A DNA stretch of 64,000 bases from Mycobacterium lepromatosis. GTDB lineage: Bacteria > Actinomycetota > Actinomycetes > Mycobacteriales > Mycobacteriaceae. The notes beneath the pieces are model-generated. The model searched no databases, was not told where the DNA came from, and saw only the letters and a list, made by a program, of their open reading frames with translations. Made by a program: the position numbers and the translations under genes. The stretch spans positions 1,860,001 through 1,924,000 of the forward strand of contig NZ_CP083405.1 in NCBI RefSeq assembly GCF_000975265.2, read 5' to 3'. Below are positions 1 to 64,000 of the stretch, in pieces. Position 1 is the first letter of the stretch, and the number at the start of each line of letters is the position of its first letter.

Positions 1-1
1 C

Positions 2-307
2 GCCGAAAGCGGGCTGCGGATTTCCGGAACTTCGCCCGACGGTTATCTGGTGGAGTTCGTCGAATACCCGGCCAACATGCATCCATTCGTGGTCGGCACC
101 CAGGCTCACCCTGAACTGAAGAGCCGACCCACCCGGCCACATCCGCTGTTCGTCGCTTTCGTCGGGGCAGCAATCGACTACAAGTCGGCGGAGTTGCTCC
201 CTGTGGAGATCCCTTCGGTCCCGGAAATTTCTGAGCACTTGCCCAACAGCAACCAGCATCGAGATGGCGTCGAACGGTCGCTCCAGGCGCCTGCCGCCCG
301 TGGCTGA
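2..307 (+). CDS. pyrG: CTP synthase, C-terminal end (partial)
   Basis: The window opens inside this gene; about 101 C-terminal residues remain. CTP synthase makes CTP from UTP, ATP and glutamine in the cytosol. The visible part is the end of the glutamine amidotransferase domain: the stretch [13 protein letters not shown] contains the H-P-E of the class I amidotransferase catalytic triad (His and Glu), followed by a short hydrophilic tail ending in PAARG. The reading frame is open from base 2 to the TGA at 305-307. The next ORF starts at GTG 300 inside this gene, which suggests translational coupling, the same order as pyrG-Rv1700-xerD in M. tuberculosis. Identity is secure; the catalytic Cys and the synthase domain lie outside the window. 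Confidence 0.95.
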
Positions 308-836
308 GCGCGTCTTCAAGACGACCTCGTTCGAAACGGCTGATCGCGGCAACAGTTCCGTGTTGCGTCGCGACCAGGTACGGATGCCCGGTGACCGCAC
401 CATGGTACGTGAGCTTATTGAGCACTGCGGTGTGGCCGCCATCGTAGCGATGGATGGCAACAACATCCCGATGGTCTATCAGTATCGCAACACGTACAAT
501 TCGCGGCTGTGGGAGCTGCTGACACAGGAACGCCAGCCCGACCTCAACACTGTACCGGGCTTCAGCGACGAATCGGTGCGAATCTATCTGGTCACCGGAT
601 TAAGTGAAGTGGCTCGACTCGAAGCGCATGATGAAAAGGCCGACATGACCATGCGCTGGCCGCCTATCGATGAGACAGCCCGCTGGGTGTTCAGTGGTGA
701 CATTATCAAATCCATTGTTATTGAAGGGATTTTATCAGCCCATGCGGTGACCACCGAGTTCGCGCAATCGTGCCCGTTAGAGAGTCGGTGGATTGACAAG
801 CCAACGGCGTTCGCGGCACGAAAGGTGGCCCAGTGA
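300..836 (+). pseudogene. Nudix hydrolase-family ORF lacking the Nudix box
   Basis: An open frame of 178 codons starting at GTG 300, which overlaps the pyrG stop; the earlier ATG at 264 lies wholly inside pyrG. It resembles the ADP-ribose pyrophosphatase-like protein Rv1700 next to pyrG in M. tuberculosis: the N-terminal beta strands (FALRRDQVRMPG-like, AIVAMD, IPMVYQYR) and the C-terminal part ([30 protein letters not shown]) are present. Between WELL and PGFSDES only about ten residues remain, where the family has the catalytic GX5EX7REUXEEXGU helix. No such motif occurs in the frame, so the metal-binding glutamates are absent. The frame is still open and its end overlaps the xerD start (GTGA, 833-836), so it may be translated for coupling. 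I call it a catalytically dead, in-frame-deleted gene; it could still be an expressed protein of unknown use. Confidence 0.72.
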
Positions 837-1783
837 CAACAGCCGCGCTTCAGGCACAGCTGCAAGGCTACCTCGACCATCTGACCATCGAGCGTAGTGT
901 AGCGGCAAACACGCTGAGCTCCTATCGCCGTGACCTGATCCGCTACTCTAAGCACTTGTTAAATAGGGGAATTGAGGATCTGGCCAAGGTCGGTGAGGAC
1001 GACGTTAGCGAGTTCCTGGTGGCACTGCGCCGTGGGGATCCCGATTCCGGTGTGGCGGCGCTGTCTGCAGTGTCAGCAGCGCGGGCGTTGATTGCAGTGC
1101 GCGGTTTGCATCGGTTCGCTGTCGCTGAAGGGCTGGCCGAACTGGATGTTGCGCGAACTGTCCGTCCGCCTACGCCAAGCCGTCGGTTGCCTAAGAGCTT
1201 GACAGTTGGCGAGGTGCTGGCTTTGCTGGAGAGTGTGGGCGGCGAAAGTCCTGCCAACGGACCGCTGGTACTGCGCAATCGGGCGTTGCTGGAGTTGTTG
1301 TACTCTACTGGATCCCGGATTTCTGAAGCTGTTGGGCTTGATGTCGACGATGTCGACACTCAGGCCAGAACGGTGTTGTTGCAGGGGAAGGGCGGCAAGC
1401 AGCGGCTAGTACCGGTGGGGCGTCCAGCTGTGCAAGCGCTGGATGCCTATCTAGTGCGTGGACGCTCCGACCTGGCTCGCCGGGGCCCGGGAATGTTCAT
1501 GACGCCAGCCATTTTCCTCAATGCGCGCGGCGGTCGATTGTCGCGTCAAAGTGCGTGGCAAGTTTTGCAGGATGCCGCCGAACATGCCGGTATCACTTCG
1601 GGTGTGTCGCCGCACATACTGCGGCATTCCTTTGCCACCCACCTACTCGAAGGTGGCGCCGACGTCCGGGTTGTGCAGGAGTTACTGGGTCATGCCTCGG
1701 TCACGACAACACAGATCTACACGTTGGTCACTGTCCATGCGTTACGTGAAGTGTGGGCCGAAGCGCACCCTAGGGCCAAATAG
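833..1783 (+). CDS. xerD: Tyrosine recombinase XerD
   Basis: A 316-residue site-specific recombinase that, with XerC, resolves chromosome dimers at dif near the terminus. The N-terminal SAM-like core-binding domain covers about residues 1-110. The catalytic domain shows the full set: Arg162 in STGSRISE, Lys186/189 in [10 protein letters not shown], His261 and Arg264 in [10 protein letters not shown], His287 in LLGHASV and Tyr296 in TQIYT. The length is normal for XerD (about 300 residues). It starts at GTG 833, overlapping the stop of the upstream ORF by four bases. It lies a few hundred bases before parA-scpA-scpB, so segregation functions are grouped here. XerC and XerD are hard to separate by eye; XerD is chosen by synteny with Rv1701. 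Confidence 0.95.
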
Positions 1784-1784
1784 C

Positions 1785-2055
1785 TCTGCGTTTCAACCCA
1801 GGTATTTGTTCCAGCACCAGATCGGGCACCAGCGTCTGCTATTTGAGGTGCGCTTTGTACTCGATGGTGTTCCATAGCGCACCTTGCTGTCCGCGCATGT
1901 ATTTTTGGTCACTTCAGTGTGCCAGGAACCATGACCTTGCCGGGAACCACGATCGAGCCTCGATGTAACCAGTCCCGGTCGACAATAGCTTTGTAGATCG
2001 TCGAAGTAGACCGTCTTGTCTTGGTCGAGGAACCCGAGATCGACAGTTTTAGTGG
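1785..2055 (-). pseudogene. O-methyltransferase (catechol type), C-terminal remnant
   Basis: Read on the minus strand, this stretch carries pieces of the C-terminus of an AdoMet-dependent O-methyltransferase. KTVYFDDLQ (about 2015-1990), then in another frame RGSIVVPGKVMVPGT, and after more breaks LWNTIEYKAHL and QTLVPDLVLEQ near 1870-1800, with an in-frame stop between the last two. The order and wording match the end of the catechol O-methyltransferase-like protein encoded on the minus strand next to xerD in M. tuberculosis (Rv1703c). The N-terminal AdoMet-binding part is gone and at least two frame changes are needed, so it is a dead fragment. Family call is from memory of the conserved tail and is moderately sure. 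Confidence 0.6.
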
Positions 2056-2226
2056 AGAATTCGTGGTTCACTGGGCATCTCCTTACTACTTGCGAAAGGC
2101 AATGAGTAAAATGAAATGAGTAGAGTGAGGTTTGATACTACTGTGCGACACGGCACCACAGTGTCTTGCGTAGTCTCTGCTTTGTGCGGCGGCTGCCCGT
2201 GGTCGGCAGTGCTGCCGTTATCGTAA

Positions 2227-3195
2227 TTGCCGCCCGCCACCACTGCGGGTCTCCAAGCTCGGGAGCGTACAGACGTTAGACTTTCCTGCGATGCTCACCG
2301 TGATGCCTGTCCCTACGAATCGTTACCGGCAATGACCGACCTCCCCGACAGCGTTGTAGAGATTGGGCTAACCGGACGGCCGCCACGGGCCATCCGCGAG
2401 CCTAGGCCGCGTAGCTTGCACGGTCCGGCCAAAGTTGTCGCGATGTGCAACCAGAAGGGTGGCGTCGGGAAAACCACATCGACGATCAACCTGGGTGCCG
2501 CCCTCACCGAATTCGGCCGGAGGGTGTTGCTGGTGGACATAGACCCGCAGGGCGCACTGTCGGCGGGCCTTGGCGTACCGCATTACGAGCTAGACCGGAC
2601 AATCCACAACCTACTGGTGGAGCCACTGGTATCGATCGACGACGTGCTGATCCACACTCGGGTCAGATACTTGGATCTGATACCCAGCAATATCGACCTG
2701 TCGGCCGCCGAGATCCAGTTGGTTAACGAGGTGGGGCGAGAGCAAACCTTGGCGCGGGCATTGCACCCAGTGCTGGACCGCTACGATTATGTGCTGATCG
2801 ACTGCCAGCCTTCGCTGGGACTGCTCACCGTTAACGGGTTGGCCTGCGCAGAGGGCGTAGTTATCCCGACTGAATGCGAATTCTTCTCGCTGCGTGGGCT
2901 AGCGTTGCTTACCGATACCGTAGACAAGGTGCGCGATCGGCTCAACCCGAAGCTGGAAATCAGCGGCATCCTGATTACTCGATATGACCCGCGCACTATC
3001 AACGCACGCGAGGTTATGGCGCGGGTCGTGGAACGGTTCGGCGAACTGGTCTTTGACACCGTGATCACTCGTACGGTCCGGTTTCCCGAGACTAGTGTCG
3101 CAGGTGAACCTATCACCACATGGGCACCGAAATCGGGCGGCGCCAGGGCCTATCGCGCGTTGGCCTGTGAATTCATCGACCGCTTCGGCGCGTGA
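2227..3195 (+). CDS. parA: ParA/Soj-type partition ATPase
   Basis: A ParA-family P-loop ATPase of up to 322 residues acting on the nucleoid in chromosome partition. The deviant Walker A KGGVGKTT (residues 77-84 from TTG 2227) has the signature lysine of the ParA/MinD class; LLVDIDPQG is Walker A'; VLIDCQPSLG is Walker B. The conserved protein clearly begins near residue 60 (HGPAKVVAMCNQ). The TTG at 2227 gives a length close to the roughly 318 residues I recall for Rv1708. ATG 2332 would give a 287-residue protein and is a serious alternative, because neither start has a strong Shine-Dalgarno and residues 1-35 look unconserved. This is the chromosome-arm ParA that sits with scpAB rather than the oriC-linked parAB pair, so the partner ParB is not in the window. 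scpA starts inside its stop codon. Confidence 0.9.
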   Translation: MPPATTAGLQARERTDVRLSCDAHRDACPYESLPAMTDLPDSVVEIGLTGRPPRAIREPRPRSLHGPAKVVAMCNQKGGVGKTTSTINLGAALTEFGRRVLLVDIDPQGALSAGLGVPHYELDRTIHNLLVEPLVSIDDVLIHTRVRYLDLIPSNIDLSAAEIQLVNEVGREQTLARALHPVLDRYDYVLIDCQPSLGLLTVNGLACAEGVVIPTECEFFSLRGLALLTDTVDKVRDRLNPKLEISGILITRYDPRTINAREVMARVVERFGELVFDTVITRTVRFPETSVAGEPITTWAPKSGGARAYRALACEFIDRFGA

Positions 3196-3998
3196 ACAGT
3201 GAAGCTCCACACCAGAACGGCTTCCAGGTTCGACTCACCAACTTTGAGGGGCCGTTCGATCTGCTGCTACAGTTGATTTGCGCCCACCGCCTCGATGTTA
3301 CCGAGGTTGCGTTGCACCAGGTCACCGACGACTTCATTGCGTACGCCCGTCAGATTGGCTCTCAACTGGGTCTCGAGGAAACCACAGCATTCCTGGTGAT
3401 CGCCGCGACCCTGCTCGACCTCAAGGCCGCCCGGCTGCTGCCAGCCGGGCGGGTCGAGGACGAAGAGGACCTGGTGCTTCTGGAAGTTCGCGACCTGCTG
3501 TTCGCCCGACTGCTGCAATATCGCGCGTTCAAGCGCGTTGCGCAGATCTTCGCCGAGCTGGAAGCCACCGCGCTGCGTAGCTATCCACGTGCGGTATTGC
3601 TGGAAGAGCGGTTTGCCAGCTTGCTTCCTGAGGTGATGATCGGCGTCAACGCCGATCGGTTCGCCGAGATCGCCGCGGTCGCGTTCACCCCTCAGCCGGT
3701 GCCGATTGTGGCCACCGGGCACTTGCACGAGCTGACAGTCTCGGTTCCCGAGCAAGCCAAACGATTGCTGACGATGCTTGAAGCACGGGGCAGCGGCCAA
3801 TGGACCTCATTTTCTGAATTGGTCGCCGACTGCCAGGAGCCGATCGAGGTGGTCGGGTGCTTCCTGGCGCTGCTCGAACTGTATCGGACCCGGGCGGTAA
3901 CATTCGAGCAGGCCGAGCCGCTTGGCGTGCTCCAAGTTTCGTGGGCCGCGGAACGGCTGGCCAGTGAAGCCTTGGTAGAAGTACGAGGAGAATCATAA
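3192..3998 (+). CDS. scpA: Segregation and condensation protein A (kleisin)
   Basis: A 268-residue kleisin that bridges the SMC ATPase heads and, with ScpB, forms the bacterial condensin. The N-terminal motif NFEGPFDLLLQLI (residues about 17-29) is the diagnostic ScpA start, followed by helical segments rich in Leu/Glu (FLVIAATLLDLKAARLL) and a C-terminal winged-helix portion that would bind the other SMC head. The GTG start overlaps the parA stop as GTGA (3192-3195), so the two are probably translationally coupled. Length is within the family range (about 240-280). SMC itself is elsewhere in the genome. Confidence 0.95.
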   Translation: MNSEAPHQNGFQVRLTNFEGPFDLLLQLICAHRLDVTEVALHQVTDDFIAYARQIGSQLGLEETTAFLVIAATLLDLKAARLLPAGRVEDEEDLVLLEVRDLLFARLLQYRAFKRVAQIFAELEATALRSYPRAVLLEERFASLLPEVMIGVNADRFAEIAAVAFTPQPVPIVATGHLHELTVSVPEQAKRLLTMLEARGSGQWTSFSELVADCQEPIEVVGCFLALLELYRTRAVTFEQAEPLGVLQVSWAAERLASEALVEVRGES

Positions 3999-4018
3999 CC
4001 GGCATCGGCGATGATGCA

Positions 4019-4738
4019 GTGAGCAGTAATGAGAAGGAGCAGTGCTTGACCCAAGAAATGCCTGATCTCGATCTGGACTCTGGAATCCCTGGCGTAGCTG
4101 AGGCGTCGGAGCTGGATGCCGACGAACTCGGCTGTGTCTTGGAGGCGTTGTTGTTGGTGGTGGACACCCCAGTAACTGCCGAGGCATTGGCTGCAGCTGC
4201 CGTGCAGCCTGTTGACCGGATCGCTACGAAGCTGCGGCTAATGGCTGACGAACTCGCCGGACGCGACAGCGGCATCGATCTGCGTCACTCAGCTGAGGGC
4301 TGGAGGTTGTACACCCGCGCCCGATATGCACCCTACGTCGAGAGGCTGTTGCGGATGCCGCGCACCAAGCTGACCCGCGCCGCGCTCGAGACGCTGGCCG
4401 TGGTTGCCTACCGTCAGCCCGTGACGCGGGCACAGGTGAGCGCGGTTCGTGGTGTCAATGTGGACGCTGTCATGCGCACCTTGTTGGCGCGCGGCTTGAT
4501 CACCGAGGTTGGTCCCGAGCCCGACTCTGGCGCGGTGATGTTCGCGACTACTGAACTGTTTCTGGAACGCTTGGGGTTGACCTCACTTGCCGATCTTCCC
4601 GACATCGCACCGCTGCTTCCCGACGTCGACACTATCGAAGACCTGGGCGAGTTTCTGGACAAGGAGCCACGTTTCATCAAACTTACCGGCGCCAAAGCTT
4701 CTGAGCAGCCACGGTCGTTCGATTTGGGCCAGGATTGA
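4019..4738 (+). CDS. scpB: Segregation and condensation protein B
   Basis: A 239-residue ScpB, which dimerises through winged-helix domains and binds the ScpA linker. The conserved core LGCVLEALLLVVDTPVTAEALA (about residues 39-60) is the first winged helix. TRAALETLAVVAYRQPVTRAQV and VRGVNVDAVMRTLLARGLI form the second winged helix. The first 35 residues and the tail are acidic and low in conservation. GTG 4019 is the longest start; a later start would not affect the folded core. Twenty bases separate it from scpA and its TGA shares a base with the ATG of rluB (TGATG, 4736-4740), in keeping with one transcript. Confidence 0.93.
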   Translation: MSSNEKEQCLTQEMPDLDLDSGIPGVAEASELDADELGCVLEALLLVVDTPVTAEALAAAAVQPVDRIATKLRLMADELAGRDSGIDLRHSAEGWRLYTRARYAPYVERLLRMPRTKLTRAALETLAVVAYRQPVTRAQVSAVRGVNVDAVMRTLLARGLITEVGPEPDSGAVMFATTELFLERLGLTSLADLPDIAPLLPDVDTIEDLGEFLDKEPRFIKLTGAKASEQPRSFDLGQD

Positions 4739-5508
4739 TGGTCGAGGTCCACGATTCTAGGATGGACCGGTGTGCTGGGGCGGTCCGTCTGCAAAAGGTG
4801 TTGTCCCAGGCTGGGATTGCGTCGCGGAGGGCTGCCGAGAAGCTAGTCATCGAAGGCCGTGTCGAAGTGGACGGTCAGCTAGTGACGGAGTTGGGTACCC
4901 GGGTCGACCCGGAGATCTCGGTAGTTCGGGTCGACGGGGCCAGGGTAGTGGTCGACGATTCGTTGGTGTATCTGGCGCTGAACAAGCCGCGTGGCATGCA
5001 CTCAACCATGTCGGACGACCGCGGCCGGCCCTGTGTCGGCGATTTGATCGAACGCCGGGTGCTGGGAAAGAAGAAGCTGTTTCACGTGGGGAGGCTAGAC
5101 GCCGATACCGCAGGGCTGCTCTTGCTGACTAACGATGGCGAATTAGCACATCGGTTGATGCATCCGTCCTATGAGGTGTCCAAGACGTATCTAGCGACGG
5201 TGAAAGGGTCGGTTCCTCGTGGGTTAGGCAAGAAGCTATGCGCTGGGTTTGAGTTGGACGACGGCCCAGCGCATGTCAACGATTTCGCGGTGGTGGATGC
5301 GATCCCAGGTAAGACGTTGGTGCGGTTGACGTTGCACGAAGGACGTAAGCGCATTGTGCGTCGGCTGTTGACAGCCGCGGGTTTTCCTGTGGAGGTGCTG
5401 GTCCGCACCGATATCGGTGCGGTGTCGCTGGGAGATCAGCGTTCAGGCCGCCTCCGGGCTTTGCTCCATGATGAGATCGGACAACTGTATAAAGCGGTGG
5501 GCCTGTGA
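4738..5508 (+). CDS. rluB: 23S rRNA pseudouridine synthase (RluB type)
   Basis: A 256-residue RsuA/RluB-family pseudouridine synthase. An N-terminal S4 RNA-binding domain ([25 protein letters not shown] is split here as [17 protein letters not shown], residues 18-34, onward) is followed by the synthase core with the catalytic motif [17 protein letters not shown]; the nucleophile is Asp121. LNKPRG (81-86) and [11 protein letters not shown] are further family motifs. The ATG at 4738 is chosen over the TTG just before it because it makes the common TGATG coupling with scpB. In other bacteria scpAB are also followed by a RsuA-family gene, so the order is a known linkage. The exact rRNA position is not visible from sequence. 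Confidence 0.92.
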
Positions 5509-6176
5509 CCGATATTGTTGTCGCCATCGACGGCCCGACGGGGACCGGAAAATCTTCCGTGTCAAGGGGACTAGCACGTGAGCTGGGAGCGCGTTACTTA
5601 GATACCGGGGCAATGTATCGGATGGTGACACTGGCGGTGCTACACGCCGGAATTGATCCGAAAGATGCTGCAGCGATTGGGGCGAGTGTTTGGAAAGTGC
5701 AGATGCGCTCTGATCATGATCGTTATTTCCTTGGTGAAGAGGATGTTTCATCTGAGATACGGTCTGAGGAGGTCACTCAGGCGGTGTCGGCGGTGTCGGC
5801 GGTTCCTGCCGTGCGTTTCCGGCTTGTTGGTCTGCAGCGACAGATGGCCGAAGGGCGAGGCAGTGTCGTTGTAGAGGGCCGCGACATTGGAACCGTCGTA
5901 TTACCCGACGCTCCGGTGAAGATCTTCCTGACGGCATCGCCCGAAACCCGCGCGCGGCGTCGCAACGACCAGAATGTCGCGTCAGGTTTGGCTGATGATT
6001 ATGCTAAAATATTGACTGACGTATGTCTCCGCGACCATCTCGACTCTACCCGGGCGGTGTCGCCGTTGCGTGCGGCTGAAGACGCCGCGATCATTGACAC
6101 TAGCGAGATGACTGAAGCCGAGGTGATCGCCCACCTAATGGACTTGGTGAAGCAGCGCAGTGAGATGGTGCGGTGA
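5505..6176 (+). CDS. cmk: Cytidylate (CMP/dCMP) kinase
   Basis: A 223-residue nucleoside monophosphate kinase that phosphorylates CMP and dCMP with ATP. The P-loop is [10 protein letters not shown] (residues about 9-18); LDTGAMYR is the conserved NMP-binding segment; [15 protein letters not shown] and [15 protein letters not shown] (with the LID arginines) complete the family pattern. It has the longer insert typical of bacterial CMP kinases. GTG 5505 overlaps the rluB stop (GTGA). The run GCGGTGTCGGCGGTGTCGGCG near 5781-5801 encodes a short direct repeat (AVSAVSA), a possible slippage site that is still in frame. Confidence 0.95.
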
Positions 6177-7543
6177 GCCAGAATGGCCCCTGGAGCGACG
6201 AAAGCGACTGGGAGTTTGACGATTCCAGCCTAGTTCAGTGCGGGCCGGTGGTGGCGGTAGTGGGCCGTCCTAATGTCGGCAAATCGACGTTGGTCAACCG
6301 AATCCTGGGCCGGCGTGAAGCGGTGGTGCAGGATGTTCCCGGGGTGACCCGCGACCGAGTTTCCTATGATGCACTGTGGACCGGACGTCGGTTCGTCGTA
6401 CAGGACACCGGAGGATGGGAACCCGAAGCCAAAGGCCTGCGACAGCTGGTTACGGAGCAGGCGTCGGTGGCCATGCGAACCGCCGACGCGGTGATCCTTG
6501 TGGTTGATGTCGGCGTCGGGATCACCGACGCCGACGAAGCCGCAGCTCGGATCTTGCTCCGCTCGGGTAAGCTAATCTTCTTGGCAGCCAACAAGGTGGA
6601 CGGCGAAAAGGGCGAATCGGACGCGTCGGCATTGTGGTCGCTGGGACTGGGTGAGCCGCACCCAATCAGTGCGATGCATGGTCGCGGTGTAGCCGACCTG
6701 CTTGACAAGGTGCTGGCCGCGTTGCCCGACGTGGTTGAATCAACGTCGCTTGACGGCGGTCTTCGGCGCGTGGCGCTCGTTGGCAAGCCCAATGTGGGCA
6801 AGAGTTCACTGCTAAACAAGTTGGCAGGCGACCAGCGTTCGGTAGTCCACGAAGCCACAGGTACGACAGTGGACCCTGTAGACTCGCTTATTGAAATGGG
6901 CGGCAGGGTCTGGCGGTTCATCGACACCGCGGGTTTGCGTCGAAAAGTCGGTCAGGCAAGAGGGTACGAGTTTTACGCTTCGGTGCGCACTCATGGGGCC
7001 ATCGATTCGGCCGAAGTGGTGATCATGCTGATCGACGCATCGGAGCCGCTAACGGGACAAGATCAGCGGGTGCTCTCTGTGGTCATCGAGGCTGGTCGCG
7101 CGCTGGTGCTGGCCTTCAATAAGTGGGATTTAGTTGACGAAGACCGGCGTGATTTGCTGGAGCGCGAGATTGATCGTGACCTGGTGAAGGTGCGTTGGGC
7201 GCAACGGGTCAACATCTCCGCCAAGACGGGCCGGGCGGTGCAGAAACTAGTGCCTGCGATGGAAAGTTCGCTGGCTTCGTGGGATACCAGAATTGCGACC
7301 GGCCCGCTGAACATATGGATTAAGGAAGTAGTGGCGGCGACACCACCCCCGGTGCGCGGCGGCAAGCAGCCACGCATACTATTTGCTACCCAGGCGACTG
7401 CTCGACCGCCGACGTTCGTGCTTTTCACGACCGGTTTGCTGGAAGCCGGCTACCGACGCTTCCTAGAGCGTCGGCTGCGCGAGACGTTTGGGTTTGAGGG
7501 CAGTCCGATCCGGATCAACGTGCGAGTGCGCGAAAAACGGTGA
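6173..7543 (+). CDS. der: Ribosome-assembly GTPase Der (EngA)
   Basis: A 456-residue double GTPase needed for late 50S subunit assembly. G domain 1: GRPNVGKST (residues about 31-39), DTGGWE and AANKVDGE. G domain 2: GKPNVGKSS (about 204-212), DTAGLRRK and FNKWDLV. The last 110 residues form the KH-like domain that contacts rRNA. Two tandem Ras-like domains in one chain are unique to Der. GTG 6173 overlaps the cmk stop, making it the last gene of the overlapped parA-der run. The acidic N-terminal extension ([11 protein letters not shown]) is typical of actinobacteria. Confidence 0.96.
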
Positions 7544-7639
7544 AACAAGCGACGCTAGCTGGTTGCGCCGTAGCTAGGCTGCGTTGTTATCCGGCAGGTA
7601 GCGCTCCGGATGGTGAATGTCATTGTTATCAAGTGCTAT

Positions 7640-8925
7640 TGGCGACTAGGGAGGAGAAATTCACTCGTCCATTTCTTCTACTAATTTCCTTGTACTCCAA
7701 ACTATCTCGTGCAACTTATGATGTGGTGTACAACCCAATGTCAACTTGTCAACGTTAGTCAGCCCGCTGACGACCTACTCGTCCATATGGTGCATTTCTC
7801 AGATACGTAATAGGGCTCTGCATAACCCGGAAACGTGCAGCAGCGATCTTGAGCGTAGATCACCACGAGTTGATCCGGTGAAGCGATTCGTCGTGAACGC
7901 CCGAGATACAGTGGGTGGCTTTGATGGTCGTCAAACACGGCCGGGTAGTGATAGTCATCCGGATGACGTCGCATGTGGATAGTAGCGTACCGTTGCCGCC
8001 TACTGCGTGGCTAGCAGTTGAGGTCAATTCCGTAAGGGTGGTTGACACGATCACGGTCATTGGCAAACTGGTGTGTGCAACGAGCTTCGGGTCACTTAGC
8101 TGGCCTCGGACTTAGGATATTGAGTGCTTCGTGCTGACGCTGGGCATGGCTACGCAGAGCCCCTTTCGCGGTTTTCCTTGGCGGGGTTCGCTGTCAAAGT
8201 AGGCGGTTTGATCGTCAGGGTTGCAATATCCGAAGCGGCGAATCGAGTCAGTCAGGCGTCGAGGTTGGCGCGTAGTCCGGGGCTTACGATCAGCTTGCCT
8301 ATGCTCATCCTGTTGCGGTGCCGAGCTGACTATATGACGCCGTGCTGTCGGGCTTGGGTGCTGTTCGAGAACCTGCCGTAGAGATTGATCAGCAGCGCGC
8401 ATAGGTTGAGCGACTTTTTCTGCTTGATCGGCGCGCAGTTTCGACGCTTGCTCGGCAAGGAAACGCCTGATCCGGTCGACTAGTAGACCGGGACCATTTC
8501 GGCAGGTTACGCATAAATATCTTAGTTACCTGCAGGTGCTGCTTATACAACACGCCAGCCCGCCACGCCTGTGCCGTCGCTGGCAGATTTTCCCCCATCA
8601 CAGTATATAGTTATATTGCGACGAGCTGCTCAGCGTCATGTCGCCTGCGCTGAGCTTAAGCGTAGCTGATCCGTAAGCAGTCGGTGACCACTTTGAGAAC
8701 CAGTTCGCCGACGGCGGTGGGATCGTTTCTGGCCAGGCTTTGGACAATGTCGCGACTGGCTATTGCCTGTTAACGTTGCGCCTTCTCCAGGTGCTCGAAC
8801 ACCCGCAGCTAAAGTGCAGGTGCCCGGTTGTTAACGGTCAACTCGCGGATCGCTGTGGCCGCTACATCGAGTGCGTGGCAGGCGGCAATCACCTCTGCCG
8901 GCGTGGCTGTACAGATGGAACGCAT
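7640..8925 (-). pseudogene. 13E12-family (DUF222/HNH) gene, decayed
   Basis: On the minus strand, fragments in several frames line up in the order of the mycobacterial REP13E12 proteins. The start is near 8925 with EVIAACHALDVAATAIREL and VFEHLEKAQ. The middle has RADQAEKVAQ and, near 8230, CNPDDQT. The segment VIVSTTLTELTSTASHAVGG (8060-8000) and DVIRM follow. Then come DDHQSHPLYLGRSRRIASP (7940-7885), DRCCTFPGYAEPYYVSE and the HNH-like LTLGCTPHHKLHEIVWSTRK near 7740-7680. Stops and frame changes occur throughout. In M. tuberculosis one member (Rv1702c) sits next to xerD. Here the remnant sits after der instead. These genes are associated with mobile prophage-like elements in mycobacteria; the function is unproven. 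Confidence 0.8.
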
Positions 8926-8935
8926 GTGCGAATAT

Positions 8936-9423
8936 CATCGAGACGGCGTGACCTGAAGCGGGCATTATCTGTAGGCAGCAAAAAGCATTCACAAGCGGGT
9001 AATTTCATTAGTTGACAACCCGATGATTAGTTGTCAAGCGTGCCGAATGTACGGTTGCCTTTCGGCTTGTAGATCCGCTACATCTTAGTTATTGTTTTTA
9101 TGTTTAATACTGCTCTATCGTTGCACGTCGTAAATGTTAAAGACCGTATAGCGGGATTTGTGGGATAGCGTGACTTCGATGGCGCGGTTCAGTTTATAGG
9201 GAAGCCCGATATCGATCATGGGTGCTGCCGGTTGTCTTGGGCGACCGAGCTAGATCCCCTAGACGTCGTTGACGCCATCGCTTGTGTCCACCTGGCTGGC
9301 GACCAAACAGTGCTCTTGAGGTTCAATTGCCCACCTACACAGCAGACCGGCTCGCTGCTGGCCGAGCCAGTCCACCCGTGTAACGCCGTCGAAAGAGACA
9401 AAAACGAAAGGAAAAAATAGCCC
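8936..9423. other. Gene-less stretch
   Basis: I see no supported gene between the start of the 13E12 remnant and the cyclase remnant. The sequence is A/T-richer than its surroundings around 9060-9140 and has several short frames, none with a motif I recognise. It may hold the eroded promoter of the 13E12 gene and remnants of the oxidoreductase and fadB3-like genes that occupy this interval in M. tuberculosis. Confidence 0.5.
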
Positions 9424-10100
9424 ATGAGTTTCACCTGGACTGTCGGCAACAGCCGAAGCAAAATTACAATTCTACAACCTGTCGCACCCGTGGTGTCACG
9501 GTGTGCTAACATCGCCGTACAGCAAAGACGCCAAGATTGAGCGATTGCAGAACATGGCCGGGGGACGATTTTTGACCCAAAAAATCACTACGTTATTGAG
9601 GATTTGGAGAAGGTCGCACCTGCCATCCAGCCCGGCCGACATCGTCATTGTCAACACCGGCAGACACCACAAACATGCTGACAGTGCCGTATATTACATG
9701 GCTTCCACCCTAAATTGTATCAGGATTCTGGAAGGGAAAGTGGTTAGTAGCCAAGGGCGTCAAAGTGCTCGGCATTGACACCTCACCATTTTATCACCCG
9801 ATGGCCTACTTCATTCGATCCACACGGCCTCGGCGAACACTGGGATGGCTTGTTTCCGTGGATGCTGCACGAATACGAGTAATGAGGTCGGCCATAAGGT
9901 GCTCGATGACTTCCCGGAATGGGAGCTGGGCCATCGGGCGATTTTGTCGAAGGGCATCTGCGGTGTCGAGAAAGTTGGTGGCGAGCTGGAAAAAGAGTCA
10001 CCGACAGCTGCGTCACCTTCGTGGCGTTCCCATGGTGCTGGGTTGGCGGCGACTGATGCATCGCGCGACTGCAGAACCGCGGGGCCAACCCACGCTGGTG
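9424..10100 (+). pseudogene. Cyclase-family (kynurenine formamidase-like) hydrolase, decayed
   Basis: Segments of a metal-dependent cyclase-family hydrolase follow in order but in changing frames. QFYNLSHPWCHG (about 9458) and KIERLQNMAG, FLTQKITT (about 9585) come first; then, after loss of the HSGTHIDAP metal-binding segment, EDLEKVAPAIQPG and DIVIVNTGRHHKHADS (about 9638-9685); then VAKGVKVLGIDT and HPMAYF (about 9748-9800); then VLDDFPEWELGHRAILSKG (about 9900-9955) and ICGVEKVGGELEK. The region that should lie between TQKITT and EDLEKV (some 45 residues) is missing, and at least three frameshifts occur. M. tuberculosis has a cyclase-like gene (Rv1716) at this place. The catalytic His/Asp motif is deleted, so no activity is expected. 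Confidence 0.78.
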
Positions 10101-10382
10101 TGAGCGTTGTCAGGACCGTTGTATACGCACCGGCTCCACCGCGGCCGAGGTCTATCACGAAGGCACCCCGAAGGTTGCAGATCCATGTTCCTGGAAGAAT
10201 GGTTGCCACAGTCGATTATGTGCTCACGATGGTGCGCTAGCTTTCCTCCGACACGAGCTGGCAAGTCAGCGCGGAACACGCGCGGCTGGTATCGCATACG
10301 ATCTGTTTTGCGGAAGTCTTGCTGGACCCCGCCGGAGTATCGTCAATGAGCGTCAACGTCGTGCGCGTGTGGCGGTATCCAG
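10101..10382 (+). other. Short unassigned interval before the IclR remnant
   Basis: No gene could be supported. A broken frame around 10107-10370 has no motif I recognise; by position it could be the residue of the small genes lying between the cyclase and the IclR regulator in M. tuberculosis, but the sequence alone does not show this. Confidence 0.35.
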
Positions 10383-10996
10383 GTGATTAACCGACCGGCC
10401 GAGATATTGTGTTTGTCACAGGCTCATTTCGGTGGCCTCAACCAGGCTGTGATCGGCGAACGGCTGGGCATGGCGCGTTCCACTGTGAGCCGGATTTTCA
10501 ACGCCCTGTCCGACGAGGGCTTGGTGGTAGCAGCTGCGGTCCGCAGGGTGCGACTGCGCCTGGTGATGGATCTGCATTCGTTTCTGGAGGAGCTGTGTTG
10601 CGAGCTGCAAGAAACGATGGACCTGTCAATGCTCGAGGGAGATCGTGCCAACTCGTCGATCAAGTCACTAGGCCGTACCGCCTGCGGGCCATCAGTGCGT
10701 TAGAAGAATCGTTTTCGCTGTACTACTGCGCCAATGGCAAAGCGATTCTGACCAGCCTGCCGCCTGTCCAACAGACGCAAGTGCTGCCCAGTCTATTCAT
10801 TCGGTTCACCACGAACACCAGCACGACCTGGGTGGTGTTGCACAAGGAGCGCGATCGCATTCGGGTCGAAGGTGTCGCCTATGGTCGCGAGGTACAAAGT
10901 GAAGGAATCTGCGCAATGGGTGTGGCGCCGCAAAAGGCAACTGGGCAAATGGTGGCAGTCAGCGTGCCGGTTTCGACGCAACGATTCTACGGGTGA
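10383..10996 (+). pseudogene. IclR-family transcriptional regulator, frameshifted
   Basis: The N-terminal winged helix-turn-helix is readable from 10383: GLNQAVIGERLGMARSTVSRI.. is split across LNQAVIGERLGM and ARSTVSRIFNALSDEGLV, the usual IclR recognition helix. After about residue 100 the frame shifts to that of 10409-10996, which carries the effector domain: YRLRAISALEESF, YYCANGKAIL, then RVEGVAYGREVQSEGICAMGV (seen in two parts around 10860-10920) and VAVSVPVSTQRF before the stop at 10994-10996. In a living gene these would be one chain of about 250 residues. At least one frameshift near 10520-10650 separates DNA-binding and ligand domains. Synteny suggests the Rv1719 counterpart. Confidence 0.82.
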
Positions 10997-11250
10997 GAAT
11001 CCGAACTTGCTCACAGGCCCTGCTAGCCTGGGTCGAAAAGTCAACTCCTGCAACGAGTATGTGTAATTTTTTCCAAAAGCATTACACCGCAGTATGATTG
11101 ATTGCTGGTATTGCAGCCGTATAGATCGGGATCGTGAACTCTGTTGTTTTTGTGCTGGTGGTGGCGTTAACCTGGGCATTGTTCGGAGTTGGTGAGTACA
11201 TCTGAATACGATGCGGTTCATGGCGTAGACCTTGATTGGTGGTGGGCCGA
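10997..11250. other. Spacer with no recognised gene
   Basis: Short intergenic remnant between the IclR pseudogene and the transposase remnant. Nothing recognisable was seen on either strand. Confidence 0.4.
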
Positions 11251-12500
11251 GTGTCGGCGATGATCGATTGGATCGCACTACGTTTCGCTCGTTATGCGCC
11301 GTTGCGACATGCCGGCGGACTCATGTTGGGTATGGTATAGTTGCTCCACCGCAAGAATTGCTGGACGATCGCCGCGCACCGAGGCTATGCCAATCTTGAC
11401 TGGTTGCGGCACCTACTGTTACGAGTGAAGTGGGCCGCTGGAGTGGCCCAATATTATTTCCACAATTACGTTGTTAGCGCCTTCGGTGATTCTGGTCGTT
11501 GACTAAATCGGCGACGTGAAAAGGGTATGCATTCGGTCAGGGTGCAACACCAGTACACCGGCACTGCTGGGTGCATCGCAAACGGCCAAGTCGTGGCGTG
11601 TCTGATCTATGCCGCTCCGTGTGGACATACCCTAATCGACCCTGCTCTGACGAGTATGGACCGAAGGTCCCAGTCGCTGCAACAATGCCGTAATCCCCGC
11701 CAAAAAAGGGGTTTCGTGACCAGACCTACTGCTGGCAGCAGCCTTGGTTGCTTGCGCTGTGCAGACCAAGGTGCCCGTAGCTTGAGTGGCCGGCGACGAA
11801 GTCTGTGGAGCCGACCCAAGCTGCGACCTACCGTCCGCGGTCACGGCCTGGGCTATGTACTGGCCATGGTAGCCAATCGGCGTGTGCCCAGCGCAGCAGG
11901 TCCGATTTGCGTGGATCGACTCTCATCCCGGTTGCCTACCTGGGCTTGGCAGAAACACTCCGCCGGCACCGGCCAGTCACGGGCACCAGCACTACTACTG
12001 CTGCTGAACTTGGAGCGCGCTGTAACCTGGAAGACGACACTGACACTGGGGGACGTCATGGGCTGATACGCCGCAACGATGCGACCGGCGAATTGGCCTA
12101 ACTGCGCTGCTATAGCGTATACCCGGTACTGTTGAGTAAGCTGGGGTCTGTAGCCGGTCAATGCTGACGTATCCAGGACTCCTTTCAAGCCACCAAAAGA
12201 CTCAGTTGGTATTGACCAACACCAGTTCCGCCGCTGGATTGCCTGGCATTGCTAGACCACCCTGGCTATGCTCGCTCATGCATTCCTGGCCGTTGCGACA
12301 GCTACTGAACGCGACTACCAACCCACACCAATCGGCCCAGACGAGCGGACCGTTAACGAGTTTCACCACCTCTCTTTGATGCTCTGTTCTTCATCCCTTG
12401 CTCTACCAACCACGCCCTTGCTGGGGCCGGGTTACGATGGCGACGATAACACCAATACCGACTCCATGTATACCCATTACAAACGACGCCAGCACCAATG
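11251..12500 (+). mobile_element. IS701-type (DDE) transposase, decayed
   Basis: A string of fragments in three frames follows the order of IS701/IS4-superfamily transposases of actinobacteria. FARYAPLRHAGGLMLGM (about 11287) and HRKNCWTIAAHRGYAN (11349-11395) form the N-terminal part; HQYTGTAGCIANGQV (about 11545-11590) and IYAAPCGHTLIDP follow; VAGDEVCGADP (about 11790) with the family's Gly-Asp-Glu-x-Tyr site carries a Cys in place of the Tyr; YVLAMVANRRVP and AAGPI come near 11855-11900; RRNDATGELA near 12070; MLAHAFLAVATATERDY (12268-12320) and TVNEFHHL (12352) are the C-terminal end. More than six frame changes and stops make it inert. I did not find clear terminal inverted repeats or target duplication. 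Confidence 0.75.
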
Positions 12501-12765
12501 ACCACGATCTACGGCTGCAGGACTAAAGGATATTTGGTATACAACATTGAGTTGGTTAGTATCGATGATGGAGCTGTAAAGGGCCACCGGGTTGGCCCAA
12601 ACCCCGGCGACTGGTGTCCAGCAGAGGCACGATCCGGTTGGCATTTGCTGTATGTGTTCATAGTTGTTGTTGTGGCTTCCTGGGCGGTAGATGGTAGCCG
12701 GGTTTGGAGTTCGGCTGCGGTAGGATATCGATCTGCTGCCGGTCAACCGGCGACACTTAGCACGA

Positions 12766-12839
12766 CGGGCTGTGGCGCAGTTTGGTAGCGCACTTGACTG
12801 GGGGTCAAGTGGTCGCAGGTTCAAATCCTGTCAGCCCGA
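12766..12839 (+). tRNA. tRNA-Pro (anticodon GGG)
   Basis: A complete cloverleaf can be folded. The acceptor stem CGGGCTG (12766-12772) pairs with CAGCCCG (12832-12838); discriminator A at 12839. The D arm holds GGCGCAGTTTGGTAGCGC. The anticodon stem CTTGA/TCAAG (about 12793-12809) encloses a seven-base loop CTGGGGG with anticodon GGG. The T arm contains GCAGG TTCAAAT CCTGT. The genome encodes ACC after the stem but not a full CCA, so CCA is added post-transcriptionally. It reads CCC and, by wobble, CCU proline codons. It is the only intact gene between der and 19189, surrounded by pseudogenes. Confidence 0.95.
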
Positions 12840-13893
12840 CCGAAAGAAATAGGTGTTGAGCTGCTGTTACTCTCTCGTCGTTTCGCGAACGCACTGTTCC
12901 GCTTATACCGATTTAGGACCATGGCTTTGCGCAATCAGGGTACCAATAGTCAAGCGAGCCTTGCCAATAATGGGAATTATCGAGGCCTTTGTGTTTTCAG
13001 CAAGGCCTTTTGTGCTGCCAGAAATTGTTACCGAGCAGCGGTACTGTTTCAGCGATCTCAACTGACTCCTTGAGAAACGAGAAAGCCGAGTATGTCCATT
13101 TGCCAAGGTGTTGTTGGTGAATCCATGCTTGCCGGAATTCCCGGTACCGACTTCCATGGTTCAGTTAAGATGAACAATATGAGGTGTTCCAGAAGTTAAC
13201 CGGCACGCGATCTCTGGTCACAGTGCATAGCTTCCGCCAGCATCGATGTCGAAACATCTGGATGAGCGACACACCCGTAAAGTGCTGCTCGGAGAATACG
13301 ACTTGTGGTCGATCTGAAGACGCCCCGATACCAAGCCCGTGGCATCAACGAATTCGTTCACATCCCTTGCAGTAACTAGAATATATAAAATAGCTAAGAA
13401 ACGCTGATGACTGAGCGAGTTGGCAATGTCAGGCGTGTTCAGCGGTGTTCGGGTTGTCGGACTGGGGTGCCTCGGCGATCAAAGTTAAGGGTGTTAGCTC
13501 CGGTGCTCCCGGAAGGGCGTTGATCGTTGGCGTGTTTACCTGTGAGGCGGCTCGCGTGGACGTCGACTTCATCCTGGAAGTTAGGCAACTGTGGATAACG
13601 CAGTATCGCAATCGACATTAAATCCGAAGCGGGCCAGGATTTGTTAGGCTGGTTGTTGGCCACTGCGAATGTTTTCCTGATGAATTGGCTGCCTGGCGCG
13701 CTTGAGCTGATTCGGCTCAGTGTTGAGGACATCCGCGTGTTCACCGGCTTTGTTGGGGTCTTTCAGGAGGAATGAACATCGTTGGGGATAAGCTGGATTC
13801 GGCTCCAGGAACGATGCCGACCGTGCCTTGGTGACCGGAACGTCCATGAAATATCCGACTGTCGGGAGGAATTTCGATCGTGACAATTACAGG
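12840..13893. other. Long stretch with no recognised gene
   Basis: About 1 kb between the tRNA and the GNAT remnant. Frames on both strands are short. An open stretch on the plus strand near 13439-13640 and its antisense counterpart were read, but no family motif appeared. It is probably the eroded remains of one or two genes. Confidence 0.5.
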
Positions 13894-14439
13894 ATGCGCG
13901 ATCAGAGCTTGTCCGACGGCACTCTCACTCTGTCCCCGCTGCGCGTGGATGATGCAGTGTCACATCTGGCGGGGGAGGACAAGCTAGCTGGTCCGTTGAT
14001 AATCGGTCGGGCCCATGTCCCGCCAAGGTAGTTAAGCTTACCTGTGCCACTGGCCAGCATCAGTGAGCAACCAGCGGTCCGCTGCGGGCCTTCGTTATCC
14101 GCCGTAGGCGCCGAGGAGGTACTGGCTGAGACCGTCGACCTGCGGTTAGCAGGGTGAGGGATTGGTGGCTGGGCAGGTCAGCGTCGTCTACGGACTTTAC
14201 ACCTCCCCAGTGTGCACTTGGGTTGGCGATCCTTGCTGTCGACCTGGCGTGTCAGTATGCGGCAGAGCACGGTGGTGGGTACAGCAGTGGTGAAGTTGGA
14301 GCCGGAGAACACGGCGTCGGCCCGGGTCGCGTTACGGACCGGCTTCACCTACGCTGGTCGACTCCGAGAACAGAACGACAAAACCTTCAGACTCGACGAG
14401 CGAGCCCTCGTCGAGGGGCAGGTAGTCAGGGTGGCCTAA
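13894..14439 (+). pseudogene. GNAT-family acetyltransferase, decayed
   Basis: The N-terminal strand LSDGTLTLSPLRVDDAVSHL (13909-13968; seen after ATG 13894) is typical of RimJ/GNAT acetyltransferases. The frame stops at 14029-14031. The acetyl-CoA-binding end is found further on: AVDLACQYAAEHGGG (about 14240-14283, one frame) and KLEPENTASARVALRTGF with TYAGRLREQNDKTF (14293-14395, another frame). The middle beta strands are missing or unreadable. A deletion plus frameshifts separate the two ends. Substrate cannot be inferred. Confidence 0.75.
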
Positions 14440-14789
14440 GAGGCTGAGCTTGAGATCACTCAAGAGAGTGTACGACGCACTGCGGGTGTTCCTTTGTTGG
14501 TGGATCGCTTAGGTCTATGGGCCCGATGATAGCCGGTTTTGTGATGGCAAGGCAGTGTCTTCGCCTGTTAAGTTCGATCCTATTACGCGTGGCGCGGTCT
14601 GGGGGCGGCTGCTGATGCGGCGCGTGGAAGTGTTCCTCTTCGAACGGCACGTGACGATCTGTTTGACCATCGACGCGTCCAGCCGTGTTCTCGGTATCTC
14701 CGGCAAGCTAGGCTGGACAGCAACGGGAGGTCTGCTAGACGGTAGCAGTCCGCTTTGAAAAGCGCTGTGCAACAACGGTTATTGGCAAT
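14440..14789. other. Spacer with no recognised gene
   Basis: A 67-codon open frame at 14555-14758 is present but carries no motif I know and has no good ribosome binding site. I treat the interval as decayed intergenic DNA. Confidence 0.4.
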
Positions 14790-15420
14790 ATGCACGATTA
14801 CGAAGTGGACATCGACGAACACCTGCTCCACAACCGCCTCTGGTGCCTGGTTCCCTCATTGAGCCGACCTGTCCCTCACCCCGGTCCGCTTCGCAAGGAC
14901 GGACAACGCCATGTGCCGGCTCGGCGACAACCTTGTTGTCCAGATCTCCGGAATCCACCGGGCCGTCGAGAGCTGGCAGACCGAAAAGCACTGGTTGCTG
15001 CGGATCGCCCCGCACTTCCCGGTGCCCAGCCCCATCCCGGCTGAGTGCTTCGGATAGCCCTGTTCAGTCGTACGCTGGGTCAAAGGAGAAGAACCCAGCC
15101 GACTGACTGACCCCACCGGGCTCGTCCAGAATCTCGTCGCCTTTCATCACTGCCTGGAGCGCCATCGATCCCACCGGCGGGTCGCCCGCGAATCGGTGCA
15201 GACCTCTGGCGATGCGGTACGAGAGGGTCCTCGCCGCGCTGCCGGCCCGGGATGGGCTCATCGATGTCCGGGGCGACGACCTCCGCCTGGGAAGAGTTGC
15301 TACGAGTCCCGATCGATGTACGCGGGCCGGCACTGGTGTGCAGGTGATGGCTTCCGAGGCCGGCGTTTCACCCGGAGATGACCGGTGAATCAGCAAGCGT
15401 ATCAAAACGCCGTCGTTAGA
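14790..15420 (+). pseudogene. Aminoglycoside phosphotransferase-like kinase, decayed
   Basis: The sequence begins MHDYEVDIDEHLL at 14790, then shifts frame to LTPVRFARTDNAMCRLGDN and VVQISGIHRAVESWQTEKHW (14874-14990), ending RIAPHFPVPSPIPAECFG before a stop at 15057-15059. This is the N-lobe of the APH/HSK2 family, including the region of the nucleotide-binding beta strands (TDNAMCRLGD). A further frame gives CSVVRWVKGEEP, DPTGLVQNLVAFH, then PLAMRYERVLAAL and AWEELLRVP up to about 15330. The catalytic HGDxxxxN loop is not recoverable. Such genes in actinobacteria are often of unknown substrate rather than true antibiotic resistance genes. It is dead by at least three frameshifts. Confidence 0.75.
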
Positions 15421-16141
15421 TGGATGCAGCGTCAGTCGATCGCGGAGTAACGGGGCGAACGTCGTGCGCGCACTGTTGAGCTCCTCTGTGAGGTTGCCGA
15501 CCTCACAATCGTCAACGCCGACGGCACTGGCGATCTACAACTCTCATAGCCCAGGGGCCTGGCAATACCCGCGAGGTCCAGGTGCCCGACGTGCGCGGCC
15601 AAATATCCGCCGGTGCTGTTCGACTCGTATTCTATCATTTTACTCGTATTCTATTATTTTATCTTTGCAGCTGTCGGTAATGTTCGCCTTACTTCCATCG
15701 TGGTGGCCCGGCGCGAGGACCGTAACTGCGCCCAGCTGTGGCTACTTAGCCAGCGGAGTCGGTGCGAAGGACCGCATGCCTACGCCTTACCTGCCGGCGG
15801 GGCTACGACTCGCCTCGATGCAGGGCGCTGGCGAGGGTCAAACGTCGTTGCACGGCAACACGGCCCGTCGGCTAACGATTGATGACAAGGTCTATTTCCG
15901 CCACACGAAGGCCGGCGAATTTTTGAGCGGTTCGATCGTCTGCGGCTGATTCGGGGCACGTAGACCGTTGACACCGTGCCGACGTATCGCGATGAGGGCT
16001 GCATAGTTCTCTGATGCGGAACGTGTTTTCTTATGCTAACTGTCCCGCCGACAGTAGTGGAGCCGGTTCTCATCCGGATGCCTATCGGACAGATACGGCG
16101 CGGTCCCGCGGCATAATTTAAGTCGAGCAAGAGGAGCGGCC
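15421..16141. other. Stretch with no recognised gene
   Basis: About 700 bases without a supportable gene. Around 15622-15660 there is a direct repeat of a TCGTATTCTAT(C/T)ATTTTA-like unit, which is A/T-rich and unlike the neighbours. Frames of 80-160 codons on the plus strand show no family motif. Confidence 0.45.
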
Positions 16142-17320
16142 ATGACCACGATCACCGCATTATTAACATAGCTGGACACGATGCGCAAAGTTGTGGAAGC
16201 GCTCGTGCGAATCGAACGCTCCGCTAGTCAGCCGCAGCCTGCCAGGCGGGTGGTCAAGCGCTTAGGTGCTGCGGGTGCACACAATTCATACGTCGAGGAA
16301 GCACAATTCTACGGTAGCTACTCTCGCCTGCACGCAAAACTGACAGCGATCAGGTCCTCAGCGCTGGCGATCAGCGTAGCAGCTTGCTTAGTTGCCGTTT
16401 GCAGGCCAGGAATCCTTGGCGGGCCTGAGTGCAGGACTGGCGATCGCCGATGACTGTTCTAACGGGGCGTGAGTGGTAAGCAGGACACTGCAGAAAACTC
16501 GGACGACGTGGAACGTAGTGGCCGAAGTCGGTGATCTCGCTGGCACACAGACGGTTGTGGTGTGTGCTCATCACGACGCGGTGCGTAGTGGCGAGTTCTT
16601 GGTGGCCTACTTTCAATAGGTACTCATAGTCAATCGATTGCCCGAGATCGTTGAGCGCATCCACACTTCGCTGATCAACTGGTGGCCTGCCACTTTCGGT
16701 GCGCTGCGGGGTAATAGCAAAATGGTGGTCACCGGGGCCGTAATGAGTGCAATCACTGCCACGTTGTTATCCTACATCGCTCGCAGCTCGATTGACTCGA
16801 GAGCAAAAGAATAACTACTCTGCCGTTGTTCTGCTAGTCGCTTTGGTCGAGCGGTTGTGCGATCAACCGATGTACGGTGTGTGAGTACTGCTGGTTTCGT
16901 TTGGCGCAGAGGAACAGTTGCAAGGCGGCATCTACGGCTTCATGGCGCGTCACAAATCTGAGCTTGACCGCGAACGAAACGTACTTTCTGAATTTCGACT
17001 CGATCGGTTTGCTGGGGCTGGTCATGCTCGAGGGCGAGAGCACCACGATTTGGAAGACTACATATCACCGACCGTTCCGTGATCCGGTGGTACAGGCCGA
17101 CGTGCTGCTACGCAGAGGCATGCGGGCGTGCAACAGTGCAGACGTCGTGCTTATGAGTTGTGCAGGTTGTTCAACGGCGTGCTTCTCATCCATCTATCGC
17201 TATAAAGCATTTTCGAACTATCACCAGATGCCCTACACGTCTGAGAACTTGTTCTACTAGACGATAATTACGAGTTCACTCTTACTGAAGCGGTGGTTGG
17301 TGCGGTGAGCGTCAGTGTGG
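16142..17320 (+). pseudogene. M28-family zinc peptidase, decayed
   Basis: From ATG 16142 (preceded by AAGAGGAGCGGCC, a good ribosome binding site) the frame reads MTTITALLT and stops, then continues LDTMRKVVEALVRIERSA and EEAQFYGSYSRLHAKL (to about 16350). Later pieces are TWNVVAEVGDLAGTQTVVV with the zinc-ligand segment CAHHDAVRSG (about 16507-16590), SAITATLLSYIARS (about 16749-16790), VSFGAEEQLQGGIYGFMARH (16885-16950; the EE is the catalytic/zinc pair of the family), NFDSIGLLGLVMLEGE (16993-17040) and YKAFSNYHQMPYTSENL (17200-17252). The expected PGANDN metal segment is lost. Numerous frameshifts. The order fits M28 peptidases with an N-terminal membrane-like insertion found in actinobacteria. 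Confidence 0.8.
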
Positions 17321-17334
17321 GGACACTAGGCCGA

Positions 17335-18581
17335 TGAACAATTCTGTGCACCATCGGCGATGGTACGGTCGACTTCGTACACTGAACTGGTTGAGGTGGT
17401 TGCTCGTCCAGAGCAGCGTGGTGAATCAGTACGGGCGGTGGGCATTGGTTCACCGACTGTGCCTACACCGACGGAGTGATGGCCGACATGACCATCTTAC
17501 AGCGGGTCATTAGCGGCAGACTCCGCGATCGTTTTGGTGGCGATAGCAAGTGCGGCGCGTAGTTGCATAGTCTGCGGTCCGCAGCTGGCTGAGCGCGGAG
17601 GCGTGGTGGAGAACCAGAGTTATATGGATGCCCAGTCGATCACCAGCGCTACTGCGACCGCGACGCATGGAGCGGAATACGTCTTCCGAACTTGTCGGTG
17701 CGGATCATTGCGGTGCGGTACGTCACAGTAACCGGTGACGTACTAACTTTGACGGAAGGGTTAAACGGTGGTGTCTACCTAGCGGCACAAGTGTCGCTGG
17801 GTGCGTTAGGGATGATCTCGTAGGTTGCCGTCCAAGTGGTGTTGCTCTACATGCTAAATCGCCTTGATGAAAGACGCGCACTGACTGAGATCTTGGAAAA
17901 TCTCGACGAATATGTCTATCGCCACGACCACTCTAAATTCCGCATTTCCTTATTTTGAAATGTCTTTGACGAGAAATTACCCGACGCAGCGATGAGTCAC
18001 CCACCCCTACGAACAGGTGGAAAACGGGGGACTGGGTATGATTTTCCTTACTGGGTCACCACTTTCCCCATGCTGCACCGACCTTCAATCGCCTAATGAA
18101 TAAGGTGATCTCGAATTCCACCGTCCAGGACTACGCCTACAAAGGGTAGGAGACCGAGCGCAAGGTCAAGTTCACCGAGATCGAGATTGGAGTATACGAT
18201 CCCGCATGAGCACGGACGCGTGACGATCCAGCGGATCGTCGACCTTGTGTGCCATCGCAACTTGCCGATCATGTTCCTGCTCGAGGTGCGCTTTGCGGCG
18301 TCTGACGATGCCTTTACTATACTACTGAGAACGGGCGTGACAGCTGGCTACGTCGCCGTCCATCAGTACACCATGATGGAACTCGAGACCTATTTTCGTT
18401 CCATTGAGGCAATCATGGATGATTATGCCGAATAACCACCTTGGGGCGAGCGTTACGATCAGACCTCCGGTACGTTGGGCGAGCAGTATCCCGGCCAACA
18501 CCACTTTCCCCATCCGGTGACCGCCTCTATCCTGACTGCGTCCTTATTAACTACTACACCCGGCACTTGCTGGGCCCCTGA
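17335..18581 (+). pseudogene. L-gulono-1,4-lactone dehydrogenase/oxidase-like FAD enzyme, decayed
   Basis: A nearly full-length corpse of a VAO-family FAD enzyme. STSYTELVEVVARPEQRGESV (17373-17440, in two parts) and FTDCAYTDGVMADMT (17451-17495) are the FAD-binding start; GPQLAERGGVVENQ, DAQSITSATATATHGAE (17576-17675) is the flavin-binding core; LTLTEG, AAQVSLGALGMIS (17748-17820), then LENLDEYVYRHDHSKF (17894-17941), NRLMNKVISNSTVQDYAYKG (about 18090-18146), ETERKVKFTEIE, then the frame at 18187 with VEYTIPHEHGRV-like text to VAVHQYTMMELETYFR and IMDDYAE. The last piece, LINYYTRHLLGP, ends at TGA 18579-18581. It matches the layout of Rv1771. Several stops and frameshifts make it inactive, so vitamin-C-type lactone oxidation is lost here. 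Confidence 0.85.
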
Positions 18582-19188
18582 TGTCGCCTGACAACCTAAA
18601 CTTCTAAAACACTCTGTAACTTTCGATCACTAACTCGTGTTCGGCTTCGACATCTATGTCAACACGATTACAAACCTATAACGATGCGGACGCTGCTCTG
18701 GATCAACTAAGGCGATGCACAAATCATGGCACAGCATGCAAGAGCTGAACGTGATCGTAAACTACGCTTTTTCGTAGCCTTATTGGTCTCTGCGTGGATA
18801 GCTGACACCGGCCATTGTCACCGGGCGCGCAGTTTCAAGATCCATGTTGATCTGCAAATCTTCGAAAGATCGTCACGGCGCAACCGTTATTCTATGGGCT
18901 GCAGCTGGCATAGGACGGTGGGTGAACGCAGTTAATGTTGTTCCCTGGCGATATCTTGGATCAACGGGATATGCTCCTCGCCGAGTTAGGCAGACAGCCC
19001 CCTGGTGTGGGGCACGGCGGCGCGCGGCTCAGTGGTTTTGTGCACTTACATGAGACTGTAAATACCTCTTAGTCCTGGCTACGCTTGGCCGGTGGGCGCC
19101 CGACATATTAAGGCACGGTTGAGACCAGATTTTCTGCGACGCGAGCAGATCAACGGTTGTTTTGGCAGTTGACGTACGGTATTTTCCT
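18582..19188. other. Stretch with no recognised gene
   Basis: Overlapping short frames on the plus strand (18726-18935, 18844-19053) show no known motif. It is the upstream region of the intact gene at 19189, so it should hold its promoter, which I could not pinpoint. Confidence 0.4.
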
Positions 19189-19752
19189 ATGCAAAATTAC
19201 GACTATCTCACCTATGAAGAGTTCGGTCGGAAGTTCTTCGAGGCCGCAGTCACACCAGACCGGTTCGCCGCTGCATTCGCCGACATTGCGGGCAAAGAGT
19301 TCTCAATGGAGCCGATTGCTCAGGGGCCTGGCAAGATCGCCAAGGTCAGCGCCAAGGTCCAGATCAGAGAGCCTCGGGTCACGCGGCACCTAGGAGACAG
19401 CATCACGTTTGTCATTCGCATTCCGCTCTCGATCGATCTCCTCGTTGACCTTCGGCTCGATAAGCAGCGCTTTGTTGTCGCCGGTGACATCGCATTGCGA
19501 GCAACTGTACGTGCGGCCAAGCCGCTGCTCCTCATCGTCAACGTCGCGAAACCGTTGCCGTCCGATATCACTGTCAACGTGTCGTCTGAATCCATCCGTG
19601 GCGAGGTGTTACGTATTCTTGCGGGTGTTGACGGTGAGATACGGCGATTTCTCGCGGAGTACGTCGCTGCCGAAATCGACTCTCCTCAATCCAAAGCTGC
19701 ACAAGTTATCGATGTAGCCCACCAATTGGAAGCCAACTGGGCAGGCCTCTAG
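19189..19752 (+). CDS. Conserved mycobacterial protein of unknown function
   Basis: An intact 187-codon gene starting at ATG 19189 (the TTG at 19162 gives nine extra residues and is less likely). I do not recognise a named family. The protein opens MQNYDYLTYEEFGRKFFEAAV, here seen as YDYLTYEEFGRKFFEAAV, then a beta-rich middle with regular alternation (KVSAKVQIREPRV, FVIRIPLSIDLLVDLRLDKQRF, ALRATVRAAKPLLLIVNVAKP) and an acidic helical end (VLRILAGVDGEIRRFLAEYVAAEID). No signal peptide, membrane helix or Cys/His cluster is seen, so it is probably cytosolic. Base composition and codon use look like the functional genes. It is the only open protein gene in some 15 kb of decay, which argues that it is under selection. 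Confidence 0.82.
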   Translation: MQNYDYLTYEEFGRKFFEAAVTPDRFAAAFADIAGKEFSMEPIAQGPGKIAKVSAKVQIREPRVTRHLGDSITFVIRIPLSIDLLVDLRLDKQRFVVAGDIALRATVRAAKPLLLIVNVAKPLPSDITVNVSSESIRGEVLRILAGVDGEIRRFLAEYVAAEIDSPQSKAAQVIDVAHQLEANWAGL

Positions 19753-21295
19753 GAGCCAAGCGTACGCAAGGCCGACTACACTGTCGAAAAAGCAGTGTGG
19801 CATTGACACTCGTTGGTCGCTAGAGTCCTGGTGTCCCTCGAAATATTTGTGGCCTTTGCTTTAGTCAGCTTAACCGCTACTGACATAGGAATAGTCGGCG
19901 ACGAACTCGGTCTCATTGATCTACTTCACTAGTTTGAAGTCGTGCCGCAACTCATTACGCAGTCGTAGCAGCTTGCCGTGTAACTAGGGGCGAGATGCTG
20001 GTCGTCTATGCTGTAGGCCGGCATCATCATAAGGCGGTCTATTTGACCGATGTGTTGCGTGTTGCAGTAAATGCCCCCGATCGCTCCAAGGACCATCGAA
20101 TAGAACAGTACCCACTTCGCCTAGGGCGGCGGTTTGATAATTTCCTTTATAGTATTTATTTGCACATCAAACTGTTTGGCGATGGCAGACTAAGACTGGA
20201 TGCGGAAGTGCTTGCTGATCTGTGGCAGGGTAGCGTCTTCAAGGTGGCGAGCGAGAAATCCTTCGCGTGCTCGCCGAGCAGCATAGAATTTCAGCTACCA
20301 AATCACGAAAGTCATTTTCTCCAAATCCTTGCACTCGCCGGTCTTCGGTAGAATTCTATTGAGCCAGTGGTGCGGTAAAACTTCTTTTCAGTTAAGGCAC
20401 TGGATTTCGGATCGTCGTGTTCCAGCGGCTGTTGGAACAGAACGACTAGTGCATATCCACCCCGCTGGACTACACGAGGATAGCACATGGTGAACGGAGT
20501 GGTACAAACTCGGATGATCGCCGTCACTAACATCGTCGCAGCGAAAATCCAGAAAGCCGTCTAGCTGTCGTCGCGGTCTGCGAACATATGGTTGAAGTTG
20601 TTCAGTTGGTGGATCAAGGATCGTCCACTCGGCTGTGACGGTTAAAATCTTTGCTGCAGAATAGAATTGATGGTTGTCGTTATTGTTGGCATACCGGTTC
20701 AACGAATCGCCGAGAACCGCTCGGTTCGGTATGTGAAAGTCCGTACTGCTTACATAGGCTCAGCAGAGACCAACGACAACCGTTGTATGCAGACCGACCG
20801 AACGCCGTTATATATCGGTATTCGGCGGCATTGCAAACACGATTCGGCCTGCACCCTGATCAACCAGGATGCCGGCGTGCTCGGCATTGATCGTGGTGAT
20901 ATTGTATCTTTAGTGACACTTCAAGCTGCGCTGGATCGCAGCTCGTAAACCGATGCCCCCTCGCGCATCCACCCGACCAGTTATGCGAACTGCGGACCGG
21001 TGACGCCTAGCGGTTGGCAGCTGTTGCCCAACCGTCAGGCGCAACGCGTAGCAGCCGGGGCGTGTACACCGATATCAACCAGAAGATATTCGCCAGCAAT
21101 TGGTTTTAGGTAGCACATGGCCCTCTCGAAGCTGAAGAATTCTCCATGGTATGATCTCCTTGCGGCTGGTGTGGCCCACACCAGCCGCAAAACAGCCAAC
21201 TGCGTCGGCGCCGACTATCCAACTCTGTACCACAGATCTTGAGCTCTTCCTTAAGTCAGCCCACGCCCATGCGTAACTGGAATCTGGCCTAGTTA
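19753..21295. other. Long gene-less stretch
   Basis: About 1.5 kb with only short frames. An open plus-strand frame at 19995-20351 and one at 20667-20948 (containing LINQDAGVLGIDRGDIVSL) were read but matched no family I know. The sequence has the mixed stop pattern of decayed genes. Nothing supportable on the minus strand except the remnant starting at 21631. Confidence 0.5.
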
Positions 21296-21631
21296 GAGTC
21301 TGCTGCTTGAGAGCGCATCAACCGTGGCGGCGCGTTTAGCGAGTATGACGGGATGGTGGTTGGGTAGTGCCAACACTCCAGTGGCCAACCCCAGCTGGTT
21401 CGTGGTGCCGGCTAAAAACGCCAGCAGATCAGGAGGGGTCAAGGATTGGGCAGTGAGCTGCCAGGCTAACTCGTTCGGAGCTATTGTAGAGATAGATGTT
21501 GTTGTACCAGGTAGCCAAGACTTTGTGCTAGAATGCAATTCACGATTTGAACCTGCACAGTTCAAGATGGCTGGCAAAGCCAGCCATCCGGTGTCGGTTC
21601 GCGGGGTGATACCAGTGGGTGACTGGTGCAA
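21296..21631 (-). pseudogene. Luciferase-like (LLM class) monooxygenase, N-terminal fragment
   Basis: The minus-strand frame carries PPDLLAFLAGTTNQLGLATG and VLALPNHHPVILAKRAATVD, ending ALSSSRL and a stop. This is the conserved beta-strand 3/4 region of F420- or flavin-dependent luciferase-like oxidoreductases (consensus RLGTGVLxLPxRxPxxLAKxxAxLDxLSGGR). Only about 100 residues remain and the cofactor-binding C-terminal half is absent, so it is a truncated pseudogene. One end lies about 100 bases from the left 557-bp repeat. Confidence 0.75.
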
Positions 21632-21744
21632 CGACTCCGACTTTGCAAGCAGGCAGTTATGGCCCCTTGCCTACGGCCCTAGGGTGTTGTTGATTTTTGT
21701 GTGGTTGAGGGGTGTGGTGGGTTATGTGGTGGGGATCGGTGGTG

Positions 21745-22301
21745 TGGGTTGTGTTGGTGGTTTAGGGTTGGTCGCGGCGTAGGTGGGCTGCTTGCAAGGG
21801 CCGCCGAGTAGTTGGTGTTGGTCACCGGCCGCGACATCGAAGCTGGCGATGCTGGGGGTGCGTCTGGTGTGGCGGGTGGCCGGGGATCAGTTGCGCTTTT
21901 CTGGTGATGTGTTAGCCCGCCACGCGCACAAGTCACCAGATCACGCCGTGGATGGCTTTTATCTTCCTTCCGCGGTCGATCCCCACAAAAAGTCAAGTAC
22001 TGCCCTAGGCTAGAGCACCGCCGTACGCGTCATCACCGGCTGCGAGGTCATCGACGAACTGTGAAACCAACACGGCACCAACACAGCCGGGGGCACACCG
22101 GCTGGCCGAGGGCCGGTGAACAAACAGACACCCCACAGCCATAGCATGCACCCGAAAGCGCCCCCAACACCCAGCGCCAACAAGATCTAGGCTAGCCCAC
22201 CAAACTCCCGACCGTATCGGCCAGCGATGGCACACCAGAACACTACTTCACCTGCCACCTATGAAACCGACCAACAATTCCTGCCACAAACACCAACACC
22301 C
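21745..22301 (+). repeat. 557-bp dispersed repeat, left copy flanking polA
   Basis: This stretch is the reverse complement of 25092-25648 with two mismatches that I could find by eye (within the triplets near 21803 and 21863), about 99.6 percent identity over 557 bases. Its inner end (GGGTGTTGGTG when read inward) coincides with the last base of the polA stop codon at 22301. The outer end reads TGGGTTGTGTTGGTGGTTT. The two ends share GTGTTGGTG in inverted orientation, so the unit has short imperfect terminal inverted repeats. No open frame longer than 76 codons is conserved in a protein-like way. M. leprae has several dispersed repeat families (RLEP, REPLEP, LEPREP, LEPRPT); I cannot say which this is. 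Confidence 0.93.
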
Positions 22302-25036
22302 TAGTGCGCAGCGGCATCCCACGAGCGACCAAAGCCAACACTCACCTCCAGCGGCACGTCCAAAGGGTAGGCACTGCCCATCTGCTCGCGCACTATGGCC
22401 TCGATCTGTTCGCGTTCTCCGGTCGCGACTTCGAACAGCAGCTCGTCGTGTACCTGTAGCAGCATTCGCGAAGCGAGTTTCGCCTTTTTGAGCGCCTTGT
22501 CAACCGCGATCATCGCCACCTTAATGATGTCGGCCGCACTGCCCTGGATCGGCGCGTTGAGCGCCGCCCGCTCGGCCGCCTCCCGTACCTGGCGATTACT
22601 GCTGTCCAGCTCGGGCAGATAACGTCGACGGCCCAATACCGTCGAGGTGTAACCGTCCTTGCGTGCCTGTTCGACGACATCCATCAGGTAGTCACGCACC
22701 CCGCCGAACCGGGCGAAGTATTGCTCCATCTGAAGCTTCGCCTCCTCGGTGGAGATTTTCAACTGTGCAGCCAACCCGTATGCGCTTAGCCCGTAGGCCA
22801 GCCCGTAGGACATTGCCTTGACTCGGCGCCGCAATTCGGCGGTAATATCCCCGGTCGGCACGCCGAATGCCCGCGAGGCCACAAACGAGTGCAGGTCTTC
22901 CCCCGTGTGGAAAGCCTCGATGAGGCCCTTATCTCGGGATAGGTGCGCCATGATCCGCATCTCGATTTGGCTGTAATCGGCGGTCATCAGTTCGGTGTAG
23001 CCGCTATTTCCCGAGCCGACGACGAACGCGTCCCGGATCTGCCGGCCGACGTTGGTGCGGATTGGAATGTTCTGCAGGTTTGGTTCTGTCGAAGACAGCC
23101 GGCCGGTCGTCGCGATCGTCTGGTTGAACGTGGTATGAATCCGGCCATCTGCGGCGATCGCGTTCAGCAACCCGTCAACGGTAACTTTGAGCCGGGTGAC
23201 GTCGCGGTGAGTGAGCAGATGCTGCAGAAATGGGTGTTCCGTTTTGCAGAACAGGTACTGCAAAGCATCGGCGTCAGTGGTGTAGCCGGTCTTGGTTCGC
23301 TTGGTCTTCGGCATGCCCAGTTCGTCGAACAACACGACCTGTAGTTGCTTGGGTGAGCCCAGATTGATCTTCTTGCCGATTACAGCGTAAGCGGCCTCAG
23401 CAGCGTCTCGGATCTGATCGCCGAATTGGCTCTGCAACTCGGTGAGCAACCGCAAATCGGCCGCGATACCAGCTTTCTCCATGTCAGCCAGCACCTGTTG
23501 GACCGGCAGCTCCATCTCACCTAGTAGCGCGGTAGATTCGATACGATCCAGCTCAGCGTCCAACGCAGCGGCGAGGTCTGCCACCGCCCGAGCCCGCAGT
23601 ATTAGGGTTTGGACGGTTTGCTTGTCCACCTCGTCGACGTTGTCAAGCAACGAAAACTGTTCTTGCTCAGGTGTTTCTACGCGCAGCTCGCGACGCAAGT
23701 AGCGGAGCGAGAGATCGTCCAGGGTGAAGCTGCGTTGCCCCGGCCGCACCAAGTAGGCCGCCAACGCAGTATCGGACGTGATGCCGCCCAGTGTCCAACC
23801 GCGACCCGCGAGATCGTGCATGGCCAGCTTCGCCTCATGCAGCGCTTTGGGGTTGTCGGGATCGGCCAACCAAGCCGCCAGCGCGTCGTCGTCGTCGGGA
23901 GTCAACGCCGCGGTGTCGATGTAGCCACCGTCGCCGTCGGCGGCGGCTATAGCTAGCGCAGTGGCGTCTCCTCCGTGCGGCAGATGTGTACCGACGATCA
24001 CTAGCCCGGACCTGCGCCCGTCATAGGCGTGCTTAGCCAGCCACCGCCCGATCGTGCCGGACTCCAGTACGCCGCCGCGGACGTCAAACCCCTCGTCGAC
24101 TTCGGGTACACGCTCCCTAGCGACGGCCAAAGCCTCAAACAACCGGTCACGTAACACCCGGAACTCTAGGTAGTCAAAGAGCTGGTGAATTTGGTCGCGA
24201 TCCCACGGCTGCAGCCGCAGCATGTCCAGATTTTGCACCAACGGCACATCTTTGACAAGCTGTGTGAGCTCTCGGTTGCGCACCACCCTGGCTAGATGCG
24301 CCCGTAACGCGTCGCCTACTTTGCCGCGGACCGAATCAACATTGTCGACCAGCCCCTGTAGCGAGCCGTACTCGACGATCCACTTGGCGGCGGTCTTTTC
24401 CCCCACGCCGGGAATACCGGGCAGATTGTCGCTGGGATCGCCACGTAGTGCCGCGAAGTCGGGGTATTGCTCCGGCATCAGCCCGTACTTCTCGAGGACA
24501 GCCTCTGGAGTGAAGCGGGTGAGTTCGCTGACGCCTTTACGAGGATACAACACCGTCACGTCGTCGCTGACCAATTGAAGCGCGTCGCGGTCACCAGTGA
24601 CCACTAACACGCGGTAACCCTCGTTTTCGGCTTGAGTAGCCAACGTCGCGATTAGGTCGTCAGCCTCGAATCCAGCCTCCGCGCACACCGTGATACCCAG
24701 CGCGCCTAGGATTTCTTTGGTGATGTCAATCTGGCCGTGGAACTCATCGGGGATCGATGGCCGATTAGCCTTGTACTCCGGATAGCACTCAGAGCGAAAC
24801 GTCTTCCGCGACACGTCAAACGCCGCAGCAATGTGAGTCGGAGCCTCTTCACGCAGCAAGTTGATTAGCATGGCGGTAAAGCCGTACACCGCGTTGGTGG
24901 TGAGGCCACCGCGGGTCTTGAAATTCTCCGTTGGCAGTGCGTAGAACGCGCGAAATGCCAGCGAATTGCCGTCCAGCAGCATCAGCACTGGCTTGGCTTG
25001 GTTTTGGCAAACTTTAGCGGTGGTCGCTGCACTCAC
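22301..25036 (-). CDS. polA: DNA polymerase I
   Basis: A 911-residue family A polymerase for Okazaki-fragment processing and repair synthesis. Residues about 17-310 are the 5'-3' exonuclease (MLLDGNSLAFRAFYALP; VVTGDRDALQL; GIPGVGEKTAAKWI). The middle domain lacks the clear Exo I-III acidic motifs of a proofreading exonuclease, as known for mycobacterial PolA. The polymerase domain has motif A DYSQIEMRIMAHLSRD, motif B RRRVKAMSYGLAYG and motif C QVHDELLFE. The start is GTG 25036. The stop codon's last base is also the first base of the left 557-bp repeat, and only 55 bases lie between the start codon and the right repeat, so the native promoter region has been replaced or displaced. Confidence 0.97.
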   Translation of the reverse strand: MSAATTAKVCQNQAKPVLMLLDGNSLAFRAFYALPTENFKTRGGLTTNAVYGFTAMLINLLREEAPTHIAAAFDVSRKTFRSECYPEYKANRPSIPDEFHGQIDITKEILGALGITVCAEAGFEADDLIATLATQAENEGYRVLVVTGDRDALQLVSDDVTVLYPRKGVSELTRFTPEAVLEKYGLMPEQYPDFAALRGDPSDNLPGIPGVGEKTAAKWIVEYGSLQGLVDNVDSVRGKVGDALRAHLARVVRNRELTQLVKDVPLVQNLDMLRLQPWDRDQIHQLFDYLEFRVLRDRLFEALAVARERVPEVDEGFDVRGGVLESGTIGRWLAKHAYDGRRSGLVIVGTHLPHGGDATALAIAAADGDGGYIDTAALTPDDDDALAAWLADPDNPKALHEAKLAMHDLAGRGWTLGGITSDTALAAYLVRPGQRSFTLDDLSLRYLRRELRVETPEQEQFSLLDNVDEVDKQTVQTLILRARAVADLAAALDAELDRIESTALLGEMELPVQQVLADMEKAGIAADLRLLTELQSQFGDQIRDAAEAAYAVIGKKINLGSPKQLQVVLFDELGMPKTKRTKTGYTTDADALQYLFCKTEHPFLQHLLTHRDVTRLKVTVDGLLNAIAADGRIHTTFNQTIATTGRLSSTEPNLQNIPIRTNVGRQIRDAFVVGSGNSGYTELMTADYSQIEMRIMAHLSRDKGLIEAFHTGEDLHSFVASRAFGVPTGDITAELRRRVKAMSYGLAYGLSAYGLAAQLKISTEEAKLQMEQYFARFGGVRDYLMDVVEQARKDGYTSTVLGRRRYLPELDSSNRQVREAAERAALNAPIQGSAADIIKVAMIAVDKALKKAKLASRMLLQVHDELLFEVATGEREQIEAIVREQMGSAYPLDVPLEVSVGFGRSWDAAAH

Positions 25037-25091
25037 GACTCATACTCTAAGATCTCACCTTGTTATTGTGTTGTTGTTGTGTGGTGGCCGG

Positions 25092-25648
25092 GGGTGTTGG
25101 TGTTTGTGGCAGGAATTGTTGGTCGGTTTCATAGGTGGCAGGTGAAGTAGTGTTCTGGTGTGCCATCGCTGGCCGATACGGTCGGGAGTTTGGTGGGCTA
25201 GCCTAGATCTTGTTGGCGCTGGGTGTTGGGGGCGCTTTCGGGTGCATGCTATGGCTGTGGGGTGTCTGTTTGTTCACCGGCCCTCGGCCAGCCGGTGTGC
25301 CCCCGGCTGTGTTGGTGCCGTGTTGGTTTCACAGTTCGTCGATGACCTCGCAGCCGGTGATGACGCGTACGGCGGTGCTCTAGCCTAGGGCAGTACTTGA
25401 CTTTTTGTGGGGATCGACCGCGGAAGGAAGATAAAAGCCATCCACGGCGTGATCTGGTGACTTGTGCGCGTGGCGGGCTAACACATCACCAGAAAAGCGC
25501 AACTGATCCCCGGCCACCCGCCACACCATACGCACCCCCAGCATCGCCAGCTTCGATGTCGCGGCCGGCGACCAACACCAACTACTCAGCGGCCCTTGCA
25601 AGCAGCCCACCTACGCCGCGACCAACCCTAAACCACCAACACAACCCA
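25092..25648 (-). repeat. 557-bp dispersed repeat, right copy flanking polA
   Basis: Inverted copy of 21745-22301; same length, two observed mismatches. It starts 56 bases upstream of the polA start codon, so transcription of polA must begin in the 55 unique bases, inside this repeat, or beyond it. The unique DNA on its far side (from 25649) is unrelated to that outside the left copy, which fixes the repeat boundary. Confidence 0.93.
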
Positions 25649-25744
25649 GGCAGTGCGAACTAGCTCATCCACCAGCGCCTCACACACTGATGGATGAGCC
25701 CAATCAGGCCGCGGCTTGCCCCATAGCAGCAGGCGACCGCCAAC

Positions 25745-26370
25745 CCGATACTTCACGCCCCATGGCCAAAACAACTCACTGAGCAGTGATTCGGTAACCG
25801 CTTAGACCGCACTCGCGCCTGGCCGATGAAGTCATAGTCAGCCTGGGTAAGAACGGTCGCATCGACCCTAGACCCCGAACATCACACGGTGTCAATCACG
25901 CACTGAATGACCGGCAGCACCAAGAGCGTCGTAAGCGCCACCGCGCTGTCCAGCAGGAACTGCGGCAGCACCGCGATCCCGAAGATGGCCGCTTTAGGGG
26001 TTGATGGCGATCGACCTACTCGTGGCGAAGCCGGCTAGGTAACTAGCGCGACGGGGACCTCGATATAGGCTTGGGCGCTTAGCATGACGCTACGCGTTGG
26101 TGCCGAGTCAGACCAGGATTGCCGCCTTGATGACGTGCAGCATCACCGACAGTGTACGGTTGTCCATCAGTAACACCGACAATCCGGCGCTGCCGGGTTA
26201 TGGTCCAGCCGAACAACCCGATTTCGTTGCCGACACACGACCGCCAGACCTGCCGCACGACCGCCCCGAACCGAATGGCGCAACAACAACGCGATGGCGG
26301 GACTGGGAAGAACGGCAAGGATGACGCAGGCCAGCAGGAAGGCCGGCAGCGCGTTGACCAGATATTGCAT
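25745..26370 (-). pseudogene. LysE/RhtB-type amino-acid exporter, decayed
   Basis: Minus-strand fragments follow the family order. MQYLVNALPAFLLACVILAVL and ALLLRHSVRGGRAAGLAVV (26370-26250) form helix 1; GNEIGLFGWTI (about 26236-26204) replaces the usual VGxxxGxxxW segment; SVMLHVIKAAILVWLGTNA (about 26150-26095) is helix 3. NPKAAIFGIAVLPQFLLDSAV-like text (about 25990-25930, in two frames) and ADYDFIGQARVRSK (25840-25800) mark the C-terminus. At least three frame changes. The protein would have been an inner-membrane exporter of six helices. Confidence 0.72.
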
Positions 26371-26653
26371 GACCGGGGTATGTCGGATGAGTCAAGCCAT
26401 TTTTGTTAGCATTGTCTTTCAAACAGGTGGCGGATATGGCTCAGCGAATGAGCAGCTTCATGCCATTCTGACGATGTCACCATCCCCAGGTGACCCGGTG
26501 GTGGCTAAATGCGCATTTTCGGTGAGTCAAGGCGCGAGTTTGTCCAGCATGTGCACAGTCGAGTAACCTCGGTAGGTAATCGCCCGCACAGGATAGCGGG
26601 GGAGTAATGCCAATTGTCCCTACGACTGAGCATGTCCGGAGCAAATCAACAAC
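26371..26653. other. Upstream region of rpsA
   Basis: About 280 bases with no gene. It should contain the rpsA promoter. I did not identify convincing -10/-35 boxes; the Shine-Dalgarno region before ATG 26654 is weak (CATGTCCGGAGCAAATCAACA). Confidence 0.35.
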
Positions 26654-28096
26654 ATGTCGAGTCCCGCCGTAACCTCGCCCCAAGTAGCCGTCAATGACGT
26701 AGGCTCCGGCGAGGACTTTCTTGCCGCAATAGACAAAACGATCAAGTACTTTAACGATGGTGACATCGTCGAAGGCACCATCGTTAAAGTGGACCGAGAC
26801 GAGGTGCTCCTCGACATCGGCTACAAAACCGAAGGGGTAATTCCCTCCCGCGAACTCTCCATCAAACACGACGTTGACCCCAATGAGGTCGTTTCCGTGG
26901 GAGACGAGGTCGAGGCCCTGGTACTTACCAAAGAGGACAAAGAGGGGCGGCTGATCCTGTCCAAGAAGCGCGCGCAGTACGAGCGCGCGTGGGGCACCAT
27001 CGAGGTGCTCAAGGAGAAGGATGAGGCCGTCAAGGGCGTCGTCATCGAAGTGGTCAAGGGTGGCCTGATCCTCGACATCGGGTTGCGTGGCTTCCTGCCC
27101 GCCTCGTTGGTGGAGATGCGTCGTGTTCGCGATCTGCAACCATACATCGGCAAGGAGATCGAGGCCAAGATCATCGAGCTAGACAAAAACCGCAACAACG
27201 TGGTATTATCGCGACGGGCGTGGCTGGAACAAACCCAATCTGAAGTGCGCAGCGAGTTTCTCAATCGGCTGCAGAAGGGTAATATACGCAAGGGTGTAGT
27301 GTCGTCCATCGTCAACTTCGGCGCTTTCGTCGATCTGGGTGGTGTGGACGGTCTGGTGCACGTCTCCGAGCTGTCCTGGAAGCATATCGACCACCCGTCC
27401 GAGGTTGTCCAGGTAGGTAACGAGGTTACCGTCGAGGTGCTTGACGTCGATATGGACCGTGAGCGGGTTTCGTTGTCGCTCAAAGCAACTCAGGAAGATC
27501 CGTGGAGGCACTTCGCCCGTACCCACGCCATCGGGCAAATCGTGCCAGGTAAGGTCACCAAGCTGGTTCCGTTTGGCGCCTTCGTTCGTGTTGAGGAGGG
27601 CATCGAAGGTCTGATTCACATCTCGGAGCTGGCCGAGCAGCACGTCGAGGTGCCTGACCAGGTGGTTGCTGTCGGCGACGATGCGATGGTCAAGGTCATC
27701 GACATCGACTTGGAGCGGCGCCGGATTTCACTGTCGTTGAAGCAGGCCAACGAGGACTACATCGAGGAGTTCGACCCGGCGAAGTACGGTATGGCCGACA
27801 GCTACGACGAGCAGGGCAACTATATCTTCCCTGAGGGCTTTGATCCCGACTCCAACGAGTGGCTGGAGGGCTTCGACACCCAGCGCGCCGAATGGGAGGC
27901 TCGTTATGCTGAAGCCGAACGTCGATACAAGATGCACACCACCCAGATGGAAAAGTTCGCTGCCACCGAGGATGCCGGACGTAGTAGCGAGCAGGCCCTG
28001 GCCGGCAGTACACCGCCGGCGACGGCCACAGGTGGGTCACTGGCTAGCGATGCCCAACTAGCCGCTCTACGGGAAAAGCTCGCCGGCGGCGCGTAA
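26654..28096 (+). CDS. rpsA: 30S ribosomal protein S1
   Basis: A 480-residue S1 with four OB-fold S1 motifs rather than six as in E. coli. Motif 1 starts at GDIVEGTIVKVDRDEVLLDIG (around residue 36-56, seen here in part), motif 2 at VKGVVIEVVKGGLILDIGL, motif 3 at RKGVVSSIVNFGAFVDLG and motif 4 at VPGKVTKLVPFGAFVRVEEG; the last two have the strong RNA-binding F-G-A-F-V core. The C-terminal 110 residues are acidic and flexible (EEFDPAKYGM, ending LREKLAGGA). It binds mRNA at the ribosome and, in mycobacteria, also trans-translation components. A 15-bp perfect inverted repeat lies in codons 32-46. Confidence 0.97.
   Translation: MSSPAVTSPQVAVNDVGSGEDFLAAIDKTIKYFNDGDIVEGTIVKVDRDEVLLDIGYKTEGVIPSRELSIKHDVDPNEVVSVGDEVEALVLTKEDKEGRLILSKKRAQYERAWGTIEVLKEKDEAVKGVVIEVVKGGLILDIGLRGFLPASLVEMRRVRDLQPYIGKEIEAKIIELDKNRNNVVLSRRAWLEQTQSEVRSEFLNRLQKGNIRKGVVSSIVNFGAFVDLGGVDGLVHVSELSWKHIDHPSEVVQVGNEVTVEVLDVDMDRERVSLSLKATQEDPWRHFARTHAIGQIVPGKVTKLVPFGAFVRVEEGIEGLIHISELAEQHVEVPDQVVAVGDDAMVKVIDIDLERRRISLSLKQANEDYIEEFDPAKYGMADSYDEQGNYIFPEGFDPDSNEWLEGFDTQRAEWEARYAEAERRYKMHTTQMEKFAATEDAGRSSEQALAGSTPPATATGGSLASDAQLAALREKLAGGA
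26748..26790 (+). promoter_or_regulatory. 15-bp perfect hairpin inside the start of rpsA
   Basis: ACTTTAACGATGGTG (26748-26762) is followed after a 13-base loop by its exact reverse complement (26776-26790). The arms would form a stable stem in the rpsA mRNA around codons 32-46. S1 synthesis is autoregulated in other bacteria through its own mRNA structure, usually at the leader, so a role here is only a suggestion. The arms also encode real protein (KYFNDGD and GTIVKVD). Confidence 0.5.
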
Positions 28097-28126
28097 TATC
28101 ATCTTGTTCTGGGTCGTGTTCGCGTA

Positions 28127-29359
28127 ATGCTGCGCATCGGGCTCACCGGTGGCATCGGCGCCGGGAAGTCGTTGCTGTCTAGCACGTTCTCACAGTGTGG
28201 TGGGATTGTTATCGACGGCGATGTGCTGGCACGCGAAGTGGTGCAGCCCGGAACCAACGGATTGTCGTCGCTGGTTGATGCATTTGGTGAGGACATCCTG
28301 CTTCCTGACGGTGCGTTGGATCGGCGGGCTTTGGCTGTCAAGGCTTTTCGAGACGACGCGGTGCGCGGTGTGCTTAACGAGATTGTGCACCCACTGGTGG
28401 CCAACCGCCGCGCGGAGATCATTGCGGCGGTATCCGAGGACGCGGTTGTGGTCGAAGACATTCCACTGCTGGTGGAATCCGGGCTGGCCCAACTGTTCCC
28501 GCTGGTCGTTGTGGTGCATGCCGACGTCGAACTGCGAGTGCGCAGGCTGGTCGAGCAACGTGGTGTGGTCGAAGCGGATGCACGCGCCAGGATCGCTGCA
28601 CAGGCCAGAGACGAGGAGCGTCGTGCTGTTGCCGATGTCTGGTTAGACAATTCAAGTACACCAGAAGTTTTGGTCCAACGGGCTTGCGACGTATGGCATC
28701 ATCGAATATTGCCATTCGCCTACAACCTGAGTCAGCGTCAGCCGGTCTATGAACCGGCAAGGTTGGTCACGTCTGATCCGATTTGGCCGGGCCAGGCGAA
28801 GCGCATTGTTGCTCGGTTGAAGACCACGTGCGGCCATAAAGCGTTGCGCGTTGACCATATCGGCTCGACTGCGGTGCCACGTTACCCGGATTGTCCTGAT
28901 TTTCAGGCCAAAGACATCATCGACATTCAAATCACCGTCGAGTCACTCGCGATGGCGGATGAACTCGCCGAACCTCTGTTGTCTGCCGGGTACCCGCGCC
29001 TACAGCACGTCACCGGTGATGTCGCCAAGACCGATGCCCGCAGCACCGTAGATCGCTACGAACACAGTAACGATCCAGAGTTATGGCACAAGAGGTTTCA
29101 TGCCTCGGCAGACCCCGGTCGACCGACATACGTGCATATCCGGGTGGCTGGCTGGCCGAATCAGCAATTCGGCTTGCTGTTCGTCGATTGGTTGAAGGCC
29201 AACCCGAGTGTGCGCGCCGACTACTTGGACGTCAAACGCACAGCGGACCGGCTAGCGGACGGAGACATGCGCCGCTACGCCGACGCCAAGGAACCATGGC
29301 TCCTCGACGCCTACCGGCGAGCGTGGGAGTGGGCCGACTCTACGGGGTGGCGGCTCTAG
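28127..29359 (+). CDS. coaE: Dephospho-CoA kinase fused to a GrpB/UPF0157 domain
   Basis: A 410-residue fusion. Residues 1-195 are dephospho-CoA kinase, the last step of CoA synthesis: P-loop GLTGGIGAGKS (residues 5-15), IDGDVLAREVV, VEDIPLLVESG and an R-rich lid. From about residue 215 it becomes a GrpB/UPF0157 domain of the nucleotidyltransferase fold (RIVARLKTTCGHKAL, DHIGSTAVPRYP, DIIDIQITVESL, VHIRVAGW). The same two-domain enzyme is known in M. tuberculosis (Rv1631), where the second domain is reported to help folding. ATG 28127 lies 31 bases after rpsA. Confidence 0.95.
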   Translation: MLRIGLTGGIGAGKSLLSSTFSQCGGIVIDGDVLAREVVQPGTNGLSSLVDAFGEDILLPDGALDRRALAVKAFRDDAVRGVLNEIVHPLVANRRAEIIAAVSEDAVVVEDIPLLVESGLAQLFPLVVVVHADVELRVRRLVEQRGVVEADARARIAAQARDEERRAVADVWLDNSSTPEVLVQRACDVWHHRILPFAYNLSQRQPVYEPARLVTSDPIWPGQAKRIVARLKTTCGHKALRVDHIGSTAVPRYPDCPDFQAKDIIDIQITVESLAMADELAEPLLSAGYPRLQHVTGDVAKTDARSTVDRYEHSNDPELWHKRFHASADPGRPTYVHIRVAGWPNQQFGLLFVDWLKANPSVRADYLDVKRTADRLADGDMRRYADAKEPWLLDAYRRAWEWADSTGWRL

Positions 29360-30026
29360 ATAGGCCCTAAGTAGACATGAGCGCGTCGGCATCGCAACCC
29401 TGATCAACAGAGCCGATGTAGGATAAACTCACTTTTTGTGCTTTGTGGGCTTATGCTAACACGGCAGGAGTGGGATGAACTGTGTCCAGCCGAACACAGT
29501 TCAGATTTACTTAATGCTGGAGAGGGTGGTGCGGTCAGTGGCATCCTAGGCCAACGGCACGATGCGCGGGCCGGAGCCCGAAACCGTTTTAGCAACATTG
29601 GGTGCGGTGGGTAGAGAGCGGTGGTGCGACTACTTGCGGTGGTCACTTGGATCGGTAAAGTTTTTGCAGGCATTGGCTTGGTCGATCCCGCAGTTGTGGC
29701 CAACACTTTATCGCGTTTGCTATCCCCGTCGTCGTTTGTCCTTGGCGAGGTGGTCCGGTCGTAGCCAGATTCGCCTACGACCGGACCAACAATGGGTAGA
29801 TCATCTGCGAAGACAACAGCGAGGCTAAAGCCCCCCGTTACGACCAGAGTTCACGCCTTCGATAGTTTGTGCGACCGGCAGGGTATCTCGGTGTTTGCCA
29901 TAGCCCACCTCCAGCGATAGCCACCGGCTTCAATGCGATCCGGCCGCTCGGGTGTGGACCCGTTCCGCGGGATAGACCCGGCTGGATTGCAGTCACCTTC
30001 TTTGTGCCTGATCTTACGCTGGAGGC
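29360..30026. other. Intergenic region between coaE and uvrB
   Basis: No supported gene; M. tuberculosis has a small minus-strand gene here. The plus strand has a readable but broken stretch VVRLLAVVTWIGKVFAGIGLV near 29620-29690 with the look of a hydrophobic segment, without recognised family. A strong inverted repeat lies at 29751-29788. Confidence 0.4.
29751..29788. repeat. 14-bp perfect inverted repeat (hairpin)
   Basis: TGGTCCGGTCGTAG (29751-29764) pairs exactly with CTACGACCGGACCA (29775-29788) around a 10-base loop. There is no T-run after either arm, so it does not look like a canonical intrinsic terminator, though mycobacterial terminators often lack the T-run. It could end transcripts from coaE or from a lost minus-strand gene, or be a protein-binding site. 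Confidence 0.6.
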
Positions 30027-32186
30027 ATGGCCTTCGCCACCGAGCATCCAATAGTAGCGCATTCGGAATACCGGGCTGTCAAGGAGATCGTGCGCGTCGG
30101 TGGCCGATTCGAGGTGATCAGCCCGCACGCACCGGCTGGTGACCAGCCAGCCGCCATCGATGAGCTGCAGCGACGGATTCTTACAGGGGAGCGTGACGTG
30201 GTGTTACTCGGTGCCACCGGTACCGGGAAGTCAGCAACCACCGCTTGGCTCATCGAACGGTTGCAGCGGCCTACTCTGGTGATGGCGCCGAATAAGACGC
30301 TGGCTGCCCAGCTGGCGAACGAACTGCGAGAGATGTTGCCGCACAACGCAGTCGAGTACTTCGTATCATACTACGATTACTACCAGCCGGAAGCGTACAT
30401 CGCACAGACCGACACCTATATCGAAAAGGACAGCTCCATCAACGACGACGTGGAGCGGCTGCGGCACTCCGCTACGTCGTCGTTGCTGTCGCGACGCGAC
30501 GTGGTGGTGGTGGCTTCGGTGTCGTGCATTTATGGCCTAGGTACTCCACAGTCTTACCTGGACCGCTCCGTCGAGCTGGCGGTTGGCAACGAGGTGCCTC
30601 GCGACGACCTATTGCGGCTGTTGGTCGACGTGCAATACACCCGCAACGATTTGTCCTTCACCCGCGGCTCCTTCCGGGTGCGCGGCGACACTGTGGAGAT
30701 CATCCCGTCCTACGAGGAGTTGGCGGTTCGTATCGAATTCTTCGGCGACGAGATCGAGGCGCTATACTATCTCCACCCTCTCACCGGCGAGGTGATTCGT
30801 CAGGTCGACTCGCTACGGATCTTCCCCGCCACCCACTATGTGGCCGGTCCCGAGCGAATGGCTCAGGCAATCTCCACCATCGAGGAAGAACTCGCCGAGC
30901 GACTCACTGAATTCGAACGCCAGGGCAAGCTGCTGGAGGCGCAGCGGCTGCGGATGCGGACCAACTACGACATCGAAATGATGCGGCAGGTCGGGTTCTG
31001 CTCGGGTATAGAGAATTACTCCCGCCACATCGACAGTAGGGGGCCGGGCACGCCGCCGGCAACGTTGCTCGATTACTTCCCGGAGGACTTCTTGCTTGTC
31101 ATCGACGAGTCGCATGTCACCGTCCCGCAGATCGGCGGCATGTATGAAGGTGACATGTCACGGAAGCGTAACCTCGTCGAATATGGGTTTCGGTTGCCGT
31201 CAGCGTGCGACAACCGCCCGCTTACCTGGGAGGAATTCGCCGACCGGATCGGGCAGACGGTGTATCTATCGGCTACCCCGGGACCGTATGAGCTCAGCCA
31301 GTCCGGTGGCGAGTTCGTCGAACAGGTGATCCGGCCGACCGGTCTGGTCGACCCGAAAGTTGTGGTCAAGCCAACCAAGGGGCAAATCGACGACCTGATT
31401 GGCGAAATCCACAAACGTGCCGACGCCGACCAACGGGTCTTGGTGACGACGCTGACAAAGAAAATGGCCGAAGACCTCACCGACTACTTGCTAGAGATGG
31501 GCATCCGGGTACGCTACCTACACTCCGAAGTCGACACCCTGCGGCGGGTAGAATTGCTGCGTCAACTCCGGCTTGGTGACTTCGACGTGCTGGTCGGCAT
31601 TAACCTGTTGCGCGAGGGCCTCGACCTGCCCGAGGTGTCTCTGGTGGCGATCCTTGACGCCGATAAGGAAGGCTTTCTGCGGTCGGCGCGCAGCCTTATT
31701 CAGACCATCGGCCGGGCAGCCCGTAACGTCTCCGGTGAAGTGCACATGTATGCCGACAAGATCACTGATTCGATGACCGAAGCCATCGATGAGACCGAAC
31801 GGCGGCGAGCAAAGCAGATCGCCTACAACAATGCCAATGGTATCGACCCACAGCCGCTGCGCAAAAAGATTGCCGACATCCTCGATCAGGTCTATCGCGA
31901 GGCCGACGACACTGACACCGTTGAGGTGGGTGGATCTGGACGTAACGTGTCCCGCGGTCGGCGCGCCCAGGGTGAACCTGGTCGCCCGGTCAGCGCCGGC
32001 GTGTTCGAGGGTCGCGACACCGCTAGTATGCCGCGAGCAGAACTGGCTGATCTGATCAAAGATCTCACCGCCCAAATGATGGCCGCCGCACGCGACTTGC
32101 AATTCGAGCTGGCCGCACGTTTCCGTGACGAGATCGCAGACCTCAAAAAGGAACTGCGTGGGATGGACGCGGCGGGCCTCGAGTGA
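30027..32186 (+). CDS. uvrB: Excinuclease ABC subunit B
   Basis: A 719-residue UvrB of nucleotide excision repair. Helicase motif [11 protein letters not shown], the Y-rich beta-hairpin [11 protein letters not shown] that inserts between DNA strands, motif II VIDESHV, motif III YLSATPG, motif [16 protein letters not shown] and motif [11 protein letters not shown] are all present. The C-terminal UVR motif (residues about 675-710, [17 protein letters not shown]) binds UvrC. ATG 30027 gives about 20 residues more than the mycobacterial proteins I know; an internal GTG at 30090 ([15 protein letters not shown] region) would match them better. The core is unaffected. Confidence 0.96.
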
Positions 32187-33579
32187 ATGTCAGCCGCGTG
32201 CGCATCCCTACGGTGTATGGTTTGAGGGATACGGAAAGCGATACTGGCAGCCAGCATGAGCTGCTTGGCAAGTATCTCGGGACGTCCATATTTGCTGGCC
32301 GGTGCTGTGGGGTTGCATGCTACTAACGAGTTCTTGACCGTCATGATGCTCTCCAACGCGATCGCCGAAATCGGCGGCAGCCGAGTGTATGCCTGGGTAA
32401 CCATCCTGTAGCTGGTCGGGTCGGTCATCGCAGAGACCGCGGTCAGCTTGACGTTGCTTCGGGTCGGGGCACGCACGTCGTTCCTGATGGTACTGGCGGT
32501 ATTCGATGTAGCCAGCCTGGTGTGCAAGGTTGCGCCGGTCGGGAGGTTCTGGTGGGGGTACGCACCCTGCAAGGGGTAGGTGGCGGACTGCTAGCAGGCT
32601 TGGGGGTATGGCTCATTATCTCTGCCTTGCCCCTGTGGTTGTGTACTTGCGGTTCAGCGCTGGTATCGGCCGATGTTGGGGTGTCGCGACTTTGATCGGG
32701 CCCGCGGTGGGGGTGTTTTGGCGTAGCTCGGTTTGTGGTGACGATGATCGTTTTGATGGCCCTATTGGTACCGGTCGTATTCTTCCCCGCAAGATCAGGC
32801 TTAACCGAGCGGGGCGACTCTGCCGGACCCCGACACACAAGTGCTGGAGTAGGTCAGTGCTGCTGACTAGGGCGGCCGCGCTTGCGGTCAGCGTTGCCGA
32901 GCTCCCGCATTACTTGATGGCGACCGCCGGTCTGCTTGCCGTCGGTACGTTGCTAGTCGGGATATTCATGGTCGTCGATTGGTGAATGCACGCAACCACG
33001 CAACGGTGTTGTTGTCCAGAGGATTTGGCTTCTGGACCGTTGGAAATGGATCTACTTAACCATGGCCGGTGTCGATGGTCGTGGTAATAGTCACCTACAT
33101 ATGTGCCAGCTGTTTGGTCAGTGAATGGGGCATCTGCGTCGGTTGCCGCCGGTTTCTAGGCGCGGTGCTGGCTGTTCGGCTGGACGATGGGCGAGCCCGT
33201 TAGCGTGTCGCTGCGCAATCCTCGCGTGATCGGGCACATGGCCGAGGCCGCTGGTGATAGCGTCTGCTCTGGGCTGGCACCAACCACCCAACACGCTAAC
33301 GCGTCGATCGGAATTGTTGCGATCTGGGCGCTAGCGTTATTGGTAACCGGCGCCGGTATTGGGACCTCTTGGCTGTACATGCGATTACTTCCGTCGACGA
33401 CCCGGCTGATAGCAGCGGCCTCTTTCGGCGCAAGGTTGGTCGGTGTGGTGGTCAACACGGCTAAAGGCGGCGAAGTGGCGGCGGCTCGCGGACTTGACAC
33501 GGTCTTCACTGTACTGGCCATGGTCGGTGTCGTGGCTCCCTACCGGGCAATCCATCGCGACCGTCGTTCACCGTGTTGA
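32187..33579 (+). pseudogene. MFS (DHA-type) efflux transporter, decayed
   Basis: Fragments follow the 14-helix MFS order. GKYLGTSI near 32270, then after shifts IAEIGGSRVYAWV-like text (about 32365-32400) and GRTLQGVGGGLLAGLG (32556-32605; the antiporter motif region), SALVSADVGV, then AALAVSVAELPHYLMATAGLL (32872-32940) and VGTLLVGIFMVVDW. The last part is an open frame 33187-33579 with NPRVIGHMAEAA, GIVAIWALALLVTGAGIG, ARLVGVVVNTAKGGEVAAARGL and a stop. It sits where M. tuberculosis has the efflux gene Rv1634. At least five frame breaks. Its 3' end overlaps by 12 bases the end of the convergent mannosyltransferase gene. Confidence 0.85.
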
Positions 33580-35151
33580 CTTGATGACCTGTGAATAGTT
33601 GAATTGCCACCGCTCGACAATACGGAATCCCAGATAACTAGGGAATTGATACGCTGGCGCGCATCGCAATGTGAGCCCTGGTGACAGTAATTGTCCCGTT
33701 TGATGGTCGGGTAGTGACGTGTCTCGGTCGGAGATTGTCCAGACCGTGGAGCATTTGCTGATCTTGGCTGTTACCAGCCACACGGCGACATGACCGTCCC
33801 ACAGGGCACCGACTTTCGGTCCGTAAAAACCACGCTCAACGTCGATCAGCGATCGAAAAGCCATCGGCCGAGCGGCCAGCAGTGCGCGGATCGGCCCGGG
33901 CCGCCAGGGCACAGTGTTGTCCACGATCAGACAGTCCCCTGGCGCAGCCTGGGAACTGATCACATCGGCTACTTGACTGTAATCCCAGCCTTCTTTGGCA
34001 TATCGACCGCGTTGTGTAAGGAGATAATTCGGAAAGGCAGCAACAGCGAACAGCACTAAGACACCGGTAATAGGCCACGGTTTACGGGCGACTGTGACGA
34101 TGCAGACCGCTATGACGATAGCTGCCGCCGGAGCGGTGAGAATCAGGTAACGTGGGTAGTAAACTGGCTCAAAGACCGCCGAATAGCCGACCAGGAGAGT
34201 GGTGGGAATGACGATCCACGCAGCGCAGATGATAACCAAGCTGCGAAGGTCGCCCCCCTGGGCCCGCAAGCCAGACAGTCGAGCCGCGATCGCGGCGACG
34301 ATGATCATGGCCGTGGCAATCGCGAACGAAACGCTGTGGTCGAAATACTGTCGTTGTGTGATGTCGAAGGCGTAGTGCCAGCTGACCCGGAAGATCCAGC
34401 CGACCTGTCGTATTTGTTCGTGAGCGAACAATATGAACGGGGTTATAGTCCCGAGTGCGACGGCCGAGGTAACCGCCCACCAGATGAACGAAGAATTGCG
34501 AATTTTGTTCGGTGCGAGCCATGGCAGGACCACGGCGTAAACCAGCACCAGCGTGGCCAGAGTGAGACTCAGCAAAATTGACAGCATCAATGCCAGCGCA
34601 TAGCACAGCCATAGCTGTGGCTTGTTATGCCGTGTCGCGGCCACGAGCAACACGGTCAGCCACATGGCCGCGGCCACTGACAAGGCAGACGAGCGTGCCT
34701 CGATACCGGCCCAAGTGATGCGCGGCAGAATGGCGAAGATGATGCCTGCGTATATTGCAGTGGTTCGTGTGGCAAACTTCCTGGTGAAAACCGTGACGCC
34801 GGCAGCAGCAGCCCCAATTGCCAGACAACTTGGAAACCTTGACCAGAATTCAGTCGAGGGAAATATCGCGAACCAGCCGTGCATCAGCAGGTAGTACAAG
34901 CCGTGCACAGCATCGACGTGGTTCAGCAACTTCCATAGCTCTGGCACAGTGCGGCTCGCTGAAGCCGATATTGTCGCGGCCTCATCGAACCAGAGCGAAG
35001 GCCTACTGACCCAGGCCCCGCTGATAACGGTAGCCAGCACCGCAATTGCCCATGGGTCGGGTAGCGCACTGCACGCATGTTCGCATGCTGAATTGTCATC
35101 GACGTCCGCTACGCTCTGCTCAAGTACCGATACAGACATGATGCTTGTCAC
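33568..35151 (-). CDS. GT-C polytopic mannosyltransferase (LAM-capping type)
   Basis: A 527-residue integral membrane glycosyltransferase of the GT-C fold, using polyprenyl-phosphate sugars on the outer side of the plasma membrane. After a short cytosolic start there is a hydrophobic helix (AIAVLATVISGAWV) and the signature loop RPSLWFDEAATI with the Asp-Glu of GT-C enzymes. About ten more membrane helices follow, then a soluble tail rich in Trp/Cys from about residue 390. The M. tuberculosis counterpart (Rv1635c) is reported to add the first mannose cap to lipoarabinomannan; the role here is inferred from synteny and fold. Start is GTG 35151; an in-frame ATG four codons later is possible. 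Retained while the facing efflux gene decayed. Confidence 0.88.
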   Translation of the reverse strand: MTSIMSVSVLEQSVADVDDNSACEHACSALPDPWAIAVLATVISGAWVSRPSLWFDEAATISASASRTVPELWKLLNHVDAVHGLYYLLMHGWFAIFPSTEFWSRFPSCLAIGAAAAGVTVFTRKFATRTTAIYAGIIFAILPRITWAGIEARSSALSVAAAMWLTVLLVAATRHNKPQLWLCYALALMLSILLSLTLATLVLVYAVVLPWLAPNKIRNSSFIWWAVTSAVALGTITPFILFAHEQIRQVGWIFRVSWHYAFDITQRQYFDHSVSFAIATAMIIVAAIAARLSGLRAQGGDLRSLVIICAAWIVIPTTLLVGYSAVFEPVYYPRYLILTAPAAAIVIAVCIVTVARKPWPITGVLVLFAVAAFPNYLLTQRGRYAKEGWDYSQVADVISSQAAPGDCLIVDNTVPWRPGPIRALLAARPMAFRSLIDVERGFYGPKVGALWDGHVAVWLVTAKISKCSTVWTISDRDTSLPDHQTGQLLSPGLTLRCAPAYQFPSYLGFRIVERWQFNYSQVIKSTR

Positions 35152-35452
35152 TGTAAAGTGCGTGCAATTAACCTGGTCACTGGCGGGACGTTGCCAGCAC
35201 GGCTTCGGCCCAGATTGCCCCCGCTCGATTCCTTGTAGGTCATGAATAGTTCTTCATAGTTCTGCACAGTAGAGCTTTTACGTGGGATATGCGTAGTCGT
35301 GCGACGTGCGATCGCGGGTGTTGTCTGTCGAGTTGCCCTGGCTGGGTAAATGACCGGTCGCGCCACGTTGCTGCTGAGTCGGTAATTTGACCTATCGGCA
35401 TCGGGCAACGCGGATACTGTCTTGGGCTGAGCAACCGACACTGGGAGGATAA
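35152..35452. promoter_or_regulatory. Divergent promoter region (mannosyltransferase / universal stress protein)
   Basis: About 300 bases separate the minus-strand GTG at 35151 and the plus-strand ATG at 35453. No gene is supported within it. The plus-strand gene has a strong Shine-Dalgarno GGGAGG at 35441-35446. I could not assign promoter boxes with confidence. Confidence 0.4.
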
Positions 35453-35896
35453 ATGAGCTCCTATCAGACCGTGGTGGTGGGGACCGATGGTTCGGATTCG
35501 TCGTTGCGTGCGGTGGACCGAGCAGGAAAAATTGCCGGGTCAGATGCCAAGCTGATCATCGCGTCGGCCTACTTGCCCCAGCATGACAATGCCCGGGCGG
35601 TCGACATCTTGAAGGACGAAAGCTACAAAGTGACGGGCACTGCCCCGATCTACGAGATTCTACATGATGCGAAAGAGCGAGCGCGCGCAGCCGGTGCTAA
35701 GAACGTCGAAGAGCGACCGATTGTCGGCGCTCCGGTTGACGCGCTGGTTAACCTTGCCGAGGAAACAAATGCCGATTTGCTGGTGGTGGGCAATGTCGGT
35801 CTGAGCACGATCGCAGGTAGGCTGTTGGGATCGGTGCCGGCCAACGTCTCGCGTCGGGCCAAGATCGACGTCTTGATCGTGCACACCACGCACTGA
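35453..35896 (+). CDS. Universal stress protein (UspA family)
   Basis: A 147-residue single-domain USP. The start YQTVVVGTDGSDSSLRAVDRA (residues 4-24, shown in part) is the family's first strand with the conserved Asp. The nucleotide-binding loop is GNVGLSTIAGRLLGSVPANV, a G-x2-G-x9-G-S pattern that predicts ATP or cyclic-nucleotide binding. The M. tuberculosis ortholog (Rv1636) is known as an abundant cAMP-binding USP. The start has a clear ribosome binding site seven bases upstream. Confidence 0.95.
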   Translation: MSSYQTVVVGTDGSDSSLRAVDRAGKIAGSDAKLIIASAYLPQHDNARAVDILKDESYKVTGTAPIYEILHDAKERARAAGAKNVEERPIVGAPVDALVNLAEETNADLLVVGNVGLSTIAGRLLGSVPANVSRRAKIDVLIVHTTH

Positions 35897-35904
35897 AACC
35901 ACCT

Positions 35905-36603
35905 TTACCAGCCACGCTCGCGCCATTCTGCTAGGTTGGGACGCTCGGTGCCTAGTACCGTGTCGTCGCCGTGGCCAGGGTAGATGACTGTAGTGTCCGC
36001 GTATACATCGAACACTCGGGTGGTGACGTCATCAAGCAGTTGGGTGAAGTCACCGGGCTGCCACGTCTTGCCAACACCCCCGGGAAACAGGCAGTCGCCA
36101 GTGAACAATTGTGTGACTCCCCCAGTGTTAGGGCCGTGGGTGGTTCCGTCCAGCGCCAGTGCGATTGATCCGGGCGTGTGCCCGCGCAGGTGAATAACGT
36201 CGAATTTCAGCTCCCCAATCTGCACGCAGTCACCGTTGGTCAGCAAACGGTTCGGCCTGACCGGCAGTGGTTCGGCGTCGATCTCATGCACGGCGGTTGG
36301 CGCACCGGTAGCCGCGACCACCGCTTCCAGTGCCTGCCAGTGATCAAAGTGCCGATGGCTAGTCACAATCAACGACAGCTTCGGGACGTAGCGTTGGACC
36401 AGATCGATAAGCACCTCGGCGTCGTTGGCCGCGTCAATCAGAAGTGTTTCTCCGGTAGCCGAACACGTAACCAGGTAGGCGTTATTGTCCATCGGGCCCA
36501 CCGACACCTTCAGGATCGTAGCGCCAGGTAGGGTCCGGCGGGCCGCGGCACCCGGGTCGACGTGCCCGGTGTAGTTGTCGACGGGATCGATTGAGGCTGT
36601 CAT
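35905..36603 (-). CDS. Metallo-beta-lactamase-fold hydrolase (glyoxalase II-like)
   Basis: A 232-residue MBL-fold enzyme from ATG 36603. Metal ligands are SHRHFDHW (HxHxDH with Ser in place of the usual Thr), [21 protein letters not shown] and IYPGHGDDT. The domain starts almost at once after the chosen ATG ([19 protein letters not shown]). A longer frame starting at 36711 adds 36 basic, unconserved residues that overlap the divergent uvrA promoter region, so I prefer the internal ATG. Likely a thiolesterase of the glyoxalase II group; real substrate unknown. It is divergent from uvrA and tail-to-tail with the USP gene (8-bp gap). Confidence 0.9.
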
Positions 36604-36744
36604 AGCGGCCAGGGTACTGCTTCTGGGACTAGGTCCGCTGCTTGTCGGTGTGAGCACATAGCATGGAATGCGCCGTGCGCAGTGGCCACTGTTAGGACCG
36701 CTTTTAGACAAGAACAGTATAGAGTTTTCAATGAGAGGGGCAGC

Positions 36745-39654
<2,910 letters not shown>

Positions 39655-40491
39655 GTCCACGCCAGTACCGAGTCTGGAGTGATGGTGTCGAGTTTGCTCT
39701 CAGGGGCACGGTTGCGCGAGATTCCAGACTTTGGGCTCCGATTCGCTCAGTTGCCGTCTTACTTGTTGGAACTCATCGACTTGCGGCTTCCTTCGAGACG
39801 TTCCGCCTCCGTACGTCGGCACTCTATGGTACTTGCTCCTCGACGGTTCAGTCGTGGAATGTCTCGGCGTCGAATTCCGTGGCACCTAAGGTCGCCGCGG
39901 ACCGGGATTCGTTCTTCTCGCAGACGGATGCGAAGGTCGGCAAGTCTGCTCTATCGTATCTCGGGGTCGGGCTGAGGCAGACGGCTTCGCTGGCTCTGGC
40001 GTCGACGCCATGGCCTTACTACATTTTGCGGGATGGGCGGGTGTTTGTTCGTCGAGCATACCGTCGCACTACTGCGGGCGGTTGCCTATCGATTACCACT
40101 GCCGATCGACATAGCGACCCTCTGCTCTCAGCAGATCAGTTTCAGTGCTATTTGCACGGTGGTTGGGATCGCCGCCAGACATAGCTGCTGGTAGTGAGTT
40201 GTGATGATAGTGACCATCGCAACCGCCAAAGTCCATGTGCTGACTGACATGGCCGATCGCGGGGTGGACTTGTTATCCACAATGCTTCCCCCAGCATTGT
40301 CCGAGTCGACTAAGCGTGTTTTATGTCTTGGCTTGCCGAAAACGAGGGGTTGCTTGCCCAGCGGGTCTATGCGCTCCACGGATTGCAGTGTCTCGCACAT
40401 ATCGCGTGCTGAAGGAGCCGGATCAGTAATGGTTAAGCGGTTAGCAACGACCGCGGCGAATTTTGTTGCTAAACCTGAGGCTGACGCCGAG
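39655..40491. other. Gene-less stretch between uvrA and lysX
   Basis: Here M. tuberculosis has a minus-strand gene (Rv1639c). I could not trace it with certainty. An unusually long open plus-strand frame (39606-40184, 192 codons, starting inside uvrA) lacks a ribosome binding site and any motif. Short minus-strand frames contain text such as EFDAETFHD and RVDPLGKQPLVFG-like segments but no family I know. Probably decayed. Confidence 0.4.
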
Positions 40492-43400
40492 CTAGTGCGG
40501 CTTGGCCATTGGGAACGGTAGCGTTTCGCGGATGCTGCGGCCGGTGATTAGCATTACGAGGCGGTCTATACCCATTCCCAGGCCGCCGGTGGGTGGCATT
40601 GCGTATTCCATGGCTTGCAGGAAGTCTTCGTCGAGCTCCATCCCTTCGAGGTCTCCTCCGACAGCCAACAAGGACTGCTCGTGAAGACGACGCCGCTGCT
40701 CTACCGGGTCGGTGAGTTCGCTGTAGGCAGTACCTAGTTCCATACCCCACGCCACCAGATCCCAGCGTTCGGCAACGCCGGGCTTAATTCTATGTGGCCG
40801 GGTTAACGGCGACACGGACGTCGGAAAGTCGATGTAGAATGTTGGTCTATCGGTTCGATTCTCAACCAGGTGTTCATAGAGCTTCAGCACCACCGCACCA
40901 GTATCCCAGTGTGCCCAATAAGGGATGTGTGCGGCGTCGGATAGTTTACGCAGAGTGGCTAGCTCAGTGCTGGTGTCGACACATTCTCCGAGCGCTTCGG
41001 ATACTGCTTCGTACACGGTCTTCACCGGCCAGACGCCGGAGATGTCGATCTGCTCGGGGTGGTTTGCAGTTCCGCTGGTTCCCTCGATCCGCGGCCGCAT
41101 TAGGGTCTTTGTACCGTTCGCGGCTTCGACGGCATTCTGAATCAATTCCCGGCAGCCGTCGATCCACATTAGGTAGTCTGCGTGCGCCTGGTAGGCTTCC
41201 AGCAAGGTGAATTCCGGATTGTGACTAAAGTCCGCCCCCTCGTTACGGAAGGCCCGGCCCAGCTCGAAGACCTTCTCCACACCCCCGATGCACAGCCTCT
41301 TAAGGTAGAGCTCTGGGGCGATGCGCAGGAACAGATTCATGTCATAGGTGTTGATGCGAGTAGCGAATGGCCGGGCGGCGGCGCCGCCGTGAATTTGCTG
41401 CAGGATCGGGGTTTCGACTTCGATAAATCCTTTAGCGAACAGCATCTCCCTGATCGAGCGCAACACGCAGCTACGAGCCATGATTAAGTTACGGGACTCG
41501 GTATTGATTGCCAGATCGACATAGCGAGTTCTCACCCGGGCTTCTGGGTCGGTCAACCCCTTCCATTTGTTCGGTAGTGGCCGCAGGCATTTACCGATCA
41601 TCCGCCAGTTGCGTACTATCAACGAGCGAGCCCCGTTTTTGCTGAAGCCCATGTTTCCGGTCATTTCGACTATATCGCCCAGATCAATGGCTGCGGTGAA
41701 ATCTGCGATGCAGCAGCACTCGAGCACTGAATTATCCAGCAGCACTTGTAATTCTCCCGACCAGTCACGCACGTTAGCAAACAACACGCCGCCATAGTCA
41801 CGTATCCGCAATATGCGTCCAGATATCGAGACGGTGCTTTTGTCGTCGGCGTCCAGAGCCTGAGCGACCGTGTGGCTAGGCGGGTATCCCACCGGATAGG
41901 GGTCAATACCGTTGCTTTGCAATGTCTTAAGTTTTGCCAGACGTACCCGTACCTGTTCGGGAATACGGGAATTCGCTACTTCCAAATCGACGTTCGCCGG
42001 TTGCAGTCTGCTGACATCTGGAGTTGACCCATCGTGTTGCAGCAGGCAGGATTCTGCTAGGCGCGCTGGTACAGCCGGATGATGGCCGGTGTGCACCCGG
42101 TCGCGTCGGCTGAACGGTAACACCAGGAAACCCTCGGCGATCACCGAGGCAACCCCCACCCGCGGAATCAAACGGGCATCCTCGTAGCAGGCGTAGCGAG
42201 GGATCCAGTCAGGGAGGTATTTCATGTTCGAGCGGTACAGCGTTTCCAACTGCCACCACCGTGAGAAGAACAATAACAGCCCCCGCCACAACCGGGCAAT
42301 TGGGCCAGCGCCGAGTTGAGCACCTTGTTCGAACGCAGCACGAAACATCGTAAAATTCAACGAAATACGGGTGATCCCCAGAGTCTTGCCGTTGAAAGCT
42401 AGCTCGCTGACCATGAGTTCGATGGTGCCGTTGGGTGATTGCGGAGAACGGCGCATCACGTCCAACGAGACGCCGGTGGTTCCCCACGGGACTAGTGACA
42501 GCATCGCAACGACATTGTCGTCGCGGTTCACTGCTTCGACCAACAGGCAATCTGAATCAGCCGGATCGCCGAGCCGGCCCAGCGCCATCGAAAAGCCGCG
42601 TTCGGATTCGGTGTCGCGCCAGGCGTCAGCGCGCGCGATGATGTCTGTCATCTCGTTGGCGGAGATGTCGCTGTGCCGTCTAATGCGTACGGTTAGTCCT
42701 GCCCGGCGCGCCCGTGTCACCGCCTGGCGCACTCCGCGCATGTCGGGGCCGGAAAGTTTGTAACCAGAAGTCCGCAAGATCGCCTCGTCGCCGAGTTCTA
42801 TGGCGTTGAGCCCGGCCCTACGAAATACCTGTGCGCCCTGCGAACTGGCCCCCATCACACCGGGCGCCCAACCATAAGTCTGGCAAAGCCCTAACCACGC
42901 GTCGACGGCCTGCGGCCACGCCCTGGGATCGCCTACTGGGTCGCCGCTGGCTAGGCAGACTCCGATCTCAACTCGATAAGTTATGGCCGCGCGGCCATTG
43001 TGCGCGAAAACCACCGACTTATCGCGCCGGGTGGCGAAGTAGCCCAGCGAGTCGTTCTTGCCATACAGCTCGAGTAGTCCGCGGATGGCGGACTCATCCT
43101 CGCCGGTCAGGGCGTTATCCGCACGCTGGGACTGAAACAGTACGATAGTGGTCATGATCAACGCGAGGGCGCCGAACAAGCCGAAGATTGCGTTGAGCAA
43201 GACGTGCGGTTTGCCGCTGAACAGGTCGGGATCGGCAAGTGCGAATCCGACCACCCGATTGGCCACATACGGCAGGCGGTCCTGCCGCGCTAGCGATCCG
43301 GGGAACAGCTCGACCAGTCCCAAAGACAACAGGATCCCGATCACGTCTCCGGCAATCAGCACAGCAGCCGCTTTGAACAGCGCGCCTCGGCGGACTTTGG

Positions 43401-43893
43401 CCCAGAATTCCCGATAGCTCAAAATCAGCAGCACGATCGCGATAACGTGCATTGCGAACCCGAGATTTTCGCCGAACGTCTCGGCTGGAGTGTTGCCATC
43501 CGCTGCCATATCCACCGCGTTTAACACGGCGGCGATCACCATATTGCCGAGCAACAGCAGCCAGGCGATGCGTTTGCGCGTGGTTAGCGCGGCAGCTAAC
43601 AGCGCCAGCACGAACGACCAGGCGATGCTGGTGTCTGGAAAGTTAAAAAGGTAGTCATTGATGAATTCACGCGGGATCCTGATGAGCCACCTGATCAGGG
43701 GTGACACACTTGCTATCAGTGACAGTGTGGCGATCACACCGACAGTCCAGCCAGCTGCTGCTGGTACCCAATGATACCGGGAGTGCGACCGGCTGCCTGA
43801 ATAAGGGCCCGAACGAAGTGTAGCCGCTGTCACAGACCGCGAGGATATTCCTTCAAACCGTGAAATGCCTGGTGAATCGTCCACAGTGGTCAA
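40492..43893 (-). CDS. lysX: LysX: membrane lysyltransferase fused to lysyl-tRNA synthetase
   Basis: A 1133-residue two-part enzyme that makes lysyl-phosphatidylglycerol, which lowers negative surface charge and protects against cationic peptides. Residues about 40-260 hold six to seven membrane helices ([34 protein letters not shown]). About 265-600 is a DUF2156/MprF-type aminoacyl-phosphatidylglycerol synthase domain ([39 protein letters not shown]). From about 650 it is a class II LysRS: OB-fold, motif 2 [20 protein letters not shown], motif 3 [15 protein letters not shown]. It starts at TTG 43893, with GTG 43884 as alternative. The M. tuberculosis protein has about 40 more N-terminal residues. 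The housekeeping LysRS is a separate gene. Confidence 0.95.
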
Positions 43894-44109
43894 GAGTGAT
43901 TATCTACCTGCCGGGCTTAGTGTAACTCACGCGCCAGAGGCCGGTTGACCTGGCCCTCGCTTCGAAGTGTCGGGCGACGCTTCGTGGCTGCTAGACTAAT
44001 TTCTGCGATCATACCGGCGAAGGTCGGGAACAGTTAAGTGGAGTCCCACTCCCACCGCTAGCCACGAGGTTATTTCAAGGCTGAGCGGTCCGGTCACAGG
44101 CATATCGTA
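43894..44109. promoter_or_regulatory. Divergent promoter region lysX / infC operon
   Basis: Short intergenic region. A TTGACC hexamer at 43945 and TAGACT at 43993 face the infC side but with the wrong spacing for a single promoter. The infC transcript most likely starts in the last hundred bases. Confidence 0.35.
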
Positions 44110-44133
44110 ATGCCTGCTCCGCACGTGACGCGG

Positions 44134-44157
44134 ACGGCTTGCATTGTTTCAAGCCGT
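44134..44157 (+). promoter_or_regulatory. infC: First hairpin of the infC leader
   Basis: ACGGCTTG (44134-44141) and CAAGCCGT (44150-44157) are an exact 8-bp stem with an 8-base loop. It lies 16 bases before the terminator hairpin and may act as an upstream structure in attenuation. Confidence 0.6.
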
Positions 44158-44173
44158 GATCGGTCGGCATTGG

Positions 44174-44199
44174 GCCCTGCTTGTGTGGCAGGGCTTTTT
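44174..44199 (+). terminator. infC: Intrinsic terminator / attenuator in the infC leader
   Basis: GCCCTGC (44174-44180), seven-base loop, GCAGGGC (44188-44194) followed at once by TTTTT (44195-44199). This is a textbook Rho-independent terminator, rare in mycobacteria, and lies about 130 bases before the IF3 start codon and after the lysX/infC promoter region. Ribosomal-protein operons beginning with infC are controlled by leader attenuation in several bacteria. Whether the control here is by L20, by IF3 levels or by translation of a short leader frame starting at ATG 44110 cannot be told. Confidence 0.75.
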
Positions 44200-44313
44200 G
44201 CCGATGTTGTGGCTTCTACTGCTGACTCCCTGATCAGCCAGGACCTGGTCGCGGCTGGAAGACAACCTGGAGGATGGCTAAGTAGATGGCTAGTACGCCC
44301 ACCATGGCCCAAC

Positions 44314-44325
44314 GAGGGAGGCCCC

Positions 44326-44328
<3 letters not shown>
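44314..44328 (+). promoter_or_regulatory. infC: Shine-Dalgarno with AUC start codon for infC
   Basis: GAGGGAGG at 44314-44321, four-base gap, ATC at 44326-44328. The only strong ribosome binding site near the conserved IF3 N-terminus. The rare start codon would make translation dependent on low IF3, a classical autoregulatory loop. Confidence 0.65.
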
Positions 44329-44934
<606 letters not shown>

Positions 44935-44984
44935 CGCGCTAGCCGGCGCAGCTAGAACAGTAGAAACAGCAGAATTGAGGAAAC

Positions 44985-45179
44985 ATGCCCAAGGCCAAGA
45001 CTCACAGTGGGGCGTCGAAGCGGTTCCGGCGCACCAGTACCGGGAAGATCGTCCGCCAGAAAGCCAATCGTCGGCATCTGTTCGAGCACAAGCCGAGCAC
45101 TCGTACCCGGCGACTGGATGGCCGCACGCGGGTTGCCGCAAGCGACACCCAACGCGTCAATTCGCTGCTGAACGGCTGA
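44985..45179 (+). CDS. rpmI: 50S ribosomal protein L35
   Basis: A 64-residue, strongly basic protein starting [17 protein letters not shown], the diagnostic L35 N-terminus, then [19 protein letters not shown] 44985 is preceded by TGAGGAAAC. It sits 50 bases after infC and 55 before rplT, the universal infC-rpmI-rplT order. Confidence 0.97.
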
Positions 45180-45234
45180 CCAGATTGCGCCAGGCCCATG
45201 ACTAGATACGTAACGAACGAGAGTAGGAAACACC

Positions 45235-45624
45235 ATGGCACGCGTAAAGCGGGCAGTCAATGCCCATAAGAAGCGGCGCACTATCCTAAAAGCTTCGGAA
45301 GGCTATCGCGGCCAGCGTTCCCGGCTCTATCGCAAAGCCAAAGAACAGCAGCTGCATTCGTTGGGCTATGCTTACCGCGACCGTCGCGCGCGTAAGGGCG
45401 AGTTCCGCAAGTTGTGGATTTCGCGAATTAACGCGGCTGCGCGCGCCAATGACATCACTTACAACCGGTTTATCCAGGGCTTGAAGGCTGCGGATGTCGA
45501 TGTGGATCGCAAGAATCTCGCCGATATTGCGATCAACGATCCGGCGGCGTTCACTACGCTCGTTGAGGTAGCCCGGTCGGGGCTACCCGAAGATGTCAAC
45601 GCACAATCCGGAGAAGCTGCTTAG
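45235..45624 (+). CDS. rplT: 50S ribosomal protein L20
   Basis: A 129-residue L20, an early 23S rRNA-binding assembly protein. [18 protein letters not shown] and [16 protein letters not shown] form the long basic N-terminal helix; [13 protein letters not shown] and [18 protein letters not shown] are the globular end. In other bacteria L20 represses its own operon by binding the leader. Here the candidate leader lies upstream of infC. Confidence 0.97.
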
Positions 45625-45633
45625 CCCACCAAG

Positions 45634-46458
45634 ATGCGTATCGATGAGCGGGTAAGTCGAACCTTGCCGGGGCCTGCCGTGCTCACTGAACGTTCCGCCC
45701 GGGTGGTCGCGGCAGTCAAGTTGCATCGCCAAGTCACGCGGCGGCGTGTCAGACGATTTCTCGCTGAAGGCCCTAACCTCGTCGAAGCCGCCACAGTACG
45801 CGGGCTGGTTCGAGACGTATTCGTCACAGAAGTCGCGGCCCAACGGCATGCCGCAGTGCTAGCTACGCTGAAGTGTCCGGTCCATCCCGTAAGCGAACGT
45901 GCCGCAAAAGCGCTTTCCGACACGATCACTCCGACAGGTTTGATCGCGGTGTGCGAAATGCCGACGACCCGGCTAGCGACTGTGCTGGCTGGCTCACCCC
46001 AGCTGGTGGTGGCCGCTGTCGAGATCAGCGAACCGGGCAATGCGGGTACTGTAATCCGCATCGCCGATGCCATGGGTGCTGCGGCTGTGCTCTTCGGCGG
46101 GTACACCGTGGACCCGTACAACGGTAAATGTCTGCGCTCCTCTGCCGGCAGTATCTTTTCGATAACGGTTGTCGTGGCGTCTGATGCCTACGCCGCCGTG
46201 ACCGAATTGCGCGCCGGCGGGCTGCAAGTGCTAGCCACCACGGTCGACGGTGAGACATCCCTCGACGAAGCCGAGCCGCTGCTTGGCAAGCCGACAGCTT
46301 GGCTTTTTGGGTCCGAACCACACGGTTTGTCAACCGCAATCGCAGAAGCGGCGGACTATCGGGTCCGTATTCCGATGGTCGGCGGTGCGGAAAGCCTGAA
46401 CGTGGCTGCGGCCGCAGCGATTTGCCTCTATCAGAGCTCGCGTGCATTGCGTCTTTAG
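45634..46458 (+). CDS. tsnR: SpoU-family rRNA (ribose-2'-O) methyltransferase
   Basis: A 274-residue TrmH/SpoU methyltransferase, nine bases after rplT. The N-terminal substrate-binding part (RRRVRRFLAEGPNLVEAA) is followed by the SPOUT knot motifs: motif 1 EISEPGNAGTVIRIADAMGA, motif 2 WLFGSEPHGLS and motif 3 IPMVGGAESLNVAAAAAI. Named for similarity to thiosulfin/thiostrepton-resistance methyltransferases; the natural target is probably a 23S rRNA nucleotide near the L20 domain. ATG 45634 gives a start slightly longer than I know for M. tuberculosis (LTERSARVV at about residue 17). Confidence 0.9.
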   Translation: MRIDERVSRTLPGPAVLTERSARVVAAVKLHRQVTRRRVRRFLAEGPNLVEAATVRGLVRDVFVTEVAAQRHAAVLATLKCPVHPVSERAAKALSDTITPTGLIAVCEMPTTRLATVLAGSPQLVVAAVEISEPGNAGTVIRIADAMGAAAVLFGGYTVDPYNGKCLRSSAGSIFSITVVVASDAYAAVTELRAGGLQVLATTVDGETSLDEAEPLLGKPTAWLFGSEPHGLSTAIAEAADYRVRIPMVGGAESLNVAAAAAICLYQSSRALRL

Positions 46459-46699
46459 CCATCTGGCGGTGACCTCGCCGCTCCCGGCTTCGCCACGCTG
46501 GCGAATCACCATTAGCGCGCCGATTCTCGGCCTTAGGCAGCTCTTTCTAGGGCTTCGCCCCAGCCGTAAGCTGGCCAGCGAAAAGGTGGTCCGCACGCAG
46601 CGACCCACACCGCTCCATCAGGGTCCGAGCGGGGCTGCGCAAGGGATGGCCAAAGGTGTGGCGACAGAGGTGGTACTGAGGAAGAAAATAATGCATCGG
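46459..46699. other. Spacer with the eroded 3' end of the MPAB-type gene
   Basis: No gene is supported. Minus-strand text here may be the last part of the oxygenase remnant that begins at 47601, but the frame is lost. Confidence 0.35.
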
Positions 46700-47601
46700 T
46701 AGCCCGCGGCGGTCATGTGGTGGCGTCATGAAGCCCGGTGCTTCGATCAACGGAGCGTCGACGGGTAAGTCGCCCTTGTGCCCCGGCGGTAAGCCAGCCA
46801 GCGCGCGGGTGCAGTCGGATTTCGTCGGGAACCGCTAAGAACGCCACTTCGACAAACTTGCCGATAGCCGCAGCAACATCTCGTCGCTTGGCTTCCAGTG
46901 CATTCCCACTTTTTCGTTAACGACCGGGTCAAATAGTCCAGCCGCGATCCAGCATTGACCCGACATCAACGGCTTGAACAGTTCATCCCAGATCGGTGTT
47001 GGCATGAGCACAAACTTCGGTTTGGGAATCCGCATCTGGAGAATGCCCAGGGTGGCCTGGTCAGTCTCTAGCTTCTCACGACCCGGTACTCAGTACTGTT
47101 TGAAACTCCTTCCATGATTCGGGCACCGGCCGCATGCTCATCCCATACATCGGGTACCACCGGACGTTCTTGTCGAACAACTGCCGCTCCTCGGCCTTCT
47201 GTCAAGCCGCCACAACAATATTCGGCCACCTTAACTTAACGACCAGCATGAAAAACGTTGTGTGCGCCCAGTAAAACGTCTTCAGATTCAGCGCGTGATA
47301 ACGACGCTCAGAGGTATCAACGCCCTTGATCGCGTTGTGGTATTTTTCACCGGTCTGAGCCGCTCGATCGTCGTCGTAGACCACGCCCATAATGGGATCC
47401 ACTGACCGAGCCACCTGCTGCAACGGCTCGCGCAGTAAGATCGAATGCTCTTCCGACCCCAGCGCCGAGCTCTGGATACATGTTCTGGATCGCACTGATC
47501 CACACACTCATCATTCCGATACGCAAATCATCGAAATACTTCCAGGTGAGCGCATCAGGCCCGAGCGACTCAGCGGATGTCTTCGAAGTGGCAGTCATCA
47601 C
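46700..47601 (-). pseudogene. Oxygenase MPAB-family (DUF2236) protein, decayed
   Basis: The minus-strand start MTATSKTSAESLGPDALTW with KYFDDLRIGMM and WISAIQNMYPELGAGV (47595-47470) is clear. Then in another frame SILLREPLQQVARSVDPIMG and VVYDDDRAAQTG (about 47430-47350), GVDTSERRYHALNLKTFYWAHTT (47320-47250, here in part) and, after loss of a middle segment, MRIPKPKFVLMPTP, ELFKPLMSGQ, GLFDPVVNEKVGM and KPSDEMLLRL (47035-46860). The tyrosine/histidine haem-like pocket cannot be judged. It corresponds to Rv1645c. Multiple frameshifts. Confidence 0.8.
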
Positions 47602-47799
47602 GGCTTCCTACGCAATGATTGTGCCCAAAAGCAATGTTGACAACACACGTTGTCTACATTTTCGGCACCTAATGATATGGGGGGGTATCGATTGTTCACA
47701 TTGGTGGCGCAACGGTATGATCAACTCGTTTATTGTGCGTTGTGACATAAAAGTCATTGCCCCCGTCCGCAAAATCTACCTACCACTGGCCAAGTGGAG
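47602..47799. other. Intergenic remnant
   Basis: No recognised gene. In M. tuberculosis a PE gene (PE17) lies in this place, but I see no PE N-terminus here. Confidence 0.35.
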
Positions 47800-48687
47800 G
47801 GCGCGCCTCCCGATGGAATCCCTTCCGCGGCTAGGGAACCAGACGAGGACACGGTCACCGTGCCGGCCTTGATACGACGTTATTCGGTGTCGATGCACAG
47901 CGCCGCGCAGTGGCTACACACCACAAACCGTAGCCCCAGGCTAGTGGTGATGGTCCGGCGGACACGACGACTGTTGCCCGGCGATCCTGACTTCGGCGAT
48001 CCTCTGTCCACCGCGACACGCGGGTGGCCCACGTGTCGCGGCGCGAGCTGCCGACCGGTTGCTAGGGGATCGCGGTGCGGCGTCGCGTGGAGGTGAGCCT
48101 GAGTGTGCTACAGGTGTGGCAGGCATTGAATGAGGCCATTTCCCGACGGCCGGCAAATCCATGAGGTGACGCTGGTATTCACCGACCTAGTCGGCTTCTC
48201 CGGTTGGTCATTGCAAGTTGGTGACGAAGCGATCCTGGCACTGCTGCGCCAGGTGGCGCGCGCTGTTGAGTCGCCGTTGCTCGATGCCGGTGGGCAGATC
48301 GTCAAGCGGATGGGGGACGGGATCATGGCCGTGTTTAGCAATCCTCCAATCGCCGTACAGGCCGTACTGGCTGCCACGGAAGCGATGAACTCAGTCGAGG
48401 TCGAAGGCTACACACCGCGAATCCGTATCGGAATACACACTGGCCGGCCACAACGACTGGCCGCGGACTGGCTTGGTGTTGATGTCAATATCGCCGCGCG
48501 CGTTATGGAGCGCGCGACAAAAGGGGGGTATCAGGATATCTGGCCCTACTCTGGAACTGATACCGCAAAGTGAGCTGAAAGAGCTGGGCATATTACTAGG
48601 CGCGTCCGAAGACCCATGTTCACCAGCAAACTCACTGGTCTTCCCCCGGATATGGCAATTTATCGCATCAAGACTCGTAGGGCATGA
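47800..48687 (+). pseudogene. Class III adenylate/guanylate cyclase, frameshifted
   Basis: The N-terminal region is broken (VVMVRRTRRLLPGDPDFGDPL at about 47944-48005; VEVSLSVLQVWQALNEAIS at about 48088-48140). The catalytic domain is almost intact in the frame from 48160: VTLVFTDLVGFSGWSLQ (first metal Asp), VKRMGDGIMAVF (second metal Asp), RIRIGIHTGRPQRLAADWLG, DVNIAARVMERATK (transition-state Asn/Arg). At a run of six G's near 48523-48528 the frame breaks; GGIRISGPTLELIPQSELKE continues in the next frame, and the tail TSKLTGLPPDMAIYRIKT in a third, with stop at 48685-48687. The remnant of Rv1647. Confidence 0.88.
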
Positions 48688-50627
<1,940 letters not shown>

Positions 50628-50628
<1 letters not shown>

Positions 50629-53135
50629 TGCGCGTTCCGTATAGCTGGCTGCGCGAAGTGGTCACGGTTGGTGCGCCGGATTGGGATGTCGCCGCGGGCG
50701 ATCTCGAGCAGACGTTGGTACGCATCGGCCACGAGATCGAGGAGATGATCACGGTTGGCCCGGTCGATGGCCCGCTGACTGTGGGGCGAGTCACCGATAT
50801 CGAGGAACTCGCCGGATTCAAAAAGCCGATTCGGGCCTGTGTGGTCGATGTCGGCGACGGTCAGCAGCACGAAATTATTTGTGGTGCAACAAATTTCGCT
50901 GTTGACGATCTGGTCGTGGTGGCATTTCCAGGAACCACTCTGCCTGGCGGGTTCGCCATCACGGCGTGCGAGACCTACGGTCGTTATTCTGCTGGAATGA
51001 TTTGCTCAGCGGCCGAGCTCCGTTTGAGTACAGATCATTCGGGGATTTTAGTATTGCCACCTGGAACCGCCCTACCAGGTGCCGACGGCGCCGACGTGCT
51101 TGGGTTGGGCGATGTGGTTTTTCGTTTGGCGACCACTCCCGACCGCGGGTACTGCATGTCGGTGCGGGGCTTGGCCCGTGAGATCGCATGCGCCTACGAC
51201 CTAGCCTTCGTTGACCCGGCCAGCGACCAAGTGGTGCCGCCGTTGCCGGTTGAGGGGCAGGCGTGGCCGTTGACGGTGCAGCCCGAAACGGGAGTTCGTC
51301 GGTGCGCCCTGCGTTCGGTCACTGGGATCGACTTTGCCGCCGTGTCGCCGTGGTGGTTGCAGCGCCGGCTGCTGTTATCCGGAATTCGTACGACCTCACC
51401 GGCAGTGGATGTCACCAACTACGTGATGCTGGAACTCGGCCACCCGCTGCACGCCCACGACCGCAATCGCATTACCGGAGGCTTCACAGTACGATTCGCT
51501 CGGCCCGGCGAGACCGTCGTTACCATCGACGGGATCGAGCGTCAGCTCGATCCCGTCGATGTCCTCATCGCCGATCACGTCGCTACCGCCGCGATCGGCG
51601 GCGTGATGGGTGCCGCAAGCACCGAAGTGCGCTCCGATTCCACCGATGTGCTACTCGAGGCCGCGGTATGGGACCCCGCCAAGGTATCACGCACCCAGCG
51701 GCGGCTGCACCTGCCTAGCGAAGCAGCCCGCCGTTATGAACGGGCAGTGGATCCGGCTGTCTCGGTAGCTGCTTTAGATCGGTGTGCGATGCTGCTTGCC
51801 GATATCGCCGGGGGAACGGTTTCAGAGACTCTGACCGATTGGCGGGGCAGCTCGCCGCGAGCTGACTGGTCGTTGCCGCCGATCCAGATCGCCGTCGACC
51901 TGCCGGACCGGATCGCTGGGGTGGCCTATAACCAAGGCGCAACCACCAAACGGCTGACCCAAATCGGTGCTGTAGTGGTCGACACGGTGTCCTCAGAAGG
52001 TCACACGCTCACCGTCACGCCACCGAGTTGGCGCCCCGATTTACTGCAGCCTTCCGATCTTGTCGAGGAGGTGCTGCGCCTCGAAGGGCTAGAGGTCATT
52101 AGATCGGTGCAGCCGCTCGCACCCGCGGGTCGGGGACTCACCGCAGTACAGAAGCGCTACCGTGCAATTGGCAAGGCGCTGGCACAGTCCGGTTACGTCG
52201 AGATCTTGCCAACACCGTTTTTGCCGGCCGATGTGTTCGACCTTTGGGGCTTGCCGGCCGATGACCCGCGACGGACGACGACGCGAGTGCTCAACCCGTT
52301 GGAGTCCAACCGTCCACAACTCGCCACCACACTGCTGCCGGCGCTGCTGGAAGTCTTGGGAAGAAATGTATCTCGAGGTCTCATCGATATCGCTTTGTTT
52401 GCCATCGCGCAGGTTGTCGAACCGACCGAGCGAACTGGCGGTGTAGGGTCCATCCCCGTCGACCGTCGACTGACCGATGCTGAAATCGCCTTACTGGACG
52501 CATCCTTGCCTCGGCAGCCACAGCATGTCGCCGCGGTGTTGGCTGGGTTGCGGGAACCGCGGGGTCCGTGGGGTCCTGGCCGTCTAGCCGAGGCATCCGA
52601 CGCTTTTGAGGCAGTGCGTATCATCGCCCGAGTCAGTGGAGTCGACGTGGTTTTCCGGGCTGTCCAATATTTGCCTTGGCATCCGGGTCGGTGCGCTGAG
52701 GTGTTTGTTGGTGAAATGCCTGTCGGCCATGCAGGGCAGCTGCATCCGGCCGTGATCGAACGTGCCGGTCTGCCGAAGGGTACCTGTGCTCTCGAGTTGG
52801 ACCTTGCTGCCATTCCTATCGTCGAGGAGTTGCCCTCACCTCAGGTGTCGCCGTTTCCGGCTGTGCTGCAGGACGTCAGCCTGGTGGTGTCCACGCAGGT
52901 TCCTGCTCAAGAAGTGCAGGATGCCATTCGTGATGGGGCCGGGGAATTGCTCGAGGAAATTCAATTATTCGACGTCTTCACCGGTTCGCAGGTTGGCGAG
53001 GACCGCAAGTCGCTGACATTTGCGCTGCGGTTTCGCGCACCTGATCGCACGCTAACTGAAGACGACGCCAGCGCGGCTCGCGATGCTGCGGTACGACACG
53101 CCGCCGAGCAGGTCGGTGCGACATTGCGCACTTAA
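50628..53135 (+). CDS. pheT: Phenylalanyl-tRNA synthetase beta subunit
   Basis: An 835-residue beta subunit. Residues about 40-155 are the EMAP/OB-fold tRNA-binding domain ([21 protein letters not shown]). B3/B4 editing domain (about 210-390) contains [17 protein letters not shown] and the [23 protein letters not shown] text; B5 (about 405-480) and the inactive class II core ([28 protein letters not shown]) follow. The C-terminal FDX-ACB domain binds the anticodon ([31 protein letters not shown]). Length and domains are complete. Confidence 0.97.
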
Positions 53136-53286
53136 ATCACCCCAATTGCGGGTTCGCGTCGCTCGTACATCGGCATGATGTGCTCGGGCTAAATCGCAGC
53201 CTAAATGCAGGTTTTCCTGCGAGAAGTGAAATATTTCATATTGTCGGTCTGCCTTAATTGTCGTAGTAAGTCGAGGGGAACTAGAT
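53136..53286. promoter_or_regulatory. Leader before the PE remnant
   Basis: No gene. The bases GAGGGGAAC just upstream of ATG 53287 make a good ribosome binding site for the PE remnant. Confidence 0.4.
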
Positions 53287-53508
53287 ATGTCGTTCCTGAG
53301 TGTGCTGTCGGAGCAGATTGAATCTGTGGTTCAGGGTTTGGCGGGTATTCGCTCGACGCTGTTCGGTGACTTCGGCTGGAGTTTGCAAGTTTTCAACGCC
53401 CAAGTGACCGTGTTTCATGACGAGTTTGTCACCTTGCTATGGCCGATATGGACAGCGTATCTCAGCTCCGAAGCGGTCAACGCTGCAGCTGAAATCGCTG
53501 TGCAGTAG
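53287..53508 (+). pseudogene. PE-family N-terminal remnant with internal deletion
   Basis: An open 73-codon frame with MSFLSVLSEQIESVVQGLAG, the PE-family start (MSFLxVxPE..), and later GDFGWSLQVFNAQVTVFHDEFV, matching the end of PE domains (FG..YQ..NAQ..AFHxxFV). The middle 30 residues that carry the Pro-Glu hairpin and the alanine-rich helices are missing, so the two helices of a PE fold cannot form. The frame is open and has a ribosome binding site. It may be a PE_PGRS30-type relic or the end product of a deletion between repeats. I treat it as non-functional though it could be expressed. Confidence 0.65.
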
Positions 53509-54649
53509 AGTGACGCTGTCCACCTCGTTCAAGGTACTGTAGTCATTATACTGACTCAGGAAGTGCGTTGTCTGGACCTGGTCTGCCGGGTAGTGCAGTT
53601 GTGCAGCTTTTTCGCCTGTCGTTTGCGTCGGCTAGACAGAATGCCCTAGGAGGGCCTGGTCTGCTTGGGACCACCGGTGTTGAGTTCGTGCCTGGTGTTA
53701 ACCATCTGATGTTTGGTTGCGTCGGCTGTTATTATGGGGTTTGCTGTTTGTTCCGGCTGTCCGCGACGTCAAGATCGCCGCAGATGATACTGGTGCAGCG
53801 ATTAGGGTTATAGGTCGGCAATTGTCCGCGTGTGGCACGCGTACCGGATTGTGCTTGGCGGCTCGAACGGCGAAATGACGCAATACCGCTTCTCCGGGAC
53901 CATCCGATACGAGGGGAATTGTGAAATCCTGTCGGTTGGATGTTAATGCTTATGTGCAGCCGATTGATATTGATGGGTCATTGAACGTTGTGGGAAGTCT
54001 TGGCGGGTGGCTGTTAACGCGAGTAGAATTGGCTTATTGAGGCACCAGACGTGGCTGAGGTTGTGCAGGAGTGAGGTTAGCCACCAGTGTTAATCGTTAC
54101 TCGAGTTTTTGCGTTGATTACCAGGCCAACTGGGTTGGGTCATTAACTATGTTGTCAAATGTGGTGAAGCCGTCCGATTGCCTGAGTGTGAAGGACACTA
54201 AATATCTGACCAATCTTGCGATAGTAGCGATATGAAATTAACTGTGTCAGTTGGGTCAGTTCAGTTCCCTTGCATCACATACGTCCCGTAGTAGTGTTCA
54301 CTTTCGGACAATATGGCATACATTCCGTTGTCGTAATACAGCAGCACCGAGTCGAAGAATGGCTTCTTCTCGTATAACTGTGTGTACTCGAATTATTGTA
54401 ATTTGGTGGGCTTCCCGAACCGGACTATCACAGCACCCACGGTCTTGGCTTTCCATGACGTGGACCGGGTGGCAGTAACCACAGTGATGACGGCAGCATG
54501 CAGAACGAGAACGCAAATCCGGCCAAGCCATGTCGTCTTGAACTCGGGCTAGGTGCGGCAACAGCACGGACCGGAAACACTCCATTCTGGGGGTATCTCA
54601 CACCGCTGGTTTTCAGCCAAAAGACTGTTAATCGGGTAGACTTGTTATT
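53509..54649. other. Long gene-less stretch
   Basis: About 1.1 kb. A short plus-strand frame (53568-53813) with GGPGLLGTTGVEFVPGVNHLMFG may be the remote tail of the PE gene. The rest has only short frames. Nothing more supportable on either strand. Confidence 0.45.
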
Positions 54650-55890
54650 AGCTAGGAAACTCCTGATCCGGTGTTGTATGGTTTTGGCGACTAATGTGAT
54701 GTTGTGGGGCCATTCGAGTAGCTTTGCTCTGCGGAAGGACAGCGTTGGTGCGGGCCAGGGTGGCCTGGTGAACTTGTAGCTTGTAGGCCATGGCGATTCC
54801 CGCGGCGCGGGAGCCAAGCGCTTTGGTGACCTTGGTCCATACACGGACAGTGGCGAAGGTGTTTTCAAGGGGGTTGGTGGTTCGTAGATGGATCCAGTGC
54901 TTGACAAGGTATCTGCAGAATTCCAAGAACACGTCGCGTCCTCGGCTACCGCTTTGGGATACTTACCGTCGTAATCTATGGCGAAGGTCTTGATCGCGAT
55001 GTGCGGTTTTGTCGATGTCTTTCGGCGTTGTAGATATTTTTGAACGCCGCCGACGTTGTCGTATGCGCTGACTTGGATAGGGCAGCAAGGACGTTGGCCT
55101 GTTTGTGAAGCCAGCACCGCTGCTCACGGGTGGCTGGGAACACTTCGCGCATCACTTTCCAGAACCCTAACGCCCTGTCGCCGACCGCCAGTACCGGTGC
55201 GGTTATCCCACGGAGGCGGTAATCGCGCAGCAGATCAGCCCATGATTCCACTGATTCCCGCAACTCATCGGCCAGAGCAACCGGTTTCTTGCGGCCACCA
55301 GTACGCACTCCATGCATAACCAACAGGCTAGAGTTGTCCTGTTTCAAGCGGACTTTGAGGTGGATTTCATCGATTGAAAGCTAGAGATAGTCAGCCCTGG
55401 AGAGATCGCTGTCGGAGAATGGGTGGTCTTCGGCCTGCCAATAGGCCAATAGCTGGTGAGCCGAGTGATCGGGACAACCGACACTCCCGCTCCCGTACCC
55501 AGGAACTGCTTTAGCACTGGGACGAAATCGTCCGTGGACAAACCCATGCAAGACCACAGTGGCAGCACTTCCCTGGTCTGCGGTGACTTACAGCCCCATG
55601 CCGGCAGGATCGTCTAGGAAAATCGTTGATGTTCAACGTTTTCAGGGTCAACATGTTTGTCGCCGACCCACTGGCGCGGTCATGACCACTGCACCAGCAG
55701 CAGTCAATACGGTGTGCTCGTTGTGGTAGCTGTTCCGCACCACTAATAAAATCTATTCTATGTCCGTCTTCGGCGTAGGCATCGATATAAGCCTCAACCT
55801 AAGACGGTCAACGCTGCCGCCAGCATCTGGCGCACAATCTCATCCAACAGCGACCCAGCCGCAAACGCACAGCCCGTATTGGATACGGCG
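54650..55890 (-). mobile_element. IS256-family (IS1081-like) transposase, decayed
   Basis: Minus-strand fragments in the order of a Mutator-type transposase. AGSLLDEIVRQMLAAALTVL (about 55860-55800), VRNSYHNEHTVLTAAGAVVM (about 55760-55690), KRFSSRR-like text, WSCMGLSTDDFVPVLKQFLGTGAG (55555-55480), then MKQDNSSLLVMHGVRTGGRKK, ELRESVESWADLLRDYRLRG, ITAPVLAVGDRALGFWKVMREVFPATREQRCWLHKQANVLAAL (55200-55060; the DDE Asp and Glu regions), IYNAE, KHWIHLRTTNPLENTFATVR (54905-54845) and TKVTKALGSRAAGIAMAYKL. More than four frame breaks. IS256 elements of mycobacteria (IS1081) are the nearest group I know. Confidence 0.85.
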
Positions 55891-56091
55891 ACGTCCTGAA
55901 CTACCGTGAGCATGGGGGATTGCTTTATCGCCAGCGTTGGCTCCGCTGGACTTGATCAAAACCTGCTTACGGATCACCTGGGAAGGTATTCTCTTCCAAC
56001 CATCAACAGCTTTCGATCATTGTGATCCGATATCATGCTCACTCATCCAGTAAGGCGGAGCTTAGTTGAACTGGTGCGGAGTGGATTTGCA
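55891..56091. promoter_or_regulatory. Upstream region of argC
   Basis: About 200 bases without a gene, upstream of the argC operator. The promoter of the arginine operon probably lies in its last 60 bases; ATTTGC/GTGGAT-type boxes were not convincing. Confidence 0.35.
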
Positions 56092-58377
<2,286 letters not shown>

Positions 58378-58384
58378 CTGTCTG

Positions 58385-59278
58385 ATGAACCGCACCGGCG
58401 ACGTCGAAGCATTGTCGACTCAAGTTAAGGCGGAGGTCTTGGCCGAAGCCCTGCCGTGGCTGAAGCAGTTGCACGGCAAGGTGGTTGTGGTTAAATACAG
58501 CGGCAATGCCATGACCGACGACACGCTGCGGCGCGCGTTCGCCGCTGACATGGCGTTTCTGCGCAACTGCGGTATCCATCCGGTCGTTGTGCATGGCGGC
58601 GGACCACAGATCACCGCCATGCTACGTCGGCTTGGCATTGAAGGTGACTTCAAGGGTGGCTTCCGGGTCACCACACCGGAAGTGCTCGATGTCGCGCGGA
58701 TGGTGTTGTTCGGGCAGGTGGGCCGTGAACTGGTCAACCTGATCAACGCGCACGGTCCTTACGCGGTAGGCATCACCGGCGAGGACGCACAACTTTTCAC
58801 CGCTGGTCGGCGCAGTGTCACTGTCGAAGGTATGGCGACCGACATCGGCCTGGTTGGAGACATCGATCAGGTCAACATTGCCGCGGTGCTCGATCTGATT
58901 TCTGCCCGCCGTATTCCAGTGGTGTCGACGCTTGCGCCGGATCGCGACGGCGTGGTGCACAACATCAATGCCGACACCGCTGCAGCGGCTCTAGCCGAAA
59001 CGTTAGGAGCCGAAAAATTGTTGATGCTCACCGATGTCGAAGGTTTGTACACCCGCTGGCCAGAACGAGATTCGCTGGTCAACGAAATCGACTCTGCCGC
59101 ACTCGCGCAACTGCTACCTACGCTGGAAGCGGGCATGGTTCCCAAGGTTGAAGCGTGTCTGCGGGCCGTCACCGGCGGCGTGCCCAGCGCGCACGTCATC
59201 GACGGGCGAGTCAAACACTGCGTGTTGGTGGAGTTGTTCACCGACGAGGGCACCGGCACCAAGGTGGTGAGCGTATGA
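58385..59278 (+). CDS. argB: N-acetylglutamate kinase
   Basis: A 297-residue amino-acid-kinase-fold enzyme, second step and usual feedback point of the pathway. [10 protein letters not shown] (residues about 62-71) binds the substrate; GDIDQVN and [15 protein letters not shown] and GTGTKVVS near the end follow the family. At residues 38-41 the usual YGGN reads YSGN: Ser39 replaces the first Gly of the phosphate-binding loop. An ATG at 58385 (MNRTGDVE) is used; the open frame upstream to 58223 lies inside argJ and is spurious. Confidence 0.95.
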
Positions 59279-59281
59279 CGC

Positions 59282-59328
59282 GCGCCGGTGACGATGCAGA
59301 GAAAGGTGATGGGGGAGGAACGGCGCCC
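59282..59328 (+). repeat. MIRU-like intergenic repeat, argB/argD junction
   Basis: GCGCCGGTGACGATGCAGA at its start is shared exactly with 60546-60564. The end GGGGGAGGAACGGCGCCC resembles the end of that second copy. The layout (GGTGACGATGCAGAG..GAGGAGCGGCGC) is that of mycobacterial interspersed repetitive units, which often lie between operon genes. The 3' part supplies the ribosome binding site of argD. Confidence 0.75.

Positions 59329-59331
<3 letters not shown>
59311..59331 (+). promoter_or_regulatory. argD: Ribosome binding site that decides the argD start
   Basis: GGGGGAGGAA (59311-59320) stands eight bases before ATG 59329. The alternative ATG 59275 would place 18 repeat-encoded residues in front of the conserved enzyme. 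Confidence 0.7.
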
Positions 59332-61537
<2,206 letters not shown>

Positions 61538-61539
61538 CG

Positions 61540-62040
61540 ATGACCCACGGCGCTTCGAAGACCACACACGAGACCACTCGGGCGGGGCGACAGGCTCGCA
61601 TTGTGGCGATCTTGTCGTCGGCATCGGTGCGCAGTCAAAGCGAATTGGCGACGCTACTCGCCGATGACGGCATCGATGTCACCCAGGCCACGCTGTCACG
61701 AGATCTCGAGGAGCTCGGCGCTGTGAAACTGCGCGGTGCAGATGGTGGCGTTGGGGTCTATGTTGTTCCCGAAGATGGCAGCCCGGTGCGTGGCGTGTCC
61801 GGAGGTACCGGGCGACTGTCCCGGCTGCTAAGCGAGCTGCTGGTATCCGCCGACTCCAGTGCGAACCTCGCCGTGCTGCGCACTCCACCTGGCGCCGCAG
61901 ACTACCTGGCCAGCGCGATTGACCGTGCAGCACTACCGTACGTGGTCGGTACCGTCGCTGGTGACGACACCGTCTTCGTGGCCGCCCGTGAGCCGATGAC
62001 TGGCTCCGAGTTGGCCACTGTTCTCGAAAGCCTGAAATAG
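61540..62040 (+). CDS. argR: Arginine repressor ArgR
   Basis: A 166-residue repressor. The N-terminal winged helix-turn-helix is [24 protein letters not shown], here in part, then [19 protein letters not shown], the signature that reads ARG boxes. The C-terminal oligomer domain binds arginine at [13 protein letters not shown] and [15 protein letters not shown]. It lies within the operon it is expected to regulate; the operator palindrome before argC is the likely target. Confidence 0.97.
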
Positions 62041-62056
62041 ATAAGGGAGTTGGTTG

Positions 62057-63253
62057 ATGCCAGACCGCATTATCTTGGCGTATTCGGGGGGGCTGGATAC
62101 CTCGGTGGCGATCCACTGGATCGGTAAAGAGACCAGCCGTGAGGTCGTGGCAGTGTTGATTGATCTCGGCCAGGGCGGCGAGGACATGGAGGTCGTACGT
62201 CAACGGGCGTTGGACTGTGGCGCCGTTGAGGCTATAGTTGTGGATGCCCGTGACGAGTTCGCTGAGGGCTATTGCTTGCCCACTGTCTTGAACAACGCAC
62301 TGTACATGGATCGGTACCCGTTGGTGTCTGCGATCAGCAGGCCGCTGATCGTCAAGCACGTGGTCGCTGCCGCGCGTGCGCACGGTGGCGGCATCGTCGC
62401 TCACGGTTGCACCGGCAAGGGTAACGACCAAGTCCGATTCGAAGTCGGATTCGCCTCGCTGGCACCGGATCTCGAAGTATTGGCGCCGGTACGCGACTAC
62501 GCATGGACACGAGAGAAGGCGATCGCGTTCGCCGAAGAGAACGCCATCCCCATCAATGTCACCAAACGTTCACCGTTCTCGATTGACCAGAATGTGTGGG
62601 GCCGCGCAGTGGAAACCGGCTTCCTGGAACACCTGTGGAACGCGCCTACCAAAGACGTCTACTCCTACACTGACGACCCCACCGTCAATTGGAACACGCC
62701 CGACGAGGTGATCGTCGGGTTCGAGCACGGAGTGCCGGTGTCTATTGACGGCAATCCGGTGTCAATGCTGGGCGCCATCGAGGCACTTAACCGACGCGCT
62801 GGTGCGCAGGGCGTCGGGCGTCTCGACGTTGTCGAAGACCGGCTGGTAGGCATCAAGAGCCGTGAGATCTACGAGGCGCCCGGAGCGATGGTTCTCATCA
62901 CCGCGCACGCCGAGCTCGAGCACGTCACGCTCGAGCGCGAGTTGGGACGCTTCAAGCGTCAGACCGATCGACGCTGGGCCGAACTGGTGTATGATGGATT
63001 GTGGTATTCGCCGCTGAAAGCCGCACTGGAAAGTTTTGTCGCAGCTACGCAACAACACGTTACCGGTGAAGTCCGAATGGTGTTGCATGGCGGCCATATT
63101 GCGGTGAATGGACGGCGCAGTGCCGAATCCCTATACAATTTTAATTTGGCCACCTACGACGAAGGGGATACCTTCGATCAGTCTTCTGCTCGTGGCTTCG
63201 TCTACGTGTACGGGTTACCGTCGAAGCTCGCAGCAAGTAGGGACTTGCGGTGA
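62057..63253 (+). CDS. argG: Argininosuccinate synthase
   Basis: A 398-residue ATP pyrophosphatase-type enzyme joining citrulline and aspartate. The PP-loop is [10 protein letters not shown] (residues 8-17). [15 protein letters not shown] and [33 protein letters not shown] are family motifs. The ATG at 62057 is preferred to the TTG one codon before, with GGGAG ten bases upstream. Length equals that known for M. tuberculosis. Confidence 0.97.
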
Positions 63254-63266
63254 GGTACGAGTGTGA

Positions 63267-64000
<734 letters not shown>

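What the first reader, a model, noticed from the sequence alone, without database searches (positions are those of the whole stretch)
21745..25648. polA enclosed by two 557-bp inverted repeats that touch its stop codon and nearly its start
Copies 21745-22301 and 25092-25648 are inverted, equal in length and differ by two bases that I could find. The left one shares the last base of the polA stop and the right one begins 56 bases before the polA start. The gene therefore has little of its own flanking DNA left. Recombination between the copies would invert a 2.8-kb polA cassette without breaking it. The promoter of an important repair gene must lie in 55 bases or in the repeat itself.
Basis: seen in the sequence. 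Interest (0 to 1): 0.75.

Follow-up and report, generated by a model that had tools for sequence, protein, structure and literature searches.

The report
Decayed jumping genes bracket flipped polA
In a genome whose exact length matches the leprosy bacterium Mycobacterium lepromatosis, the DNA-repair gene polA lies between two facing remnants of an old jumping gene, one ending in its stop codon and the other just before its predicted promoter, and it points the opposite way to its neighbour rpsA than in the 44 relatives where both genes could be compared, most likely because recombination between such remnants flipped it in the ancestor shared with M. leprae.

Summary
Confirmed: inverted 557-bp copies (21745-22301, 25092-25648; 3 differences) enclose polA. 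They are two of 38 copies of a published repeat, RLPM, counterpart of RLEP in M. leprae. New here: (1) both repeats are decayed deletion derivatives of an IS1182-family insertion sequence; intact relatives in two other mycobacteria are bounded by CTAG. (2) The left copy has CTAG at both edges, the inner one containing polA's stop codon. The right copy stops at a TTAG overlapping the -10 box of a conserved, predicted leaderless promoter, though without a recognisable terminus. (3) polA runs with rpsA in 44 of 44 comparable relatives but against it here and in M. leprae, so the change predates the species split; a second repeat-bounded cassette is a clean inversion against M. uberis. (4) RLPM and RLEP keep different parts of one parent at 23 matched sites, so each species probably overwrote its copies. 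Against a live switch: five of five short inverted-pair cassettes have one orientation in both species, and the predicted promoter moves with the gene. polA's left neighbour is also new, so at least two rearrangements occurred. FJ924 was assembled from short reads with help from M. leprae, and most repeat copies lack clear CTAG ends.

The parts
21679..21682 (.). CTAG at the outer edge of the left copy
21683..22300 (+). Left RLPM copy, 618 bp: GGTGTTGTTG...CAACACC; decayed IS1182-family remnant (profile 753-1084 and 1556-1644)
21745..22301 (+). Left identity arm, 557 bp
22301..22304 (.). CTAG at the inner edge of the left copy; contains the polA stop codon (TAG, minus strand, 22301-22303)
22301..25036 (-). 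polA, DNA polymerase I, 911 aa, GTG start
25044..25049 (-). Predicted -10 box TAGAGT, 7 nt before the GTG start (leaderless-type promoter); overlaps TTAG at 25047-25050
   Evidence: no transcript mapped
25051..25721 (-). Right RLPM copy, longer IS1182-family remnant (profile 674-1085 and 1556-1644); inner limit approximate, no recognisable terminus there
25092..25648 (-). Right identity arm, 557 bp
25878..26456 (+). Remnant of the ancestral polA-rpsA spacer (aligns forward to M. uberis)
26654..28096 (+). rpsA, the neighbour that shows the reversal

Best explanation
polA lies between two oppositely facing, decayed copies of an IS1182-family insertion sequence (the RLPM repeat) and points the other way relative to rpsA than in the 44 relatives where both genes could be compared, most likely because recombination between inverted copies turned it around in the common ancestor of the two leprosy bacilli. 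Shown: the arms, the IS1182 homology, CTAG or TTAG where polA meets the copies, the reversed gene order, and the same arrangement in M. leprae TN. Inferred: the parent element inserted at CTAG-like sites, one in the polA stop codon (well supported) and one at the -10 box (weaker, since no terminus is recognisable there). Insertion of this kind would spare the gene because CTAG stands on both sides of intact elements. Predicted: polA is transcribed from a leaderless promoter whose -10 box stays with the gene, so a flip would leave its start signal intact. Also inferred: gene conversion keeps the arms alike and explains why RLPM and RLEP keep different parts of one parent at matching sites. I found no transposase domain in the window copies, so later rearrangement would rely on general homologous recombination.
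For: Arms. 38 copies, RLPM. IS1182 transposase in the related intact elements, above NCBI's cut-off; profile hits for RLPM E 9e-29 and RLEP E 5e-21 against a best of -1.4 bits in 400 shuffles; CTAG on both sides of 9 of 9 fetched G080 copies. Stop-codon junction in three species. Conserved TANNNT box: 75 of 102 loci at exactly 7 nt. polA and rpsA same way in 44 of 44; reversed here and in TN. Clean in-place inversion of cassette c1 against M. uberis, and flank/inside reversal in two further outgroups.
Against: polA's left flank and old upstream neighbours have also moved, so a lone 2.8-kb flip does not explain the locus. Three of the other four short cassettes are joins of distant pieces, not in-place flips. 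Clear CTAG-like ends are a minority: RLPM left 16 of 38, right 4 of 38; RLEP left 7 of 30, right 5 of 30, and many of these share copied flanks, so they are not independent. The right terminus of RLPM does not clearly resemble that of the intact element, and the profile search did not reach either terminus. CTAG at the polA stop occurs in only 18 of 80 relatives. FJ924 was built from short reads with alignment to M. leprae, so its polA orientation may not be independent.
Confidence: 0.72

Rival explanations
1. One intramolecular, copy-making transposition of the parent element both duplicated it in inverted orientation and inverted the DNA between the copies; no later recombination was needed.
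For: Gives in one step what is seen at cassette c1: inverted copies, inverted middle, almost no loss. Intact elements and CTAG edges show that transposition once happened.
Against: At polA the two copies have different ends and extents, and the left neighbour is foreign. IS1182 transposition is not known to me to work this way; recalled, not tested.
Confidence: 0.15
2. A live inversion switch: the arms recombine often today and polA exists in both orientations in populations.
For: Arms 99.5% identical here and 100% over 923 bp in M. leprae TN; the predicted promoter would move with the gene.
Against: Same orientation in both species for five of five short inverted-pair cassettes; only one genome per species was seen, and the FJ924 orientation may follow M. 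leprae. No recombinase was sought or seen beside the arms.
Confidence: 0.07
3. Assembly artefact: repeat copies were filled with a consensus and the polA cassette was placed by analogy with M. leprae.
For: Short-read assembly with M. leprae used for draft construction; 12 final gaps were all flanked by repeats (PMC9248898 passages).
Against: M. leprae TN, a separate assembly, shows the same reversal. The arms differ by subtype-specific bases (29 of 38 against 4 of 38). The paper reports PCR and Sanger closing of those gaps.
Confidence: 0.04
4. A composite transposon: two insertion sequences that carried polA as cargo.
For: Two inverted copies of an insertion-sequence remnant flank one gene.
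Against: polA still sits beside its old spacer and rpsA; no transposase domain in the window ORFs of the repeat; the right copy lacks its outer terminus.
Confidence: 0.02

Closest known systems
RLPM, repeat type A of M. lepromatosis FJ924 (PMC9248898; passages read)
   Same: Same family: 38 copies in both counts, 99.2-100% identity, similar length
   Different: The passages give no polA locus (0 mentions in the main text), no parent element and no insertion target
RLEP of M. leprae (PMC8620619, PMC9635560; passages read)
   Same: Flanks polA in the same way in TN; copies often at gene 3' ends; already suggested to be transposon vestiges
   Different: Keeps a different part of the parent element; 51% identical to RLPM end to end; IS1182 parentage not stated in what I read
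IS1182-family insertion sequences (e.g. ISMap02 in M. avium subsp. paratuberculosis, PMC7823733; passages read)
   Same: Colinear homology over the transposase gene, same left terminus apart from four transitions, CTAG at the edges
   Different: RLPM and RLEP are about a third of the length and carry no transposase frame; ISMap02 itself was not compared
Novel polA locus of M. leprae associated with genomic variability (Fsihi and Cole 1995; recalled title, paper not seen, absent from the library)
   Same: By its title, the same locus in the sister species
   Different: Content not checked; it may already report RLEP on both sides of polA
Inversions associated with pairs of inverted repeats in bacteria (PMC5372343; search listing and start of abstract only)
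   Same: Inverted repeats at the edges of an inverted segment
   Different: Here the segment is one gene from -10 box to stop, and the repeat is an insertion-sequence remnant

Membership tests
RLPM / RLEP dispersed repeat | High identity to the genome-wide family | tested here: met
   15 of 15 scored copies 100% identical to the left arm; 38 places
RLPM / RLEP dispersed repeat | Copy number and length as published | tested here: met
   38 copies against 38 published; 618 bp against a 626-nt core
IS1182 family (as decayed remnant) | Sequence descent from an IS1182-family element | tested here: met
   with shuffled controls
IS1182 family (as decayed remnant) | Intact transposase gene | tested here: not met
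   Two window ORFs of the repeat have no Pfam domain; only fragments match the transposase
IS1182 family (as decayed remnant) | Terminal inverted repeats and CTAG at both edges, as in the intact relatives | tested here: inconclusive
   Met at the left polA copy and the c1 right copy; clear CTAG-like ends in a minority of copies; right terminus unlike the intact element
Invertible DNA switch (phase variation) | Both orientations found | tested here: not met
   Same orientation in the two genomes available, five of five cassettes
Invertible DNA switch (phase variation) | Flip changes expression | not testable with these tools
   The predicted promoter lies inside the flipped segment
Composite transposon | Cargo moved as a unit between complete insertion sequences | tested here: not met
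   polA keeps one ancestral neighbour; copies lack transposase
Leaderless mycobacterial promoter | TANNNT just upstream of the start codon, conserved | tested here: met
   75 of 102 loci at exactly 7 nt
Leaderless mycobacterial promoter | Mapped transcript 5' end at the start codon | not tested
   No transcript data here; the main text of PMC3898074 has no polA or Rv1629

The most novel reading that the evidence does not exclude
The two leprosy bacilli inherited one IS1182-family element at 23 or more shared sites, and each species has since overwritten its copies with a different deletion derivative by gene conversion across the whole genome, so the polA arms are renewed inverted repeats rather than fossils.
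Probability: 0.45. Interest if true: 0.75.

Novelty: new variant of a known kind. Interest (0 to 1): 0.6.

Why it matters
RLEP is a standard DNA target for detecting leprosy bacilli, and a review gives its origin only as a likely transposon vestige. Naming the parent family and its CTAG target offers a reason why copies sit at gene 3' ends: a TAG stop after a C is a CTAG. It also explains why RLEP and RLPM look almost unrelated although they share sites. The polA locus shows how an important gene can be boxed in by insertions and turned round yet keep its start and stop signals. If each species did overwrite its copies, the leprosy bacilli would be a good natural case for measuring gene conversion in a shrinking genome.

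Tried and rejected
Rfam on 15-33 kb: nothing. Pfam on the two window ORFs of the repeat: nothing. tblastx of the left flank against five relatives gave chain noise, partly cut, and was dropped for blastn genome searches. A simple 2.8-kb flip was given up as the whole story when the old upstream genes turned up about 95 kb away. First guesses for the element type (IS630- or IS5-like, from memory) were dropped when IS1182 relatives appeared. My reading of 25649-26054 as pure neighbouring flank was corrected: its first part is insertion sequence. I read the spacer pseudogene as a LysE-type transporter by eye; Pfam found nothing, so it is not claimed. Five close inverted pairs looked striking, but chance gives 4.8. 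The motif finder missed most loci and was replaced. Paper searches for the 1995 polA paper found nothing usable.

Full report
WHAT IS THERE. The two arms are real: 557 bp each, inverted, ungapped, three differences, and the only inverted pair of 40 nt or more that the repeat finder reports in the window. polA (911 aa, polymerase and 5'-3' exonuclease domains) fills the space between them. The window lies in a single-contig genome of 3,271,694 bp, exactly the published length of M. lepromatosis FJ924 (PMC9248898, passages read). A 35-base piece of the arm occurs 38 times there, 18 forward and 20 reverse, the count that paper gives for its repeat RLPM, the counterpart of RLEP in M. leprae. The repeat family is therefore known. 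The paper's main text does not mention polA.

WHAT THE REPEAT IS. A search of 52 genomes with the 620-base element gave no match in M. uberis, but repeated copies of a related element in two other mycobacteria, G080 (9 matches) and G245 (11 matches); 11 candidates per genome were scored. In all, 6 of 52 genomes had a match: M. leprae, these two, and three with only 26-28 bases. The related elements carry a transposase (Pfam DDE_Tnp_1_6 and DUF772) that passes NCBI's IS1182-family cut-off (281.9 and 291.5 against 270). The repeat aligns to them colinearly. A profile of two intact elements (1814 and 1925 bp) finds RLPM at 753-1084 (E 9e-29) and 1556-1644 (E 0.017), and RLEP at 1028-1642 (E 5e-21). 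The best of 400 shuffled controls scored -1.4 bits, and the two reversed sequences gave no hit. The left terminus also agrees: CTAG|GACGCTGCTGATTT in G080, CTAG|GGTGTTGTTGATTT in RLPM, four differences, all transitions. The right termini do not clearly agree. All 9 fetched G080 copies have CTAG on both sides; in G245, 6 of 7 have it on the left and a string search found it on the right in 3 of 7. I conclude that RLPM and RLEP are decayed, internally deleted remnants of an IS1182-family element. A review already calls these repeats likely transposon vestiges and notes RLEP at gene 3' ends (PMC9635560, passages). In open-licence papers I found none naming the family: one paper holds RLEP with transposase, and its transposase passage concerns another gene; IS1182 with CTAG gave two papers, seen as listings; a wider search listed 15 of 107 papers, and no listed paper holds both RLEP and IS1182. 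Subscription papers were not searched.

HOW IT SITS ON polA. The left element, 21683-22300, has CTAG on each side, and the inner CTAG contains the polA stop codon. M. uberis has CTAG at the polA stop and no RLPM match; M. leprae TN has TAA followed by the same GGTGTTG end at the same place. CTAG at the polA stop is not universal: 18 of 80 loci. On the other side, alignment of the polA segment stops at 25051 against M. uberis and 25056 against TN, next to TTAG at 25047-25050, which overlaps TAGAGT, 7 nt before GTG. The right copy shows no recognisable terminus there, and its last 20 or so bases are of unclear origin. So insertion at the -10 box is likely but less sure than insertion at the stop. 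Of 108 polA loci given, 102 passed anchoring. In 75 of the 102, TANNNT stands exactly 7 nt before an in-frame start; 20 have it at 6 nt, 6 at 8 nt, and at most 2 at any other distance up to 29 (classes may overlap). This fits the mycobacterial -10 motif in PMC3898074 (passages). The promoter is a prediction; no transcript was mapped. What the repeats leave to polA is its -10 box, its coding sequence and its stop.

THE INVERSION. Of 80 fetched relatives, 44 stretches held both polA and rpsA, and in 44 of 44 they run the same way (36 lacked rpsA). Here they run opposite ways, and M. leprae TN has the same arrangement with 923-bp identical arms. In M. uberis the polA segment aligns in reverse while the spacer and rpsA align forward. 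The old upstream genes (response regulator, thiolase, OB-fold protein) now lie about 95 kb away beside another RLPM copy here, and beside an RLEP copy in TN. The new left flank and the far side of that other copy map to different places in outgroup G045. At least three joins are new, so I infer at least two rearrangements, older than the split of the two species because both share them. Four other short inverted pairs exist. One, c1 (299682-304438 of the genome), is a clean in-place inversion of about 3.6 kb against M. uberis, with CTAG at both junctions there; two more distant genomes show the same reversal with some extra DNA. One of its four edges is not clean. There too the repeat lies in stop codons, of a sugar-epimerase-like gene and of a DUF2304 gene. 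The other three pairs join pieces from different places. All five keep the same orientation in M. leprae.

ONE PARENT, TWO RELICS. Of 38 RLPM sites, 23 match an RLEP site on both flanks, 8 on one flank or on two different loci, and 7 on neither (31 of 36 RLEP loci were in hand). At these sites one species carries the RLPM part of the parent and the other the RLEP part. Caution: each set was found with its own repeat, so a copy of the other type alone would have been missed in M. lepromatosis; in TN the RLPM query gave only 69-76% matches. One TN copy (L233) holds both stretches, and one M. lepromatosis copy (L126) holds part of the RLEP stretch, so both types come from one longer parent. Repeated gene conversion in each lineage is the simplest account. 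Consensus filling during short-read assembly may exaggerate identity inside FJ924. The polA arms belong to two subtypes: the left has the common bases (29 of 38 copies), the right the rarer set (4 of 38).

COUNTS AGAINST A TIDY STORY. Clear CTAG-like ends are a minority: RLPM left 16 of 38, right 4 of 38; RLEP left 7 of 30, right 5 of 30. Many copies share pieces of each other's flanks, so these ends are not independent insertions. The copies have clearly been reshuffled since insertion.

HOW IT LIKELY WORKS. Parent elements inserted at CTAG-like sites; insertion in a stop codon or at the edge of a -10 box could be tolerated because the tetranucleotide stands on both sides of the element. Inverted copies then recombined, or one intramolecular transposition both copied and inverted, turning polA round with its start and stop signals. 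This is inference from anatomy and comparison. The data do not show present-day flipping and speak against frequent flipping.

Noticed in passing
G000:C1 pairs near 300/304, 1273/1283, 1358/1362, 1882/1885 and 2343/2351 kb: All five neighbouring RLPM pairs closer than 12 kb are inverted with the same ends facing inward (permutation p 0.001), although the number of pairs is what chance gives (4.8); TN has the same five.
   Followed up: partly
L098-L127, L161-L168 (38 copies); L169-L198: Copies share nested pieces of each other's flanks, for example a c1 flank on several other copies in both species, as if repeats spread or were converted together with neighbouring DNA.
   Followed up: partly
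G130:C1:1647296-1647598 against window 25707-25999: In M. leprae the left polA arm carries an extra copy of about 298 bp of the DNA outside the right arm, absent at the left arm here.
   Followed up: partly
L233 (TN, 3247.6 kb) and L126 (FJ924, 2343.0 kb): Two less-deleted copies that hold pieces of both the RLPM and the RLEP part of the parent element.
   Followed up: partly
window 29389-29401: M. leprae TN has about 5.5 kb between coaE and uvrB where this genome has 11 bases.
   Followed up: no
window 21293-21631: Fragment of a luciferase-like monooxygenase gene (PF00296, E 1.3e-9) beside the left copy.
   Followed up: no
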